Shown here piece by piece: positions 1 through 64,000 of a stretch of DNA of 64,000 nucleotides. A program made the position numbers and the translations under genes. The stretch lies in the NCBI RefSeq assembly GCF_006715495.1, contig NZ_VFNI01000006.1, positions 62,001 to 126,000 on the forward strand. Direction: 5' to 3'. Each line of letters starts with the position of its first letter. Positions within the stretch are counted from its first letter, which is position 1. This DNA comes from Herbaspirillum sp. SJZ106 (lineage in GTDB: Bacteria; Pseudomonadota; Gammaproteobacteria; Burkholderiales; Burkholderiaceae_D). The notes under the pieces were generated by a model. That model had not been told where the DNA came from and did not search any database. It saw nothing but the letters and a program-made list of their open reading frames with translations.

Positions 1-2116
1 CGCCCGGAATCAGCAGGGGAATGCCCGGCGGGTAAGGCGTCAGCAGGATCGAGGTGACGCGGCCTTCCAGCTCGTCCAGCGGTACGCGGTCGATCTCGCG
101 GTGCGCCATCTTGGCGAAGGCGTCCGAGGGCTTCATGGCCGGCTGCATGTCCGACAGGTACATTTCGGTGGTCAGGCGCGCGACGTCGTAGGCCTTGTAG
201 GTCTCGTGGATCTGCTGGCACAGGTCGCGCAGGCCGAGGCGCTCGTAGCGTGCGTTGCGGCCCTGGTTGGCGGCGGCGAACTCGGGCAGGATGCGCCAGA
301 TCGGCTGGTTCTTGTCGTAGTCGTCCTTGAACTGCTGCAAGGCGGTGACCAGCGTGTTCCAGCGGCCCTTGGTGATGCCGATGGTGAACATGATGAAGAA
401 CGAATACAGGCCGCACTTTTCGACGATGACGCCGTGTTCGGCCAGGTACTTGGTCACGATCGAGGCCGGGATGCCGGTCTCGCCGAACTGGCCGTCGAGC
501 GACAGGCCGGGGTTGACGATGGTCGCCTTGATCGGGTCGAGCATGTTGAAGCCCGGCGCCAGGTTGCCGAAGCCGTGCCAGTCGTCTTCGGCCTTGATGA
601 CCCAGTCTTCGCGCTCGCCGATGCCGTCGGTGGAGAAGCTGTTGGGGCCCCACACCTGGAACCACCAGTCGAGGCCGAACTCCTGGTCGATCTTCTTCAT
701 GGCGCGGCGGAAGTCCAGCGCCTCCAGGATGCTTTCTTCCACCAGCGCGGTGCCGCCCGGCGCTTCCATCATGGCCGCGGCGACGTCGCAGGAGGCGATG
801 ATGGAGTATTGCGGCGAGGTCGAGGTATGCATCAGGAAGGCTTCGTTGAAGGCGTCCTGGTCCAGTTGCACGGTTTCCGATTCGCGCACCAGGATCTGCG
901 AAGCCTGCGACAGGCCGGCCAGCAGCTTGTGGGTCGACTGGGTCGAGAAGATCATCGACTTCTTGGCGCGCGGGCGGTCCTTGCCGATGGCGTGCATGTC
1001 CTTGTAGAAGTCGTGGAAGGTGGCGTGCGGCAGCCAGGCTTCGTCGAAGTGCAGGGTGTCGATCTCGCCGTCGAGCATCTGCTTGAGGGTCTCGACGTTG
1101 TACACCACGCCGTCGTAGGTCGACTGCGTGATGGTCAGGATGCGCGGCTTCTTGTTCTTGGCTTCGCGGGCGAAGGGGTTGGCTTCGATCTTCTTGGCGA
1201 TGCTTTCCAGCGTGAACTCTTCCAGCGGGATTGGGCCGATGATGCCGAGGTGGTTGCGGGTCGGCATCAGGAACACGGGAATGGCGCCGGTCATGATGAT
1301 CGAGTGCAGGATCGACTTGTGGCAGTTGCGGTCGACCACCACGATGTCGCCCGGCGCCACGGTGGAGTGCCAGACCATCTTGTTGGAGGTCGAGGTGCCG
1401 TTGGTGACGAAGTAGCAGTGGTCGGCGTTGAAGATGCGCGCGGCGTTGCGTTCGGAGTTGGCCACCGGGCCGGTGTGGTCCAGCAGCTGGCCGAGTTCTT
1501 CGACGGCGTTGCAGACGTCGGCGCGCAGCATGTTCTCGCCGAAGAACTGGTGGAACATCTGGCCCACCGGCGACTTCAGGAAAGCCACGCCGCCGGAGTG
1601 GCCGGGACAGTGCCAGGAGTAGGAGCCGTCCTGCGCGTAGTCGACCAGCGCGCGGAAGAACGGCGGCGCCAGGCCGTCGAGGTAGGACTTGGCTTCGCGG
1701 ATGATGTGGCGGGCCACGAATTCGGGCGTGTCTTCGAACATGTGGATGAAGCCGTGCAGCTCGCGCAGCACATCGTTGGGGATGTGGCGCGAGGTGCGGG
1801 TTTCACCGTACAGGTAGATGGGGATGTCGGCGTTCTTGTGGCGGATTTCGCCGACGAAGGCGCGCAGGGCCTTGAGCGCGAAATCGGTTTCCTCGTCGGA
1901 GCCGGCGCCCAGTTCCTCGTCGTCGATCGACAGGATGAAGGCCGAGGCGCGCGACTGCTGCTGCGCGAACTGGGCCAGGTCGCCATAGCTGGTCACGCCC
2001 AGCACTTCCATGCCTTCGGCCTGGATGGCGTCGGCCAGCGCGCGGATGCCGAGGCCGGAGGTGTTTTCGGAGCGGAAGTCTTCGTCGATGATGACGATGG
2101 GGAAACGGAATTTCAT
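1..2116 (-). CDS. Orn/Lys/Arg decarboxylase (PLP-dependent, class III fold), 3' end outside window
   Basis: Cytoplasmic PLP enzyme that decarboxylates a basic amino acid to its polyamine (cadaverine, agmatine or putrescine). About 705 codons lie in the window, beginning MKFRFPIVIIDEDF. The relatives are 710-760 residues, so only the last 40-50 are missing. An N-terminal response-regulator-like wing domain (about residues 1-130) is followed by the PLP fold. The motif STQSTHKLLAGLSQAS near residue 385 contains the SxHK lysine that binds PLP. HCPGHSGGVAF near residue 165 is also typical of the family. The start is supported by GGAGAA eight bases upstream of the ATG. Substrate choice among lysine, arginine and ornithine cannot be decided by eye. 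It is probably transcribed from its own promoter just downstream of folA. Confidence 0.9.
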   Translation of the reverse strand, partial: MKFRFPIVIIDEDFRSENTSGLGIRALADAIQAEGMEVLGVTSYGDLAQFAQQQSRASAFILSIDDEELGAGSDEETDFALKALRAFVGEIRHKNADIPIYLYGETRTSRHIPNDVLRELHGFIHMFEDTPEFVARHIIREAKSYLDGLAPPFFRALVDYAQDGSYSWHCPGHSGGVAFLKSPVGQMFHQFFGENMLRADVCNAVEELGQLLDHTGPVANSERNAARIFNADHCYFVTNGTSTSNKMVWHSTVAPGDIVVVDRNCHKSILHSIIMTGAIPVFLMPTRNHLGIIGPIPLEEFTLESIAKKIEANPFAREAKNKKPRILTITQSTYDGVVYNVETLKQMLDGEIDTLHFDEAWLPHATFHDFYKDMHAIGKDRPRAKKSMIFSTQSTHKLLAGLSQASQILVRESETVQLDQDAFNEAFLMHTSTSPQYSIIASCDVAAAMMEAPGGTALVEESILEALDFRRAMKKIDQEFGLDWWFQVWGPNSFSTDGIGEREDWVIKAEDDWHGFGNLAPGFNMLDPIKATIVNPGLSLDGQFGETGIPASIVTKYLAEHGVIVEKCGLYSFFIMFTIGITKGRWNTLVTALQQFKDDYDKNQPIWRILPEFAAANQGRNARYERLGLRDLCQQIHETYKAYDVARLTTEMYLSDMQPAMKPSDAFAKMAHREIDRVPLDELEGRVTSILLTPYPPGIPLLIPG

Positions 2117-2239
2117 GGTGTTCTCCAGGGCTTGAACGCAGGAGACGCCATGGAGGGGCGGCATGCGTTCAGAAGGGCAAAAAGAAACTGCGCCTGGGCG
2201 GAAAGCTTGCGCGCCAAAAAAGAAAGCGGATTGTCGCAG

Positions 2240-2288
2240 ATATGCGCAAAAGAGGTGCGCATATTAAGCAAAAAACGGAAAAAAGCAA
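2240..2288 (-). promoter_or_regulatory. Candidate decarboxylase promoter with overlapping palindrome
   Basis: Read leftward, TTGCTT (2283-2288) and TAATAT (2261-2266) are separated by 16 bases, a plausible sigma-70 promoter for the decarboxylase. An exact inverted repeat, ATATGCGC (2240-2247) and GCGCATAT (2257-2264) with 9 bases between, overlaps the -10. This is the usual place for a repressor site. It could instead act as an RNA hairpin behind folA, but no T-run follows it directly. Confidence 0.45.
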
Positions 2289-2307
2289 CAGCGGCCGGCG
2301 CGCCCGC

Positions 2308-2808
2308 TCAGCGTCTTTCGTATGTCACAAACGCGTAGTCAAATCCGGAAGTTTCGGCGCGATGTTGCTCGCGCGCGGTTTCTTGCCAGATTTGCGGATC
2401 GAGCGCGGGGAAAAAGGCGTCGCAGTCGAAGGTTTGCTCGATACGGGTGATGATCAGGCGGTTCACCAGCGGCAGCGCTTCGGCATAGATTTGCGCGCCG
2501 CCGATGATGAAGGCGGGGCCGTCGCCGGCCAGCGCGGCCGCTTCCGGCAGCGAGGCGGCGGTTTCCACGCCGGCATGTTGCCAGCCTGCATTGCGCGTGA
2601 TGACGATATTGCGACGGTTGGGCAGCGGCCGTCCGATCGACTCGAAGGTCTTGCGGCCCATCAGGATGGCGTGGCCCGAAGTGGTGCGCTTGAAGTGCGC
2701 CAGGTCTTCCGGTAGGTGCCAGGGCAGGGTGTTGTTGATGCCGATGCCGTTGTTGCGGTCGGTGGCGACGACGATGGTCAGGTTGCCCGCTGCGGAGGAA
2801 GAAGACAT
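2308..2808 (-). CDS. folA: Dihydrofolate reductase
   Basis: NADPH-dependent reduction of dihydrofolate to tetrahydrofolate in the cytoplasm, needed for thymidylate and purine synthesis. It has 166 residues, the usual length. Family motifs are in order: the substrate loop GIGINNTLPWHLPEDLAHF (about residues 21-39, including the W-x-L-P-x-D catalytic region), MGRKTFESIGRPLP (NADPH binding, about 50-63) and FIIGGAQIYAEALP (about 98-111). thyA, often the neighbour of folA, is not adjacent here. The gene is transcribed leftward toward the decarboxylase, separated from it by 191 bases. Upstream lies a long intergenic stretch shared with the divergent opgGH operon. Confidence 0.96.
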   Translation of the reverse strand: MSSSSAAGNLTIVVATDRNNGIGINNTLPWHLPEDLAHFKRTTSGHAILMGRKTFESIGRPLPNRRNIVITRNAGWQHAGVETAASLPEAAALAGDGPAFIIGGAQIYAEALPLVNRLIITRIEQTFDCDAFFPALDPQIWQETAREQHRAETSGFDYAFVTYERR

Positions 2809-3227
2809 ACGCGTGTGCTGTTCAGATCAGATGGATGACTAAGCAATGAATAAGCGGCAAACAGGCGCGGCCGCGGATCGGGAAGATCGGCTGCCGCCTG
2901 CCGAACCCGTCATGTTACAGGAGCCATGCTGCACTACGGAACTTTCTGTGGCGCCGCCGCCCTTATATGGGATAGTGCATAGCCGAAAATGCTGCGCCGG
3001 CAGCGCGGAACCGATGGAACGGGGCGGCGGATCCGATCCGGCAACATCGCCATCCGGTCCGGTATGGCTATATCGGATTACTTGATGGCAATATCCCCGG
3101 CAAATGCCGGGTTCGGGCCATCGGCCGAACAATTCACGCAACATTTGGGTAAACTAGCGCCTTGCTTTCCGGGCCGGTCGCGGCGTACGGCTGCCGCGGG
3201 CCGGAAGCATTTCAACCAGAAGATTGC
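2809..3227. other. Divergent intergenic region between folA and opgG
   Basis: About 420 bases without a convincing gene; the short open frames here lack ribosome sites and family-like sequence. It must contain the folA and opgG promoters, but no good -35/-10 pair could be chosen by eye. A small hairpin, CCCGGC-AAAT-GCCGGG, sits at 3096-3111. Confidence 0.6.
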
Positions 3228-4844
3228 ATGTCAGACAAAACAATAATGTCGTTCAAGTTCATCAAATGGCCTGTGCCGGGCTCGTTTCCGCGCCGCGCCG
3301 CAAGGCCGGCATGGTGGCGTCGCCTTGTTATTCCGGCAACGGTTGCCGGCTTGCTGGCGGTCCATTCGGCCGCCTTCGCCTTCGATTTCAATACGGTGGC
3401 CGCGCGCGCCAAGGCCCTGGCCGCCAAATCGTACAAGAAACCCTCCGACAGCCTGCCCAAGTCGATCAAGGACCTGAGCTACGAGCAGGCGAACCAGATC
3501 CACTTCCGCGCCGAGAAATCGTACTGGCGCGCGCAGAAGTTGCCGTTCGAGCTTTCCTTCATCCACCTGGGCGGCAGGTTCAACGAGCCGGTCAGGGTCA
3601 ACGAGGTGGTCGGCGGCGCGGTGCGCGAGATCAATTTCAGCCCGGCATTGTTCGATTACAGCGCCAACCGCAATATCGATCCGCGCGGGCTGCGCAATAT
3701 CGGTTTCGCGGGCTTCCGTATCCGCTTCCCCGTCAACTCGGCCAAGGTCAAGGATGACGTGCTGACTTTCCACGGCGCGAGCTATTTCCGCGCCATGGGC
3801 AAGGGGCAAGGTTACGGCCTGTCCGCGCGCGGGCTGGCGATCGACACCGCCTTGTATTCCGGCGAGGAATTCCCGCGCTTCACCGAGTTCTGGCTGGAGC
3901 GTCCCTCGGCCGACAGCCGCGAGCTGACGGTGTATGCGCTGCTGGACTCGCCGCGCGCCACCGGCGCCTATCGCTTTGTGCTCAAGCCCGGCGCCGATAC
4001 CGCGATGGACGTGAAGGCGCAGATCTACCTGCGCGCCAACGTGACCAAGCTGGGCATTGCGCCGCTGACCAGCATGTTCCTGTTCGGCGAGAACCAGCCG
4101 GGGCCGGGCGACGATTTCCGTCCCAAGGTGCACGATTCGGACGGCCTGTCGATGCAGTCGGGCACCGGCGAATGGCTGTGGCGTCCGCTGGTCAATCCCA
4201 AGCGCCTGCTGGTGACCTCATTCTCGTTCGACAACCCGCTGGGCTTCGGCCTGATGCAGCGCGACCGCGAATTCTCCAGCTACCAGGACCTGGACTACAA
4301 CTACCAGGCGCGCCCCAGCGCCTGGGTCGAACCCAAGGGCAAGTGGGGTTCGGGCCGGGTGGAGCTGGTGCAGATCCCTACGCCGGACGAAACCAACGAC
4401 AACATCGTGGCCTACTGGGTACCGAACAACATGCCCAAGGTCGGCCAGCCGATGAATGTGGAATACCGCTTGCTGTGGCAAAAGGAAAATGAGAAGCGTC
4501 CGCCGCTGGCCTGGGTCACCCAGACCCGCTTCGGCCACGGCTACCGTCCCAGGATAGACGGCAAGCAGGACGATTCCCAGGCCCTGGCCATCGACTTCGA
4601 CGGCGCCGCGCTGAAGAAACTGGCCGCCAACGCCCGCGTCGAGGGCGTGGTGGAGGCCGATGCCAACGGCAAGATCGTGAGCGTGAACACGCGCAAGAAC
4701 GACATGACCGGCGGCTGGCGCATCGAAGTCAAGCTGCGCCGGGTGGAAGATAACAAGCCAGTCGAGCTGCGCGGTTTCCTGCGCAATGCCAACGGCGGCG
4801 CAACCTTGTCAGAAACGTGGAGCTACATATTACCCCCCAACTAA
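3228..4844 (+). CDS. opgG: Glucan biosynthesis protein G (periplasmic)
   Basis: Periplasmic protein of osmoregulated periplasmic glucan synthesis, thought to process the beta-1,2/beta-1,6 glucan chain made by OpgH. The product of about 538 residues has a long N-terminal region with [11 protein letters not shown], then a hydrophobic segment ending AFA (cleavage before FDF, near residue 48). The mature part starts [14 protein letters not shown] and contains family stretches such as [21 protein letters not shown] and [17 protein letters not shown] chose ATG 3228; ATG 3246, six codons later, is also possible. The 3' end overlaps opgH by 28 bases, so the two are one operon. OpgG families are about 510-550 residues. 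Confidence 0.95.
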
Positions 4845-7432
4845 GGCAGACGTCGGCGGCATCCCGGGCGCTTGAGGACTATCTCGCGCGCCTGCCGTTG
4901 TCGCCTGAGCAGCGCCGCGAACTGGCGCAACGGGCGGGCGAGCTGGGCTCCGGCGATCCGGTGGCCGACCTGCACCGCGTGCTGGCCGATGCTGCCGGGC
5001 AGGATGTCCAGGCCTCTCCCGCGATGGCGCAAGCCTCGGTCGATGCGCGCCTGCGCCTGATGTATCCAGCCGCCGCAGATCCGGCCGCCGCAGATGCCGA
5101 GGGCAGCGTGCCGCCGATCGGCAGCGACCGCGGGCAGCCGCATATTGCCGTGGCGCCGCCGCTGAACCGCAAATCGATGGTGCCGCGCCCCTGGGGCGAG
5201 CTCAATCCCTTCACTCGCTGGGTGGAAGAGGAAAACCGCCGGCTGGAGCGCCGTCCCAGCCGCTGGCGCCGGGGCAAGAAGGCCAAGGCGGCCGCCGAAG
5301 CCGTACCCGACGACGAGCCGCATTACGTCGAGGACCACCTCGACAGTTCCGATGCGCCGGATCCGAAGGGCTACTGGCAGCATACCGGCAACGTGCGCCG
5401 CATCACGCTGCTGGTGCTGATGGTGCTGCAGACCTCGATGGCCACCTACTTCATGAGCGACGTGCTGCCTTACCACGGCACCAAGCCGCTGGAGATGCTG
5501 GTGCTGGGCCTGTTCGCGCTGCTGTTCCTGTGGGTGTCGGCCGGTTTCTGGACCGCCATGACGGGCTTTCTGGTCCTGATGCGCGGCGATGACAAATACC
5601 TGATCTCGCACGAGAAGGCGGGCAACAAGGAGATCGCTCCGGAAGCCCGCACCGCGATCGTCATGCCCATCTGCAATGAAGACGTGGCGCGCGTGTTCGC
5701 CGGCCTGCGGGCCACCTATGAGTCGCTGGAGCGCACCGGGCAGATCCGGCATTTCGATTTCTTCGTGCTCTCCGACAGCGGCCAGGCCGACATCTGCGCC
5801 GCCGAGACCGCCGCCTGGGCGGACTTGTGCCGCGAGACCGGCGGCTTCGGCCGCATCTTCTATCGCCACCGCCGCCGCCGCGTCAAGCGCAAGAGCGGCA
5901 ACCTGGACGACTTCTGCCGGCGCTGGGGCGCCGACTATCGTTACATGGTGGTGCTCGATGCCGACAGCGTGATGACCGGCGATTGCCTCACCAAGCTCAC
6001 CCGCCTGATGGAAGAGCATCCCGGCGCCGGCATCATCCAGACCGCGCCGCGCGCAGCCGGGCGCGAGACGCTGTACGCGCGCATCCAGCAGTTCTCCACG
6101 CGCGTGTACGGCCCGCTGTTCACGGCCGGCCTGCACTACTGGCAACTGGGCGAGTCGCACTTCTGGGGGCACAACGCCATCATCCGCCTGCAGCCCTTCA
6201 TGAAGCATTGCGCGCTGGCGCCGCTGCCGGGCAAGGGCAACCTGTCCGGCCCGATCATGTCGCACGACTTCGTCGAAGCCTCGCTGATGCGCCGCGCCGG
6301 CTGGTCGGTGTGGATCGCCTACGACCTCGACGGCAGCTATGAGGAAATGCCGCCCAACCTGCTCGACGAGCTCAGCCGCGACCGCCGCTGGTGCCAGGGC
6401 AACCTGATGAACTTCCGCCTGTTCCTGGCGCGCGGCATGCATGTCGTGCACCGCGCGGTGTTCGTCACCGGCGTCATGGCCTATGTGTCGGCGCCGTTGT
6501 GGGGGCTGTTCCTGCTGCTGTCGACCTTACTGCTGGCCGCCCATACGCTGATCGACCCGACCTATTTCGTCGAGCCGCGCCAGCTTTATCCGATCTGGCC
6601 CGAATGGCATCCCGAGAAAGCGCTGGCGCTGGTGTCGGCCACCGCGACCATCCTGTTCCTGCCCAAGATCCTGGCGGTGCTGCTGTTTGCGGTGAAGGGT
6701 GCGCGCGGCTTCGGCGGCGTGCTGGCGCTGTTTGCCAGCATGGTGATCGAACTGCTGTTCTCGATGGTGCTGGCGCCGGTGCGCATGCTGTTCCACACGC
6801 GCTTCGTGCTGGGCGCCTTCCTCGGCTGGGCGGTCGGCTGGAAATCGCCGCCGCGCGCCGACAATGAAACCGGCTGGGGCGAAGCGCTGCGCCGCCACGG
6901 CTGGCACTCGCTGCTGGGCCTGGCCTGGGGTGCGCTGGTCTATTGGCTCAACCCCTCCTTCATCTGGTGGCTGCTGCCGATCGCCGGTTCGCTGGCGATT
7001 TCGATACCGACCTCGGTGCTGTCTTCACGGGTATCCTTCGGCCGCGGTTTCCGCCGCGCCGGCCTGTTCAAGATTCCGGAAGAGACCGATCCGCCGTTCG
7101 AGCTGCGCGAAACCGTGCGTCATCTGAATGAGACCCCTGAACTGCCGGGCTTCGTCGATGCCGTTGTCGATCCCGCGTTCAACGCCCTGGTCTGCGCTAC
7201 CGCGCATGCGCATCCCGGAGCGCCGCAGTTGACGCGGCACCTGCGCGAGCAGCTGGTGCGCACGGCGCTCAAAGACGGTCCGGATGCGCTCAGCGACAAG
7301 CAGAAGAACAGCTTGCTCGAAGAGCCGCAATTGCTGTCGCAGTTGCACCAGGCGGTATGGAGCGGGGCGCCGCACGTGCATGCCGACTGGCTGGCGGCGA
7401 TCGCTTCGCCGCCGCAGGCGGCCGCTGCCTGA
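4817..7432 (+). CDS. opgH: Glucans biosynthesis glucosyltransferase H
   Basis: Inner-membrane family 2 glycosyltransferase that polymerises glucose from UDP-glucose for periplasmic glucans. It has 871 residues (E. coli OpgH is 847). After a soluble N-terminus come two membrane segments (about residues 195-255), then a cytoplasmic GT-A domain with VVLDADSVM (DxD) near residue 380 and the QxxRW-type motif DRRWCQGNL near residue 522. Several membrane helices follow (about 545-735). It starts with GTG at 4817 inside the end of opgG, which implies translational coupling; no clean ribosome site is visible and a later start is possible. In E. coli OpgH also tunes cell size through FtsZ; nothing here shows whether that holds. 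Confidence 0.95.
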
Positions 7433-7521
7433 GCGCGGGCGGCGCACGAGGGCGCACGGCGGCCGGGCGGTAATCCGGCCGTGATCTTTTTCTGAAACGA
7501 GTTCTGGCACACGCAATCGAC

Positions 7522-8718
7522 ATGACCGAGCAACGCGACGACTTTCCGCAAGCCACCCCGGCGCCGCTGCCGGCCGGCGCCGGCCGCGCACGCGGCAAGC
7601 GTGAGGCGCTATTGGGCGGCGCCATCCTGGCGGTGCTGGTGGCGGGCGGGATTGCCTTCTGGCAGCACCGCCAGGCGCCGCAACCGCCCCGGGCGGTGCC
7701 GGTCAAGCTGGAGACGGTCAGGGTCGAGAAGGCCGACATCGAGCAAGTGGTCAATGCCACCGGCAATGTGGTGGTGCAAACCTATGTGGATGTCGGCTCC
7801 AAGGTGGCCGGCCAGATCGCCGATGTGGATGTCGCCATCGGCGAGACGGTCAAGGCCGGCAAGCTGCTGGTGACGGTGTCGCCGGCCGTGCAGAACAGCC
7901 GCATCGAAAACAACCGTGCCCAGTTGGCGCGCCTGAAGGCGGAGCTGGCGGGGCAGAATGCCCAGCTCGACTTCGCCCAGCTGCAGTTCCAGCGCCAGAC
8001 CCAGCTGAAGGCCGAGAACGCCACGCGCGAAGAGTCGTATGAATCCAGCCGCATGAACATGTACTCGGCCGCGGCCCGGGTGGACGCCACCAATGCCCAG
8101 ATCCAGCAGACCGAAGCCGCGATCAGGGACGACGAGGCGATCCAGAAGCAGACCCGCATCGAGGCGCCGGTGAGCGGCACCATCGTCACCATGAACGCGC
8201 GCGTGGGCCAGATGCTGGGCGCCAACCAGGAAGTGCTCATGCGCATTGCCGACCTCTCGCGCATGACGGTGCAGGTGCCGGTGGCTGAAGAAGACGTGAC
8301 GCGCTTGCAGAAGGGAATGACCGCCTATTTCACCACGCCCGGTTATCCCGGCAAGCGCTGGAGCGGCAAGCTGCGCCAGATCATGCTGCTGCCCACCGAC
8401 GACTCCGGTCGCCAGGGCAAGAAGGCGTTCTATACCGTGCTGTTCGATGTCGCCAACCCCAGCCGCGAACTGATGAGCGGCATGAGCGCCGATGTCTATT
8501 TCGTGCTGGCGCGCGTGGAACAGGCGCTAAGCATCCCGCTGTCGCTGGTGGCCAAGCCCGGCATGGACGGCACCCAGACCGTGAAGGTGGTGCAGGAGGG
8601 CGGCAAGCTGGAAGCGCGCAAGATCAAGATCGGCATCCGCGATGGCGAACGTGCGCAAGTGATATCGGGTTTGAAGGAAGGGGAGCAGGTACTGGTGCCT
8701 GCGGCGCCAAAGCTGTAA
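7522..8718 (+). CDS. Efflux RND/MacA-type periplasmic adaptor subunit
   Basis: Membrane fusion protein linking an inner membrane exporter to an outer membrane channel. It has 398 residues: a short cytoplasmic start, one membrane anchor (about 33-49, LLGGAILAVLVAGGIAFW), a split biotinyl-lipoyl domain (SKVAGQIADVDVAIGETVKAGKLLVTVSP at about 92-120, divided here for display: SKVAGQIADVDV then AIGETVKAGK), a coiled-coil hairpin rich in Q/A/L (about 125-200), then beta-barrel and membrane-proximal domains. This layout is closest to MacA/PvdR. The expected MacB-type ABC permease is not next to it. Instead a repeat element and then an outer membrane channel gene follow, so its inner membrane partner is unknown. 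Confidence 0.85.
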   Translation: MTEQRDDFPQATPAPLPAGAGRARGKREALLGGAILAVLVAGGIAFWQHRQAPQPPRAVPVKLETVRVEKADIEQVVNATGNVVVQTYVDVGSKVAGQIADVDVAIGETVKAGKLLVTVSPAVQNSRIENNRAQLARLKAELAGQNAQLDFAQLQFQRQTQLKAENATREESYESSRMNMYSAAARVDATNAQIQQTEAAIRDDEAIQKQTRIEAPVSGTIVTMNARVGQMLGANQEVLMRIADLSRMTVQVPVAEEDVTRLQKGMTAYFTTPGYPGKRWSGKLRQIMLLPTDDSGRQGKKAFYTVLFDVANPSRELMSGMSADVYFVLARVEQALSIPLSLVAKPGMDGTQTVKVVQEGGKLEARKIKIGIRDGERAQVISGLKEGEQVLVPAAPKL

Positions 8719-8735
8719 AAATGGTGCAACGCCAG

Positions 8736-8953
8736 TAATGTCGTTCCGTTAAGGCGCATTCTGAACCACTCATTACAGAATCCGTTCGGGCTGAGTAGGC
8801 CCGCCAGGGCTGTATCGAAGCCAGCGTGCCGGCGTTAGCGCCCTTGCCTGCCCTTCGATACGCTGCTGCGCAGCGACTCAGGGCGAACGGAGTCCGGACT
8901 CCACAAACACAAATAAACATGCCGTTCGTTCAGCGCTTCACTGAACGGCATCA
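8736..8953 (-). repeat. MITE-like intergenic repeat, copy A
   Basis: An element of about 218 bases with ends that are inverted relative to each other: TAATGTCGTTCCGTTAA at the left and the complement of TGATGCCGTTCAGTGAA at the right. Inside are further inverted segments (CCGTTCGGGCTGAGTAG and CTCAGGGCGAACGGAGT; GTATCGAAGCCAGCGTGCCGG and CTTCGATACGCTG). Reverse-complemented, it aligns with copy B at 14179-14366. It has no coding capacity. It lies between the adaptor and outer membrane channel genes. Confidence 0.75.
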
Positions 8954-8991
8954 GTGCAAGGCCTGCGCATGATCTGCTACGTATCTGACAT

Positions 8992-10440
8992 ATGAATTCC
9001 AGTCGTCCACCCAAGTTTGCAGCGTTGTCCCCATTGCCGTTGACGCTGGCATGCGTCCTGGCGCTGGGCGGCTGCGCCTGGCGCCCGATCCAGACCGATC
9101 CGTTGCCCGAGATGCAGGTGCCGGATAAATGGAGCATCGGCGCCCTCGCCGATGTGGCGCATGCCGAACAGCTATGGCCCGATTCGGATTGGTGGAAGCA
9201 ATTCGGCAGCAGCGAACTGAGCGCGCTGGTCGATGAAGGGCAGCGCAATAATTTTGAGATCGCGGCCGCTTTCTCTCGCGTCAAGCAGGCCGAGGCGCAG
9301 GCGCGCATCGCGGGCGCGCCGCTGTTGCCCAATGTCGAGATCAATGCCAACGCCGCGCGCGACTTGCCGATTTCGGGTGGCTCGCCGGTCAATTCCGCCG
9401 GCGCCGCCTTGCAGGTCAGCTATGAAGTGGACTTCTGGGGCAAGAACCGCGCAAGTCGCGACGCCGCCGAAGCCTCGCTGCGCGCCAACCGCTATGACCG
9501 CGAGACGGTCGCGCTGACGGTCACCAGCGGCATCGTCTCGACCTACCTGCAGGTGCTGTCGCTGCGCGACCGATTGGAGATCTCGCGCCAGAACGTCAGC
9601 ACCGCCGAGCGCGTGCTCAGGCTGGTCGAAGCGCAAAGCCGGGCCGGTTCCGCCTCGCCGCTGGATCTGGCGCGCCAGCGCTCGGCGCTGGCCAACCAGA
9701 AGGCGCTGATTCCCGATCTGCAGCAGCAGGAACAGGACGCGCAGACCGCGCTGGCGATCCTGCTCGGCCGTCCGCCGCAGAATTTCACCGTGCAGGAGAA
9801 GGGCCTGTCCCGTATCCGGATGCCGCGCATTTCAGCCGGCCTGCCCTCGGAACTGTTGATGCGCCGCCCCGACATCCGCCGCGCCGAAGCCAATCTGGTT
9901 GCAGCCAACGCCAACGTCGCGGTGGCGCGCGCGGCCCTGTTCCCCAGCATCACGCTGACGGGTTCCACCGGGGCGCAAAGCAATGCGCTGCTGTCGCTGT
10001 TCGACGGGCCCAATTTGTTCGCCAGCATCGGCGCCGGCCTGATCGCGCCGATCTTCGACGGCGGCCGCCTGAAGAACCAGCGCGATCTGGCCATTGCGCA
10101 GAAGGAGGAACTGGTGCAGGTGTATCGCCAGGGCGTCATCAATTCCCTCTCGGAAGTGGAAAAGGCCTTGGGGGCGATCCGCAGCCTGGAAGAGCGCTAT
10201 CGGCTCAAGAGCGGGGAGGTCGACCAGGCGCGTTTCGCCTTCGACCTGTCTGAAATCCGTTTCCGCGCCGGGGCCGAGGATTTGATGGTGGTGCTCGATA
10301 CCCAGCGCACCCTGTCGGAAGCGCAGAACCAGTTGGGCCAGATCAAGCTGCAGCGGCTGCAGGCCACGGTATCGCTGTACAAGGCGCTGGGCGGCGGTTG
10401 GCACGACGATGCCGCCGGCAATGGAGCGGCGGCGCCCTGA
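8992..10440 (+). CDS. RND efflux outer membrane lipoprotein, NodT/OprM family
   Basis: TolC-like trimeric outer membrane channel of a tripartite efflux pump. It has 482 residues. The N-terminus carries a lipoprotein signal (TLACVLALGGCAW, lipobox LGGC near residue 27). Two outer membrane efflux repeats follow, with typical stretches SYEVDFWGKNRASRDAAEASL (about 143 onward, shown to 20: SYEVDFWGKNRASRDAAEAS), DLARQRSALANQKA and LPSELLMRRPDIRRAEANL near residue 283. The C-terminal part includes LIAPIFDGGRLKNQ. It follows the MacA-like gene after 273 bases occupied by the repeat element, with no inner membrane transporter between. A strong terminator follows 40 bases downstream of the stop codon. 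Confidence 0.93.
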   Translation: MNSSRPPKFAALSPLPLTLACVLALGGCAWRPIQTDPLPEMQVPDKWSIGALADVAHAEQLWPDSDWWKQFGSSELSALVDEGQRNNFEIAAAFSRVKQAEAQARIAGAPLLPNVEINANAARDLPISGGSPVNSAGAALQVSYEVDFWGKNRASRDAAEASLRANRYDRETVALTVTSGIVSTYLQVLSLRDRLEISRQNVSTAERVLRLVEAQSRAGSASPLDLARQRSALANQKALIPDLQQQEQDAQTALAILLGRPPQNFTVQEKGLSRIRMPRISAGLPSELLMRRPDIRRAEANLVAANANVAVARAALFPSITLTGSTGAQSNALLSLFDGPNLFASIGAGLIAPIFDGGRLKNQRDLAIAQKEELVQVYRQGVINSLSEVEKALGAIRSLEERYRLKSGEVDQARFAFDLSEIRFRAGAEDLMVVLDTQRTLSEAQNQLGQIKLQRLQATVSLYKALGGGWHDDAAGNGAAAP

Positions 10441-10479
10441 GCGGACGGCGGCGGCGCAAGGGAAACCGACCGCGAAATG

Positions 10480-10526
10480 AAAAGCCCCCAAGGCCAGGAC
10501 GAAACTCCGGGCCTTGGGGGCTTTTT
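10480..10526. terminator. Bidirectional rho-independent terminator
   Basis: AAAAGCCCCCAAGGCC pairs with GGCCTTGGGGGCTTTT across a 13-base loop. An A-run stands on one side and a T-run on the other, so it can serve both the rightward efflux gene and the leftward MFS operon that converge here. Confidence 0.93.
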
Positions 10527-10561
10527 GCATGGCGGGCCTGCGCTTTACGCGCGATGCCGGA

Positions 10562-11881
10562 TCACTTCTGCGCGGGTTCGCGGAAGTAGATGCGGCGCGG
10601 CAGTGCCCACAGCAGCAGGGCGGCGCCGACCAGGCATTCGGCGGCGACCACATACAGGCCGATGGCGGCGCTGCCGGTCAGGTCGCGGATCTTGCCGACC
10701 ATGTAGGGGGTGATGATGCCGCCCAGTTGGCCGACCGAATTGATCAGCGCGATGCCGGCCGCGGCCGCCGCGCCCGACAGCACGCGCGGAGGCAGGATCC
10801 AGAACAGGCCGATGCCGGCGATGATGCCGGTGGCGGCCGCCGACAGCGCGATCACCAGGATCAGCGTGTTGTCGCCGAAGTAGGCGGAGGCCGCGTAGCC
10901 GATGCCGCCGATCAGCGCGCAGCCGGCCAGGTGCCAGCGGCGTTCGCCGGTGCGGTCGGAGCTGCGGCCGATGAAGATCATGCCCAGGCCGGCGCAGATG
11001 TACGGCACCATCGAGATCAGGCCGATGATGAAGGTGTCGTCGGTGCCGGCGGTCTTGATCAGTTGCGGCATCCAGAACACCAGGCCATAGATGCCGGAAG
11101 CCAGCACCAGGTAGATCAGCGACATGACGATGGTCGACGGCTGTTTCAATGCCGCGCCGAAGGAGTGCACCGCTTCGCTCTTGGGTTCGGCCGCGATGCG
11201 ATCGATCAGCAGCTTCTTCTCTTCAGGCTTGAGCCAGCGGGCGTCTTCGATCTTGTCGTCGATCACCAGGTAGCACACCACGCCCAGCAGGATCGACGGA
11301 ATGCCTTCCAGCAGGAACAGCCATTGCCAGCCGTGCATGCCGGCCATGCCATGGCTCCACTTCATGATGCCGCCCGACAGCGGGCCGCCGATGATGCCGC
11401 ACACGGCGATGGCCGCCATGAACAGCGAATTGATGCGGCCGCGGCGCACCGACGGGAACCAGTTGGTGAAGAAGTACAGTGCGCCCGGCACGAAGCCGGC
11501 TTCCAGCAAGCCGATCAGGAAGCGCAGGATATAGAAGCTGGTCTCGTTGCTGACGAACATCATCGCCGCCGAGGCGATGCCCCAGGTGACCATGATGCGG
11601 GCGATCCAGCGCTTGGGGCCGACCTTGTGCAAGATCATGTTGCTCGGCACTTCGAACAGGAAGTAGCCGACGAAGAATATGCTCGCGCCCAGGCCGTAGA
11701 CGGCGTCCGAGAAACCCAGGTCGCTTTGCATCTGCAATTTGGCGAAACTGATGTTGACGCGGTCCAGGTAGGCGAACACGAAGCAGACCATCAGCAAGGG
11801 CACGAAGCGCCAGGTGATTCTGCGGTACAGGTCGGATTCTTGAACATCCGCCGTGCTGGCCGGATAGGGTACTGCTGCCAT
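10562..11881 (-). CDS. MFS transporter, anion:cation symporter (ACS) family
   Basis: Twelve-helix inner membrane symporter, 439 residues. The ACS signature is clear: FAYLDRVNISFAKLQMQSDL after the first helix, then GYFLFEVPSNMILHKVGPKRW and LLGVLEAGF-like text (FLIGLLEAGFVPGALYF). The second half repeats FIGRSSDRTGERRWH. Relatives import sugar acids and small carboxylates (galactonate, glucarate, tartrate, phthalate). It is the last gene of a leftward group with the dehydrogenase and hydrolase at 12.1-13.8 kb, so it probably brings in the sugar acid they degrade. The ATG is preceded by GAGGAGAGACATC. A gap of 234 bases separates it from the dehydrogenase gene, so it may also have its own promoter. 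Confidence 0.9.
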   Translation of the reverse strand: MAAVPYPASTADVQESDLYRRITWRFVPLLMVCFVFAYLDRVNISFAKLQMQSDLGFSDAVYGLGASIFFVGYFLFEVPSNMILHKVGPKRWIARIMVTWGIASAAMMFVSNETSFYILRFLIGLLEAGFVPGALYFFTNWFPSVRRGRINSLFMAAIAVCGIIGGPLSGGIMKWSHGMAGMHGWQWLFLLEGIPSILLGVVCYLVIDDKIEDARWLKPEEKKLLIDRIAAEPKSEAVHSFGAALKQPSTIVMSLIYLVLASGIYGLVFWMPQLIKTAGTDDTFIIGLISMVPYICAGLGMIFIGRSSDRTGERRWHLAGCALIGGIGYAASAYFGDNTLILVIALSAAATGIIAGIGLFWILPPRVLSGAAAAAGIALINSVGQLGGIITPYMVGKIRDLTGSAAIGLYVVAAECLVGAALLLWALPRRIYFREPAQK

Positions 11882-12115
11882 GATGTCTCTCCTCGAAAGG
11901 CTTTTGATTAAAACCGAAGGCGCAAAAAAGTCCGATGCCGCCGCGCGGTACGCGGAGGTCGCTTATTGTTGTTGTGCGATTGGATGAGCGGACGGAAGGA
12001 CTCCGCCCGCCGGTGCTGCTTTTTACATTGACGATATTGCGACCGGCCGCCGCAGGCGGGCCTGCATCATGCCCCTATGCAGGCTGCTGGCGAGAGTGCC
12101 GGTCGATGGTGTCGC

Positions 12116-12868
12116 TCAATAGGTTGCGCGGCCGCCCGACAGGTCGAACACCGACGCGGTGGTGAAGGAGTTCTCTTCCGACACCAGCCAGGCCACCATG
12201 GCAGCCAGTTCTTCCACCTTCACGAAACGCGCGCGCGGGATCTTCGACAGCATGTAGTCGATGTGCGCCTGGGTGCATTGCTCCAGGATGCGGGTTTGCG
12301 CGGCGGCCGGGGTGATGGCGTTGACGGCGATGTTCTTGGTCGCGGTTTCCTTGCCCAGGCTCTTGGTCAGGGCGATCATGCCGGCCTTGGCGGCGCTGTA
12401 GGCCGAGGCGGTCGGGTTGCCTTCCTTGCCGGCGATGGAAGCGATGTTGACGATGCGGCCGTAGTTCTGGGCGATCATGCGCTGCACGACCACCTGGTTG
12501 ACGTAGAACGCGCCGTTAAGGTCGATGTCGATCACGCGGCGCCATTCTTCCGGCGAATAGTCGGCCACCGGATTGTTCTGGCCGGCGATGCCGGCGCTGT
12601 GCACCAGGATATCGATCGACTGGGTGACCTTTTCGGTGGCTTCGATGGCTTTCTTGACGTCGGCTTCATTGGAAATGTCGACCTTGATGGTTTCGACATT
12701 GCCCAGCGGCTCCAGCTTGGCGCGCGCCTCGGCCAGCGCCTTCTCGTCCATGTCCCACAGCACGACCTTGGCCTTGCCCTGCAGCAGGCGCTCGGCCACC
12801 GCGTAACCGAAACCCTGGGCGCCGCCGGTGATGATGGCGCTGCGGCCCTGGAAGTCGTAATGATTCAT
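12116..12868 (-). CDS. SDR oxidoreductase, probable 2-keto-3-deoxy-L-fuconate/rhamnonate 4-dehydrogenase
   Basis: NAD(P)-dependent short-chain dehydrogenase, 250 residues from ATG 12868, which has AAGGAGAAGGCA directly upstream (an in-frame ATG 21 codons further up lacks this). The cofactor motif is TGGAQGFGYAV (about 14-24), followed by NNAG-like HSAG, catalytic Ser in NIASIAG, and YSAAK (Tyr-x-x-x-Lys near residue 152). It lies 106 bases downstream of a 2,4-diketo-3-deoxy-acid hydrolase homologue. That pairing is typical of the non-phosphorylated oxidative branch, in which 2-keto-3-deoxy-L-fuconate or -rhamnonate is oxidised to the 2,4-diketo acid. The exact sugar is inferred from this context, not from the sequence alone. 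Confidence 0.85.
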   Translation of the reverse strand: MNHYDFQGRSAIITGGAQGFGYAVAERLLQGKAKVVLWDMDEKALAEARAKLEPLGNVETIKVDISNEADVKKAIEATEKVTQSIDILVHSAGIAGQNNPVADYSPEEWRRVIDIDLNGAFYVNQVVVQRMIAQNYGRIVNIASIAGKEGNPTASAYSAAKAGMIALTKSLGKETATKNIAVNAITPAAAQTRILEQCTQAHIDYMLSKIPRARFVKVEELAAMVAWLVSEENSFTTASVFDLSGGRATY

Positions 12869-12974
12869 TGCCTTCTCCTTCTCGTGATCTGATCTTGAGG
12901 TCGGCGCGCAAGCCGGCCGGCCTGCGCGCATTGTTCTTATTGTTGGTATGTGCCGGCGACGCTGCCGGGACGGC

Positions 12975-13820
12975 TTAAGCGTCGATGGTCTTTTGCTGCT
13001 GCTCGCCCAGGCCGTCGATGCCCAGGCGCATGGTCTGGCCGGCGCGCAGGAACACCGCCTCCGGCTTGACGCCCATGCCCACGCCCGGCGGCGTGCCGGT
13101 GGAGATGACGTCGCCCGGCTGCAGGCTCATGAACTTGGACAGGTAAGCGACGATGTGCGCCACGCCGAAGATCATGGTGCTGGTGTTGCCGTTCTGGTAG
13201 CGCTTGCCGTCCACTTCCAGCCACATGCCCAGCTTCTGCGGATCGGGGACTTCGTCGCGGGTGACCAGCCATGGGCCGATCGGGCCGAAGGTGTCGCAGC
13301 CCTTGCCCTTGTCCCAGGTGCCGCCGCGCTCGATCTGGTATTCGCGCTCGGAGACGTCGTTGACCACGCAATAGCCGGCCACGTGCGACAGCGCATCCTT
13401 CTCGTCGATATAGGCGCCGCCCTTGCCGATGACCACGCCCAGTTCGACTTCCCAGTCGGTCTTCTTGGAACCGCGGGGGATCTTGACGTTGTCGTTGGGG
13501 CCGACTACGGCCGAGGTCCACTTGTTGAACACCACCGGCTCGGCCGGGATCGGCAGGTTGGATTCGGCGGCATGGTCGGCGTAGTTCAGGCCGATGCAGA
13601 TGAATTTGCCGATATTGCCGACACAGGCGCCGATGCGCGGATTGCCGTCCACCACGGGCAGGCTGTTGATGTCGAGCGCGCGGATCTTGGCCAGCGACGC
13701 ATCGCTCAGGGCGGCGCCGTTGACGTCGGCGATGTGCGCCGACAGGTCGCGGATCTTGCCAGCCTGGTCCAGGATGCCGGGCTTTTCCTGCCCAACCGGG
13801 CCGTAGCGGAGTAATTTCAT
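12975..13820 (-). CDS. FAH-family hydrolase, probable 2,4-diketo-3-deoxy-L-fuconate/rhamnonate hydrolase
   Basis: Fumarylacetoacetate-hydrolase-fold enzyme, 281 residues, metal dependent and cytoplasmic. The N-terminal small domain is followed by the core: ICIGLNYADHAAESN (about 74-88), metal ligands in DWEVELGVVIGKGG (about 122-135), YCVVNDVSEREYQIERGG (about 150-167) and the C-terminal STGTPPGVGMG. Members next to a 2-keto-3-deoxy-acid dehydrogenase cleave 2,4-diketo-3-deoxy-L-fuconate or -rhamnonate to pyruvate plus lactate. Ureidoglycolate lyase annotations for this family are usually wrong. It is the first gene of the leftward operon; AAAGGAAACAAG precedes the ATG. The upstream sugar dehydrogenase, lactonase and sugar-acid dehydratase are not in the window. 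Confidence 0.87.
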   Translation of the reverse strand: MKLLRYGPVGQEKPGILDQAGKIRDLSAHIADVNGAALSDASLAKIRALDINSLPVVDGNPRIGACVGNIGKFICIGLNYADHAAESNLPIPAEPVVFNKWTSAVVGPNDNVKIPRGSKKTDWEVELGVVIGKGGAYIDEKDALSHVAGYCVVNDVSEREYQIERGGTWDKGKGCDTFGPIGPWLVTRDEVPDPQKLGMWLEVDGKRYQNGNTSTMIFGVAHIVAYLSKFMSLQPGDVISTGTPPGVGMGVKPEAVFLRAGQTMRLGIDGLGEQQQKTIDA

Positions 13821-13930
13821 CTTGTTTCCTTTGGAAAATAAGTTGTCTCAAATCGGCGCCGGCGGATTGCCGCTGCAAGCCTTGGAAGCGCAAGCGGCAT
13901 GGCGGGCCTTGTCGTTTTGCGGATTGGATA

Positions 13931-13955
13931 ATACCAGTTTATTGGTAAGACCAAT
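13931..13955. promoter_or_regulatory. Candidate operator upstream of the hydrolase-dehydrogenase-MFS operon
   Basis: ATACCAGTT (13931-13939) is followed by the palindrome ATTGGT-AAG-ACCAAT (13941-13955). The latter has the T-GGT-nnn-ACC-A pattern of FadR-type GntR regulators. The nine-base ATACCAGTT is identical to one arm of the operator at 26458-26482 in front of the RuBisCO-like-protein operon. The sites lie about 110-135 bases upstream of the hydrolase start. No regulator gene adjoins this operon. Confidence 0.5.
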
Positions 13956-14058
13956 AGGGCGCAGGGGATAAGTTTTGGTTATCGGGTGATCTTGTTGTGC
14001 TTGAGAATTATAAGTGGGCAGATTTAATGATGAATGGGAACCTGGTCTTATAAAATCG

Positions 14059-14181
14059 ATGAAAATCAATGACTTGGCTGCGAGGCGAACTCATCAGGCT
14101 GAAAATTTCATGAAGACGCTCAAGGCCGAGGAAGTCTATCTGGCTTGGCCGGTTGATGAAAATGGACAGCATTGCGGCTAA
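14059..14181 (+). pseudogene. Remnant of an IS3-family transposase (OrfB C-terminal part)
   Basis: A 40-codon frame contains HQAENFMKTLKAEEVYL, which matches the AESFMKTLKxEEVYL stretch that carries the last acidic residue region of IS3-family OrfB integrase cores. Nothing before or after resembles the rest of the transposase, and the frame ends abruptly where repeat copy B begins. Interpreted as a broken insertion sequence later truncated by the repeat. Confidence 0.6.
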
Positions 14182-14366
14182 TGCCGTTCAGTTAAGTGCT
14201 GAACGGCATTTGTGCTTGCGTGGTTCAGACTCCGTTCGCCCTGAGTAGCTGCGCAAGCAGCGTATCGAAGGGCAGGCAAGACCGGTAAGGCCGACACGCT
14301 GGCTTCGATATACTCGGCCCGAACGGGCTCGGTGATGAGTGCTTTTGCCTCAACTGGACGGCATTA
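14179..14366 (+). repeat. MITE-like intergenic repeat, copy B
   Basis: About 188 bases with inverted ends (TAATGCCGTTCAGTTAAG at the left; complement of GTAATGCCGTCCAGTTG at the right). Its interior (TCCGTTCGCCCTGAGTAGC, GCAGCGTATCGAAGGGCAGG, CACGCTGGCTTCGATA, GCCCGAACGG) matches the reverse complement of copy A at 8736-8953 nearly base for base. No coding capacity. Its left end coincides with the end of the transposase remnant. Confidence 0.75.
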
Positions 14367-14384
14367 CTGTATTGCGGCCCATTT

Positions 14385-15281
14385 TTATTGAATCTTGGCT
14401 TGCTGTCGTAACCACCCCAAAAATGCCTCAACCGCGGGCCGTTTTATATGGTGAGCGGGATACACCGCGAAGTGAGCTTTGATACGGATGCATTTTGTCA
14501 ATCCGAACACCGGCTTCAACTTCCCTTCCTTGATGTGTTGTGCCGCGACAGTTGTACTTTCCAAGGCAACTCCCAATCCTTGTGTTGCCGCGTCGAGCGA
14601 CATCTGAGCGCGGTCGAATCGAACAGGGAATTGCTCGGGTGGACGTACTTTTGAAAACTCCGCAAACCAATCCGCCCATTGAACCACGCTGACATTGCTT
14701 CGAATGAGCTTCACGCCAAGCAGGTCTGCCGGCTTTCGTAACTGGTTTTCTTCAATGAAGGCGGGGCTTGCCAAAGGAACGATTCGTTCATCAAACAATG
14801 GCTCAACCTGCAAGCCTGGCCAATTCGGGATGCCATATCGAATATCGATATCAGCTTCGCCAAGTTCGAAGTTGCTTGGCGTATGTGCGGCAGAAAGATT
14901 GAAAGAAATTTCAGGATAGGAGCGGGCGAAGTCGTTGAGTCGCAACATAAGCCAGAGACTGGCGATACTCGGCGCCGAGTGAATGTACAGACTCTTGCTG
15001 ACCCCCTGTTTGACGTCCATGGACGCCGCGGTGATGGCCGATAGAGCACCTTGAACACGCGCAAGAAAGCTCTCGCCCGCATCGGTAATGACCACGGCGT
15101 GAGAGCTTCTCTCGAACAATCTGACACCTAGAAATGCTTCAAGTCTCGCTACCTGGTGACTGACTGCGGAGGCAGTGACGTGCAACTCGCTTGCAGCTGC
15201 CGCGAAGCTTTTTCGTCGCGCAACAGCTTCGAATGCCTGTAGGTTGGGCAGGGGAGGTAGCGTCGCCATTTGAGGTTTCAT
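14385..15281 (-). CDS. LysR-family transcriptional regulator (GcvA-like)
   Basis: DNA-binding activator/repressor of 298 residues. The N-terminal winged helix-turn-helix covers about 10-70 (LPNLQAFEAVARRKSFAAAA, then ASELHVTASAVSHQVARLEAF). The C-terminal effector domain (about 95-295) has the LysR periplasmic-binding fold. It is transcribed divergently from the dehydrogenase-TRAP-transketolase genes, with a 194-base gap, the classical LysR arrangement, so it most likely controls that operon in response to the imported substrate. Base composition is visibly less GC-rich than in the flanking housekeeping genes, in keeping with acquisition as part of the island. Confidence 0.9.
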   Translation of the reverse strand: MKPQMATLPPLPNLQAFEAVARRKSFAAAASELHVTASAVSHQVARLEAFLGVRLFERSSHAVVITDAGESFLARVQGALSAITAASMDVKQGVSKSLYIHSAPSIASLWLMLRLNDFARSYPEISFNLSAAHTPSNFELGEADIDIRYGIPNWPGLQVEPLFDERIVPLASPAFIEENQLRKPADLLGVKLIRSNVSVVQWADWFAEFSKVRPPEQFPVRFDRAQMSLDAATQGLGVALESTTVAAQHIKEGKLKPVFGLTKCIRIKAHFAVYPAHHIKRPAVEAFLGWLRQQAKIQ

Positions 15282-15475
15282 TCTTAAGATGACGGATCGT
15301 CACTTTACCATGACGAGACTTCGCTTGTCGTCAGTTCCTGAAAGGTTGAATATTCGAACCCAGAACAAAAGGAGACATCTGCGAGCGGCCAATAGAGCTG
15401 CGTTGCGGCGCACTATTGCCCACTTTGTCTCCAGTGTTCCTTTGAACAAACGCCAACTAACTGGAGATGTATTTC

Positions 15476-16225
15476 ATGCTGCTCAAGGATAAAGTCGCCG
15501 TCATCACTGGCGGTGCGGGTATCAACGGTCTCGGATTCGCTACTGCACGCCTGATGGCATCGCATGGCGCTCGCGTGGTTGTCCTGGATTTGGAGCAGGC
15601 AGACCCTGCCGGAGCAGCAGCGCGTCTGGGGGATGGCCATCTCGGCCTGGTTGCGGACGTTACCGATAAGGCGTCGTGCGACGCTGCTGCCGCCTCCGCA
15701 CTCGCCAAATACGGCCGCATCGACATCCTCATCAACAACGCCGGCATCACTCAGCCGGTGAAGACCCTGGAAATCACCGGCAATGACTACGACCGCGTTC
15801 TCGACGTGAGCCTGCGTGGCACGATGTACATGTCGCAGGCCGTGCTGCCGGCGATGCAGAAGCAAAAGAGCGGTTCCATCGTTTGCATCTCGTCCGTTTC
15901 CGCGCAACGCGGTGGCGGCATCCTGGGCGGCCCGCATTATTCCGCCGCGAAGGCCGGCGTGCTTGGCCTGGCGCGAGCAATGGCGCGTGAATTCGGTCCT
16001 GAAGGAATCCGCGTCAACAGCATTACTCCTGGCCTGATTGGTACCGACATCATCAAGGGCAAGTTGACCGAAGAAAAGAAGGCGGAGATCGCAGAGACGA
16101 TTCCTCTGGCCCGCCTGGGGCGCGCAGACGATATCGGCGGCGCCTGCGTCTTCCTGGGCAGCGACCTTTCCCAATACTGCACCGGCATCACACTGGATGT
16201 GAACGGCGGCATGTTGATTCACTAA
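15476..16225 (+). CDS. SDR-family NAD(P)-dependent oxidoreductase
   Basis: Classical short-chain dehydrogenase of 249 residues. Start ATG 15476 is chosen because GGAG sits 9 bases upstream; the in-frame ATG at 15467 would overlap that ribosome site. Motifs: TGGAGINGLGFATARLMASHG (nucleotide binding, about 10-30, first 20 shown: TGGAGINGLGFATARLMASH), NNAGITQP, catalytic Ser in CISSVSAQRGG, YSAAKAG (Tyr-x-x-x-Lys near residue 158) and C-terminal LDVNGGMLIH. It is first in an operon with a TRAP importer and a split transketolase, so it probably oxidises a polyol or sugar to a ketose, or reduces the reverse. The substrate is not recognisable. Confidence 0.9.
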   Translation: MLLKDKVAVITGGAGINGLGFATARLMASHGARVVVLDLEQADPAGAAARLGDGHLGLVADVTDKASCDAAAASALAKYGRIDILINNAGITQPVKTLEITGNDYDRVLDVSLRGTMYMSQAVLPAMQKQKSGSIVCISSVSAQRGGGILGGPHYSAAKAGVLGLARAMAREFGPEGIRVNSITPGLIGTDIIKGKLTEEKKAEIAETIPLARLGRADDIGGACVFLGSDLSQYCTGITLDVNGGMLIH

Positions 16226-16273
16226 GCCGGCGTTGCCGAATATTAAAGAAATCAGAAAAATAGGAGACCTGAC

Positions 16274-17311
16274 ATGACAACCGAAATCACAAAGAAAGGC
16301 ATCACCCGTCGTCAAATTCTGAAGGCAGGCGCTGTCGGCGCCGCTTTGCCGCTCTTCTCCATCGCGAGTCGTCCTGCCAATGCTGCCGAATTCACCTACA
16401 AGTTCGCAACTGGTCAGGATCCGACGCACCCGGTGAACAAGCGAGCCCAGGAAGCGATTGATCGTATTCGCAACGCCACGAATGGGCGCCTGGAAATCAA
16501 ACTGTTCCCGGCGAACCAGTTGGGCTCCGATACCGACCTGATGTCGCAGATTCGTAACGGCGGCGTTGAATTCTTCAACCAGGCCAGTGTGGTTCTGTCC
16601 ACGTTGGTGCCGGCGGCCGGCATCGTCAATACCGGTTTCGCTTTCCACGACTATCAAGAGGTCTGGAAGGCGATGGATGGTCCGTTGGGCGCTTACGTCC
16701 GTGCCCAAATTGAGAAGGTGGGTCTGCTGACCATGTCCAAGCCATGGGACAACGGATTCCGCCAAATCACTACCTCGACCAAGCCAGTCAAGACCGCCGC
16801 AGACCTGAAGGGCCTGAAGCTTCGCGTGCCGGCAGCACCGATGCTGACGTCGCTGTTCACCGCACTGGGCGCCAGCCCGACGCCAATTAACTTCAACGAG
16901 GTGTACTCATCGCTGCAAACCAGGCTGGTCGAGGGGCAAGAGAATCCGCTGGCCATCATCAGTACCGCGCGTCTGTATGAGGTGCAAAAGTTCTGCACCA
17001 TCTCCAACCACGTGTGGGATGCCTACTGGATTCTTGGCAACCGCCGTGCCATTGAGCGCCTGCCGAAGGATATCCAGGAAATCGTGCGCCGCGAGCTGGA
17101 TAAGGCAGCCACCGACGAGCGTGCCGACATCGCCGCGCTGTCCGGCTTCGCGCGCAACGAGCTGAAGGGCAAGGGTGTGCAAATCATCGAGGCGGACAAG
17201 GATTCCTTCAAGGAGATGCTGGCTAAAGGAACCTTCTACAAGGACCTTCGCGCCAAGTTCGGTGAAGATGCCTGGAAGCTGCTGCAGAACAGTGTGGGGA
17301 GCCTGGGGTGA
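16274..17311 (+). CDS. TRAP transporter substrate-binding protein (DctP family)
   Basis: Periplasmic binding protein of a tripartite ATP-independent transporter, 345 residues. The N-terminus has a twin-arginine signal (TRRQILKAGAVGAALPLFSI) cut after ANA near residue 37. The mature domain begins AEFTYKFATGQDPTHPVNKRA, and the stretch KGLKLRVPAAPMLTSLFTALGASPTP (shown to 20: KGLKLRVPAAPMLTSLFTAL) contains the conserved Arg (near residue 183) that normally binds the ligand carboxylate. This suggests an acidic ligand, although some TRAP proteins depart from it. AGGAGACCTGAC precedes the ATG. The 3' end overlaps the permease gene by four bases. Confidence 0.94.
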   Translation: MTTEITKKGITRRQILKAGAVGAALPLFSIASRPANAAEFTYKFATGQDPTHPVNKRAQEAIDRIRNATNGRLEIKLFPANQLGSDTDLMSQIRNGGVEFFNQASVVLSTLVPAAGIVNTGFAFHDYQEVWKAMDGPLGAYVRAQIEKVGLLTMSKPWDNGFRQITTSTKPVKTAADLKGLKLRVPAAPMLTSLFTALGASPTPINFNEVYSSLQTRLVEGQENPLAIISTARLYEVQKFCTISNHVWDAYWILGNRRAIERLPKDIQEIVRRELDKAATDERADIAALSGFARNELKGKGVQIIEADKDSFKEMLAKGTFYKDLRAKFGEDAWKLLQNSVGSLG

Positions 17312-19164
17312 ATACCATGTCGCTTGAGCAATCGACTGTAGCGGATACGTCGTTGTCCGCTCGTATGGAGAACTGGCTGGGCCACGCCATCGAGATTCCT
17401 GCAGCAGCGCTTGTCGTTGGCGAGGTAGGCGTGCTCTTGGCCGGCGTTGTCATGCGGTTCATTTTCAACAGCCCGCTTCCCTGGACTGATGAGCTGGCCT
17501 CGATCCTGTTCCTGTGGCTGGCCAATCTCGGTGCCGCGGTAGCTTTGCGTCGCGGCACCCACATGCGGACTACCGTCCTTCTCGGTTTCTTAAGCGACCG
17601 TGGCAAGGCCTGGGCTGAAGCCTTGGCCATCATTGCGCCGTGCCTGATGCTGCTCATCCTCATGGGACCCATGTGGGAATACGCGGAAGACGAGATGTTC
17701 GTCCAGACGCCCGCATTGGGATGGCCAAATACAGTGCGTGCCGCAGCAGTTGCCGTTGGCGCCGCGCTGATGATTGCCATTTCGCTGCTGCGCATTTCGC
17801 GCCAGCGCCTGAGCGACCTGCTGGGCGTTGTTGCCCTGGTAGCTGTGGCTGGTGGCGCCATGTATCTAGGCTCCGGGTGGCTGCAGAGCATCGGGAACTG
17901 GAACCTGGTCATTTTCTTCGGTCTGGTACTGGGAGTCTCCGTCTTGATGGGTATTCCCATTGCTTTCTGTTTCGGCCTGGCGACCGTTGCGTTCATGCTG
18001 ACCGTGACGTCCAGCCCGCTGGCTGTGGTGGCCGGGCGCTTCGATGAAGGCATGAGTTCGCTTATCTTGCTGGCAGTACCGCTGTTCATTCTGCTGGGCC
18101 ATCTGGTCGAGATGACCGGCATGGCCAAGGCGATGGTGGACTTTTTGGCGTCGCTGCTGGGCCATGTGCGTGGCGGCCTGAACTACGTGCTGCTGGGTGC
18201 GATGTTGCTGGTGTCGGGCATCTCCGGCGCCAAGACTGCCGACATGGCGGCAGTGGCCCCGGTGCTGCTGCCGGAAATGAAACGCCGCGGCAACCATGAG
18301 GGCGAACTGATCTCGCTCTTGGCCGCATCGGGCGCCATGGCGGAGACGATTCCGCCGTCGTTGGTGCTCATCACCATCGGGTCGGTGGCCGGTGTTTCAA
18401 TTGCGGCGCTCTTTACCGGCGGCATCATGCCCGGCATCGTACTGGCGATATTGCTGGCGATACTGGCTCGCTGGCGCAGCGCTGAGATTACCGAAGGCTT
18501 CAAGCGCGCCCCGGGTAAGGTGGTATTGCGTACGCTGGTGATCGCTCTTCCCGCATTGCTGCTCCCGATTCTGATTCGCACTGCCGTGGTGGAAGGTGTC
18601 GCAACTGCAACCGAGGTTTCGACCATCGGGATCGCATACGCAGTGGTAGCTGGCCTGCTTGTCTATCGCAAATTCGACTGGTCTCGCCTGTATCCGATGC
18701 TGGTCGATACCGCGGCTTTGTCCGGGGCCATCCTGTTCATCATCGGCACTGCCACGGGGATGTCGTGGGCGCTGACTCAGTCGGGGTTCTCGCACGCGCT
18801 GGCCGAGGCCATGACAAGTGTGCCGGGCGGGAAGTACGGCTTCCTGTTGGTCTCTATCGCAGCATTCATCGTTCTGGGCAGCGTCTTGGAAGGAATCCCC
18901 GCCATGGTGCTGTTTGCCCCGTTGCTTTTCCCGGTTGCCAAGGCCATTGGGGTTCATGAGGTGCACTACGCAATGGTGATCATCCTGTCCATGGGCGTTG
19001 GTTTGTTCGCGCCGCCGTTCGGCCTGGGATATTACGCCGCTTGCACGATTGGCCGTGTTCATCCGGACGTCGCAGTCAAGCGTATCTGGCCCTATCTGGG
19101 AGCACTGGTGGTGGGGCTGCTGATTGTCGCCTTCATACCGTGGTTCTCCATCGGATTCCTCTGA
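17308..19164 (+). CDS. TRAP transporter fused permease (DctQ-DctM)
   Basis: Inner membrane part of the TRAP importer, sodium or proton driven. 618 residues, with the small four-helix DctQ domain (about 1-170) fused to the large DctM domain (about 195-615). The Q part shows PWTDELASILFLWLANLGAAVALRRGTHM (first 20: PWTDELASILFLWLANLGAA), a standard DctQ motif. The M part shows VLMGIPIAFCFGLATVAF and AASGAMAETIPPSLVLITIGS. GTG 17308 overlaps the stop of the binding protein (GTGA) and has GGGGAG upstream; ATG 17317 is an alternative. Fused QM permeases are common, so the fusion itself is not odd. Confidence 0.93.
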   Translation: MNTMSLEQSTVADTSLSARMENWLGHAIEIPAAALVVGEVGVLLAGVVMRFIFNSPLPWTDELASILFLWLANLGAAVALRRGTHMRTTVLLGFLSDRGKAWAEALAIIAPCLMLLILMGPMWEYAEDEMFVQTPALGWPNTVRAAAVAVGAALMIAISLLRISRQRLSDLLGVVALVAVAGGAMYLGSGWLQSIGNWNLVIFFGLVLGVSVLMGIPIAFCFGLATVAFMLTVTSSPLAVVAGRFDEGMSSLILLAVPLFILLGHLVEMTGMAKAMVDFLASLLGHVRGGLNYVLLGAMLLVSGISGAKTADMAAVAPVLLPEMKRRGNHEGELISLLAASGAMAETIPPSLVLITIGSVAGVSIAALFTGGIMPGIVLAILLAILARWRSAEITEGFKRAPGKVVLRTLVIALPALLLPILIRTAVVEGVATATEVSTIGIAYAVVAGLLVYRKFDWSRLYPMLVDTAALSGAILFIIGTATGMSWALTQSGFSHALAEAMTSVPGGKYGFLLVSIAAFIVLGSVLEGIPAMVLFAPLLFPVAKAIGVHEVHYAMVIILSMGVGLFAPPFGLGYYAACTIGRVHPDVAVKRIWPYLGALVVGLLIVAFIPWFSIGFL

Positions 19165-19196
19165 ACCAATACGCATTCATCCACTAAGGGTTTCTC

Positions 19197-20042
19197 ATGT
19201 CTGAAAATTTGGCAAGTTTGCGCGAAAGCGCATATCGAATCCGCCGCTTCGCCGTTCGCATGGGCGAAGTTCAGGGGCAAGGCTATATCGGTCAAGCACT
19301 CGGTTGGGCTGACGTACTGGCTGTGGCCTACAAGCACTCGATGCGGCTGCGGCCATCGGACCCGGAATGGGAAGGCCGGGATCGCTTCCTGCTGTCTCAT
19401 GGGCACTACGCGATTGCCGCGTATGCCGCGCTGATTGAAGCGGGCATCGTTCCTGAAGACGAGCTGGAAACCTACGGTAGCGACGATAGCCGTCTGCCCA
19501 TGTCGGGGATGGCGACTTACACCCCCGGTATGGAAATCTCAGGCGGCTCGCTGGGGCAAGGCCTCGCCATTGGCGTTGGCATGGCTCTGGGGCTGCGCTA
19601 CCAGAAGAATCCGGCATTCGTCTACAACTCGATGTCGGACGGAGAACTGGATGAAGGTGCGACTTGGGAGGCCGCCATGGGCGCTGCGCACCATCAGTTG
19701 AGCAATCTCATTTGCCTTGTCGATATCAACAACCAACAAGCAGATGGCCCGTCCAGCAAAGTCATGGGATTCGAGCCGCTGGCCGACAAGTGGGAATCCT
19801 TCGGCTGGCACGTCCAACGTGTGAACGGCAATGACCTTGCTGCCGTGGTGAAGGCGTTTGACGTGGCCCGTCAACTGGCCGAACCGAAGCCCCGCGTCAT
19901 CCTGTTCGACACCCTCATGGGCAAGGGCGTCCCGTTCCTGGAACAGCGGGAGAAGAATCACTTCATCCGCGTGGACCCGCCGGAATGGCAGCAAGCATTG
20001 AAAATTCTCGACCAGTCTTACAACGAAGGAAACGAAGCATGA
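19197..20042 (+). CDS. Transketolase-like protein, N-terminal (TPP-binding) subunit
   Basis: Thiamine-diphosphate subunit of a two-gene transketolase, 281 residues against about 660 for the one-chain enzyme. It carries the metal/TPP motif in SDGELDEGATWEA with CLVDINNQQADG about 25 residues later (GDG-x(25)-N type; the usual first Gly is Ser here), preceded by SHGHYAIAAYAAL and SGGSLGQGLAIGVGMALG. It transfers two-carbon ketol units together with the next gene. Stop and start overlap as ATGA, indicating equal production of both halves. No sugar kinase is present in the operon, so it is unclear whether the substrate is phosphorylated. Confidence 0.93.
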   Translation: MSENLASLRESAYRIRRFAVRMGEVQGQGYIGQALGWADVLAVAYKHSMRLRPSDPEWEGRDRFLLSHGHYAIAAYAALIEAGIVPEDELETYGSDDSRLPMSGMATYTPGMEISGGSLGQGLAIGVGMALGLRYQKNPAFVYNSMSDGELDEGATWEAAMGAAHHQLSNLICLVDINNQQADGPSSKVMGFEPLADKWESFGWHVQRVNGNDLAAVVKAFDVARQLAEPKPRVILFDTLMGKGVPFLEQREKNHFIRVDPPEWQQALKILDQSYNEGNEA

Positions 20043-21043
20043 ATACCGTAGCTGAAAAGAAGCCACGCCTGACCACGTCGGCGATGATTGCCTCTATCGC
20101 AGCCGAAGGGCAGCGTGTTCAAGCCGCTCCCTTCGGTAAGGCGCTGGTCGAATATGCCGCCAATCGCCCTGAAATCGTTGGCCTGACCGCCGACCTGGCG
20201 AAATATACGGACCTTCACCTGTTCCAACGTGCATATCCGGAGCGCTTCTTCCAGATGGGCATGGCCGAGCAGCTGCTGATGGCAGCCGCCGGCGGCATGG
20301 CAAAAGAGGGCCTGATTCCGTTCGCGACAACCTATGCTGTCTTCGCTACCCGTCGCGCCTATGATTTCATTCATCAGATCATTGCCGAAGAGAACTTGAA
20401 CGTGAAGATTTGCTGTGCGTTGCCCGGCCTGACGACCGGCTACGGCCCCAGCCACCAGGCGACCGAAGACCTGGCCATGATGCGCGCAATTCCGGGGCTG
20501 ACTATCGTTGACCCTTGCGACGCTCTGGATCTTGAGCAAGCAGTTCCGCAGATTGCCGAACACAAGGGGCCTGTCTACATGCGCCTGGCTCGCGGAAACG
20601 TGCCGCTGGTGCTGGACGAGTACGACTACAGGTTCGAGCTGGGCAAGGCCAAGGAACTTCGCGATGGTAACGATGTGCTCATCATTTCCAGCGGTTTCAT
20701 GACCATGCGTGCTTTGGAAGTGGCCAAGGTTCTGGAAGCTGACAACGTCAGCGTCGGCGTTCTGCATTGCCCGACCATCAAGCCCTTCGACGAAGCAACC
20801 GTCCTGGAGCAAGTCAAAAAGAAAAATCGTCTGGTGGTGGTGGCCGAAAACCACTCGGTCATTGGCGGCCTGGGCGAAATCGTCGCCACCACGCTGATGC
20901 GCAATCGCGTCCAGCCCGCAGGTTTCGAGATGGCCGGCTTGCCAGATGCATTCCTGGATGCTGGCGCGCTGCCGACGCTGCATGACCGCTACGGCATCAG
21001 CTGCGAAGTGCTGCGTGAGCGTATCAAGCAGTGGCTTAAGTGA
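20039..21043 (+). CDS. Transketolase-like protein, C-terminal (pyrimidine-binding) subunit
   Basis: Second half of the split transketolase, 334 residues: pyrimidine-binding domain (about 30-200) then transketolase C-terminal domain (about 210-330). FFQMGMAEQLLMAAAGGMA holds the catalytic Glu that activates TPP. PGLTTGYGPSHQATEDLAMM and VDPCDALDLEQA are further family motifs. Start ATG 20039 overlaps the preceding stop by four bases. It is the last gene of the island; a GC-rich hairpin and a convergent gene follow. Split transketolases of this kind serve dedicated catabolic routes (for example apulose-4-phosphate or sulfosugar breakdown) rather than the general pentose phosphate pathway. Confidence 0.93.
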   Translation: MNTVAEKKPRLTTSAMIASIAAEGQRVQAAPFGKALVEYAANRPEIVGLTADLAKYTDLHLFQRAYPERFFQMGMAEQLLMAAAGGMAKEGLIPFATTYAVFATRRAYDFIHQIIAEENLNVKICCALPGLTTGYGPSHQATEDLAMMRAIPGLTIVDPCDALDLEQAVPQIAEHKGPVYMRLARGNVPLVLDEYDYRFELGKAKELRDGNDVLIISSGFMTMRALEVAKVLEADNVSVGVLHCPTIKPFDEATVLEQVKKKNRLVVVAENHSVIGGLGEIVATTLMRNRVQPAGFEMAGLPDAFLDAGALPTLHDRYGISCEVLRERIKQWLK

Positions 21044-21054
21044 GTCAGGCAATT

Positions 21055-21090
21055 GGGGCGGCATGTGAGGAGGGGGCTCCTGGCCGCCCC
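21055..21090. terminator. GC-rich hairpin between convergent genes
   Basis: GGGGCGGC (21055-21062) pairs with GCCGCCCC (21083-21090); a smaller GGAG/CTCC pair lies inside. It has no T-run, so it is only a possible terminator for the transketolase operon and the opposing lyase gene. Confidence 0.4.
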
Positions 21091-21115
21091 GCCCATGTGC
21101 GGCACCGCCGATAGT

Positions 21116-21949
21116 TTATTGGTAGCGCTCCAGCCCCAGCACTGCTTCGTAATCGGCGATCGCCGCCGAACCCGATGGCACGCCGAAGGCGCTGCCGGTG
21201 GCGCGGATATGTTCGGCCAGGCGCTGCATCATGTGGGTGTAGGCCAGCGTCGCCGAGATCGGGAAACTCAGCAAGCGGAACCCCAGGCGCTCGAACTGCG
21301 CGGCGTTCAGCGGCGGGGTCTTGCCGTCGACCGCGTTGAACATCAGCGGCGCGTCGATGGCCGATAATGCGCGCCGCATTTCTTCTTCCGATTGCAGCAT
21401 CTCCAGCAGCACCAGGTCGGCGCCGGCGGCGGCGTAGGCCCGGCCGCGTGCGAGCGCCTCGTCCAGCCCGAGCGGGATGCGGGCATCGCTGCGGCCGATG
21501 ATCAGGAAATCGGCGCTCTTGCGGGTGGCCACCGCGATGCGGATCTTTTCCGCATGCTCTTCCATCGATACCAGCGCCAGGCCCTTCATGGCGCCGCATT
21601 TCTTGGGCGTGACCTGGTCTTCCAGGTGGATCGCCTGCACGCCGGCGGCTTCATAGCCTTGCACCGTGCGCGCCACGTTGTTGAGGTTGCCGTAGCCGGT
21701 GTCGGCATCGGCGATCACCGGCACATCGACGGCGGCGGCGAAGGCGCGTCCGCGTTCCACCATTTCACTCATGCCGAGCAGGCCGATATCGGGCGCGCCC
21801 AGCAGGCTGGCCGAGAGGCCGTTGCCGGTCATGTACACGGCTTCGAAGCCGGCCTGCTGGTAGATGCGCGCGCCCAGCGCGTCGTGGCAGCCGGGCGCCA
21901 CCACGATGCCGGGCTGGCGCAGGCGTTGGGCCAATGAGGTGCTTGTCAT
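21116..21949 (-). CDS. Isocitrate lyase/PEP mutase family protein
   Basis: TIM-barrel Mg-dependent C-C or P-C bond enzyme, 277 residues, cytoplasmic. Family motifs: VYMTGNGLSASLLGAPDIGL (about 40-59), DADTGYGNLNNV near residue 81, and the active-site loop HLEDQVTPKKCGAMKG (about 107-122), where KKCG is the KxCG catalytic signature of lyases such as methylisocitrate lyase and oxaloacetate decarboxylase. Real PEP mutases lack this Cys, so a lyase acting on a 2-hydroxy/2-keto dicarboxylate is likely. It is last in a leftward group with an ACS transporter, a flavin reductase and an L-2-keto-3-deoxyarabonate dehydratase. Its precise substrate is not identifiable. Confidence 0.85.
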   Translation of the reverse strand: MTSTSLAQRLRQPGIVVAPGCHDALGARIYQQAGFEAVYMTGNGLSASLLGAPDIGLLGMSEMVERGRAFAAAVDVPVIADADTGYGNLNNVARTVQGYEAAGVQAIHLEDQVTPKKCGAMKGLALVSMEEHAEKIRIAVATRKSADFLIIGRSDARIPLGLDEALARGRAYAAAGADLVLLEMLQSEEEMRRALSAIDAPLMFNAVDGKTPPLNAAQFERLGFRLLSFPISATLAYTHMMQRLAEHIRATGSAFGVPSGSAAIADYEAVLGLERYQ

Positions 21950-22004
21950 GTCGTTCCCGCAAAAATAATGGCGCCGGCCGCCATGCGTCCGGCGCCAGGG
22001 TGGT

Positions 22005-23333
22005 TTAACGCCCGGTCCTGTCGTTGCGCATTTTCAGCGTCAGGCACAGGAAGAAGCCGATGATCGGGCTCATCGCCAGCACCAGCAGGGCGGTCGAGAA
22101 GCTTTGCGTGCTTTCGCGGATCCAGCCCACCAGGTAGGGGCCGACGAAGCCGCCGATCTGGGCGAAGCCGTTGATCATGGCGATGCCGCCGGCCGCGGCG
22201 GCGCCGGCCAGGAATTGCGTGGGCAGCGTCCAGAACACGCCCAGCGTGGCCCACAAGCCCATGGCGGCGATGCATAGCAGCACCAGGCCCAGCAGCGGCG
22301 AAGGCGCCAGCGCGCTGGCGGCCAGGAACACGCCGCCGCACAGGCCGGCGCAAGCGGTGTGCAGCTTGCGCTCGCCGGTGCGGTCCGAGCTGCGCGCTAC
22401 CAGGACCAGGCCGACGGCGGCGCAGATGAAGGGGATGGCGGCGACCAGGCCGGTCTGGAAGTTGTTCAGGCCGCCCAGGCTCTTGACGATCTGCGGCAGC
22501 CATAGCACCACGCCGTAGATCGCCACGGCGTTGAACATGTAGATCAGCGTCAGGATCCACATGCGCGGGTCGCGGAAGATGGTGGCGAAATCATGCTGGG
22601 CATGCGAGGCGTTGCTTTGCTGTTCGGCGGCCAGGGTGGAGGTGAGCCATTGGCGTTCCTCTGCGTTCAGCCACTTGCCTTGCTCGGGGCGGTCTACCAG
22701 GTAAAACAATGTGACCACGCCCATGATTACCGCCGGCAGGCCTTCCAGGATGAACATCCATTGCCAGCCGGAGAGCCCGGCCCAGCCGTGGGTGGAACTG
22801 AGCAGCCAACCCGACAGCGGCGCGCCGACCACCGAGGACAGCACGGTGGCCAGCATGAAGCCGGCCACGGCCTTGCCGCGTTCCTTCTTCGGGAACCAGT
22901 AGGTCATGTACAGCAGCACGCCCGGCGCGAAGCCGGCTTCGGCCAGGCCCAGCAAAAAGCGCAGCGCATAGAAGCTCCAGGCGCCCTGGATCATGGCCAT
23001 GGCGCAGCCGACCAGGCCCCAGGTGATCATGATGCGGGCGATCCAGATGCGCGGGCCGACCCGGTGCAGGATCATGTTGCTGGGAATCTCGAAGGCGATG
23101 TAGCCGAGGAAGAAGATCCCCGCGCCCAGCCCGTAGACCTTGGCCGACAATCCCAGGTCGGCGTTCATCGTCAGCGCGGCGAAGCCGACGTTGACCCGGT
23201 CCAGGTAATTGATCATGAAGAGGAAGAAGCAGTACCAGACGATCTTGCGGTGCAGCTTGGCGATAACGCGGCGGCCGACCGCGGATTCGCCGTCCATCGG
23301 CTGCGCAGCGGCAGCCGGATTGGCGTAGGACAT
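22005..23333 (-). CDS. MFS transporter, ACS family
   Basis: Twelve-helix importer, 442 residues from ATG 23333, which has AAGGAGACAAC upstream; an upstream in-frame ATG is not supported. The signature INYLDRVNVGFAALTMNADL, then AFEIPSNMILHRVGPRIW and FLLGLAEAGFAPGVLLYMTY place it with sugar-acid and carboxylate symporters. It is a clear paralogue of the transporter at 10.6-11.9 kb. It sits between the flavin reductase and lyase genes, with 55 bases to the lyase gene, and presumably imports the substrate of that group. Confidence 0.9.
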   Translation of the reverse strand: MSYANPAAAAQPMDGESAVGRRVIAKLHRKIVWYCFFLFMINYLDRVNVGFAALTMNADLGLSAKVYGLGAGIFFLGYIAFEIPSNMILHRVGPRIWIARIMITWGLVGCAMAMIQGAWSFYALRFLLGLAEAGFAPGVLLYMTYWFPKKERGKAVAGFMLATVLSSVVGAPLSGWLLSSTHGWAGLSGWQWMFILEGLPAVIMGVVTLFYLVDRPEQGKWLNAEERQWLTSTLAAEQQSNASHAQHDFATIFRDPRMWILTLIYMFNAVAIYGVVLWLPQIVKSLGGLNNFQTGLVAAIPFICAAVGLVLVARSSDRTGERKLHTACAGLCGGVFLAASALAPSPLLGLVLLCIAAMGLWATLGVFWTLPTQFLAGAAAAGGIAMINGFAQIGGFVGPYLVGWIRESTQSFSTALLVLAMSPIIGFFLCLTLKMRNDRTGR

Positions 23334-23517
23334 GTTGTCTCCTTGTTTTTGATGGTGGTCAGGCAGACATGCCGTTTGCCGCATTTCTGCCCGCGCCCGG
23401 ACGTGTGTTTGTTGTAGGGTTCCGGGCTCGGGAATTATACGAGATCACATCAAAGGTAAAAAGGTATTACCACATGACGGCGCTATTCCCGATGACTGTC
23501 GCGCAAGGAAGGCGAGC

Positions 23518-24102
23518 TTACTTGGCTGCTGGGAGCGCGGCTTGTTGCTGATTGCCGGCGACGACGAACTTGCCGGCGCCCAGGTGGTGCAGCGTGTGCA
23601 AGCCGGTGTTTTCTTCGGTGAAATTCCAGTGGCCGTTGGCGAAGATGCGGGCGTCGGCGGCGGCCGCGACTACCTCGCCGAAGAAGGTGTCGTAGGCGTT
23701 CTCGGTATGCGCCTCTTCGATCCAGCGGCATTCCAGCCAGGCGGCGCAGCCTTGTTCCAGCGTCGGCATGCCTAACACCGGGCCGGCGCCGGCGGCGATG
23801 CCGTGGTGCGCGAACTTGTCCATGTCGCGCCCGCTTGCGCTGCCCACCGCATAGGTCAGATCCATCAGCGCCGCGCCCGGCACGATGATGCCGAAGCCGC
23901 CGGAGGCGGTGATCAGCTCGCGCGTATAGGTGCTCTTGTCGATCACCACCGCGATGCGCGGCGGCGTGAATTCCACCGGCATCGACCAGGCCGCGGCCAT
24001 GATGTTGCGCCGTTCGCCGTGGGCGGCGGTAACCAGCACGGTCGGTCCGTGGTTGACCAGGCGGCTGGCGTGGTGCAGTTCGACGGGGCGGAAGTGGTTC
24101 AA
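23518..24102 (-). CDS. Flavin reductase family protein (DIM6/NTAB domain)
   Basis: FMN-binding split-barrel protein, about 194 residues. The start is TTG at 24102, with AGGAG six bases upstream; no ATG fits. Visible family features are TVLVTAAHGERRNIMAAAWSM (about 19-39, shown to 20: TVLVTAAHGERRNIMAAAWS) and PPRIAVVIDKSTYTRELI, typical of proteins that bind flavin and sometimes supply reduced flavin to a monooxygenase. No monooxygenase is adjacent, so it could act as an oxidoreductase in its own right. A terminator lies between it and the dehydratase gene upstream. The carboxy end is hydrophilic (QQQAALPAAK). Confidence 0.85.
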   Translation of the reverse strand: MNHFRPVELHHASRLVNHGPTVLVTAAHGERRNIMAAAWSMPVEFTPPRIAVVIDKSTYTRELITASGGFGIIVPGAALMDLTYAVGSASGRDMDKFAHHGIAAGAGPVLGMPTLEQGCAAWLECRWIEEAHTENAYDTFFGEVVAAAADARIFANGHWNFTEENTGLHTLHHLGAGKFVVAGNQQQAALPAAK

Positions 24103-24194
24103 GGCAATCTCCTGTGTCTGGCAAGCGCAAAGCGGCAGGATGACATAGTTCACCGTAACGCGCCGTGCCGTCATCGGCGGCGCAGGGCGGATAA

Positions 24195-24219
24195 AAAACG
24201 GGAGCGAAGCTCCCGTTTT
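24195..24219. terminator. Rho-independent terminator
   Basis: AAAACGGGAGC (24195-24205) pairs with GCTCCCGTTTT (24209-24219) across GAA. It ends leftward transcription of the dehydratase gene, so the flavin reductase and the genes beyond probably also use their own promoter or read-through. Confidence 0.85.
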
Positions 24220-24242
24220 CTCGTTGCCCGTTACCTTACTTG

Positions 24243-25163
24243 TTACTTGCCCCAGGTCAGCACCAGCGGATTCAAGCGGCGCGCCACGCGCAGCAGGCCT
24301 TCGCGCACCTTCGGGTGCATCGGCGGCTGCGGATGGCGCAGCATGTCGGACTTGATCACGCCGCCTTCGAGCATCAGCGCCTTGCAGGCGGCCAGGCCGC
24401 ATTGACGGTTTTCGTAGTTGATCAGCGGCAGCCAGTGCATGTACAGCTCGGCGGCTTTCTCGGTGTCCCCGGCGAAGTAGGCGTCGGTGATCTTGCGGAT
24501 GCCGTCCGGATAACCGCCGCCGGTCATGGCGCCGGTGGCGCCGGCGTCGAGGTCGGGGATCAGGGTGATGGCTTCCTCGCCGTCCCACGGGCCGACGATG
24601 GCGTCGCCGCCCAGTTCGATCAGGTCGCGCAGCTTGGAGGCGGCGCCGGCGGTTTCGATCTTGAAGTAGGAGACGTTTTCGATTTCCTTGGCCATCTTCG
24701 CCAGGAACGGCGCCGACAACGGCGTGCCTGCCACCGGCGCATCCTGGATCATGATCGGGATGTCGATGGCGGCGGAGACGCGCTCATAGAATTCGTAGGT
24801 CTGCTTTTCCGAGACGCGGAAAGTGGCGCCGTGGTACGGCGGCATCACCATCACCATGGCGGCGCCGGCGTCCTGCGCGGCGCGGCTGCGCTCGGCGCAG
24901 ATCTGGCTGCCGTAGTGGGTGGTGGTGACGATCACCGGCACGCGGCCGGCGACATGTTCCAGCACGGTGTTTTGCACCTGGGTGCGTTCCTCGTCGGACA
25001 GCACGAACTGCTCCGAGAAGTTGGCCAGGATGCACAGGCCGTTGGAACCGGCGTCGATCATGAAGTCGATGGCGCGTTTCTGGCCTTCCAGGTCGAGCTT
25101 GCCGTTCTGGTCGAAAATGGTCGGGGCGACGGGGAATACGCCGCGATAGATAGGGGTGCTCAT
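24243..25163 (-). CDS. DHDPS-family L-2-keto-3-deoxyarabonate dehydratase
   Basis: Class I aldolase-fold enzyme of the dihydrodipicolinate synthase superfamily, 306 residues from ATG 25163. The sequence matches what is known of bacterial L-2-keto-3-deoxyarabonate dehydratases: RGVFPVAPTIF, AIDFMIDAGSNGLCILANFSEQF (shown to 20: AIDFMIDAGSNGLCILANFS), PPYHGATFRV and YFKIETAGAASKL, the last carrying the Schiff-base Lys near residue 171. It forms alpha-ketoglutaric semialdehyde in the non-phosphorylated L-arabinose route. L-arabonate dehydratase and the semialdehyde dehydrogenase are not in the window. Divergent from a LysR gene; its ATG has GGAGACACTG upstream. Confidence 0.88.
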   Translation of the reverse strand: MSTPIYRGVFPVAPTIFDQNGKLDLEGQKRAIDFMIDAGSNGLCILANFSEQFVLSDEERTQVQNTVLEHVAGRVPVIVTTTHYGSQICAERSRAAQDAGAAMVMVMPPYHGATFRVSEKQTYEFYERVSAAIDIPIMIQDAPVAGTPLSAPFLAKMAKEIENVSYFKIETAGAASKLRDLIELGGDAIVGPWDGEEAITLIPDLDAGATGAMTGGGYPDGIRKITDAYFAGDTEKAAELYMHWLPLINYENRQCGLAACKALMLEGGVIKSDMLRHPQPPMHPKVREGLLRVARRLNPLVLTWGK

Positions 25164-25349
25164 CAGTGTCTCCGCTTGTGTTTGGGATGGGGCTGGCCGG
25201 ATGCCTGTGCTCCGGATGGCGATGAATATACGTCCGGCGGCTGGGGCTGTATAGTGAAGACTTTCCATCATGTGATCGCTTTTACGACTCACCTGATTTG
25301 GCCTCATCTTTGGCCTCATCTTTTGCCCCATCTATTCACTGTCGATGCC

Positions 25350-26318
25350 ATGAAACGCGCCCCCAGCCAGCAGAACCTCAACAGCCTCCTGTCGCGCCTG
25401 CGCATGAAGCAGCTCCAGTTGCTGATCGCGCTGGACGACCATAAATCCCTGCACAAGGCGTCCAATGCGCTGGCCATGACGCAGTCGGCCGCCAGCAAGT
25501 CGCTGGCCGAGCTGGAGGCGGTGCTGGAGGCGCAATTGTTCGAGCGCACGCGAAGCGGGCTGATCCCCAACCAGTTCGGCCATTGCGTGATCCGCTACGC
25601 GCGGCTGATGGCGACCGACCTGGGCGCGTTGTGCGAGGAGATGGCGCAGATCCGCTCCGGGCGCGGCGGCCGGCTGGCCATCGGCGCCGTGATGGGGGCG
25701 GTGCCGGAGCTGGTGGTGCCGGCCGTCAACGCCTTGCACAAGAGCCATCCGGAGCTGTCCATCGACATCATCGAAGACACCAGCGTGCATATGCTGGGCT
25801 TGCTCGACGATGGCCACATCGACCTGCTGCTGGGGCGCTCCAGCGTGTCGGACAACCCCGGCAAGTACCACTACCAGCCGTTGTCGGACGAGCCATTGTC
25901 GGTGGTGGTGTCGAGCGAGCATCCGCGCCTGCGCAGCAAGTCGGTCAGCCTGGCCGACCTGCGGGGCTACCGCTGGGTCACTTATCCCAGCCACATGCCG
26001 CTGCGGGCGGTGCTGGAGCGCGAGTTCGATCTGGCCGGGCTGGATTTGCCGGCCGGCGCCATCGCTACGGCCTCCACCTTCGTGACGGTGGCGGTGCTGC
26101 GCCAGGCCAGCGACACGGTCGCCATCCTGCCCACCAGCGTGGCCGGCATGTTCGTCGACAGCGGCGTGCTGCGCATCCTGCCGGTGGCGCTGAAGTCGAT
26201 GTCGCAGACTATCGGCATCGTCACCCGCAAGGGCGGCGAACTGTCGCCGGCGGCGCGTTCTTTCGTGCAGTTGCTGCTGGAACGAGGAGGGAGCGGACCC
26301 AAACCGGCCGCAGCCTGA
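25350..26318 (+). CDS. LysR-family transcriptional regulator (GbpR/CbbR-like group)
   Basis: 322 residues; winged helix-turn-helix at about 15-75 (LRMKQLQLLIALDDHKSLHK, AMTQSAASKSLAELEAVLEA), then an effector domain starting GGRLAIGAVMGAVPELVVPA. The RMKQLQLLIAL start and SKSL recognition helix are typical of the subgroup containing galactose-binding-protein regulators, which control sugar catabolic genes. It is divergent from the L-2-keto-3-deoxyarabonate dehydratase gene with 186 bases between, so that gene and its followers are the likely targets. Start ATG 25350 is the only one in frame with a full helix-turn-helix. Confidence 0.9.
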   Translation: MKRAPSQQNLNSLLSRLRMKQLQLLIALDDHKSLHKASNALAMTQSAASKSLAELEAVLEAQLFERTRSGLIPNQFGHCVIRYARLMATDLGALCEEMAQIRSGRGGRLAIGAVMGAVPELVVPAVNALHKSHPELSIDIIEDTSVHMLGLLDDGHIDLLLGRSSVSDNPGKYHYQPLSDEPLSVVVSSEHPRLRSKSVSLADLRGYRWVTYPSHMPLRAVLEREFDLAGLDLPAGAIATASTFVTVAVLRQASDTVAILPTSVAGMFVDSGVLRILPVALKSMSQTIGIVTRKGGELSPAARSFVQLLLERGGSGPKPAAA

Positions 26319-26729
26319 TCTTCTGCCTCACCCCTTTCCGCATCCCTTCCACATTTCTTCCTTCACCTGAACGCGGCCCCGAAGCCGGTTGCCATCCGGC
26401 ATCGTCGCCCGCGTTCATCTTTGGCTTGCAAAAAATTAATCGATCGCTGAAAAAGTAAACTGGTATAGTGATGATACCAGTTGCGAAAACACGCCTTTTG
26501 TAAGGGAAAGGCGCGCTAACTGGCCATAACAGCGCGCAGCGTGGCAATACCAGGCATCAACCAACAGCAAGCAGCAGCAAGCAGTAGCAACCAGCAAAAC
26601 CGCAGAACCAGCAAAAAGACGGCAGCCAGGCGAGCGCAGGCGTTCGCAGCCCCCGCAGATCCTGGCGCACACACAACAAGAGAGGTTGTTGTTGAAGGGC
26701 AATAGCCTCGCAACCAGCCAGGAGACAAT
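26319..26729 (+). other. Long leader of the RuBisCO-like-protein operon
   Basis: About 410 bases without a gene. It holds the palindromic operator at 26458-26482, a tract rich in CAGCA and CCAGCAAA units at about 26550-26630, and a hairpin ACAACAA-GAGAGG-TTGTTGT at 26673-26692 just before the ribosome site (AGGAGAC) of the MFS gene. If transcription begins at the TATAGT inside the operator, the 5' untranslated leader is about 250 nt. Confidence 0.6.
26458..26482. promoter_or_regulatory. Perfect palindromic operator, probably for the NanR-like regulator
   Basis: AACTGGTAT (26458-26466) and ATACCAGTT (26474-26482) are exact reverse complements with 7 bases between. TATAGT at 26464-26469 can serve as a -10, so a bound protein would block transcription. 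E. coli NanR recognises TGGTATA-type half-sites, and the operon ends with a NanR-like gene, which makes that product the obvious candidate binder. Confidence 0.7.
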
Positions 26730-28067
26730 ATGCAAACCAACGCCAGCGCGGTCGAGAAATCGGCCATCCGCAAGGTCGCGATGAGGCTCGTGCCTTTCGT
26801 CGGCCTGATGTTCTTCATCAATTTCCTCGACCGCACCGCGATCTCGTTCGCCGGTCCCAACGGCATGACCCGCGACCTGGCGCTGACCGCGGCCCAGTTC
26901 GGCTTCGCCGCCGGCGTGTTCTTCATCGGTTACGTGCTGCTGGAAATCCCCAGCAACCTGGCCCTGCACAAGTACGGCGCGCGTCGCTGGCTGGCGCGCA
27001 TCATGGTCACCTGGGGCATCGTGGCCCTGCTGTTTACCTGGGTCAGCAGCGTGGAAGGGCTGTACGTGCTGCGTTTCCTGCTGGGCGTGGCCGAGGCCGG
27101 TTTCTTCCCCGGCGCCATCCTGTACCTGAGCCTGTGGGTGCCGGCCCGGCACCGCAGCCACATCCTGGCGCTGTTCTACCTGGCGCAGCCGCTGACCATC
27201 GTCATCGGCGCGCCGGTGGCGGCGCTGCTGATCGAGGCGCACGGCCTGTTCGGCCTGGAAGGCTGGCGCGTGATGTTCGCCGGCGTCGCCTTGCCGGCCA
27301 TCGTGGTGGGCGTGATCGCCTGGTTCTACCTGGCCGACAAGCCGGCCGACGCCAAGTGGCTCAACGAAGCCGAGCGCAAGTGGCTCACCGCCGAACTGCA
27401 GGCCGAGCAAAGCGGCAAGCGGGCCACCCACGTTCCGCACGCCGCCGGCGCGCTCAAGAACGGCCGCGTGTGGATGCTGTCGCTGGTCTACTTCGGGCTG
27501 ATCTACGGCCTGTATGCATTGGCCTTCTTCCTGCCCACCATCATCGGCGGCTTCGAGGCCCAGTTCGGCGCCAAATTCAATGTGTTCCAGAAGGGGCTGA
27601 TCACGGCGATCCCGTATCTGCCGGCCGCCATCGCGCTGTTCCTGTGGAGCCGTGACGCCACCCGCCGCGGCGTGCGCAGCTGGCACGTCGGCCTGCCGGC
27701 GCTGCTGGGCGCAGTCAGCATTCCGGCCGCGCTGTACATGCAGACCCCGGCCGCCACCGTGCTGGCCATCACCGTGACAGCTTGCGCCATCTTTTCGGCG
27801 CTGCCGACCTTCTGGTCGATCCCGGCGCGCTTCCTGTCGGGCGCGGCGGCCGCTGCCGGCATTGCGCTGATCAACACGGTGGGCAACGCCGCCGGCTTCA
27901 TGGCGCCCTTCATCACCGGCGCCATCAAGGATGCGACCGGTTCCTACCAGGCGCCGATGTTCGTGGTGGGGGCGCTGATGCTGCTGTCGGCGGTGGTGAT
28001 CTTCGCCATCGGCGCCGGCGCACGGGAAGACATCCCCGAGCTGCAAGGCCGGGCCATTGCGGAATAA
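26730..28067 (+). CDS. MFS transporter, ACS family (probable apionate/sugar-acid importer)
   Basis: 445 residues, twelve helices. MFFINFLDRTAISFAGPNGM is the ACS signature after helix 1; GYVLLEIPSNLALHKYGARRW and FLLGVAEAGFFPGAILYLSL follow. It is the first gene of the operon with the oxidoisomerase, RuBisCO-like protein and kinase, so it probably brings in D-apionate or a related branched sugar acid by proton symport. ATG is preceded by AGGAGACAAT. 55 bases separate it from the next gene. The substrate is inferred from the neighbours only. Confidence 0.9.
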   Translation: MQTNASAVEKSAIRKVAMRLVPFVGLMFFINFLDRTAISFAGPNGMTRDLALTAAQFGFAAGVFFIGYVLLEIPSNLALHKYGARRWLARIMVTWGIVALLFTWVSSVEGLYVLRFLLGVAEAGFFPGAILYLSLWVPARHRSHILALFYLAQPLTIVIGAPVAALLIEAHGLFGLEGWRVMFAGVALPAIVVGVIAWFYLADKPADAKWLNEAERKWLTAELQAEQSGKRATHVPHAAGALKNGRVWMLSLVYFGLIYGLYALAFFLPTIIGGFEAQFGAKFNVFQKGLITAIPYLPAAIALFLWSRDATRRGVRSWHVGLPALLGAVSIPAALYMQTPAATVLAITVTACAIFSALPTFWSIPARFLSGAAAAAGIALINTVGNAAGFMAPFITGAIKDATGSYQAPMFVVGALMLLSAVVIFAIGAGAREDIPELQGRAIAE

Positions 28068-28122
28068 AACGATTGTTGTCGAATCATTTGTGCAGAGATG
28101 CAGTTTTGAACGGAGAGTCATC

Positions 28123-28953
28123 ATGAAAGAAAAAATCGCCTTGTTCGGCGCCGGCGGCAAGATGGGCGTGCGCCTGGCCAAGAACCTCAAGAAGTCGGAC
28201 TACCAGGTCGCCCACGTGGAAGTGAGCGAGGTCGGACAGAAGCGCCTCAAGGAGGAGGCCGGGATCGACTGCGTGGGCATCGATGCCGCGCTGGACAATG
28301 TCGACGTGGTCATCCTGGCGGTGCCCGATACCCTGATTGGCAAGGTCGCCGCCGAGATCTCGCCCAAGTTGCGCGCCGGCGTGATGGTGATGACGCTGGA
28401 TGCGGCCGCGCCCTTCGCCGGCCACCTGCCGGACCGTCCGGACCTGGTCTATTTCGTCGCGCACCCTTGCCACCCGCCGATCTTCAACGACGAGAGCACG
28501 CCCGAAGGCCGGCGCGATTTCTTCGGCGGCGGCGCGGCCAGGCAGTCGATCACCAGCGCGCTGATGCAAGGCCCGGAGTCGGCCTTCGACCTCGGCGAGG
28601 ACGTGGCCAAGGTGATCTACCAGCCGATCCTGCGCAGCTATCGCCTGACCGTGGAACAGATGGCGATCCTGGAGCCGGGCCTGTCGGAAACCGTGTGCGC
28701 CACGCTGCTCTACGCGATGAAGCAGGCCATGGACGAGACCGTGCGCCGCGGCGTGCCGGAAGAAGCCGCGCGCGACTTCCTGCTGGGCCACATGAACATC
28801 CTGGGCGCGGTGATCTTCAAGGAAATCCCCGGCGCCTTCTCGGATGCCTGCAACAAGGCCATCCAGAACGGCTTGCCGCGCCTGCTGCGCGACGACTGGC
28901 TCAAGGTGTTCGAGCATGAGGAAATCGCGGAGAGCATCCGCCGCATCACCTGA
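28123..28953 (+). CDS. apnO: D-apionate oxidoisomerase-like NAD-dependent dehydrogenase
   Basis: 276 residues from ATG 28123, with CGGAGAG upstream. An N-terminal Rossmann domain (KIALFGAGGKMGVRLAKNL, GxGGxMG) is followed by an all-helical domain of the phosphogluconate-dehydrogenase-like type (about 165-270, with ILEPGLSETVCATLLYAMKQ and FLLGHMNILGAVIF). Proteins of this kind encoded beside a RuBisCO-like protein and a DUF1537 kinase are D-apionate oxidoisomerases, which convert D-apionate to 3-oxo-isoapionate with NAD. The assignment therefore combines family resemblance and gene order. It could instead oxidise another branched sugar acid such as hamamelonate. Confidence 0.78.
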   Translation: MKEKIALFGAGGKMGVRLAKNLKKSDYQVAHVEVSEVGQKRLKEEAGIDCVGIDAALDNVDVVILAVPDTLIGKVAAEISPKLRAGVMVMTLDAAAPFAGHLPDRPDLVYFVAHPCHPPIFNDESTPEGRRDFFGGGAARQSITSALMQGPESAFDLGEDVAKVIYQPILRSYRLTVEQMAILEPGLSETVCATLLYAMKQAMDETVRRGVPEEAARDFLLGHMNILGAVIFKEIPGAFSDACNKAIQNGLPRLLRDDWLKVFEHEEIAESIRRIT

Positions 28954-29036
28954 GCGTGCCCGGGCCGCCCGAGCCGACTGCACCACATGACGGCGGCCCG
29001 TTGCAGCGCATGAAGAACCAATAAGAGAGACAGCCA

Positions 29037-30281
29037 ATGGAACGCATCTACGCCAGCTACTGGCTGGAAACCGGCGACGACCCCGCGCGCGCCGCCGAGG
29101 TCATCGCCGGCGAGCAATCGAGCGGCACCTTCGTCGCCCTGGCCGCCGAAACGCCGGAACTGAAAGAGCGCTCGGGCGCCCGTGTCGAACGCCTGAACAT
29201 CCTCGGCCACAGCAAGGAACCCAGCCTGCCGGGCGGCATGCGCGCCGAGCGCTACACGCAATGCGAACTGGAACTGTCGTGGCCGCTGGAGAACACCGGC
29301 GCCTCCTTGCCCAACCTGATGGCCACCATCGCCGGCAACCTGTTCGAGCTGCGCCAGGTGTCGGGCCTGCGCCTGACCGGGTTGACACTGCCCAAGGCCT
29401 TCGCCGAAGCGTATCCGGGGCCGGCCTTCGGCATCGAGGGCACGCGCAGGCTGTCCGGCATCGCGCATGGCCCGCTGATCGGCACCATCATCAAGCCCAG
29501 CATCGGCCTGTCGGTGGATGAGACGGTGCAGCAGGTGCGCGAGCTGGTGGCCGGCGGCATCGATTTCATCAAGGACGACGAGCTGCAAGCCGATGGCGGC
29601 CGCTGCCCGTTCGACGAACGCGTGCACGCCGTCATGCGCGTCATCAACGAACACGCCGAACGCACCGGCAAGAAGGTCATGGTGGCCTTCAACCTTACCG
29701 GCGACCTCGACCAGATGCGTCGCCGCCACGACCTGGTGCTGGCCGCCGGCGGCACTTGCGTGATGGCCAGCCTGAACGCCATCGGCCTGGTCGGTCTGCA
29801 GGAACTGCGCCGCCATGCGCAACTGCCGATCCATGCGCACCGCGCCGGTTGGGGCTACCTCACGCGTTGCCCGCAACTGGGCTGGGACTACGCGCCCTGG
29901 CAGCAGCTATGGCGGCTGGCCGGCGCCGACCACATGCACGTCAATGGCCTGCGCAACAAGTTCAGCGAACCGGACGACAGCGTCATCGCCGCCGCGCGTT
30001 CGGTGCTGGCGCCGGTGATCGAAGGCGCCGGCATGGTTTCCACCATGCCGGTATTCAGCTCCGGCCAGACCGGACTGCAAGCGGCCGACACCTATGCCGC
30101 GATCGGCTGCGCCGACCTGATACACACCGCCGGCGGCGGCATCTTCGGCCACCTGCAAGGCGTGTCGGCCGGCGTCGAAGCGCTGCGCGAGGCCTGGGTG
30201 GCGGCGATGGAAGGCGTGCCGCTGGCGCAGCACGCCAAGGGCAACCCGGCCTTGCAGGCCGCGCTGGGATTCTGGAAATGA
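29037..30281 (+). CDS. oiaX: RuBisCO-like protein, probable 3-oxo-isoapionate-4-phosphate decarboxylase
   Basis: Form IV RuBisCO homologue, 414 residues. The N-terminal alpha/beta domain (about 1-135) leads to a TIM barrel. GTIIKPSIGLSVDE (near residue 150) keeps the catalytic Lys of the TIKPKLGL motif, and GGIDFIKDDELQADG (near 178) keeps the KDDE motif with the carbamylated Lys and two metal ligands. PIHAHRAGWGYLTR keeps the His. Loop 6 reads NGLRNKFSE instead of GTVVGKLEG, so it still has a Lys but is not a carboxylase. AGGGIFGHLQG binds phosphate. Together with ApnO and the kinase this fits decarboxylation of 3-oxo-isoapionate 4-phosphate to an erythrulose phosphate. AAGAGAGACAGCC precedes the ATG. 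Confidence 0.82.
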   Translation: MERIYASYWLETGDDPARAAEVIAGEQSSGTFVALAAETPELKERSGARVERLNILGHSKEPSLPGGMRAERYTQCELELSWPLENTGASLPNLMATIAGNLFELRQVSGLRLTGLTLPKAFAEAYPGPAFGIEGTRRLSGIAHGPLIGTIIKPSIGLSVDETVQQVRELVAGGIDFIKDDELQADGGRCPFDERVHAVMRVINEHAERTGKKVMVAFNLTGDLDQMRRRHDLVLAAGGTCVMASLNAIGLVGLQELRRHAQLPIHAHRAGWGYLTRCPQLGWDYAPWQQLWRLAGADHMHVNGLRNKFSEPDDSVIAAARSVLAPVIEGAGMVSTMPVFSSGQTGLQAADTYAAIGCADLIHTAGGGIFGHLQGVSAGVEALREAWVAAMEGVPLAQHAKGNPALQAALGFWK

Positions 30282-31663
30282 CAACGCCAGGCAACGCATT
30301 GCCGCCGGGTTTGCTGCTGGCTTACTACGGCGACGATTTCACCGGCTCCACCGACGCCATGGAAGTGATGACGGCCGCCGGCCTGTCCACCGTGCTATTT
30401 TTGCGCACGCCGGACCGGGCCATGCTGGCGCGCTTTCCCGACGCGCGCTGCATCGGCATCGCCGGTTCCTCGCGCGGGCGCTCGCCGCAATGGATGGAAG
30501 AACACCTGCCGCCGGCATTCGAGGTACTGGCGGCGCTGCGGCCGCCGCTGCTGCAATACAAGGTGTGCTCTACGTTCGACTCTGCCCCCGCGACCGGCTC
30601 CATCGGCCGCGCCATCGACCTCGGCGTGCGCGCCATGCCGGGCGACTGGTCGCCGATGGTGGTGGGCGCGCCGCGCCTGAAGCGCTACCAGATGTTCGGC
30701 AACCTGTTCGCCGCGGTCGATGGCGTGGGCCATCGGCTGGATCGCCATCCGACCATGTCGCGCCATCCCGTCACGCCGATGGATGAAGCCGACCTGCGCC
30801 GCCATCTGGGAAAACAGACCGGGCGCCGCATCGAACTGGTGGACATGGTGCAGTTGCGCGACGGCGCCTCGGTTGCGCACGCACGCCTGCCTTCCTTGCG
30901 CGGCAAGGACAAGCCGGTGGTGCTGGTGGACGTGCTGGATGAGGAAACCCTGCGCGAAGCCGGCCGGCTGGTGTGGGAAGGCAAGGGCGCGGGCGTGTTC
31001 AGCGCTTCGTCTTCGGGTTTGCAGTACGCGCTGGCGGCCTACTGGCGCGCACGCGGCTGGATTGCGGACCAGCCTTCGTTGCCGCAGGCCGGGCCGGCGC
31101 CGGTGATCGCAGCCGTCAGCGGCAGTTGTTCACCGGTGACGGCCGGCCAGATCGCTTGGGCGCGCGTGCATGGTTTCGCCGTCGAGCGCATGGACTTGCC
31201 GGCGGTGCTGGCCGAAGGCACGCGCGAGACGGAGTTGGCGCGCCTGGTCGCGCGCGCCGGCGCGGCGCTTGGCGCCGGCCGCAGCCCGCTGGTGTTTTCC
31301 GCGGAAGGGCCGGACGACCCTTGCGTCATCGGTTTCGACGCCATTGCCCGCGCGGCCGGCATGGCGCGTTCCGATGCCGCGCGCAGCGTCGGCGTGGCGC
31401 TGGCGCAAGTCATGCGGGGCATCCTGGAGGCGAACGACTTGCGGCGCATCGCCATCGCCGGCGGCGACAGCTCGGGCGAGGTGGCCGGCGCATTGGACAT
31501 TGCCGCCTTGTCGGTGTGCGCCGGCCTGGCGCCGGGCGCGCCGCTGTGCCGCGCATGGTCGGAGCATCCGCGCCGCGACGGGCTGGAACTGGTATTGAAG
31601 GGCGGGCAGGTAGGGAGCGAAAGCTTTTTTGGCGATGTGCTGGAAGGGCGTGCCGCGGCTTGA
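30278..31663 (+). CDS. oiaK: DUF1537 four-carbon acid sugar kinase family, probable 3-oxo-isoapionate kinase
   Basis: 461 residues, a two-domain ATP-dependent kinase. The N-terminal domain starts with the DUF1537 motif YYGDDFTGSTDAMEVM (about 17-32) and includes YKVCSTFDSAPATGSIGRAI. The nucleotide-binding C-terminal domain has AAVSGSCSPVTAGQI (about 280) and IAIAGGDSSGEVAGAL (about 393). The start overlaps the RuBisCO-like gene as ATGA. Next to a RuBisCO-like protein, this family phosphorylates 3-oxo-isoapionate on the 4-position. Other members act on threonate, erythronate or denolyated sugar acids, so gene context decides the call. Confidence 0.82.
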   Translation: MTTPGNALPPGLLLAYYGDDFTGSTDAMEVMTAAGLSTVLFLRTPDRAMLARFPDARCIGIAGSSRGRSPQWMEEHLPPAFEVLAALRPPLLQYKVCSTFDSAPATGSIGRAIDLGVRAMPGDWSPMVVGAPRLKRYQMFGNLFAAVDGVGHRLDRHPTMSRHPVTPMDEADLRRHLGKQTGRRIELVDMVQLRDGASVAHARLPSLRGKDKPVVLVDVLDEETLREAGRLVWEGKGAGVFSASSSGLQYALAAYWRARGWIADQPSLPQAGPAPVIAAVSGSCSPVTAGQIAWARVHGFAVERMDLPAVLAEGTRETELARLVARAGAALGAGRSPLVFSAEGPDDPCVIGFDAIARAAGMARSDAARSVGVALAQVMRGILEANDLRRIAIAGGDSSGEVAGALDIAALSVCAGLAPGAPLCRAWSEHPRRDGLELVLKGGQVGSESFFGDVLEGRAAA

Positions 31664-31762
31664 TGCCGGGCCACAGCCAAACCGGCGCAAAGTCAGGCCG
31701 GGCCTGGGATTGTGGTAGAGTTCGCGTCCAACGATACCTAAAAGTCAGAGACAGCTTCTCTC

Positions 31763-32470
31763 ATGCCGGAACCGATACAGCGACGCAAGTTATACCAGGA
31801 AGTGCTGGAACGCCTGATGGGGCGTATCCATGCGGGCGAGTTTCCGCCGGATTCGCAATTGCCGTCCGAACGCGAACTGATGGAACAGTACGGCGTGGGC
31901 CGCCCCGCCGTGCGCGAGGCGCTGCAGGCGATGGAGCGCTCCGGCTTCGTCGAGATCACCCACGGCGAACGTGCGCGGGTGGTCGACCCGACCGCCGAGC
32001 GCCTGATCGCCCAGATCGCTGCCGGCGCCCAGCACCTGCTGCGCACCAAGCCCGACATGTTGCGGCACATGAAGGAAGCGCGCGTGTTCCTGGAAACCAG
32101 CACCGCCCGCATGGCCGCCGAGCGCGCCACGCCGGAACAGGTGGCGCGCCTGCGCCAGGCGATCGAGGAGCACCGCGCCTCGATGGTCAACCTGGAAGAG
32201 TTCATCGAGCGCGACATGGCCTTCCACCGCGAGATCGCCGACATCAGCGGCAATCCCATCTTCCCTTCCATCGTCGAGTCGATGTTCCGCTGGGCCAGCG
32301 AGTTCTACACCACACTGGTGCGCGCGCCAGGCGCCGAGGAGCTGACGCTGGCCGAACACCAGCGCATCGTCGATGCCATTGCCGCCCATGATGGCGATGC
32401 CGCCGCCGAGGCGATGCGCGCCCACCTGACGCGCGCCAACGAGCTATATCGGGCGCTGGGCCAGCAGTAA
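31763..32470 (+). CDS. GntR-family regulator, FadR/FCD subgroup, NanR-like
   Basis: 235 residues. Winged helix-turn-helix at about 8-72 (LPSERELMEQYGVGRPAVRE, then ALQAMERSGFVEITHGERAR), followed by an all-helical FCD effector domain (about 90-230) with the metal-binding residues in FIERDMAFHREIADISGNPI and the late His residues of EHQRIV and RAHLTRA. ITHGERARV after the wing and the GRPAVREAL recognition helix resemble E. coli NanR. It ends the RuBisCO-like-protein operon region, 99 bases after the kinase gene. It most likely represses that operon by binding the TGGTAT-type palindrome at 26458-26482, with a pathway sugar acid as inducer. Confidence 0.88.
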   Translation: MPEPIQRRKLYQEVLERLMGRIHAGEFPPDSQLPSERELMEQYGVGRPAVREALQAMERSGFVEITHGERARVVDPTAERLIAQIAAGAQHLLRTKPDMLRHMKEARVFLETSTARMAAERATPEQVARLRQAIEEHRASMVNLEEFIERDMAFHREIADISGNPIFPSIVESMFRWASEFYTTLVRAPGAEELTLAEHQRIVDAIAAHDGDAAAEAMRAHLTRANELYRALGQQ

Positions 32471-32599
32471 CCGCAGGGAGCCGGGAGGGCTTTTTCGCAT
32501 GCTTGGCGCGCATGGGAGCGCGCGCAAATCTCGGTTGAGCCGGCGCCGCCATGGCGTTCCAATGTGCGTTTCACGACAGCCGCATACCGCGCCAGACCC

Positions 32600-33844
32600 A
32601 TGCCATCCATTCCTCGCATTGCAGCTTCGCGCAACCGGATCCTGCTCATCGTCGCTGCCGGCGCCGCGGTGATGAGCATGGCATTGGGCGCGCGCCAGAC
32701 CTTCGGCCTGTTCATCAGCCCGCTGTCTTATGACTATGGCTTGCCGGTCACGCTGATTGCTTTTGCCATCGCCTTGCACAACCTGGTATGGGGACTCGCC
32801 CAGCCGCTGGCCGGCGCGGCGACCGACCGTTACGGCCCGGCGCCGGTAGTGGCGTTCGGCGCCGCCGCTTATGCCGCCGGCCTGGCGATGACGGCGCTGG
32901 CGCCGAATGGCGTCGTGCTGGTACTGGGCATGGGAGTGTTGATCGGGATCGGCATCAGTTGCACCAGTTTCGGCGTCGTGCTCACCGCCGTCGGCCGCAG
33001 CGTGGCGCCCGAGAAGCGCAGCATGGCGATGGGCCTGGCCAGTGCCGGCGGATCGTTGGGGCAGGTGCTGATGGTGCCGCTGGTGCAGGCGTTGCGTTCG
33101 ATGTCGGGCATCACCGTGGCCTTGCTGGTATTGGCGCTGATGCTGTTGGCGGCGGCGCCGCTCGGTTTGGCGTTGGGACGGCCCCCGCGCGCGGCCGCGG
33201 CCGCCGATCCCGGCTTGAATTTCTCGTTGAAGGAAGTGCTGTGGCAGGCCTGCCGGCATCGCGGCTACCGGCTGTTGACCATCGGGTTTTTCGCTTGCGG
33301 CTTCCAACTGGCTTTCATCGCCACGCATTTGCCGGGTTACCTGGAGCTGTGCCACATGCCGATGGGGCTGGCGGCCACGGCGCTGGCGCTGATCGGCCTG
33401 TTCAACATGGCCGGCAGCTGGACCTGCGGCTGGCTGGGCGGGCGTTTTCGCCAGCATCATGTGCTGGGCTGGCTGTATCTGTTGCGCAGCGCCGCCATCG
33501 GCCTGTTTTTCGTGCTGCCCAAGACGCCGTTCTCGGTGGCCGTGTTCGCCGCTATCATGGGGCTGGCCTGGTTGGGCACGGTGCCGCTGACGACCGGGCT
33601 GGTGGCGCGCATCTTCGGTACGCGCCATATGGGAACGTTGTTCGGCGTGTGCTTCCTGAGCCATCAGATCGGGTCTTTTCTGGGCGTATGGCTGGGTGGG
33701 CTGGTGCTGGACCTGACCGGGTCGTATTCGCTGCTGTGGGGCGCCACCTTCGCCGCGGGCGTGCTGGCGGCGGCGCTGCATTTCCCGATAGATGACCGCA
33801 GCGTGGAACGGCCATCCACCCCGGATTCTCCCGTGCATGCCTGA
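32600..33844 (+). CDS. MFS transporter, monocarboxylate/OFA-like
   Basis: Twelve-helix transporter of about 414 residues from ATG 32600; ATG 32564 would add 12 residues, and neither start has a clear ribosome site. GARQTFGLFISPLSYDYGLPV, shown to 20 as GARQTFGLFISPLSYDYGLP, followed by AFAIALHNLVWGLAQPLAGA marks the subfamily of oxalate/formate- and monocarboxylate-type permeases. The second half has FGTRHMGTLFGVCFLSHQIG. It starts 130 bases after the NanR-like gene in the same direction, but nothing ties it to the apionate genes. Substrate unknown. Confidence 0.87.
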   Translation: MPSIPRIAASRNRILLIVAAGAAVMSMALGARQTFGLFISPLSYDYGLPVTLIAFAIALHNLVWGLAQPLAGAATDRYGPAPVVAFGAAAYAAGLAMTALAPNGVVLVLGMGVLIGIGISCTSFGVVLTAVGRSVAPEKRSMAMGLASAGGSLGQVLMVPLVQALRSMSGITVALLVLALMLLAAAPLGLALGRPPRAAAAADPGLNFSLKEVLWQACRHRGYRLLTIGFFACGFQLAFIATHLPGYLELCHMPMGLAATALALIGLFNMAGSWTCGWLGGRFRQHHVLGWLYLLRSAAIGLFFVLPKTPFSVAVFAAIMGLAWLGTVPLTTGLVARIFGTRHMGTLFGVCFLSHQIGSFLGVWLGGLVLDLTGSYSLLWGATFAAGVLAAALHFPIDDRSVERPSTPDSPVHA

Positions 33845-34000
33845 GTGCGCCGCGTTAACATAACGGGTTGCCGGCGCAGATGCGCCGATTTTGAGGTTCC
33901 CTGTTTGGTTTTCGAGAGGCTGTCATGTTTTTCCATCTTTTCCCCTATGCCGGCGACCGCCAGGCAGTGGCGCAATCTGAAGCGATGCCGGAGGCGTCGC

Positions 34001-34624
34001 GTGGCTGAAGCGCCAGCCAAGGCGCCGGCCGATGTGCGCCACAAGGGGTATGAGGATGCGCTGGCGCTGGTGATTGGCACCCTGTTCGTTTCGCTCGGAG
34101 TGAACATGTACACCCATGTGGGCCTGCTGACCGGCAGCACCGCCGGCCTGGCCTTCCTGATCCAGTACCTGACCGGGCTGCCGTTCGGCGTGGTGTTCTT
34201 CACCATCAACATCCCGTTCTATTACTTTGCCTTTCGCCGCATGGGCCTGCGCTTCATGGGCAAGACTTTTTGCGCGGTGGCGCTGGTGTCGGGTTTTTCG
34301 CTGTTGCATCCGCAGTTCATCGCCTATGAGAAGCTCAACCTGTTCTATTGCGCCATTCTCGGCGGTTTGCTGATGGGTACCGGCTTCGTGATGCTGTTTC
34401 GCCATGGCGCCAGCCTGGGCGGCATCAATGTGGTGACGCTGTTCCTTCAGGATCGCTACGGCCTGCGCGCCGGCAAGCTGCAGATGGGCGTGGATGTGGC
34501 GATTGTGCTGGCGTCGCTGTTCGTGGTCACGCCGACGGTGCTGCTGGCGTCGATCGCGGGAGCGGTAGCGGCCAACCTGGTGATTGCGCTGAACCACCGG
34601 CCTGGCAGGTACATGGGTATGTGA
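34001..34624 (+). CDS. YitT family membrane protein (DUF161)
   Basis: About 207 residues with five or six membrane helices and no known catalytic motif. The start is GTG 34001 because GGAGG sits seven bases upstream; ATG 33947 would add 18 arginine-rich residues. NMYTHVGLLTGSTAGLAFLI contains the YitT-type Gly-rich loop, and GGLLMGTGFVMLFRHGASLGG (shown to 20: GGLLMGTGFVMLFRHGASLG) followed by INVVTLFLQDRYGL is the second repeat of the same motif. The function of the family is not established. It is followed by a strong terminator. Confidence 0.88.
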   Translation: MAEAPAKAPADVRHKGYEDALALVIGTLFVSLGVNMYTHVGLLTGSTAGLAFLIQYLTGLPFGVVFFTINIPFYYFAFRRMGLRFMGKTFCAVALVSGFSLLHPQFIAYEKLNLFYCAILGGLLMGTGFVMLFRHGASLGGINVVTLFLQDRYGLRAGKLQMGVDVAIVLASLFVVTPTVLLASIAGAVAANLVIALNHRPGRYMGM

Positions 34625-34694
34625 GGCGGCACCAGGGGCGCCGTCGTCCGGGCGGAAAGCGGGGCGACGGCAATCGGCAGAAGCCGATGTATCG

Positions 34695-34722
34695 AAGAGC
34701 ACCCGTGCGGTGCTCTTTTTTC
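34695..34722 (+). terminator. Rho-independent terminator after yitT-like gene
   Basis: AGAGCACC (34696-34703) pairs with GGTGCTCT (34709-34716) across CGTGC, followed by TTTTTT. Also stands at the 3' end of the convergent flavoprotein gene. Confidence 0.88.
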
Positions 34723-34725
34723 ATT

Positions 34726-35622
34726 TCATTCCATCACCAGCGAGCGATGCGCGCTGACTCCCGCCATGACGCCCGAGGCCGATGCCAAGGTGGCGTTGTG
34801 GAAGGCTGCGGCGGCATCGCCGGCGGCGAAGACGTGCTGCACCGAGGTTTGGCGCAATTCGTCGGTGCGGATGTACGGCCCCATCGGCCCTTGTTCGAAG
34901 GCGCAGCCCAGTTGCATCGCCAGCGGGCTGGCCATGTGCACGCGCGGGCCGACGAATACCGCGCCGATCTCCACCGTGCGGCCATCGTCCAGGCGCAGGG
35001 CTGCGATGTCGGGAGCAGTGCCGAGAACCTCGATGACCGGTGTGCGTTCGATCGTCACGCCGCGCTTGGCCATCTGCTTCAACTCCTGTTCTTCCGGTTC
35101 GAACTGGCCTTGCGTGAAATAGGTGGTCGGCCCCCAGTCCGGCAGCATCAGTCCCTGATGGGCCGACAGCGGCGTGGTGGCGATCACGCCCAGTTTACGG
35201 TCGCGCACTTCGTAGCCGTGGCAGTACGGACAATGGATGGCGGTCTGCCCCCAGCGTTCCTGCAGGCCGGGGATGGCGGGCAGCTCGTCGCGCACGCCGG
35301 TGGCGAGGATCAGGCGGCGCGCGCTGAAACGCCTGCCGTCGTCCAGTGTGACGGCCACGCCCTGGCCGTCGGCAGTAGCGTGCTCTGCCTGCGCTGCTGC
35401 CAGTTCGAAAGTCGGATAGGCGAGCAACTGCTCTATGGCGATCGCCATGATCTTATGCGGTGCGACGCCGTCCTGGCCAAGGAAACCATGCGAGGCTTCG
35501 GCGAAGCGGTTGCGCGGCTGGCCGGCGTCGACCATGAGAACGTTGCGGCGTGCACGCACCAATTGCATGGCGGCTGAGGCGCCGGCGAAACTGGCGCCGA
35601 CGATGATGACATCGTATTGCAT
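34726..35622 (-). CDS. NAD(P)/FAD-dependent oxidoreductase, thioredoxin-reductase-like
   Basis: 298 residues from ATG 35622 (AAAGGAAAGTCC upstream). N-terminal FAD motif DVIIVGASFAGASAAMQL (GxGxxG-type, with Gly-Ala-Ser), ATG motif ILATGVRDELP, a redox pair in HCPYCHGYEV (CPYC near residue 133), and the C-terminal VFAAGDAAAAFHNATLA that binds FAD. The middle domain lacks an obvious GxGxxA/G NADPH motif (GVIATTPLSAHQG instead), so it may not use NADPH like true thioredoxin reductase. It lies downstream of an Rrf2 regulator gene in the same direction, probably as its target. Confidence 0.87.
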   Translation of the reverse strand: MQYDVIIVGASFAGASAAMQLVRARRNVLMVDAGQPRNRFAEASHGFLGQDGVAPHKIMAIAIEQLLAYPTFELAAAQAEHATADGQGVAVTLDDGRRFSARRLILATGVRDELPAIPGLQERWGQTAIHCPYCHGYEVRDRKLGVIATTPLSAHQGLMLPDWGPTTYFTQGQFEPEEQELKQMAKRGVTIERTPVIEVLGTAPDIAALRLDDGRTVEIGAVFVGPRVHMASPLAMQLGCAFEQGPMGPYIRTDELRQTSVQHVFAAGDAAAAFHNATLASASGVMAGVSAHRSLVME

Positions 35623-35714
35623 GGACTTTCCTTTCATGGCATGAGCTTCCCCGCACGCCTTGCGATGCAAGGCGCGTCAAGTTGTCGGCAGGGAAGGGCG
35701 ATTCCTGGTGAGCG

Positions 35715-36158
35715 TTAATGCGGCGGCGGCTGGCCCAGCTTGAAGTGCGGCCCGATGTCGCGCGCCAGGTCGGCCAGCGTGATGCCGGCCAGGCGTTGAT
35801 CGAGCAGGCGGTTGGCTTCTTCCAGGGCATCGTCGAGCGCGCGATTGACGGCGATCTCGACCAGGCAGCCAGGCGATTCTTCGCGTGCGCCCAGCGTGAC
35901 CAGGCGTTCACCAAGTGCCTGCTGGACCTGCTGCAGGCTGATCTGCGCCATCGGCCGTGCCAGCGACCAGCCGCCGCCATGCCCTTTGGTCGACGTCACA
36001 ATGCCGGCCTCGCGCAGCCCGGCGAAGGTGCGGCGGATGACAACGGGATTGGTGTCGACCCAACCGGCGATCTCTTCCGAGGTCATCGGAGTGTCGGGAC
36101 GCTGGCCCATGTGCAACAGGATGTGCAGGGCAATGGAGAGGCGGTCGCTGCGTTTCAT
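35715..36158 (-). CDS. Rrf2-family transcriptional regulator
   Basis: 147 residues. Winged helix-turn-helix beginning MKRSDRLSIALHILLHMG, recognition region TSEEIAGWVDTNPVVIRRTF, then wing TSTKGHGGGWSLARP (GGxxGG-like). The product has a single cysteine (near residue 101), so it cannot use the three-Cys iron-sulfur site of IscR or NsrR; it resembles YwnA-type members. It precedes the flavoprotein gene by 92 bases in the same direction. The short AT-rich sequence just upstream, with GTAA and TTAC ends at 36159-36175, may be its own operator. Confidence 0.9.
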   Translation of the reverse strand: MKRSDRLSIALHILLHMGQRPDTPMTSEEIAGWVDTNPVVIRRTFAGLREAGIVTSTKGHGGGWSLARPMAQISLQQVQQALGERLVTLGAREESPGCLVEIAVNRALDDALEEANRLLDQRLAGITLADLARDIGPHFKLGQPPPH

Positions 36159-36207
36159 GTAACTAATATTATTACGTGAAACGCGCGATGTCAACGATCA
36201 GAAAAAT

Positions 36208-36891
36208 TCAGGCGCGCGCGATGCGGTAGACGCAGCGCCGTCCGCCCGCCGGCAGGTGCTCTTCGCGCGTGACGCTGGCCTCGTCTCCCACCACTTCACG
36301 GAACAGATGCAGTTCCGAACGGCAAAAGCCCTGGCAGTTTCGCGCGGCGGCGCAGATGGGGCAGTGGTCTTCCACTAGCAGCCAATCCTTCCCTTGCTTC
36401 TCGACGCGCGCCATGTAGCCTTCGGCGCTGCGGATCTCGGCCAGCTTTTCCAGCCGCTTCGGCAGCGTCGCGATGCCGGCGCAGTGGCGCTGGTAGTCGG
36501 CGCGCATTTCCTGTTCGCGCTGGTCGATCAGCTTGTCCAGTCCCTGCTCGCCGAACAGTTGGCGGATCGAGCCGATCAGTTGCACCGTGAGCTGTGCGTG
36601 CGAATCGGGGAAGCGCGCGTAGCCGGCGGCGGTCAGGTCCCAGTTCTGGCGCGGGCGGCCGGCGCGCGGCGCAGTATTTTCCTGGTGGCCGGCGATCAGG
36701 CCTTCGGCCACCAGCTTCTGGACTTGCTGGCGCGCAGCCTCGGCCGTCATGCCAAGCTCGCGTCCCAGCTCGGCGGTGGAAGTGGGGCCGTGCGTCTTGA
36801 TGTGCAACAGGATGCGCTCGGGCGTGGATGCCCCGGCCGGGTCTGTATCGGTGGCTAATTTATTTTCCAAGTGTTTACTTGTTAAATTCAT
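36208..36891 (-). CDS. Helix-turn-helix regulator, SufR/COG2345-like with C-terminal cysteine cluster
   Basis: 227 residues. N-terminal winged helix-turn-helix at about 24-80 (TSTAELGRELGMTAEAARQQ). The C-terminal domain carries EDHCPICAAARNCQGFCRSE near residue 175, four cysteines in the region where SufR-type regulators bind an iron-sulfur cluster. It may therefore sense iron, oxygen or nitrosative stress. It is divergent from an MFS transporter gene with 129 bases between, the usual sign of a local regulator. The ATG has no strong ribosome site. Close relatives are also annotated as ArsR- or DeoR-like, but the cysteine pattern argues for SufR-like. Confidence 0.82.
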   Translation of the reverse strand: MNLTSKHLENKLATDTDPAGASTPERILLHIKTHGPTSTAELGRELGMTAEAARQQVQKLVAEGLIAGHQENTAPRAGRPRQNWDLTAAGYARFPDSHAQLTVQLIGSIRQLFGEQGLDKLIDQREQEMRADYQRHCAGIATLPKRLEKLAEIRSAEGYMARVEKQGKDWLLVEDHCPICAAARNCQGFCRSELHLFREVVGDEASVTREEHLPAGGRRCVYRIARA

Positions 36892-37020
36892 GAGGGCGTT
36901 CTAAGATTCGGTCTGAATATCCAAATAAATGCTTGCATATTATGCCGGCTTCGCGGAATTGTCGAACCGTCCATGCAGGCGCCCCGGCCACCGGCCGCAG
37001 CCAGAGATGAAAGGCACGAT

Positions 37021-38508
37021 ATGACGACCAACAGTTCTAGTTCTTCCACTGAAGCGGCATTGCAGTCCCCCGAACCCGCCGGGCGCACCGCGTCCTGGGG
37101 CGAACTGCTCAATGCCCGCAACGCGCCGCGCGCGGTGGCGCTGACCGGCGGCGTGGCGCTGCATGCGATCAATGTGCATATCGTCACCACCATCCTGCCG
37201 TCGGTGGTGCGCGACATCGGCGGCCTCGATTACTACGCCTGGAACGTGACCCTGTTCGTGGCGGCTTCCATCATCGGTTCCACCCTGACCGGAAAACTGC
37301 TCTCGACCCTGGGCGCGCGCCGCACCTACCTGCTGGGGCTGGCGGTGTTCGGCGCCGGCGCGCTGGTGTGCGCGGCCGCCGGCAGCATGATGTGGATGCT
37401 GGCCGGGCGCGCGGTGCAAGGCATCGGCGGCGGTTTGCTGGCGGCGCTGGGGTATGCGCTGATTCCCCTGGTGTTCGAGCAGCGCCTGTGGTCGCGCGCG
37501 ATCGCGCTGGTGTCGGGCATGTGGGGCATTTCCACCTTGCTGGGGCCGGCAGTGGGCGGGCTGTTTGCCGCCAGCGGCCATTGGCGCCTGGCGTTCTGGG
37601 CGCTGATGCCGTTGCTGCTGTTGCAGGCGATCCTGGTGACGACGCAACTGGGGCCGCGTTCCGTCAAGACGGACAACACGCAGGATAACGCCATGCCCCT
37701 GGGCCGCATCCTGCTGCTGGCGGTTTCGGTGCTGCTGGTGGCGCTGGCTGCGCAGGCCGATGCCGGCTGGAAAGCGGCGGCCTGCGTGGCCGGCGGCGCC
37801 TTGCTGGGTTTGCTGGTGGTGCGCATCGACCTGCGCCATCGCATCAGTTTGTTGCCGCGCAGCGGCTATGCGCTGTCCTCCGACATGGGCAAGGTGTTTG
37901 CCTGCGTGTCGCTGCTGGTGATCGGTAGTTGCACCGAAATCTTCGTGCCGTATTTCTTGCAGGTGCTGCATGGCTACCAGCCGCTGGCGGCCGGTTACAT
38001 GACGGCCGCCATGGCGGGGGGCTGGAGCATCGGTTCGCTCACGAGTTCGGGGCGCAGCGGCGCGGCGGCCGATCGCATGGTGCGTATCGGGCCGATGCTG
38101 ATGGCACTGGGCCTGATGGCGCTGGCGCTGTTGTTGCCGGGCCGGCTACTGGCGGCGAGCCTGGTTGCCGATGTTGGCATCGTGCTGGCGCTGGCCGCGG
38201 CCGGCATGGGGATCGGGCTGGGCTGGCCGCACCTGATCGCGCGCGCATTGCATGCGGCCAAGCCGGGGGAGGAGAACCTGACGTCGTCGGCCGTGACCAC
38301 CGTACAGTTGTACGCCATGGCAATGGGGGCGGCGCTGGTCGGCCTGACGGCCAACGAGGCCGGACTCACCGTTCCCGGCGGCGTGGCCGGCGCGCAGGAG
38401 GCGGCGGCGGTGCTGTTTGCGGTATTCGCACTGGCGCCGGCGCTGGCGGTGCAACTGGCCCGGCGCCTGACGCGCACACTGAAGCCACTGAAATCATTGG
38501 AGCAATAA
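37021..38508 (+). CDS. MFS transporter, DHA2-like drug efflux family
   Basis: 495 residues with 12-14 predicted helices. Motifs: NVHIVTTILPSVVRDIGGLD after helix 1 (motif D of drug:H+ antiporters), AGRAVQGIGGGLLAALGYAL (motif A/C region) and MWGISTLLGPAVGGLFAASG, which is motif C typical of exporters. It therefore exports rather than imports. It is divergent from the SufR-like regulator gene and probably controlled by it. ATG 37021 has AAAGG upstream; an in-frame ATG 16 codons earlier lies in weaker context. A tiny gene follows after 11 bases. Confidence 0.9.
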   Translation: MTTNSSSSSTEAALQSPEPAGRTASWGELLNARNAPRAVALTGGVALHAINVHIVTTILPSVVRDIGGLDYYAWNVTLFVAASIIGSTLTGKLLSTLGARRTYLLGLAVFGAGALVCAAAGSMMWMLAGRAVQGIGGGLLAALGYALIPLVFEQRLWSRAIALVSGMWGISTLLGPAVGGLFAASGHWRLAFWALMPLLLLQAILVTTQLGPRSVKTDNTQDNAMPLGRILLLAVSVLLVALAAQADAGWKAAACVAGGALLGLLVVRIDLRHRISLLPRSGYALSSDMGKVFACVSLLVIGSCTEIFVPYFLQVLHGYQPLAAGYMTAAMAGGWSIGSLTSSGRSGAAADRMVRIGPMLMALGLMALALLLPGRLLAASLVADVGIVLALAAAGMGIGLGWPHLIARALHAAKPGEENLTSSAVTTVQLYAMAMGAALVGLTANEAGLTVPGGVAGAQEAAAVLFAVFALAPALAVQLARRLTRTLKPLKSLEQ

Positions 38509-38519
38509 GGAGGAGGGCG

Positions 38520-38690
38520 ATGATGGCGACGCCTGCCGAACTGGATGAAATCGAGTATTACCTGTTGCTGGCCGAGTTCGACTTGCTGTGGTCGCGCCGG
38601 CCGCTGCCGGGCGACCGCCAACGCATGGATCAGATGATGCGTTTGATCGAGGCGTTCGAAGCGATGCGGCGGATTGCCTCTTCGGCCTGA
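38520..38690 (+). CDS. Small protein resembling the N-terminal helix of HigA-type antitoxins
   Basis: 56 residues, with a textbook ribosome site GGAGGAGG six bases before tandem ATGs, 11 bases after the efflux gene stop. The text YYLLLAEFDLLWSRRPLPGD then RMDQMMRLIEAFE follows the pattern L-x-x-x-L-W-(x)n-G-(x)n-L-x-x-L-I-x-x-[FY]E seen at the start of HigA-like antitoxin proteins, but the DNA-binding domain is absent. The last 61 bases overlap the oppositely oriented yigZ-like gene. It may be a real small protein of unknown role. Confidence 0.6.
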   Translation: MMATPAELDEIEYYLLLAEFDLLWSRRPLPGDRQRMDQMMRLIEAFEAMRRIASSA

Positions 38691-39220
38691 TCGAGTTCGG
38701 CCGCCGGCAGGCGCAGCCGCAAGTGGGCCAGCGTGTCGTGGCGGCTGTCCAGCAATGCGTAGTTGTGTTGCGCCAGCCAGTGGCGCAGCTGCGGTTCGGC
38801 GGCATAGCCGACGCCGATGTCGAGCTCGGCTTGCGCTACCCGTTCGATGCGCTCGGTGTGCTTGAGCGCGGTGGCGATTGCTTCGGTGTAGGCCCGCACC
38901 AGGCCGCCCGCGCCCAGTTTGATGCCGCCGTAGTAGCGCACCACCATCGCCAGCACGCCGTCGAGTTCGTGATGGCGCAGCACTTCCAGCATCGGCCGCC
39001 CGGCGGTGCCCGAGGGTTCGCCATCGTCGGACATGCCGGAATGGCCGCCGGCCATCAGTGCCCAGCACACATGCGTGGCGCCGCGGTGGGCGTCGCGCAT
39101 GCGTTCGACCTCCTGCATCGCGGCCTCACGGCCGGCCACCGGCATGACGATGCCGATGAAGCGGCTCTTGCGGATATCCAGCTCGATCTCGGCGCGCGCG
39201 GCGATGGTGAAGGTGGGCAT
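38630..39220 (-). CDS. YigZ/IMPACT family protein (UPF0029)
   Basis: 196 residues, the usual length. The N-terminal UPF0029 domain has KSRFIGIVMPV, THVCWALMAGGHSGMSDDGE (near residue 60), EPSGTAGRPML and VVRYYGGIKLGAGGLVRAY, all diagnostic of the family. DUF1949 is the C-terminal part. E. coli YigZ is structurally known but has no settled function; eukaryotic IMPACT is a GCN2 regulator. The gene ends inside a small convergent gene. A ParB-like gene lies 18 bases upstream in the same direction, so the two may be cotranscribed. Confidence 0.93.
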   Translation of the reverse strand: MPTFTIAARAEIELDIRKSRFIGIVMPVAGREAAMQEVERMRDAHRGATHVCWALMAGGHSGMSDDGEPSGTAGRPMLEVLRHHELDGVLAMVVRYYGGIKLGAGGLVRAYTEAIATALKHTERIERVAQAELDIGVGYAAEPQLRHWLAQHNYALLDSRHDTLAHLRLRLPAAELDQAEEAIRRIASNASIKRII

Positions 39221-39238
39221 GGCGGACGGATGCGCGGC

Positions 39239-40144
39239 TCAGGCGCCGCTGCCCTTGAGCAGCGCCAGTTCGGCTTGCAGGCCCTGGTTCTCCTGCGTCA
39301 ATTGGGTCACGCGCGCCTGCAGCGCGGCGACTTCGCGGCGCAGCGCGGCGGTGACTTCGTTTTCCATGCCTTCCACGATGGCCACCGCGCTGCCTTCGCC
39401 GTCGCCGGCCTTGGGCGCGCGCGGGGTGCGGGTGGCGGCCTTTTGTTCGCGCACTTTCTTGGCGGCTTCGCGCAGTTCCTTCTTGCCGCCGGCTACCGCA
39501 TTGACCTGGACGTCGCTGGGCAGCGAGGCCACGGCGGCGGCGGCGTTGATCGAGATGGCGCCGCTGCGCACGGCCTGCACCAGTTCCGGCGCGGCGGTCT
39601 TGCGGATGCGGTCGATCTGGCCGATGGTGGCGCTGCTGATGCCGGCGGCGCGGGCGATGTCTTCGCGCGTCTTGATCGGCGCGGCGCCGTCGGGCGAGGT
39701 GTCCCATGGCGGATCGCCGCCATCGGCCGGCGAGGCGTCGGCGCTGCCGGCCGTGTTGGGTTCGGCGGCGGCGTTATCGGCGTCAGCGGCAGCCTTGGAC
39801 GGCTTGACGTCGGCCTTGATGCGGGCGGCGAGGATGTCGCGCTTGCGCAGCGCCAGCATGCCGCGCTGGAAATCGGAGACGCTGCGGCGGCCCAGCTGGT
39901 TGTCGATCATCCACAACAGCACGTCTTCCAGCGACTTGAAGCTGTCGTTCTGCACCGTCTTGAATTCGAGTTCGTACTTGCGGCAGATCTCGTAGCGGTT
40001 GTGGCCGTCGATCAGCACCTCGCCCCATAGCACCAGCGCGTCGCGGCAGCCTTCGGCCAGGATGCTGCGCTCAAGCGCGGCGTATTCGTTGGGGGTGAGG
40101 GGATCGATGTACTTTTGCAGTTCTTCGTTGATGACGATATTCAT
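39239..40144 (-). CDS. ParB/Srx-domain protein with C-terminal coiled coil, orphan
   Basis: 301 residues from ATG 40144. The N-terminal ParB/sulfiredoxin-like domain (about 10-75) includes LVLWGEVLIDGHNRYEICRK, the nucleotide-binding GHNR motif. A central region rich in Ala/Asp (about 115-150) is followed by a helix-turn-helix (TREDIARAAGISSATIGQID) and a C-terminal coiled coil (LRREVAALQARVTQLTQENQ). No parA gene or origin is nearby, so this is not the chromosomal partition locus. Proteins of this shape are found on plasmids and prophages and as orphan chromosomal genes. Its function is unknown. Confidence 0.78.
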   Translation of the reverse strand: MNIVINEELQKYIDPLTPNEYAALERSILAEGCRDALVLWGEVLIDGHNRYEICRKYELEFKTVQNDSFKSLEDVLLWMIDNQLGRRSVSDFQRGMLALRKRDILAARIKADVKPSKAAADADNAAAEPNTAGSADASPADGGDPPWDTSPDGAAPIKTREDIARAAGISSATIGQIDRIRKTAAPELVQAVRSGAISINAAAAVASLPSDVQVNAVAGGKKELREAAKKVREQKAATRTPRAPKAGDGEGSAVAIVEGMENEVTAALRREVAALQARVTQLTQENQGLQAELALLKGSGA

Positions 40145-40330
40145 GGACTTCGTTCTATCGTTTGCATGGCGGAGCCGGATTCGGAACCGGGCGGCGCATT
40201 CTACACCAGCGGGCGGGCGCGGCCGCGGCAAGCGGCTTCAAGTAAAATGGCGCGGCGCCGTCAGCGGGCGCTGTCGCCAGCGTGGCGGCTTATGTATTGC
40301 TGCTGGTTTCTCCAAGTCACTATTTTCTCC

Positions 40331-41278
40331 ATGCGCATCGCTTCGCACCTGGCGACCCTCGCCGTCCTGACATCTTCCCTGTTGCTGGCCGCCTGCGGCA
40401 CGACTGCCTGGCTGCCCGGTTCTTCCGACGCCAAGCCGGCCGAGTCGGCCGCCGCCACGCCGGCGCCGCCGACCGCGACGGCGCCGAAGAAAATCCGCAT
40501 CGGCCTGGCGCTGGGCGGCGGCGCTGCGCGCGGTTTTGCCCATATCGGTGTGATCAAGGCGCTGGAGTCGCAGGGCATCGACGCCGATATCGTCGCCGGC
40601 ACCAGCGCCGGCAGCCTGGTGGGCGCGCTGTATGCGGCCGGCAATGACGGCTTCGCGCTGCAGAAGCTGGCGCTGCAGATGGACGAGGCCACCATTTCCG
40701 ACTGGTCGGTGCCGTTCTTCGCCAAGGTCGCCGGCGTGCTCAAGGGCGAGGGAGTGCAGAACTACGTCAACAAGGCCCTGAACAACCTGCCCATCGAAAA
40801 ATTCAAGATTCCCTTCGGGGCGGTGGCGACCGACCTGAAGAGCGGCCAGCCGATCCTGTTCCAGCGTGGCAATGCCGGTATCGCGGTGCGGGCGTCGTCG
40901 GCGGTGCCGGGCGTGTTCCAGTCGGTTCGGATCGGCGATCGCTATTATGTGGACGGCGGCCTGGTGGCGCCGGTGCCGGTGCGCTTCGCGCGGCAGATGG
41001 GGGCCGACTTCGTGATCGCGGTCAACATCTCGGCGCAGCCCGAGACGCAGGCGTCGGCCAGTTCGGTGGACGTGCTGCTGCAGACGTTCGCCATCATGGG
41101 GCAGACCATCAACCAATATGAATTGAAGAACGCCGACATCGTGCTGCAGCCCAGCCTGGGCGCCATGAGGGGCAGCGATTTTGCCAGTCGTAACGTGGCC
41201 ATCCTGGCCGGCGAGCAGGCGGCGATGGAGGCCATGCCGGAGATCAAGCGCAAGTTGAAGTTGCTTTCGGGGAATTGA
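40331..41278 (+). CDS. Patatin-like phospholipase lipoprotein (RssA-like)
   Basis: 315 residues. The N-terminus is a lipoprotein signal (LAVLTSSLLLAACGT, lipobox LAAC near residue 22), then a Pro/Ala-rich linker. The patatin domain (about 55-250) has the oxyanion motif LALGGGAARGFAHIG, nucleophile elbow VAGTSAGSLVG (GTSAG, Ser near residue 96) and the catalytic DGG motif in YYVDGGLVAPVP. It is an esterase or phospholipase A anchored to the periplasmic side of a membrane. ATG 40331 begins the signal; earlier in-frame starts would bury it. A strong terminator follows. Confidence 0.92.
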   Translation: MRIASHLATLAVLTSSLLLAACGTTAWLPGSSDAKPAESAAATPAPPTATAPKKIRIGLALGGGAARGFAHIGVIKALESQGIDADIVAGTSAGSLVGALYAAGNDGFALQKLALQMDEATISDWSVPFFAKVAGVLKGEGVQNYVNKALNNLPIEKFKIPFGAVATDLKSGQPILFQRGNAGIAVRASSAVPGVFQSVRIGDRYYVDGGLVAPVPVRFARQMGADFVIAVNISAQPETQASASSVDVLLQTFAIMGQTINQYELKNADIVLQPSLGAMRGSDFASRNVAILAGEQAAMEAMPEIKRKLKLLSGN

Positions 41279-41317
41279 GCGGAACCAAGGCAACGCCAGC
41301 GCCAGTGCCGGAAAAGA

Positions 41318-41344
41318 CAAAGCCGCCAGATTTGGCGGCTTTGT
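41318..41344. terminator. Rho-independent terminator, bidirectional
   Basis: AAAGCCGCCA pairs with TTGGCGGCTTT across a three-base loop; A/T runs on both sides. Serves the patatin gene and the convergent NlpC/P60 gene. Confidence 0.88.
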
Positions 41345-41389
41345 CGTAGGCGGTGCACCGGGATGGCGCTGGATGGTGCTGGATAGTGC

Positions 41390-41992
41390 TTATTGGGTAT
41401 CGCTGGCGTCCGTGGCGATCCGGCGCGCGCCGCTGAAACGTTTCTTCCAGTAGGACTCGTCCATGCTCTCGATGCGAACCTGGCCGCCGCTGGAGGGCGA
41501 GTGGATGAACTTGCCATCGCCCAGGTAGATGCCGACATGGGAAAAGCTGCGGCGCAGCGTGTTATAGAACACCAGGTCGCCGGGTTGCAGGTTGTCCTTG
41601 CCGATCTTTTCGCCGACGCGGCTGATTTCAGCCGAGGTGCGCGGCAGGTCGGTGCCCCATGCTTCCTTGAATACGTAGCGCACCAGGCCGCTGCAGTCCA
41701 GGCCGGTATCGGGCGAATTGCCGCCGTAGCGGTAGTTGATGCCCAGCATGGCCAAGGCCTGGGTCGCCAGTTCGGATGCGCGGTCGGTGATGGCTTGCAG
41801 GCGGGCGATGGCAAGATTGGTCTTGCTGATCTGCTGCTGGGCTTGCGGGGTTTGTGCTTGGGGAGGGGGAAGATCCTGGGCCGCCAGGGAGAGGTCGGCG
41901 GCGCCAGCCGATGCGCTGATCCAGAGTCCGGCCGCGAGCACGCACGCTCGCACGGTTTGGCGTCGGAATCGGTCAGATCGGCGTAGAGTCAT
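41390..41992 (-). CDS. C40 family peptidase (NlpC/P60), secreted
   Basis: 200 residues. A signal peptide with RRSDRFRRQTVRACVLAAGL and cleavage near ASAGA is followed by a Gln/Pro/Ala linker and an NlpC/P60 domain (about 70-190). The catalytic triad is visible: Cys in GLDCSGLVRYVF, His in SHVGIYLGDGKF, and the third polar residue His in FIHSPSSGG. It cleaves peptidoglycan stem peptides in the periplasm, most likely between D-Glu and meso-diaminopimelate. It stands alone, convergent with the patatin gene. ATG 41992 is the only start that gives a proper signal. Confidence 0.92.
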   Translation of the reverse strand: MTLRRSDRFRRQTVRACVLAAGLWISASAGAADLSLAAQDLPPPQAQTPQAQQQISKTNLAIARLQAITDRASELATQALAMLGINYRYGGNSPDTGLDCSGLVRYVFKEAWGTDLPRTSAEISRVGEKIGKDNLQPGDLVFYNTLRRSFSHVGIYLGDGKFIHSPSSGGQVRIESMDESYWKKRFSGARRIATDASDTQ

Positions 41993-42247
41993 CAGGATCC
42001 TCTATAAGTAGGATTGCAGGACTGTAAGTGAATTCTCATGACCTGTCAAAAGCTAATTTCATGCCAGCTTGCAATAATTGCATTATTTCCAGGCATGACC
42101 GGAATTTTTTCGCTAAACGATTTACAGCTTGCCGTCCCGGCGGCTCGCATGAAAAACGCTCACCGAAGAGTTTGTTCGGGCCTGATGTCAAAACATCTTT
42201 CTCGCCGTACAATCACCGTTCAATTTTTTCAGCACACCGGAGCCAAC

Positions 42248-42655
42248 ATGCAAAACAAACCATTCCTGACGCTGGACGATGTCAAGAAGATCGCCGCCGG
42301 CGCGGAAGCCGAAGCAAAGGCCAACAACTGGGCCGTGACGATTTCCATCGTCGACGACGGCGGCCACCTGCTGTGGCTGCAACGCCTGGACGGCGCCGCT
42401 CCGATCTCGGCCCACATCGCTCCGGGCAAGGCGCGCACCGCCGCGCTGGGTCGCCGCGAAACCAAGATCTATGAAGACATGATCAACAACGGCCGCTTCT
42501 CCTTCCTGTCGGCGCCCGAGCTGGATGCGCTGCTCGAAGGCGGCGTGCCGGTCGTGATCGATGGCCATTACGTCGGCGCCGTGGGCGTGTCGGGCGTGAA
42601 GTCGTCGGAAGACGTGCAGATCGCCAAGGCCGGCATCGCCGCGCTGGCGCTGTAA
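42248..42655 (+). CDS. GlcG/HbpS family heme-binding protein
   Basis: 135 residues, a full single GlcG/HbpS (DUF336) domain. The start is ATG 42248 with CCGGAG seven bases upstream; longer in-frame starts have no ribosome site. ISIVDDGGHLLWLQRLDGA and the C-terminal VVIDGHYVGAVGVSGVKSSE are family motifs. Relatives bind heme, corrinoids or small hydrophobic compounds, and the role here is unknown. It has no signal peptide and so is cytoplasmic. It lies upstream of the carAB promoter, with no functional link apparent. Confidence 0.88.
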   Translation: MQNKPFLTLDDVKKIAAGAEAEAKANNWAVTISIVDDGGHLLWLQRLDGAAPISAHIAPGKARTAALGRRETKIYEDMINNGRFSFLSAPELDALLEGGVPVVIDGHYVGAVGVSGVKSSEDVQIAKAGIAALAL

Positions 42656-42750
42656 TTCCGTTCCTCGCCGGCAGGCCGCGCCTGGCCGGCGAATCCCGCG
42701 ATTTGCGTTCATTTCGGCGCATCTTGCGGTAACTTTCGGCGATCCTGGAT

Positions 42751-42779
42751 TTGCCGGAGGGAGTCTCTTGCGCTATAAT
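42751..42779 (+). promoter_or_regulatory. Sigma-70 promoter of carAB
   Basis: TTGCCG (42751-42756), a 17-base spacer and the consensus TATAAT (42774-42779). Transcription should start near 42787, giving a leader of about 165 nt before the carA TTG codon. Confidence 0.88.
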
Positions 42780-42851
42780 TATGCGGTTTAGCTAATTTAA
42801 ATTCCGTCGTAGCGCATACCCATCCTCCACCTCGTTCCAGCAGGCCAACAA

Positions 42852-42899
42852 GCACCCGAACCGAATGAGTCAGGGGCTTTGCGCCGGTCGGTTTGGTGC
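42852..42899 (+). promoter_or_regulatory. Structured RNA leader of carA
   Basis: GCACCCGAACCGA (42852-42864) pairs with TCGGTTTGGTGC (42888-42899): twelve pairs with one bulge and one G-T wobble, loop of 23 bases. A 22-codon open frame starts in the loop (ATG 42865) and stops at 42933, ending with two arginine codons, 18 bases before carA. No ribosome site is seen for it, and no T-run follows the hairpin. A role in arginine- or pyrimidine-dependent attenuation is speculative. Confidence 0.5.
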
Positions 42900-42951
42900 G
42901 CAAGGTCTTCCGGTCATCCAGCAGCGACGGTAACAATCTCAGGAGTTACCC

Positions 42952-44107
42952 TTGCTGCCTCTTCTTTCCGGTTCCGCGATTCCGGCAATCCTCGCGCTCG
43001 CAGACGGGTCTGTCTTTCAAGGTTTTTCCATCGGCGCCGCAGGCAATACCACTGGCGAAGTGGTGTTCAACACGGCCATGACCGGTTACCAGGAAATCCT
43101 GACCGATCCCAGCTATAGCCGCCAGATCGTCACCCTGACTTACCCCCACATCGGCAATACCGGCGTCAACCGCGAAGACGTCGAAGCGTCGCAAATCCAC
43201 GCCGCCGGCCTGATCATCAAGGATCTGCCGCGCTTGGTATCGAACTTCCGCACCCAGCAATCGCTGTCCGATTACCTGAAGGAAAGCAATATCGTTTCCA
43301 TCGCCGGCATCGATACCCGCAAGCTGACCCGCATCCTGCGCGAGAAGGGCGCCCAGAACGGCGCCATCGTGGCCGGCGAAGCCAACATTGAAGCCGCCAC
43401 CGCGAAAGCGCTGGAACTGGCGCGCGCCTTCCCGGGCCTGGCCGGCATGGACCTGGCCAAGGTGGTGTCGACCAAGAAGGCCTACAACTGGACCGAGACC
43501 GAGTGGCAACTGGGTCGCGGCTACGGCCAGCAGATCACCCCGAAATTCCATGTGGTCGCGTTCGACTACGGCGTCAAGTTCAATATCCTGCGCATGCTGG
43601 CGCAGCGCGGCTGCAAGGTCACCGTGCTGCCAGCGCAGGCGACTGCCGCCGAGGCGCTGGCCCTGAATCCGGACGGCATCTTCCTGTCCAACGGCCCCGG
43701 CGACCCGGAACCTTGCGATTACGCGATTGCCGCGTCCAAGGAACTGATCGAGCGCGGCATCCCGACCTTCGGCATTTGCCTGGGCCACCAGATCATGGCG
43801 CTGGCTTCCGGCGCCAAGACGCTGAAGATGAAGTTCGGCCACCACGGCGCCAACCACCCGGTGCAAGACCTCGACAGCAAGCAGGTGATGATCACTTCGC
43901 AAAACCACGGTTTCGCCGTGGACCAGGCGACACTGCCGGCCAACTGCCGCGTCACCCACGTCTCGCTGTTCGACGGCTCGCTGCAAGGTTTCGAGCGCAC
44001 CGACAAGCCTGCTTTCTGCTTCCAGGGTCACCCCGAAGCATCCCCTGGACCGCATGACATCGCCCCGTTGTTCGACAAGTTCGTGGCGATGATGGAGAAG
44101 AAACAAA

Positions 44108-44115
<8 letters not shown>
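42952..44115 (+). CDS. carA: Carbamoyl-phosphate synthase small subunit (glutaminase)
   Basis: Hydrolyses glutamine and feeds ammonia to CarB for carbamoyl phosphate, the shared precursor of arginine and pyrimidines. 387 residues, the expected length. The start is TTG 42952 with AGGAG six bases upstream; no suitable ATG exists. The class I amidotransferase domain has the nucleophile in [13 protein letters not shown] (Cys near residue 273) and His/Glu in [15 protein letters not shown]. The N-terminal domain includes [17 protein letters not shown]. It overlaps carB by eight bases. Driven by the promoter at 42751-42779. Confidence 0.97.
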
Positions 44116-47341
<3,226 letters not shown>

Positions 47342-47389
47342 ACCCACAACACGTTATTTTTGCCGGCTGGATGTAGTGCCGGCAAGCGC

Positions 47390-47427
47390 AGAGGGCATCT
47401 GAGCAATCGATGCCCTCTCTGACTTTT
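47390..47427 (+). terminator. Terminator after carB
   Basis: AGAGGGCATC (47390-47399) pairs with GATGCCCTCT (47409-47418), nine-base loop, followed by CTGACTTTT. A second small hairpin, TGCCGGC/GCCGGCA, is at 47361-47384. Confidence 0.75.
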
Positions 47428-47538
47428 AGAGTCGCTAACAAGACGCTGATGGCAAGGCTGGCTGGCGCGGACAGTACGCGGGTACGAAGTTCCGGCAAGC
47501 CAGGGCAACGCCGCCAGCGACGTTTTGTTAGCGACTCT
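47428..47538. repeat. Intergenic inverted-repeat element, 111 bases
   Basis: Ends AGAGTCGCTAACA (47428-47440) and TGTTAGCGACTCT (47526-47538) are exact reverse complements. The inner flanks AGACGCTG and CAGCGACGTTT also pair partially. The core contains a further inverted GGCTGGC/GCCAG. No coding capacity. Confidence 0.7.
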
Positions 47539-47596
47539 TAGGACGACTCCCTGCGGCCACAACATGTTCAATGTTGCAGGGCAGCGCCGTCCGGGG

Positions 47597-47650
47597 GCCG
47601 CTAACAAAATCCTTCCGCCGCAACACGGCCAGTGGGATTTTGTTAGCGGC
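47597..47650. repeat. Intergenic inverted-repeat element, 54 bases
   Basis: GCCGCTAACAAAATCC (47597-47612) and GGATTTTGTTAGCGGC (47635-47650) are a perfect 16-base inverted repeat with a 22-base loop. It shares the GCTAACAA core with the element 60 bases upstream, so the two belong to one family. Confidence 0.7.
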
Positions 47651-47748
47651 TCTGAGTCGGACGCACGTGTTGGAGACGAGCTGACGGAACATCTGCAGCG
47701 GCGTTTCGTTCACCAGTAAAGATTGTTCCCATGAAAAGACATCGACCA

Positions 47749-47777
47749 GTCGCCCTGTCGGCGACGGCGTTTTCTTT
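47749..47777 (+). terminator. Terminator-like hairpin in the greA leader
   Basis: GTCGCC-CTGTC-GGCGAC (47749-47765) followed by GGCGTTTTCTTTTT, 84 bases before the greA start. It may terminate transcription from upstream or attenuate greA, as the leader hairpin of E. coli greA does. Confidence 0.55.
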
Positions 47778-47848
47778 TTGCGTTTTCAGTCTGGCCGGTG
47801 GGCGCCGTCGGCGTTTTCCTCAATTCCCTAACCTTGAGCAAGAGACTT

Positions 47849-48325
47849 ATGAGCACAGTTCCCCTTACCAAGCGTGGCGCAGAACTCCTGAAAGAAGAAC
47901 TGCAACGTTTGAAATCCAAAGATCGTCCGGAGGTCATCAACGCGATCGCCGAAGCGCGCGCGCAGGGCGACCTGTCGGAAAATGCCGAATATGAATCGGC
48001 CAAGGAACGCCAGGCGTTCATCGAAGGCCGCATTGCCGACCTGGAAGGCAAGCTGGGCGCGGCCCAGATCGTCGATCCCGCTGAACTGAACGCGGAAGGC
48101 CGCGTGGTGTTCGCTTCCACCGTGGACCTGGAAAACCTGGACAGCGGCGAGAAGGTCACTTATCAGATCGTGGGCATGGACGAGGCCGACATCAAGGAAT
48201 CCAAGGTTTCCGTGACTTCGCCCATTGCGCGCGCATTGATCGGCAAGAGCGCCGGCGATGTGGTGGCGGTGGAAGCGCCGTCCGGCGTGAAGGAATACGA
48301 AATCCTGGAAGTGCGCTACGTCTGA
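47849..48325 (+). CDS. greA: Transcription elongation factor GreA
   Basis: Stimulates RNA polymerase to cleave backtracked transcripts. 158 residues, exactly the family length, from ATG 47849. The N-terminal coiled coil (about 1-75) carries the acidic tip in [20 protein letters not shown], with the Asp/Glu that coordinate the catalytic Mg in the polymerase channel. The C-terminal FKBP-like domain includes [20 protein letters not shown] and [14 protein letters not shown]. It follows carAB, as in many Burkholderiales. The DUF4149 membrane protein gene often found next to it is absent. A terminator follows. Confidence 0.97.
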
Positions 48326-48397
48326 TGAGCGCGAGCGCCGCCGCTGGCTCATCCAGCGGCGGCAGGCGTCACGCCAGGCAGCAGCTGCAGCAATGAA

Positions 48398-48428
48398 AAT
48401 GCCCGCAATCTGCGGGCATTCTGTTTTT
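48398..48428. terminator. Rho-independent terminator after greA
   Basis: AATGCCCGCA pairs with TGCGGGCATT across a three-base loop, then CTGTTTTT. Also lies at the 3' side of the convergent yhbY gene. Confidence 0.85.
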
Positions 48429-48471
48429 CGGCGTTTTCCGTTTTTCCGGTCATCCCGGAACGCGGCGCTGC

Positions 48472-48930
48472 TCAGCCCAGCGGCTTCTTGGTGCTGCGCT
48501 GGCGCGGCTTGGCCTTGCGCACGTTGCCGCCGGCGGTGACGCGTTCATTGCCCTTGAGCATGATCTTGTTGACCGTGGGGCGCTTGGTGATATGCGTCTT
48601 GACGATGGTGACCTCGCGCAGGCCGCCCTTGCTGCCGGCGGGTTTCTTTTTCTCGTCTTCCTTTTTGGGGCGGTAGAGCACCAGCAGCTTGCCGATATGC
48701 TGGACCGGCGCCGCCTTGAGCTGCTCGCAGATGGCTTCATAGATGGCAATGCGGGCTTCGCGGTCGTCGCCGAACACGCGGACCTTGATCAGGCCGTGGG
48801 AGTCGAGGCTCTTGTCGATTTCCTTGAGCACGGAGTCGGACAGGCCGCTTTCGCCGACGATGACGACCGGATTCAAGGCATGGGCCTGGGCGCGCAGTTC
48901 GCTGCGCTCGGCGGGAGTAAGTTTCAACAT
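48472..48930 (-). CDS. yhbY: YhbY family RNA-binding protein (CRM domain)
   Basis: 152 residues: a CRS1/YhbY domain at about 1-97 and a basic tail (about 100-152, Lys/Arg rich). LTPAERSELRAQAHALNPVV is the standard opening, and GESGLSDSVLKEIDKSLDSH contains the family fold. E. coli YhbY associates with pre-50S ribosomes. The tail is longer than in E. coli (97 residues) but common in Burkholderiales. The gene is divergent from rlmE with 75 bases between, the standard arrangement. Confidence 0.94.
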   Translation of the reverse strand: MLKLTPAERSELRAQAHALNPVVIVGESGLSDSVLKEIDKSLDSHGLIKVRVFGDDREARIAIYEAICEQLKAAPVQHIGKLLVLYRPKKEDEKKKPAGSKGGLREVTIVKTHITKRPTVNKIMLKGNERVTAGGNVRKAKPRQRSTKKPLG

Positions 48931-49005
48931 GGGAATGCGATGGCGGAACCGCGCCGGGCGGCGCGAAGCTGTCCCTGAAAGAGATAAAACCAGTATTCTA
49001 CGCGA

Positions 49006-49650
49006 ATGGCAAAGAACAAATTAAACAAAAACTGGTTACACGACCATATCAACGACCCTTACGTGAAGCTCGCGCAGAAGGAAGGCTATCGCGCGCGCGC
49101 GGCCTACAAGCTCAAAGAGATCGACGAGGAAGAGCGCCTGATCAAGCCGGGGCAGATCATCGTCGACCTGGGTTGTACGCCCGGCAGCTGGTGCCAGTAT
49201 GTGCGCAACAAGCTGGCCGGAGCCGAGGGCGGCGGCATCCACGGCACCATCATCGGCCTGGATATCCTGCCGATGGATCCGATCGCCGACGTGCATTTCA
49301 TCCAGGGGGACTTCCGCGAGGAAGAACCGCTGCGCCAGTTGGAAGCCTTGCTGGATGGGCGCAAGGCCGATCTGGTGCTGTCCGATATGGCGCCCAACCT
49401 GTCGGGGGTGGCGATTGCCGACGCGGCGCGGGTCGAATATCTTATCGATCTGGCAATCGAATTCACCCAGGCGCACATGAAACCCGGTGGTGCGCTGCTG
49501 GTGAAATGCTTCAACGGCACTGGCTACAACGAACTGGTGCACAAGTTCCGCGCCGAATTCAAGACGGTGACCTCGAAAAAGCCCAAGGCCAGCCGGGACA
49601 AATCTTCCGAAATCTTCCTGTTAGGGAAGATCCTGAAGAATCCTCGCTGA
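49006..49650 (+). CDS. rlmE: 23S rRNA (uridine-2552-2'-O) methyltransferase
   Basis: AdoMet-dependent 2'-O-methylation of U2552 in the A-loop of 23S rRNA, a late 50S assembly step; heat inducible in E. coli. 214 residues. Catalytic K-D-K-E residues are visible: Lys in [13 protein letters not shown], Asp in [12 protein letters not shown] (near residue 128), and Lys in [13 protein letters not shown]. The AdoMet motif is [12 protein letters not shown]. An ftsH gene follows in the same direction after 346 bases, so it probably has its own promoter. Confidence 0.97.
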
Positions 49651-49996
49651 AAATCGACTAAAGTGGCCCGAAGGCCGGCCTTATTCCCAATTCTCCGCCG
49701 TTGGCCTGTTTTGCGTCTTGTTTTGCGCCGCTTCAGCCTTATATCGCTTCATAGGAAGCAACTTATGCTTGAGGTGGCTGTCATTTCGGCAAGATCGATG
49801 TAGTGTGTCTTCATCGCATATTTCCCCGCGTCGCGATTCCGAGATCGGTTTGGCAATGCCCGCGATGGCGATCAGGCCATCGCTGCGTTGCAGGCAAGCA
49901 CGATGGGATGGGCGGTTTCCTAGTAAGGGTGTTTGAATCCGGGTAAAATCGGGACATACAAAGGCAACGTGGCGCATCGGCGTCGGAGGAGTTCCA
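49651..49996 (+). other. Intergenic region upstream of ftsH
   Basis: 346 bases. A 72-codon open frame at 49718-49936 has no ribosome site and no family-like sequence, so it is not called. TAAAAT near 49943 may be a -10 for ftsH, but no acceptable -35 was found; a heat-shock promoter could not be recognised by eye. Confidence 0.5.
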
Positions 49997-51886
<1,890 letters not shown>

Positions 51887-51921
51887 TCATCCCGGCCGGC
51901 GGGTTTGGCAAGCGAACCGGG

Positions 51922-51953
51922 AAAAGGGTGAGGAGCGATCCTCACCCTTTTTT
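51922..51953 (+). terminator. Rho-independent terminator after ftsH
   Basis: AAAAGGGTGAGG pairs with CCTCACCCTTTT across AGCGAT, followed by further T residues. Confidence 0.92.
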
Positions 51954-52079
51954 CCGTCCGGCGCACCGATTGCAACCGGTTGCCGCGTTGCCGGGACAAG
52001 GCGGGGCCGCGCAGGACAATGCAAGAAAAACACCGGACAGCAGCAATCCAGGCAGCAAAGATATAGGCAACAACGCACG

Positions 52080-52928
52080 ATGACACAAGCATTTCTGAAA
52101 TGCGGCAGGTTCCGCCTGCCGGTGCAGCAAGGCCGTCGCCCTCTGGTGATGGGCATTCTCAATGTCACGCCGGATTCGTTTTCCGACGGCGGACGCCACA
52201 ATTCGCTCGAATTCGCGCTATCCCATGCAGAGCAGATGATCGCCGACGGCGTCGACATCATCGACATCGGCGGCGAGTCGACCCGCCCCGGCATCGCGCC
52301 GCTGTCGCTGCAGCAGGAACTGGAGCGCGTGATGCCGGTGATCTACGCCCTGCGCGACTGCGGCAAGCCGCTCTCCATCGATACCTACAAGCCGGCTGTC
52401 ATGCGCGAGGCGCTGCTGGCCGAGGTGGACATGATCAACGACATCAGCGGCTTTCGCGCCGAGGGCGCGATTGACGCCGTCAAGGACAGCGAAGCCGGCC
52501 TGTGCGTGATGCACATGCAGGGCCAGCCGCAGACCATGCAGCAGGAGCCGCATTACGGCGACGTCGTGGCGGAGGTGGAAGGTTTCCTGCGCCGCCAGGC
52601 GGACAAGATGATGGCGGCCGGCGTGGCGCGCGAGCGCATCTGTATCGATCCGGGTTTTGGCTTTGGCAAGACACTGGCGCATAATCTGGCTTTGCTCAAG
52701 AACACCCGGCGCATGATCGGCGCGCTCGACCTGCCGTTGCTGGCGGGGATGTCGCGCAAATCCATGGTCGGCGCGGTCACCGGCAAACCGCTGGAAAAGC
52801 GCATGGCAGGCAGTATCGGGGCCGCACTGGCGGCGGCCCAGCAGGGGGCGATGATCATCCGGGTGCACGATGTGGCCGAAACCGTCGATGCGCTCAACAT
52901 GTGGCAGGCCGGACGGGAAGAGCATTGA
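52080..52928 (+). CDS. folP: Dihydropteroate synthase
   Basis: Condenses 6-hydroxymethyl-dihydropterin diphosphate with p-aminobenzoate; the target of sulfonamides. 282 residues, TIM barrel. Motifs: VMGILNVTPDSFSDGGRH (about 24-41), IIDIGGESTRPG (phosphate/pterin site, about 60-71), LSIDTYKPAVM, CIDPGFGFGKTLAHNL and LAGMSRKSMVGAV. All usual binding residues appear present; nothing suggests a resistance allele. Located between ftsH and glmM as in most Burkholderiales and E. coli. Confidence 0.97.
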   Translation: MTQAFLKCGRFRLPVQQGRRPLVMGILNVTPDSFSDGGRHNSLEFALSHAEQMIADGVDIIDIGGESTRPGIAPLSLQQELERVMPVIYALRDCGKPLSIDTYKPAVMREALLAEVDMINDISGFRAEGAIDAVKDSEAGLCVMHMQGQPQTMQQEPHYGDVVAEVEGFLRRQADKMMAAGVARERICIDPGFGFGKTLAHNLALLKNTRRMIGALDLPLLAGMSRKSMVGAVTGKPLEKRMAGSIGAALAAAQQGAMIIRVHDVAETVDALNMWQAGREEH

Positions 52929-53028
52929 TCCCGGCAAATAAAAATTAGAATGGAATGACAGGACGTGCCCTACGGGCGTCCTGCGATGCCGCCGCAGAGC
53001 GGCCGTCAGTTTAAAAGGAAACGAGCTT

Positions 53029-54363
53029 ATGGCAGCAAAATATTTCGGCACCGACGGCGTTCGCGGCCGCGTGGGCGAAGCCCCCATCACTCCGGATTTC
53101 GTCATGCGCCTGGGCTATGCCGCGGGCAAAGTCCTGGCCAAGGCGCGGGATGGGGTTGCGCGTCCTACGGTGCTGATCGGCAAGGACACGCGGATTTCCG
53201 GCTACATGCTGGAAGCCGCGCTGGAAGCGGGTTTTGCCGCCGCCGGCGTGGATGTGATGCTGGCCGGCCCGGTGCCTACGCCGGCCGTCGCCTACCTCAC
53301 GCGCGCATTGCGCCTGTCGGCCGGTGTGGTGATTTCGGCTTCGCATAATCCCTTCCACGACAATGGCATCAAGTTCTTTTCGGCCTCGGGCAACAAGCTG
53401 CCCGACGCGGTCGAGGCCGATATCGAAGCGGCGCTGGAACAGCCCATGGACTGCGTGCCTTCGGAAAAACTCGGCAAGGCGCGCCGCCTGGACGATGCCC
53501 AGGGCCGCTACATCGAATTCTGCAAGAGCACCTTCCCCAACGCGCTGGACCTGCACGGCATGACCATCGCGCTCGACTGCGCGCATGGCGCCGCCTACAA
53601 CATCGCCCCCCATGTGTTCCACGAACTGGGCGCCGAGGTCATCACCATCGGCAACAAGCCCAACGGCCTGAACATCAACGAGGAATGCGGCGCCACGGCG
53701 CCCAAGGCCCTGTCGGAGACGGTGCGCGCCAATGGCGCCGACCTCGGCATCGCGCTGGACGGCGACGCCGACCGCTTGCTGATGGTCGACGCATCGGGCC
53801 GCATCTACAATGGCGACGAGCTGCTGTACCTGATGGTCAAGGACCGCCTCGCCACCGGCCCGGTCGATGGCGCGGTAGGCACCCTGATGACCAATATGGC
53901 GTTGCAGGTGGCCTTCAAGAAAATGGGCATCCCGTTCGAACGCGCCAAGGTAGGCGACCGTTATGTGCTCGAAGTGCTGCAGGAAAAAGGCTGGCTGCTG
54001 GGGGGCGAAGGTTCCGGTCACTTGCTGTGCCTGGACAAGCACACCACCGGCGACGGCATCGTCTCCGCCTTGCAGGTGCTGTCGGCATTGAAGCGCAGCG
54101 GCCAGTCGCTGGCGCAGATGACGGCCGACATCCGACTGTTTCCGCAATCGCTGATCAATGTCAGGATTCCGGCCGGCTACGATTGGAAGTCGAATGCGGC
54201 GCTGCGGGCCGAGCAGGCGGCCGTGGAGGCGTCGCTGGGCGAGCGCGGCCGGGTGCTGCTGCGGCCTTCCGGCACCGAGCCGCTGATTCGCGTGATGGTC
54301 GAAGCCGAGGATGCCGAGCTGGCGCGCAGCATGGCCCAGCGCATCGCCGACAAGGTACTGTAA
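53029..54363 (+). CDS. glmM: Phosphoglucosamine mutase
   Basis: Converts glucosamine-6-phosphate to glucosamine-1-phosphate for UDP-GlcNAc, hence peptidoglycan and LPS. 444 residues. Catalytic Ser in [14 protein letters not shown] (near residue 104, phosphorylated in the active form), Mg loop [11 protein letters not shown] (about 244), sugar-binding GEGSGHLL and the phosphate-binding C-terminal [14 protein letters not shown]. Start ATG 53029 has AAAGGAAACGAG upstream. About 100 bases after folP in the same direction, probably cotranscribed. Confidence 0.97.
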
Positions 54364-54432
54364 CCCCCATGGCGCTTGCGGATTTGTCCGTGGGCGTCCC
54401 AGGCCGTGATGTAGTTTCCAGGCAGAAGGACC

Positions 54433-55131
54433 ATGTCAAAAGAGTCGCCCCATATCCTGCTGGTCGAAGATGAGCCCAGCATCGCCGAATTGTTGCGTTT
54501 CACGATGCAGGGGGCAGGTTTTGCCACCACCATCGCCACCGACGTTGCGCAAGCCCGCCAATCGATCGCCGAGTCGCTGCCGCATGCGGTGCTGCTGGAC
54601 TGGATGCTGCCCGACAGCTCCGGCCTGATCTTGCTCAACGAGCTGCGCCGGGAGCCGCGCACCGCTGCGCTGCCGGTGATCATGCTGACCGCCAAGGGAA
54701 TGGAAGAGGACAAGGTCAAAGGCTTGAATGAAGGGGCCGACGATTACGTGACCAAGCCGTTCTCGCCCAAGGAACTGGTGGCGCGGGTACAGGCGCTGTT
54801 GCGCCGCAAGACGCCGGAGATCGGCAGCCAGCTGCTCAAGTACGGCGAGATCAGCATCGACGCCGAGCGCCGCCAAGTATCGGCGGCCGGGCGGCCGGTG
54901 GCGCTGGATCAGGCCGAATTCAAGCTGTTGCGTTATCTGGTGGCGCACCCGGACCGCATCTTCTCGCGCTCGCAACTGCTGGACAAGGTGTGGGGCGACC
55001 ATACCTTCATTGAAGAACGCACCGTGGATGTCCACATCATGCGTTTGCGCAAGTCGCTCGGCGATCTGGCGCATTATGTGCAGACGGTGCGCGGCGTGGG
55101 ATACCGGCTGAGTACGGATGTCCAGGATTGA
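54433..55131 (+). CDS. phoB: Phosphate regulon response regulator PhoB
   Basis: 232 residues, OmpR/PhoB-type. Receiver domain (about 6-122): acidic pair EDE near residue 14, phosphoacceptor Asp in LLDWMLPDSSGL, switch Thr in IIMLTAKGMEEDK, Lys in YVTKPFSPKELVA. DNA-binding winged helix (about 135-230): LRYLVAHPDRIFSRSQLLDK, VWGDHTFIEERTVDVHIMRL. The close match to PhoB (AKGMEEDKVKGLNEGADDY) supports the name. The usual downstream phoR kinase gene is not there; an intrinsic terminator follows at once. The pst genes that often stand between glmM and phoB are also absent here. Confidence 0.92.
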   Translation: MSKESPHILLVEDEPSIAELLRFTMQGAGFATTIATDVAQARQSIAESLPHAVLLDWMLPDSSGLILLNELRREPRTAALPVIMLTAKGMEEDKVKGLNEGADDYVTKPFSPKELVARVQALLRRKTPEIGSQLLKYGEISIDAERRQVSAAGRPVALDQAEFKLLRYLVAHPDRIFSRSQLLDKVWGDHTFIEERTVDVHIMRLRKSLGDLAHYVQTVRGVGYRLSTDVQD

Positions 55132-55161
55132 GCGGCCGGGAATCCGCATCGGCCGATAAAG

Positions 55162-55190
55162 AAGCGATCCGAAATTCGGATCGCTTTTTT
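55162..55190. terminator. Rho-independent terminator after phoB
   Basis: AAGCGATCCGAA pairs with TTCGGATCGCTT with almost no loop, followed by TTTTT. Confidence 0.9.
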
Positions 55191-55214
55191 TACGTCCGGA
55201 TTTTTACGTCCGGA
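55187..55214. repeat. Tandem 14-base direct repeat
   Basis: TTTTTACGTCCGGA occurs twice in immediate succession (55187-55200 and 55201-55214), beginning inside the T-run of the phoB terminator and ending 4 bases before the cytochrome gene stop. Probably a local duplication. Confidence 0.8.
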
Positions 55215-55218
55215 ACGT

Positions 55219-56514
55219 TCAATCCAGCGGCACGCCGCGATAGCGGTTCACCTCCGACGGCGAGACGAAACCGGCGCGGTTGTCCCAACTGTTGCGGATG
55301 TAGGAAACCACGGCTGCCGCTTCCTGGTCGCTCAGCTTCGGCCCGAACGGCGGCATGCCGAACGGATACGGGTTGCCTGCCGTCGAGGGCGGGTAGCCGC
55401 CGTTGAGCACGATGCGGATGGCATTGACCGCAGAGGCGGCGGCGACCGCCTGGTTGCCATCGAGCGGCGGGTAGCTTGGGGTCGCGCCCTGGCCTTTGTC
55501 GCTGTGGCAATCGATGCACAAATTTTCATAAAGCTGTTTGCCGAGCTTCATGATGCGCTCTGCTTCGGCCGGCTCCGGCGGTGGCGCCAGGGGCAGCGCG
55601 GACGCAGCATCCGGCGGCAGCGATTTGAGGTAGATGGCCATCGCTTCGATATCCGCATCGTCCAGGTACTGCAGGCTGCGTCCCACCACCTCGGCCATCG
55701 GCCCGAAGGCTGCGCCGCGCGGCGAGACGCCGGTCTTGAGCAGGGCGGTGAGATGGGCTGTTTCCCAACTGCCCAGGCCGTTTTCGCGGTCGCCGTTGAG
55801 CGGCGGCGCATACCAGTCCAGCATCGCGATCATGCCGCCCGCCAGCTCCGCCTGTGCGGCGGTGGCGCCCAAGGCGTTGCGCGCGGTGTGGCAGGCGCTG
55901 CAATGCCCCAGCCCCTGGACCAGGTAGGCGCCGCGGTTCCATTGGACCGATTGCCTTGTATCGGCCCGGTACTCGCCCGGTTCGAAGTACAGGGCGCGCC
56001 AGCCGGCCAGCAGCAGGCGCTGGTTGTAGGGAAAGCGCAGCGCGTGTTCCCGGTTGGGGCGGTCTGTGGCCGGGACCGTCTGGAGGAAGGCGAACAGCGC
56101 ATCCGAATCGTCGCGGCTGACCTTGGTATAGCTGGGGAAGGGGAAGGCAGGATAGAGGAAGCGGCCATCCTTGGCGCGCCCATGGTGCAGCGCGCGCCAG
56201 AAATCGTCGGCATCCCAGTTGCCGATGCCGGTCTTCTTGTCCGGCGTGATATTGGAGGAGTAGAGCGTGCCGAACTTGGTGGCGATCGCGCGGCCGCCGG
56301 CGTAGGCATCGCCGCCGCGCGGGGTGTGGCAGCCGATGCAATTGCCGGCGCGCGCCAGGTATTGGCCGCGTTCGATCTGCTGCGCGCGGTCGGCAACGGG
56401 CGTGGCGATGCCGCGATCTTCGTTGCGCAGCAACTGCCATGCCACGACCGCGGCAGGTACCGCGATGGCAGCGGCCATCACGGTTGCGGCGATAATGCAG
56501 AGCGCTTTTTTCAT
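55219..56514 (-). CDS. Triheme c-type cytochrome (dehydrogenase cytochrome-subunit type)
   Basis: 431 residues, exported, with three CxxCH heme sites: CIGCHTPRGG (near residue 58), CSACHTARN (near 205) and CIDCHSDKGQ (near 344). The N-terminal helix ALCIIAATVMAAAIAVPAAV anchors or exports it. Three class I cytochrome domains are characteristic of cytochrome subunits of alcohol, gluconate and sorbitol dehydrogenases. No dehydrogenase gene is adjacent, so it may pass electrons from an enzyme encoded elsewhere. The start overlaps the stop of the preceding diheme cytochrome gene as ATGA, so they are cotranscribed and probably work together. Confidence 0.92.
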   Translation of the reverse strand: MKKALCIIAATVMAAAIAVPAAVVAWQLLRNEDRGIATPVADRAQQIERGQYLARAGNCIGCHTPRGGDAYAGGRAIATKFGTLYSSNITPDKKTGIGNWDADDFWRALHHGRAKDGRFLYPAFPFPSYTKVSRDDSDALFAFLQTVPATDRPNREHALRFPYNQRLLLAGWRALYFEPGEYRADTRQSVQWNRGAYLVQGLGHCSACHTARNALGATAAQAELAGGMIAMLDWYAPPLNGDRENGLGSWETAHLTALLKTGVSPRGAAFGPMAEVVGRSLQYLDDADIEAMAIYLKSLPPDAASALPLAPPPEPAEAERIMKLGKQLYENLCIDCHSDKGQGATPSYPPLDGNQAVAAASAVNAIRIVLNGGYPPSTAGNPYPFGMPPFGPKLSDQEAAAVVSYIRNSWDNRAGFVSPSEVNRYRGVPLD

Positions 56515-57287
56515 TGTCCCGGCACTCCTGCCGGCGCCATGCTGCCGCAGGCCAGCGGCAGCGGGGCAGGGGGCGACGCTGCCGGCGCGGCATCGTGCGG
56601 CACCGGCTGGGCCGACAGCCAACTGCTGGCGGCATTGATGTCTTCCGGGGTCAGCTTATGGGCGATCGTCGCCATGCAATCGGGAGATTTTGCCTGGCGT
56701 ACGCCATTGATCCATGCACCCAGTTGCGCATTGATATAGTCGCGCGGCAGGCCGAGCAGGCCGGGGATGGCAGGCTGCACGCCGGTCAGCGCCGTCCCGT
56801 GGCAGGCGGCGCAGGCCGGGACCTTGCGCTCCTCGATGCCTCGCGTGACGAGCTGCTGGCCGCGTTGCAGGACGGCGGCCGAGGCGTCGGCCGGCGCTGG
56901 CGCCGGATAAGGCGGATGCTGGTTGGCGAAGAAGGCGGCGATCTGATGCAGGTAGTCGTCCGAAAGGTTGCCGAGCAGGTAGTTCATCATCGGATACTGG
57001 CGCCGGCCGTCGCGGAAGTGTTGCAACTGGTTGTACAGATAGGTTTCGGGTTTGCCTGCGATACGCGGATAGTAGCCGTCCGGAGTGGCGCGGCCTTCCT
57101 TGCCATGGCAGGCGATGCAGGCGGCGACCCGCTGCGGCATGTCGGGGACGGCATCGGCCGCGACCGTTGGCGAAACCGGCGGGCTTTGCGCCTGCGCGGC
57201 GCCAAGGGCAAGGCTGCATGCCAGCAGCATCAGGCCTCGTGCGAACCTGCTGTGGCCGTGGCGGGCCGGATACGCTATGAACGCCAA
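56511..57287 (-). CDS. Diheme cytochrome c (c4-like)
   Basis: About 258 residues. Two CxxCH sites, CIACHGKEG (near residue 63) and CAACHGTAL (near 165), in two similar domains with ARI-type methionine ligands in YPRIAGKPETYLYNQLQHFRD and a following MMNYLLGNL (first domain). The start is uncertain: TTG 57287 with GGGAG upstream gives a signal ending LGAAQA, whereas ATG codons further upstream lack ribosome sites. The resemblance to cytochrome c4 suggests it accepts electrons from the neighbouring triheme protein and delivers them to a terminal oxidase. Confidence 0.88.
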   Translation of the reverse strand: MAFIAYPARHGHSRFARGLMLLACSLALGAAQAQSPPVSPTVAADAVPDMPQRVAACIACHGKEGRATPDGYYPRIAGKPETYLYNQLQHFRDGRRQYPMMNYLLGNLSDDYLHQIAAFFANQHPPYPAPAPADASAAVLQRGQQLVTRGIEERKVPACAACHGTALTGVQPAIPGLLGLPRDYINAQLGAWINGVRQAKSPDCMATIAHKLTPEDINAASSWLSAQPVPHDAAPAASPPAPLPLACGSMAPAGVPGQ

Positions 57288-57465
57288 CTTCGGTCTCCCT
57301 TTGCCGGCATCGGCCTGGATTGCAGGGGCCGATGCGATTTTTATGCTTTTTCTGGCGCTGCCCGGGGCAGCCATGCAGCTATTGTAGTGGAAGAGCGGCC
57401 GCCGGCATTGCAAGCCCGTCCCCGCACGGCGCATGCGGACAACGCGGCCGCGGCGCGGCCTGCGC

Positions 57466-57494
57466 TTTCCAAGCCGGGGCGCAGCGGCTACAAT
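57466..57494 (+). promoter_or_regulatory. Promoter of the tRNA-Arg gene
   Basis: TTTCCA (57466-57471), 17-base spacer, TACAAT (57489-57494), 11 bases before the mature tRNA 5' end. Good spacing for sigma-70. Confidence 0.7.
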
Positions 57495-57505
57495 AGCGAC
57501 CTGCT

Positions 57506-57847
57506 GCCCCCGTAGCTCAGTGGATAGAGCGATCCCCTCCTAAAGACGATTGGGCACCGGATGCCGAAAGGCGCCGCGTGAATGGAGTCAAATTCGGTGA
57601 ACCCTGACAGCGCATCGGCCAACATGGCGTGCGGCTGCTGGCGATACCGAGCCAAGCCGGTTCCAGGCAAGCATGGGAACCGGAAGGTGTAGAGACTAGA
57701 CGGCTCCGGCCTGTCGGCGACGTTGCCTCAATGGCGATAGCCGCCCAAGGCCAAGGTATAGTCCAGACCACAAACATTCATCTGGTGGCGAAAGCCATAG
57801 TGGTACGAAGGGATAGGTCACACGTTCGATCCGTGTCGGGGGCGCCA
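57506..57847 (+). tRNA. tRNA-Arg(CCU), interrupted by a group I intron
   Basis: Exon 1 is 57506-57541 and exon 2 is 57808-57847 with CCA encoded; joined they make a normal 76-nt tRNA. Acceptor stem GCCCCCG/CGGGGGC, D stem GCTC/GAGC, anticodon stem ATCCC/GGGAT with loop CTCCTAA, T stem ACACG/CGTGT with TTCGATC loop, discriminator G. The anticodon is CCU (57539-57541), which reads AGG, a rare codon in such a GC-rich genome. The intron interrupts the loop directly after the anticodon. A terminator follows and a promoter precedes, so the gene is a single-tRNA unit. This looks like a functional gene, not a pseudogene, because every stem pairs perfectly. Confidence 0.95.
57542..57807 (+). ncRNA. 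Group I self-splicing intron in the tRNA-Arg(CCU) anticodon loop
   Basis: 266 nt, no open reading frame, ending in G (57807) as group I introns do; the upstream exon ends in U. The internal guide GGG (57552-57554) can pair with the anticodon CCU, giving the U-G pair at the splice site. P2 is CACCGGATGCC-GAAA-GGCGCCGCGTG (57555-57580) with a GAAA loop. P3 GGAG (57584-57587) pairs with CTCC (57704-57707). P7 GACTA (57694-57698) pairs with TAGTC (57759-57763) inside the conserved S element AAGGTATAGTCC (57753-57764). P9 is GGC-GAAA-GCC (57787-57796). The core strongly resembles the Azoarcus tRNA-Ile intron (subgroup IC3). Confidence 0.93.
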
Positions 57848-57854
57848 GCATAAA

Positions 57855-57885
57855 AAAAGCGCAGAAGATGTCTTCTGCGCTTTTT
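57855..57885. terminator. Rho-independent terminator, bidirectional
   Basis: AAAAGCGCAGAAGA and TCTTCTGCGCTTTT pair with a TG loop, flanked by A-run and T-run. Ends the tRNA transcript and the convergent mrcA gene. Confidence 0.92.
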
Positions 57886-57918
57886 CCTTTTGGGGCTCCG
57901 GTTCCGGCCTGCTTCGCT

Positions 57919-60372
57919 TCAATGCCCCTGGTACAGTTTGCTGTCGAAATTATTGGCAGGCGCGCCGCGCGATGGCGGCGGCGCTTGTGGCGTGCCCGGG
58001 GCGTTAGGTGCGTTAGGCGCGGACTGCGTACCGGGGGCCGGCGCCTGGCTCGGCGTCCAGCCGAAGAAATTGGAAATCGCATCGACCACCGTCACGCCGA
58101 CGTTGGTGACCAGGCCATTCTCGGGCGTGAAGTTGTCGTAATACGGTTCGCCGTCGATGAAGCGGATGCCGTCCGGCACCGGCTGGTCGAATTGCGGGAC
58201 GCCCTTCAAGGCCTTGCCCATGTAATCGACCCAGATCGGCAGGGCCAGTTGCGCGCCGAACTCCATGCCGCCCAGGCTCTTGGGCTGGTCGTAACCCATC
58301 CATACCACGGTAGCCAGCGTGCGCTGGTAGCCGGCGAACCAACCGTCGATCGCTTCATTGGTGGTGCCGGTCTTGCCCGCCAGGTCGGCGCGGCCGAGGC
58401 TGTTGCTGCGTGCGCCGGTGCCGCGCTGGGCCACTGACTTGAGCAGGCTGGTCATCATGTAGCTGTTGCGTTCGGCCACCACCCGCGGTGCGCCGTTGCC
58501 CACCACCAGCGGATCGGCCTTGGACAAGACCTTGCCGCGGGAGTCGGTGATCTGCGTGATCAGGTAGGGCTGGATCTTGTAGCCACCGTTGGCGAACACC
58601 GAGTAGGCCGCGGAAAGCTGCAGCGGAGTGGTTTGGCCGGCGCCCAGCGCCATCGGCAGATAGGGCGGGACCTTGTCGGAATCGAAGCCGTAGGCGCCGG
58701 TGATGAAGTCCTTGGCGTAGGGTACGCCGATGTAGTCGAGCGTGCGGATGGCCACCAGGTTGACCGACTTTTGCAGCGCGGTGCGCACGCTCATCGGCCC
58801 GGCCGGCGGTTCATCGTCCCGCGGTTCCCAGTTCGGCTGGCCGGGGCCGGCCGGGTAGGAAACCGGCGCATCGTTGACGATGCTGGCCGGAGCAAAACCC
58901 TTTTCCAGCGCCGCCGAATAGATGAAGGGCTTGAAGGTGGAGCCCGGCTGGCGCCACGCCTGGGTGACGTGGTTGAAGTTGTTCTGGGTGAAGTCGAAGC
59001 CGCCGATCAGGGCGCGGATGGCGCCATCCTGCGGCACCACCGACACCAGCGCCGCCTCCACTTGCGGCAACTGCACGATCTGCCAGTTCTGCTTGGCATC
59101 CTGCATCACGCGGATCAGCGAACCCGGCTGGATGCGCACTTCCTTCTTGGCCTTGTCGGACAGCGCGTTGGCGACGAAACGCAGGGCATCGCCCTTGATG
59201 CTCACCTTGTCGCCCGAGCGCAGCACCGCGTCGACCTGCTTGGGGCCGGCGGCCACCACCACGGCGGCCAGGATGTCGTCGTTGTCGGGATGGTCGTCCA
59301 GCACATCGTCGATGGCGCTGGCGCGCTCGTCGGCGTTGGCCGGCAGCGCCACCGTCTCTTCCGGGCCGCGGTAGCCGTGACGGCGGTCGTAGTCCATCAC
59401 GCCCTTGCGCACGGCAAGGTAGGCGGCCTGCTGGTCGGCGGCATTGATGGTGGTGTAGACGTTGAAGCCCTGGGTATAGGTGTCTTCCTTGTATTGCGCA
59501 TACACCATCTGGCGCACCATTTCATTGACGTATTCAGCGTGGGTGTTGTACTGGCTGCCCGGTGTGCGTACCTTCAACTCTTCCTTGGAGGCCGCGTCGT
59601 ATTGCGCCTGGGTGATGAAGCCCACGTCCAGCATGCGCTGCAGGATGTATTGCTGGCGGATGTGCGCGCGCTTGGGGTTGACGATGGGGTTGTAGGCCGA
59701 GGGCGCCTTGGGCAGGCCGGCCAGCATCGCGGCCTCGGCCAGCGTGACATCCTTGAGATCCTTGCCGAAATAGGTGCGCGCGGCGGCGGCAAAGCCGAAG
59801 GCGCGCTGGCCCAGGTAGATCTGGTTCATGTAGACCTCAAGGATCTGGTCCTTGGTCAGGGCGTTCTCGATCTTGTTGGCCAGCAGGACTTCGTAGAGCT
59901 TGCGCGAAAAGGTCTTTTCCTTGGTCAGGAACACGTTGCGCGCCACCTGCATGGTGATGGTGCTGGCGCCCTGGGAGGCGCTGCCGCGCAGCACGTCGGT
60001 CACCAGCGCGCGGGCGATGCCGATATAGTCGATGCCGCCATGCTGGTAGAAGCGATAGTCTTCGATGGCCAGCACGGCATTCTTCATGTCGGCCGGAATA
60101 TCGTCCAGCTTGACCAGGCTGCGCTTTTCCTCGCCGAATTCGCCCAGCAAGACCTTGTCTTCGGAATAGATGCGCAGCGGAACCTTGGGCCGGTAGTCGG
60201 TGATCAGGTCCAGCGAGGGCAGGCGCGGATTGATGAAGATCAGCGCATAGACCACCAGCAGGGCGCCGGCGATGCCGAGGCCGAGGATGGACAGTCCGAT
60301 GAATTTGGCGATATTGGGATTGAGGAAGCCGCGTTGGCGCTGCAAGCGGCCCGGAGACGTTGGAAGAGGCAT
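57919..60372 (-). CDS. mrcA: Penicillin-binding protein 1A
   Basis: Bifunctional peptidoglycan glycosyltransferase/transpeptidase, 817 residues, inner membrane with periplasmic catalysis. One membrane helix near the N-terminus (about 22-46). The GT51 domain has AIEDYRFYQHGGIDYIGIAR (catalytic Glu) and GASTITMQVARNVFL. The transpeptidase domain has the Ser of STFKPF (near residue 479), SVN in KSVNLVAIR and KTGTTNEAIDGWFAGY. An OB-like insert lies between them, and the C-terminal tail is Pro/Ala rich. Its 5' end is divergent from the ABC-F gene with 240 bases between; in the other direction it converges on the tRNA-Arg gene. Confidence 0.97.
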   Translation of the reverse strand: MPLPTSPGRLQRQRGFLNPNIAKFIGLSILGLGIAGALLVVYALIFINPRLPSLDLITDYRPKVPLRIYSEDKVLLGEFGEEKRSLVKLDDIPADMKNAVLAIEDYRFYQHGGIDYIGIARALVTDVLRGSASQGASTITMQVARNVFLTKEKTFSRKLYEVLLANKIENALTKDQILEVYMNQIYLGQRAFGFAAAARTYFGKDLKDVTLAEAAMLAGLPKAPSAYNPIVNPKRAHIRQQYILQRMLDVGFITQAQYDAASKEELKVRTPGSQYNTHAEYVNEMVRQMVYAQYKEDTYTQGFNVYTTINAADQQAAYLAVRKGVMDYDRRHGYRGPEETVALPANADERASAIDDVLDDHPDNDDILAAVVVAAGPKQVDAVLRSGDKVSIKGDALRFVANALSDKAKKEVRIQPGSLIRVMQDAKQNWQIVQLPQVEAALVSVVPQDGAIRALIGGFDFTQNNFNHVTQAWRQPGSTFKPFIYSAALEKGFAPASIVNDAPVSYPAGPGQPNWEPRDDEPPAGPMSVRTALQKSVNLVAIRTLDYIGVPYAKDFITGAYGFDSDKVPPYLPMALGAGQTTPLQLSAAYSVFANGGYKIQPYLITQITDSRGKVLSKADPLVVGNGAPRVVAERNSYMMTSLLKSVAQRGTGARSNSLGRADLAGKTGTTNEAIDGWFAGYQRTLATVVWMGYDQPKSLGGMEFGAQLALPIWVDYMGKALKGVPQFDQPVPDGIRFIDGEPYYDNFTPENGLVTNVGVTVVDAISNFFGWTPSQAPAPGTQSAPNAPNAPGTPQAPPPSRGAPANNFDSKLYQGH

Positions 60373-60612
60373 GGAGTAGGCGGAAATCTGGATGCGTTAT
60401 CTTACAGCATCAAGCCCGCCGGCCCGGAAAGACAGGCGCCGGCAATGCTTAACAGGATGTAAAAAGTGTTTCGGGGCATGTTTTTCATGTGCTTGCCGGC
60501 AAGCATTTCCACAAACCGGCCATGCGGCGCCGCATTTCCCCGCCGCAGTCGGTACAATGCCGCTCTTTACGCATATTCCGGACGCGGTGCAGCAGGCCGC
60601 GGCATATCTCCT

Positions 60613-62535
60613 ATGGCAGTCATTTCCCTTAGCGACGCGCAACTGGCCTTTGGCCACGTCGCCCTCCTCGATCACGCCGAATTCTCGCTGGAGACCGGCG
60701 AACGCGTCGGCCTGATCGGCCGCAACGGCACCGGCAAGTCGTCGCTGCTGAAGGTCATCGCCGGCCGCTCCAGGCTGGACGATGGCTTGCTGGTGATGCA
60801 ACAGGGCCTGAAGATCGCCTATGTCGACCAGGAACCGCATTTCCCTGACGAGATGACGGTGTTCGACGCCGTGGCCTCCGGCCTGGGCGAACTGCCCGCG
60901 CTGCTGGCCGAATATGAGGCGATCACCGGCCAGTTCGGCGGCGACAACGATGACGCCTTGCTGGAGCGCATGCACCAGATCCAGACCGTGCTGGACGCGG
61001 CCGATGCCTGGTCCATCGGCAACAAGGTCGAGACCACGCTGGACAAGCTCAACCTGAACCGCGACGCCAGGATCGGCGAACTCTCCGGCGGCATGCAAAA
61101 GCGCGTGGCGCTGGCCTGCGGCCTGGTCGGCAACCCCGACGTGCTGCTGCTGGACGAGCCGACCAACCACCTCGACTTCGGCTCCATCCTGTGGCTGGAA
61201 GGCCTGCTGCGCGACTTCAAGGGCAGCATCCTGTTCGTCACCCACGACCGCAGCTTCCTCGACAACGTCTCGACCCGCATCATCGAGCTGGACCGCGGCA
61301 AATTGTTGTCCTTCCCCGGCAATTTCAGCACTTACCAGGCGCGCAAGGCCGAGTTGCTGGCCAATGAGGAAGTGGAGAACGCCAAGTTCGACAAATTCCT
61401 GGCGCAGGAAGAAGTGTGGATCCGCAAGGGCGTGCAGGCGCGCCGTACCCGCGACGAAGGGCGTGTGCGCCGGCTGGAGGCATTGCGCGTGCAGCGCAGC
61501 GAGCGGCGCGACCGCCAGGGCCAGGTCAAGCTGGAAGTGTCGGCCGGAGAGCGTTCGGGCAAGATCGTGGCGGAGCTGGACAACGTCAGCAAGGCCTACG
61601 GCCCCAAGACCGTGGTGCGCGAGTTCAGCTCCATCCTCATGCGCGGCGACAAGATCGGCCTGATCGGCCAGAACGGCGCCGGCAAGACCACGCTGCTCAA
61701 ACTGATCCTGGGCGAAGAAACGCCCGACAGCGGCACGGTCAGGCAGGGCACCAAGATGCAGGTGGCGTATTTCGACCAGATGCGCGCCCAGCTCAATGAA
61801 GAAGCCAGCCTGGCCGACACCATTGCGCCGGGCAGCGACTGGGTCGAGGTCAACGGCCAGCGCAAGCACGTCATGACTTACCTCAGCGACTTCCTGTTCT
61901 CGCCCGAGCGCGCGCGTTCGCCGGTGCGCACACTGTCCGGCGGCGAGCGCAACCGCCTGCTGCTGGCGCGCCTGTTCGCCAAGCCGGCCAACGTGCTGGT
62001 GCTGGACGAACCGACCAACGATCTCGATATCGACACGCTGGAGCTGCTGGAAGAATTGCTGGAAGAGTACGACGGCACCGTGTTCCTGGTCAGCCACGAC
62101 CGCATGTTCCTGGACAACGTGGTGACCCAGGTGATCGCCGCCGAAGGCAATGGCGTCTGGCGCGAATATGTCGGCGGCTATTCCGATTGGGAGCGCGTGC
62201 GCGCGGCTTCTCCCACCACGTCGGCCAGGCCGGCGGCCAAGACAGACAAGAACGAAGTCAAGGCCGAGTCGAGCATGGCGGCCCCAGCGCCCGTGGCGCC
62301 CGCACAGCCGAAAAAGAAGCTCAGTTACAAGGAGCAGCGCGAGCTGGAGGAGTTGCCCAAGCGTATCGCTGAACTGGAGGCGGAGCAGAAGTCGATCTCG
62401 GAAAAGCTGGCCGATCCCGATCTGTACAAGAACAATGCCGATGACGCGGTGAAGCTGAACCAGCGCTTTGCCGAAATCGACGAGGAATTGCTGGTCAGCC
62501 TGGAGCGCTGGGAAGAGATCGAGGCGCGCAAGTAA
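60613..62535 (+). CDS. uup: ABC-F ATPase, Uup-type
   Basis: 640 residues with two ABC domains and no membrane helices. Walker A GRNGTGKSS and GQNGAGKTT; signatures LSGGMQKR and LSGGERNR; Walker B LLLDEPTNHLD and LVLDEPTNDLD. The linker helix region (about 245-315) is Arg/Glu rich, and the C-terminal coiled coil (about 560-640, ELEELPKRIAELEAEQKSIS) is the Uup DNA-binding type. ATG 60613 begins MAVISLSDAQLAFGHVALLD. Uup is tied to ribosome function and to transposon excision in E. coli. A GC-rich hairpin (62536-62561) separates it from the next, convergent gene. Confidence 0.94.
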   Translation: MAVISLSDAQLAFGHVALLDHAEFSLETGERVGLIGRNGTGKSSLLKVIAGRSRLDDGLLVMQQGLKIAYVDQEPHFPDEMTVFDAVASGLGELPALLAEYEAITGQFGGDNDDALLERMHQIQTVLDAADAWSIGNKVETTLDKLNLNRDARIGELSGGMQKRVALACGLVGNPDVLLLDEPTNHLDFGSILWLEGLLRDFKGSILFVTHDRSFLDNVSTRIIELDRGKLLSFPGNFSTYQARKAELLANEEVENAKFDKFLAQEEVWIRKGVQARRTRDEGRVRRLEALRVQRSERRDRQGQVKLEVSAGERSGKIVAELDNVSKAYGPKTVVREFSSILMRGDKIGLIGQNGAGKTTLLKLILGEETPDSGTVRQGTKMQVAYFDQMRAQLNEEASLADTIAPGSDWVEVNGQRKHVMTYLSDFLFSPERARSPVRTLSGGERNRLLLARLFAKPANVLVLDEPTNDLDIDTLELLEELLEEYDGTVFLVSHDRMFLDNVVTQVIAAEGNGVWREYVGGYSDWERVRAASPTTSARPAAKTDKNEVKAESSMAAPAPVAPAQPKKKLSYKEQRELEELPKRIAELEAEQKSISEKLADPDLYKNNADDAVKLNQRFAEIDEELLVSLERWEEIEARK

Positions 62536-62583
62536 GCGGAGCCCGGACGGGCCGGGAGCCGCCGTTCCTGTTTGCGCAGGGGC

Positions 62584-63432
62584 TCAGTTGGGTTTGCGCA
62601 GCGCCTCGCGCAGGTCGGGCAGCATCTCGCGCAGGTTTTGCGCATCGTCCGCATGCGGGCGCAGCGCGAGGTAGGCTTCCAGGTCTTCCAGCGCAGCCTG
62701 GGGCAGGCCGAGGTTGGCGCGCGCCAGGCCGCGGTCGCGCTTTTCGGTAATCTCTTCGGGAAGCAGGATCACCAGGCGTTCCTGCACGTCCAGCACCTGT
62801 TGCCAGCGCTGGCTTTCCATGAAAATGGCCTTGAGGTTGCGCAGCATGCGCGCCAGGATCTCGCGCGGATGGGCGGCGCGCAGGTAAGCGCCCAGCGGCA
62901 GCTCATCGCCGAAGTCCTGTTCGTGCTGGCGTTCCAGGTACGGTTCCAGGCGTTCTTCCAATTCTTCCCGCGACAGGCTGGAGCCGTTCATCGGATCCAG
63001 CACGATCTCGCCCGACTGCACCGACAGCTTCATCAGGAAATGGCCAGGGAAGGAAACGCCCTTCATGTCCAGCCCGACCTGTTGCGCCAGTTCGATATAG
63101 ACCACCGCCAGCGAGATCGGGATGCCGCGCCGGGTCGCGATGACGCGGTGGATGTAGCTGTTGTCGGGGTCGTAATAATTGTTGACGTTGCCGGCGAAGG
63201 CCATTTCCTGGAAGAAGAAATGGTTGAGCATGCGCAGCTTCTGGATCTGCGAGGCATCTGACGGCAAGCGCTGCCTCAGCTTTTGCGCCAGCAGGTCGAG
63301 CTCGACTTCCTGCTCGGCGAAATCCATTTCGGGATAAAAGTCCTGACCCAGCGTCAAGGCGGATTCGAACAGCGGAATCGAATCGTCCTGGCGCACCAGC
63401 GAAGCAAAATAGTCGAGGGAGGTGAGCGTCAT
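62584..63432 (-). CDS. SirB1 family protein (transglutaminase-like fold, TPR)
   Basis: About 282 residues. A predicted SirB1 N-terminal transglutaminase-like domain (about 20-175) includes TRRGIPISLAVVYIELAQQV and GVSFPGHFLMKL; these are the family hallmarks. C-terminal tetratricopeptide-like helices follow (about 195-280). ATG 63432 is favoured because AGGA lies eight bases upstream; the ATG three codons earlier is too close to it. The biochemical function of SirB1 is not known; in several bacteria it sits next to prmC/hemA. Here it lies near murJ with the same orientation. Confidence 0.9.
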   Translation of the reverse strand: MTLTSLDYFASLVRQDDSIPLFESALTLGQDFYPEMDFAEQEVELDLLAQKLRQRLPSDASQIQKLRMLNHFFFQEMAFAGNVNNYYDPDNSYIHRVIATRRGIPISLAVVYIELAQQVGLDMKGVSFPGHFLMKLSVQSGEIVLDPMNGSSLSREELEERLEPYLERQHEQDFGDELPLGAYLRAAHPREILARMLRNLKAIFMESQRWQQVLDVQERLVILLPEEITEKRDRGLARANLGLPQAALEDLEAYLALRPHADDAQNLREMLPDLREALRKPN

Positions 63433-63584
63433 GCCATCCATCCTATCAAAATATTTTGGCGCGCGTCACGCTTGGCAACGCGGCGAAAAAATACTTGTTG
63501 TTTCCAGCCAGCTACTCTGGCATACAAGGTCGCCGCGGTTTATTCTTTTTCGCTTGCCGTTCTTCGCGGAGCGGCAACAGGTTC

Positions 63585-64000
63585 TTAACGCCGGGCGATG
63601 CGCTTGAATTCGCGCAACCTGAATCCCATCGCCAGCAGCGGCCCGAAATAGGCGAGCCCGCACACCGCGATCACCAGCATCAGCGCGCCGATGCGCGCCA
63701 GCGGATGGGCCCGCAGGGCGATCCAGTCGAACTGGCCGGCCATCCACAATGACACGCCCGCCAGCACCAGCAGCGCACCGGTAAGCCGCGCCAGGAAGAT
63801 CCCCCAGCCCGGACGCGGGATGTAGATCTGGCGGCGGCGCAATCCCAGGAACAGGAGTGCCGCGTTCAGGCAGGCGCCCAGGCCGATCGACAAGGCCAGG
63901 CCGGCATGGGCGAACATCGGCACGAAAATGCCGTTCATCAACTGGGTGGCGATCAGCACGCCGATGGCGATCATCACCGGGGTGCGGATGTCTTGCTTGG
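63585..64000 (-). CDS. murJ: Lipid II flippase MurJ, C-terminal part, 5' end outside window
   Basis: 138 codons of the 3' portion of an inner membrane MVF/MATE-type flippase that moves lipid II across the membrane. The frame is open to the window edge (preceding MIAIGVLIATQLMNGIFV). Four hydrophobic helices are visible (LIATQLMNGIFVPMFAHAGL, ALSIGLGACLNAALLFLGLR, the segment with LTGALLVLAGVSLWM, and IGALMLVIAVCGLAYFGPLL), ending with LREFKRIARR. This is the typical MurJ C-terminus of Burkholderiales. Only the last quarter of the protein is present. Confidence 0.88.
   Translation of the reverse strand, partial: KQDIRTPVMIAIGVLIATQLMNGIFVPMFAHAGLALSIGLGACLNAALLFLGLRRRQIYIPRPGWGIFLARLTGALLVLAGVSLWMAGQFDWIALRAHPLARIGALMLVIAVCGLAYFGPLLAMGFRLREFKRIARR

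Follow-up and report, generated by a model that had tools for sequence, protein, structure and literature searches.

A group I intron in the tRNA-Arg(CCU) gene of a Herbaspirillum species and its scattered occurrence among close relatives

The window analyzed here, the whole stretch of 64,000 nucleotides taken from Herbaspirillum sp. SJZ106, raises the question of whether it holds a tRNA gene split by a self-splicing intron and, if so, how that intron came to be there. ARAGORN makes zero tRNA calls in the 64-kb window under default settings; once introns are allowed, it reports a tRNA-Arg(CCU) and places an intron of 266 nt behind position 36. The gene occupies 57506-57847 (342 nt); a group I intron of 266 nt splits it after U36, and its two exons, once joined, fold into a 76-nt cloverleaf that includes CCA. 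A sequence-only reading had described a tRNA-Arg(CCU) gene split in this way; the intron-allowing search bears out its coordinates and anatomy base for base, and the ARAGORN call and the joined cloverleaf agree with its naming of the tRNA. The tRNA unit comprises the following elements:

57466..57494, plus strand: promoter-like site TTTCCA-17-TACAAT of the tRNA unit (consensus match only; one found, 0.2 expected)
57506..57541, plus strand: 5' exon of tRNA-Arg(CCU), with acceptor strand, D arm and anticodon arm to U36 (ARAGORN with introns allowed; intronless orthologues)
57542..57807, plus strand: group I intron of 266 nt, terminal G at 57807 (ARAGORN, covariation, and a match of 105.2 bits to the covariance model R1 described below)
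57808..57847, plus strand: 3' exon of tRNA-Arg(CCU), with 3' strand of the anticodon stem, T arm, acceptor strand and encoded CCA
57859..57885, plus strand: terminator-like hairpin GCGCAGAAGA/TCTTCTGCGC followed by five T (read by eye)

The intron is preceded by U and has G as its last base, both group I features being read directly from the sequence, and it is inserted immediately after the CCU anticodon, as seen by ARAGORN and from empty sites in relatives. Intronless genes of the same genus read CCTCCT followed by AAGGG exactly at the junction; because they read straight through it, the insertion is established by comparison, and the proposed boundaries stand, with a 2-nt AA ambiguity at the junction that is resolved by the terminal-G rule alone. 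Since the intron contains no plus-strand orf of 80 or more amino acids, no homing endonuclease gene is seen in it; two minus-strand orfs that overlap the intron (86 and 128 amino acids) are regarded as chance. Among 13 inspected flanks of the genus the TACAAT element is conserved in all 13 and a similar terminator-like hairpin is present in 12, the locus L182 having a different one. The hairpin at 57859-57885 is absent from the output of an automatic terminator scan. Rfam matches to STnc40, MIR8001 and MIR8670 on this downstream hairpin are weak and far under their cut-offs, as is a match to naRNA4 on the opposite strand, and all four were rejected.

The genome (4.58 Mb in 14 contigs) has 52 sites matching the Rfam tRNA model, 50 of which are called by ARAGORN; these 50 together with the split locus make 51 tRNA genes, with one Arg(CCU) and one Arg(UCU) among them. 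The two uncalled sites look truncated by eye and have anticodons CCC and CGT, not CCU, and no intact intronless CCU gene pattern was found in the genome. Default ARAGORN and Rfam thus both overlook the single CCU gene detected in this genome. In the available text of the tRNAscan-SE paper, its authors state that the program is not designed to detect such introns (PMC8450103).

Support for the intron fold comes from its relatives. The cloverleaf and helices P1-P9 were drawn on the window sequence and then scored on 30 distinct CCU-intron pre-tRNAs; standard pairs fill 97.9% of 2,239 pair cells, and 29 of the 75 pairs are compensated, that is, changed on both sides. When partners are slid by one to three columns at most 39.2% are paired, and none of 500 shuffles matches any of five measures. 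The percentage paired is biased towards the window sequence from which the structure was drawn, whereas the compensated changes are unbiased. The predicted fold is far beyond chance. The MFE fold alone is weak (z -2.36, with 2 of 100 shuffles folding equally well) and is unable to show the P3/P7 pseudoknot, so that the case rests on comparison. P1, P2, P3, P4, P5, P6/P6a, P7, P8, P9.0 and P9 can all be drawn in the intron, as follows:

57539..57554, plus strand: P1, CCU 57539-57541 with GGG 57552-57554 and AA 57542-57543 with UU 57550-57551
57555..57580, plus strand: P2 hairpin, GAAA loop at 57566-57569; in the MFE fold
57584..57587, plus strand: P3 5' strand GGAG, pairing with CUCC 57704-57707
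57594..57650, plus strand: P4 (57594-57599 with 57645-57650), P5 (57603-57604 with 57640-57641) and a variable P5a hairpin
57652..57687, plus strand: P6 (57652-57653 with 57686-57687) and P6a (57657-57660 with 57680-57683)
57694..57698, plus strand: P7 5' strand GACUA of the guanosine-binding helix, pairing with UAGUC 57759-57763 across P3/P8
57704..57707, plus strand: P3 3' strand CUCC, from comparison across introns of several tRNAs
57708..57752, plus strand: P8 with a long variable loop, 57708-57711 with 57749-57752; three of four pairs compensated
57759..57763, plus strand: P7 3' strand UAGUC, from comparison across introns of several tRNAs
57767..57804, plus strand: P9.0-like outer helix (57767-57771 with 57800-57804) and P9 (57786-57789 with 57794-57797), GAAA loop at 57790-57793

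P1 appears in the MFE fold, and its CCU/GGG pairs are retained in all 30 pre-tRNAs. P2 is the weakest helix (90.9% of cells paired), with seven of its ten pairs compensated, and both L2 and L9 are GNRA loops (GAAA). The exon acceptor and anticodon stems also show compensated changes among the relatives. P3 and P7 are invariant within the 30-member CCU set, and their support therefore comes from more distant introns: on 16 introns, and again on 25 cores (28 picked, minus L023, L109_5953 and L130_3959 for trimming or oddity), pairing in both helices is 100%, and compensated changes are present. All four P3 pairs are compensated among introns of different tRNAs, as are three of the five P7 pairs among the 25 cores, where P3, P4, P5, P6, P6a, P7 and P8 all contain compensated pairs. 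Across tRNAs P3 occurs as GGAG/CUCC, GGUG/CACC, CCCG/CGGG, CUCC/GGAG and CUCG/CGAG, and P7 as GACUA/UAGUC, GACUU/AAGUC and GAGCA/UGCUC, always paired. The group I hallmarks that had been pointed out (P3, P7 and GAAA-capped P2 and P9) can thus all be drawn, P2, P3 and P7 with compensated pairs, and the view of GGAG/CUCC as a compensated change relative to GGUG/CACC holds, both versions being found paired across introns.

The guide GGG (57552-57554) pairs with the CCU anticodon of the exon, placing a U.G pair at the 5' splice site. That this three-base guide sits on the anticodon had been claimed before, and to it we add two A-U pairs that extend P1 from the guide into the intron; UU 57550-57551 can alternatively pair with the AA that opens the 3' exon (P10). 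Guides were counted as strings near P1 in distinct regions with a recognizable site, pairing itself not being scored. The string GGG[CT] is present in 37 of 38 distinct CCU introns, L251 alone lacking it in the searched stretch, and GAG[CT] in none of the 38; GAG[CT] is present in 52 of 53 Leu(UAA) introns (the exception, L194, is a doubtful call), and GTG[CT] in all five Ile(CAU) introns. GTG[CT] is also found in 30 of the 53 Leu introns, where TGC comes after GAG. The predicted three-base guide follows the host tRNA.

One result stands on the other side. RF00028, the Rfam group I model, gives no match at gathering or permissive thresholds on the window (551 bases, permissive filters) or on its own genome, so the lack of a group I model match that the sequence-only reading had named as telling against the intron did occur. 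As a control, nine related intron loci were searched permissively with RF00028 at a cut-off of 50 bits. Three score above it, a tRNA-Leu intron (L018, 61.5 bits) and two tRNA-Ile introns (L028, 59.1 bits; L026, 53 bits); four fall below it (L025, 40.8; L021, 38.2; L023, 32.4; and the CCU intron L009, 25.2 bits); and two, L006 (CCU, from the genus of the window) and L016 (Ser), give no match at an E-value of 0.1. Because RF00028 misses or under-scores most of the related introns in the control, we do not count its silence against the intron, and the miss is mainly a gap in the model. Nawrocki et al., in the available text, prefer subtype models, finding it improbable that one alignment of the RF00028 kind would cover the diversity (PMC6125680).

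With the ARAGORN call, the 75-pair structure in which 29 pairs are compensated, the compensation in P3 and P7 and the guide that tracks its host tRNA, the proposed group I intron is upheld, and from these comparisons we consider it very probable that the locus is a tRNA-Arg(CCU) gene with a self-splicing intron. The pre-tRNA would be transcribed from its own promoter, and the GGG guide would pair with the CCU anticodon so that the U.G pair falls at the 5' splice site. P7 would bind an exogenous guanosine, which would then attack after U36, and the freed 3'-OH would attack after the terminal G at 57807, with the UU/AA P10 pairing helping to position it; the expected products are a normal 76-nt tRNA-Arg and the 266-nt intron.

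Two other fates of the RNA have to be weighed against this. The intron could have decayed and no longer splice, leaving a tRNA pseudogene, with AGG codons read by tRNA-Arg(UCU). The genome does have a tRNA-Arg(UCU) gene, six neighbouring genes use AGG for 8 of their 195 Arg codons, Rfam gives no match, and the R1 score of the window intron (105.2 bits) is the lowest among the 24 CCU introns of the genus, the rest scoring 108-122. Decay is nevertheless very unlikely: the window copy has every drawn core helix paired, relatives maintain pairing in the exon stems split by the intron, the acceptor and anticodon stems having compensated changes, and the promoter-like and terminator-like elements are conserved. 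Removal by a protein endonuclease and ligase, in the archaeal or eukaryotic fashion, has in its favour that archaeal and eukaryotic introns likewise lie next to the anticodon, at position 37/38, according to the available text of a 2014 review (PMC4033280), but an insertion of 266 nt with a covarying group I core makes it extremely improbable.

The window intron belongs to a known kind, the tRNA-Arg(CCU) introns, of which it is a further member. Group I introns of tRNA-Arg(CCU) were first found in Agrobacterium. The equivalent CCU intron of Bartonella bacilliformis (BbgpI) splices in vivo and in vitro, and tRNAscan-SE finds that tRNA gene only once the intron has been removed, both as given in the available part of the report (PMC7717549). 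More widely, tRNA group I introns are known from cyanobacteria, alpha- and betaproteobacteria in what is available of the 2014 review (PMC4033280), and tRNA-Ile2 introns from Acidovorax and Burkholderia in the accessible text of the tRNAscan-SE 2.0 paper (PMC8450103). The alphaproteobacterial CCU introns of Agrobacterium and Bartonella share with the window the same tRNA and the same CCT flank, and the guide string TTGGGC or ATTGGGC is present in eight of nine CCU introns from other classes of the phylum, whose genomes are presumably alphaproteobacteria; the host of the window, by contrast, is Herbaspirillum, a betaproteobacterium as the sequence alone had suggested.

The small tRNA-Ile introns L026 and L028, which we take to resemble the tRNA-Ile(CAU) intron of Azoarcus (the IC3 ribozyme), share with the window intron a three-nucleotide guide on the anticodon, core strings, and GAAA in L2 and L9. 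They differ in having a CAU/GUG guide pairing, P3 as GGUG/CACC and a length of 205 nt, against CCU/GGG, GGAG/CUCC and 266 nt in the window, and in being detected by Rfam (53 and 59 bits). We presume from its likeness that the window intron is also of the IC3 subgroup (small, no P5abc). The tRNA-Leu(UAA) introns of cyanobacteria and proteobacteria have the same core architecture and are inserted after U34 with guide GAG, whereas the window intron follows U36 with guide GGG. The tRNA-Leu(UAA) intron of Phormidesmis priestleyi (L054:4140-4453) has P3 and P7 strands identical to those of Herbaspirillum CCU introns.

These relationships were examined in a tree of intron cores (94 rows, 149 columns), drawn from 134 cores kept after removal of repeats and of 19 entries without a recognized core start or end; most phage Leu cores and most Herbaspirillum cores were left out. 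The Herbaspirillum introns fall with other beta/gamma CCU introns, Leu introns and one Ser intron, and across a 99/99 branch lie the Azoarcus-type Ile(CAU) introns (the Azoarcus-like L026, L028 and L239), the other-class CCU introns and most phage introns. On this branch 18 of 20 beta/gamma CCU introns are on the opposite side from the other-class CCU introns, the loci L209 and L212 (class set) being on the other side. The closeness to the Azoarcus ribozyme that had been suggested is not what the tree gives, though an AU test of CCU plus Azoarcus-type Ile introns against Leu introns does not reject that alternative (p 0.27 (0.271)). A single common CCU clade is likewise not rejected (p 0.106), though the tree separates the groups, as is a clade of the 18 beta/gamma CCU introns (p 0.215), which do not form one clade on the tree.

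The occurrence of such introns was surveyed with R1, a covariance model built from the 25 cores, with E-values that are rough. Of 34 genomes in the genus it matches 24, each of which has a CCU intron, and the window intron is the only match in its own genome. Beyond the genus, R1 matches 55 of 275 genomes of the class and 30 of 299 of the phylum; among the best matches, ARAGORN names Arg(CCU) in two of the 29 new loci from the class and in 10 of the 28 from the phylum. Searching with an exact core string of 22 bases finds 27 named genome loci, a biased sample: 24 are Arg(CCU) by ARAGORN, two are from Curvibacter, read by eye as Arg(CCU) although ARAGORN said His, and one is a cyanobacterial Leu(UAA). 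Herbaspirillum accounts for 16 of the 27 records, five of these 16 having pre-tRNAs identical to those in the genus genome set. No plasmid matches the window intron. An earlier report of the intron in Herbaspirillum was not found in the literature searched, a body mostly outside subscription papers.

R1 also has a second match in three genomes of the genus, L194 (G211), L195 (G216) and L196 (G204), one in tRNA-Leu(UAA) and the others in tRNAs doubtfully named by ARAGORN. Similar introns are seen in tRNA-Ser(UGA) at L016:1308-1613 (same family) and L207:1403 (same class), with a guide string, TCGAGC, that suits insertion after U34, as in tRNA-Leu.

Introns with the same core string are found in phage tRNA genes. 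The string occurs 75 times in 74 viral contigs (L058-L131), 65 of the 75 lying inside tRNA genes called by ARAGORN with introns; 42 of these are Leu(UAA), and the remainder are Ser, Met/Ile, Lys, Thr, Gln, Tyr and SeC per ARAGORN, some doubtful. The contig L130 has three intron-bearing tRNA calls and L109 and L119 have two each; four of ten proteins scanned in L130 and L109 match PHROGs, including a head maturation protease (L130) and a UvsX-like recombinase (L109). A 2014 review, in its available text, places all phage introns then seen in protein genes despite the many phage tRNA genes (PMC3984707).

Phage matches to the window intron itself are short, in Gordonia phage Daredevil and Agrobacterium phage Atu_ph07 (four records). 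The match in Daredevil falls within the 238-nt intron of a tRNA-Lys(UUU) gene (L265:1381-1692, by ARAGORN) about 570 bases from an integrase gene. Atu_ph07 (MF403008.1) has an unannotated tRNA-Leu(UAA) with a 278-nt intron (L263:1495-1856), the 'hypothetical protein' AUZ94936.1 being annotated over the 3' end of the gene, and in a 735-kb record of an uncultured phage (L264) a tRNA-Leu(UAA) gene is likewise split, by an intron of 205 nt. Microcoleus phage My-WqHQDG (OR578706.1) carries a tRNA-Arg(CCU) gene (L266:1311-1596) whose intron, 213 nt long, occupies the same site and shows the guide string TTGGGC; the gene is annotated as a 286-base tRNA-Arg.

How the intron came to its present host can be approached through the empty sites. 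Among the ten intronless genomes of the genus, nine match the pattern of an intact CCU gene with no mismatch, and the tenth is only 63% complete. Seven of the nine empty genes are flanked, as in the window, by the PBP1A and cytochrome genes; the other two are flanked by PhoB and ABC-F genes, as is the locus of one carrier (L171). Both flanking genes were used for trees: PBP1A with 28 genomes (21 carriers and seven empty; five of 33 genus loci without PBP1A left out) and the upstream cytochrome gene with 27 (six of 33 loci without it left out), the two empty genomes G206 and G214 of the nine being absent from both. A first flank tree was reduced from 27 to 20 rows by removal of five duplicate loci and two short matches.

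In the PBP1A tree the window's species is the sole carrier in a group of eight (support 94/97), with its sister G196 (100/99) and next relative G174 both empty, and in the cytochrome tree it again pairs with G196 (96/96). The cytochrome tree requires four changes, two of them forced by starred branches. As the species sits among intronless ones, the intron was either lost repeatedly or regained.

On the second account, the lineage of the window lost the intron together with its clade and later acquired it again, either through transfer of an allele carrying the intron or through reverse splicing into the empty gene. One loss and one gain would meet the two changes that the PBP1A tree requires, losses alone needing at least three by our count; constraining the seven empty species to a single clade is rejected for each of the two flanking genes (p 3.3e-7 and 4.1e-7, tested after the trees were seen); and split tRNA genes, including one tRNA-Arg(CCU), occur in phage genomes. 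The window intron, however, groups with that of G197, which in the PBP1A tree is a carrier branching just outside the group of eight, as descent predicts. This is not a strong join (94/78; SH-aLRT 78, bootstrap not settled), the place of G197 is unsettled in the cytochrome tree, and by plain pairwise identity G198 is first (93.5%) and G197 fifth (92.0%). The flanks within 75 bases also resemble those of the empty sisters, with no converted tract by eye. Regain is a possibility to which we give the smaller part of our belief, and we think it doubtful that an endonuclease-free intron re-entered the empty CCU gene of one species in an intronless clade with phage-borne split tRNA genes among the vehicles of its spread. 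Descent with at least three precise losses is tentatively favoured over one loss and a regain, and the intron, in which no endonuclease gene is seen, looks like a mostly vertically inherited passenger that has been lost repeatedly.

These findings make Herbaspirillum a host of a tRNA-Arg(CCU) group I intron; Curvibacter and MAG records of beta- and gammaproteobacteria have similar introns. The match of guide to anticodon across tRNAs offers a simple rule that tells which tRNAs can host such introns, and with close relatives that either have or lack the intron at one locus, it becomes possible to test directly how a group I intron free of an endonuclease is lost or regained.
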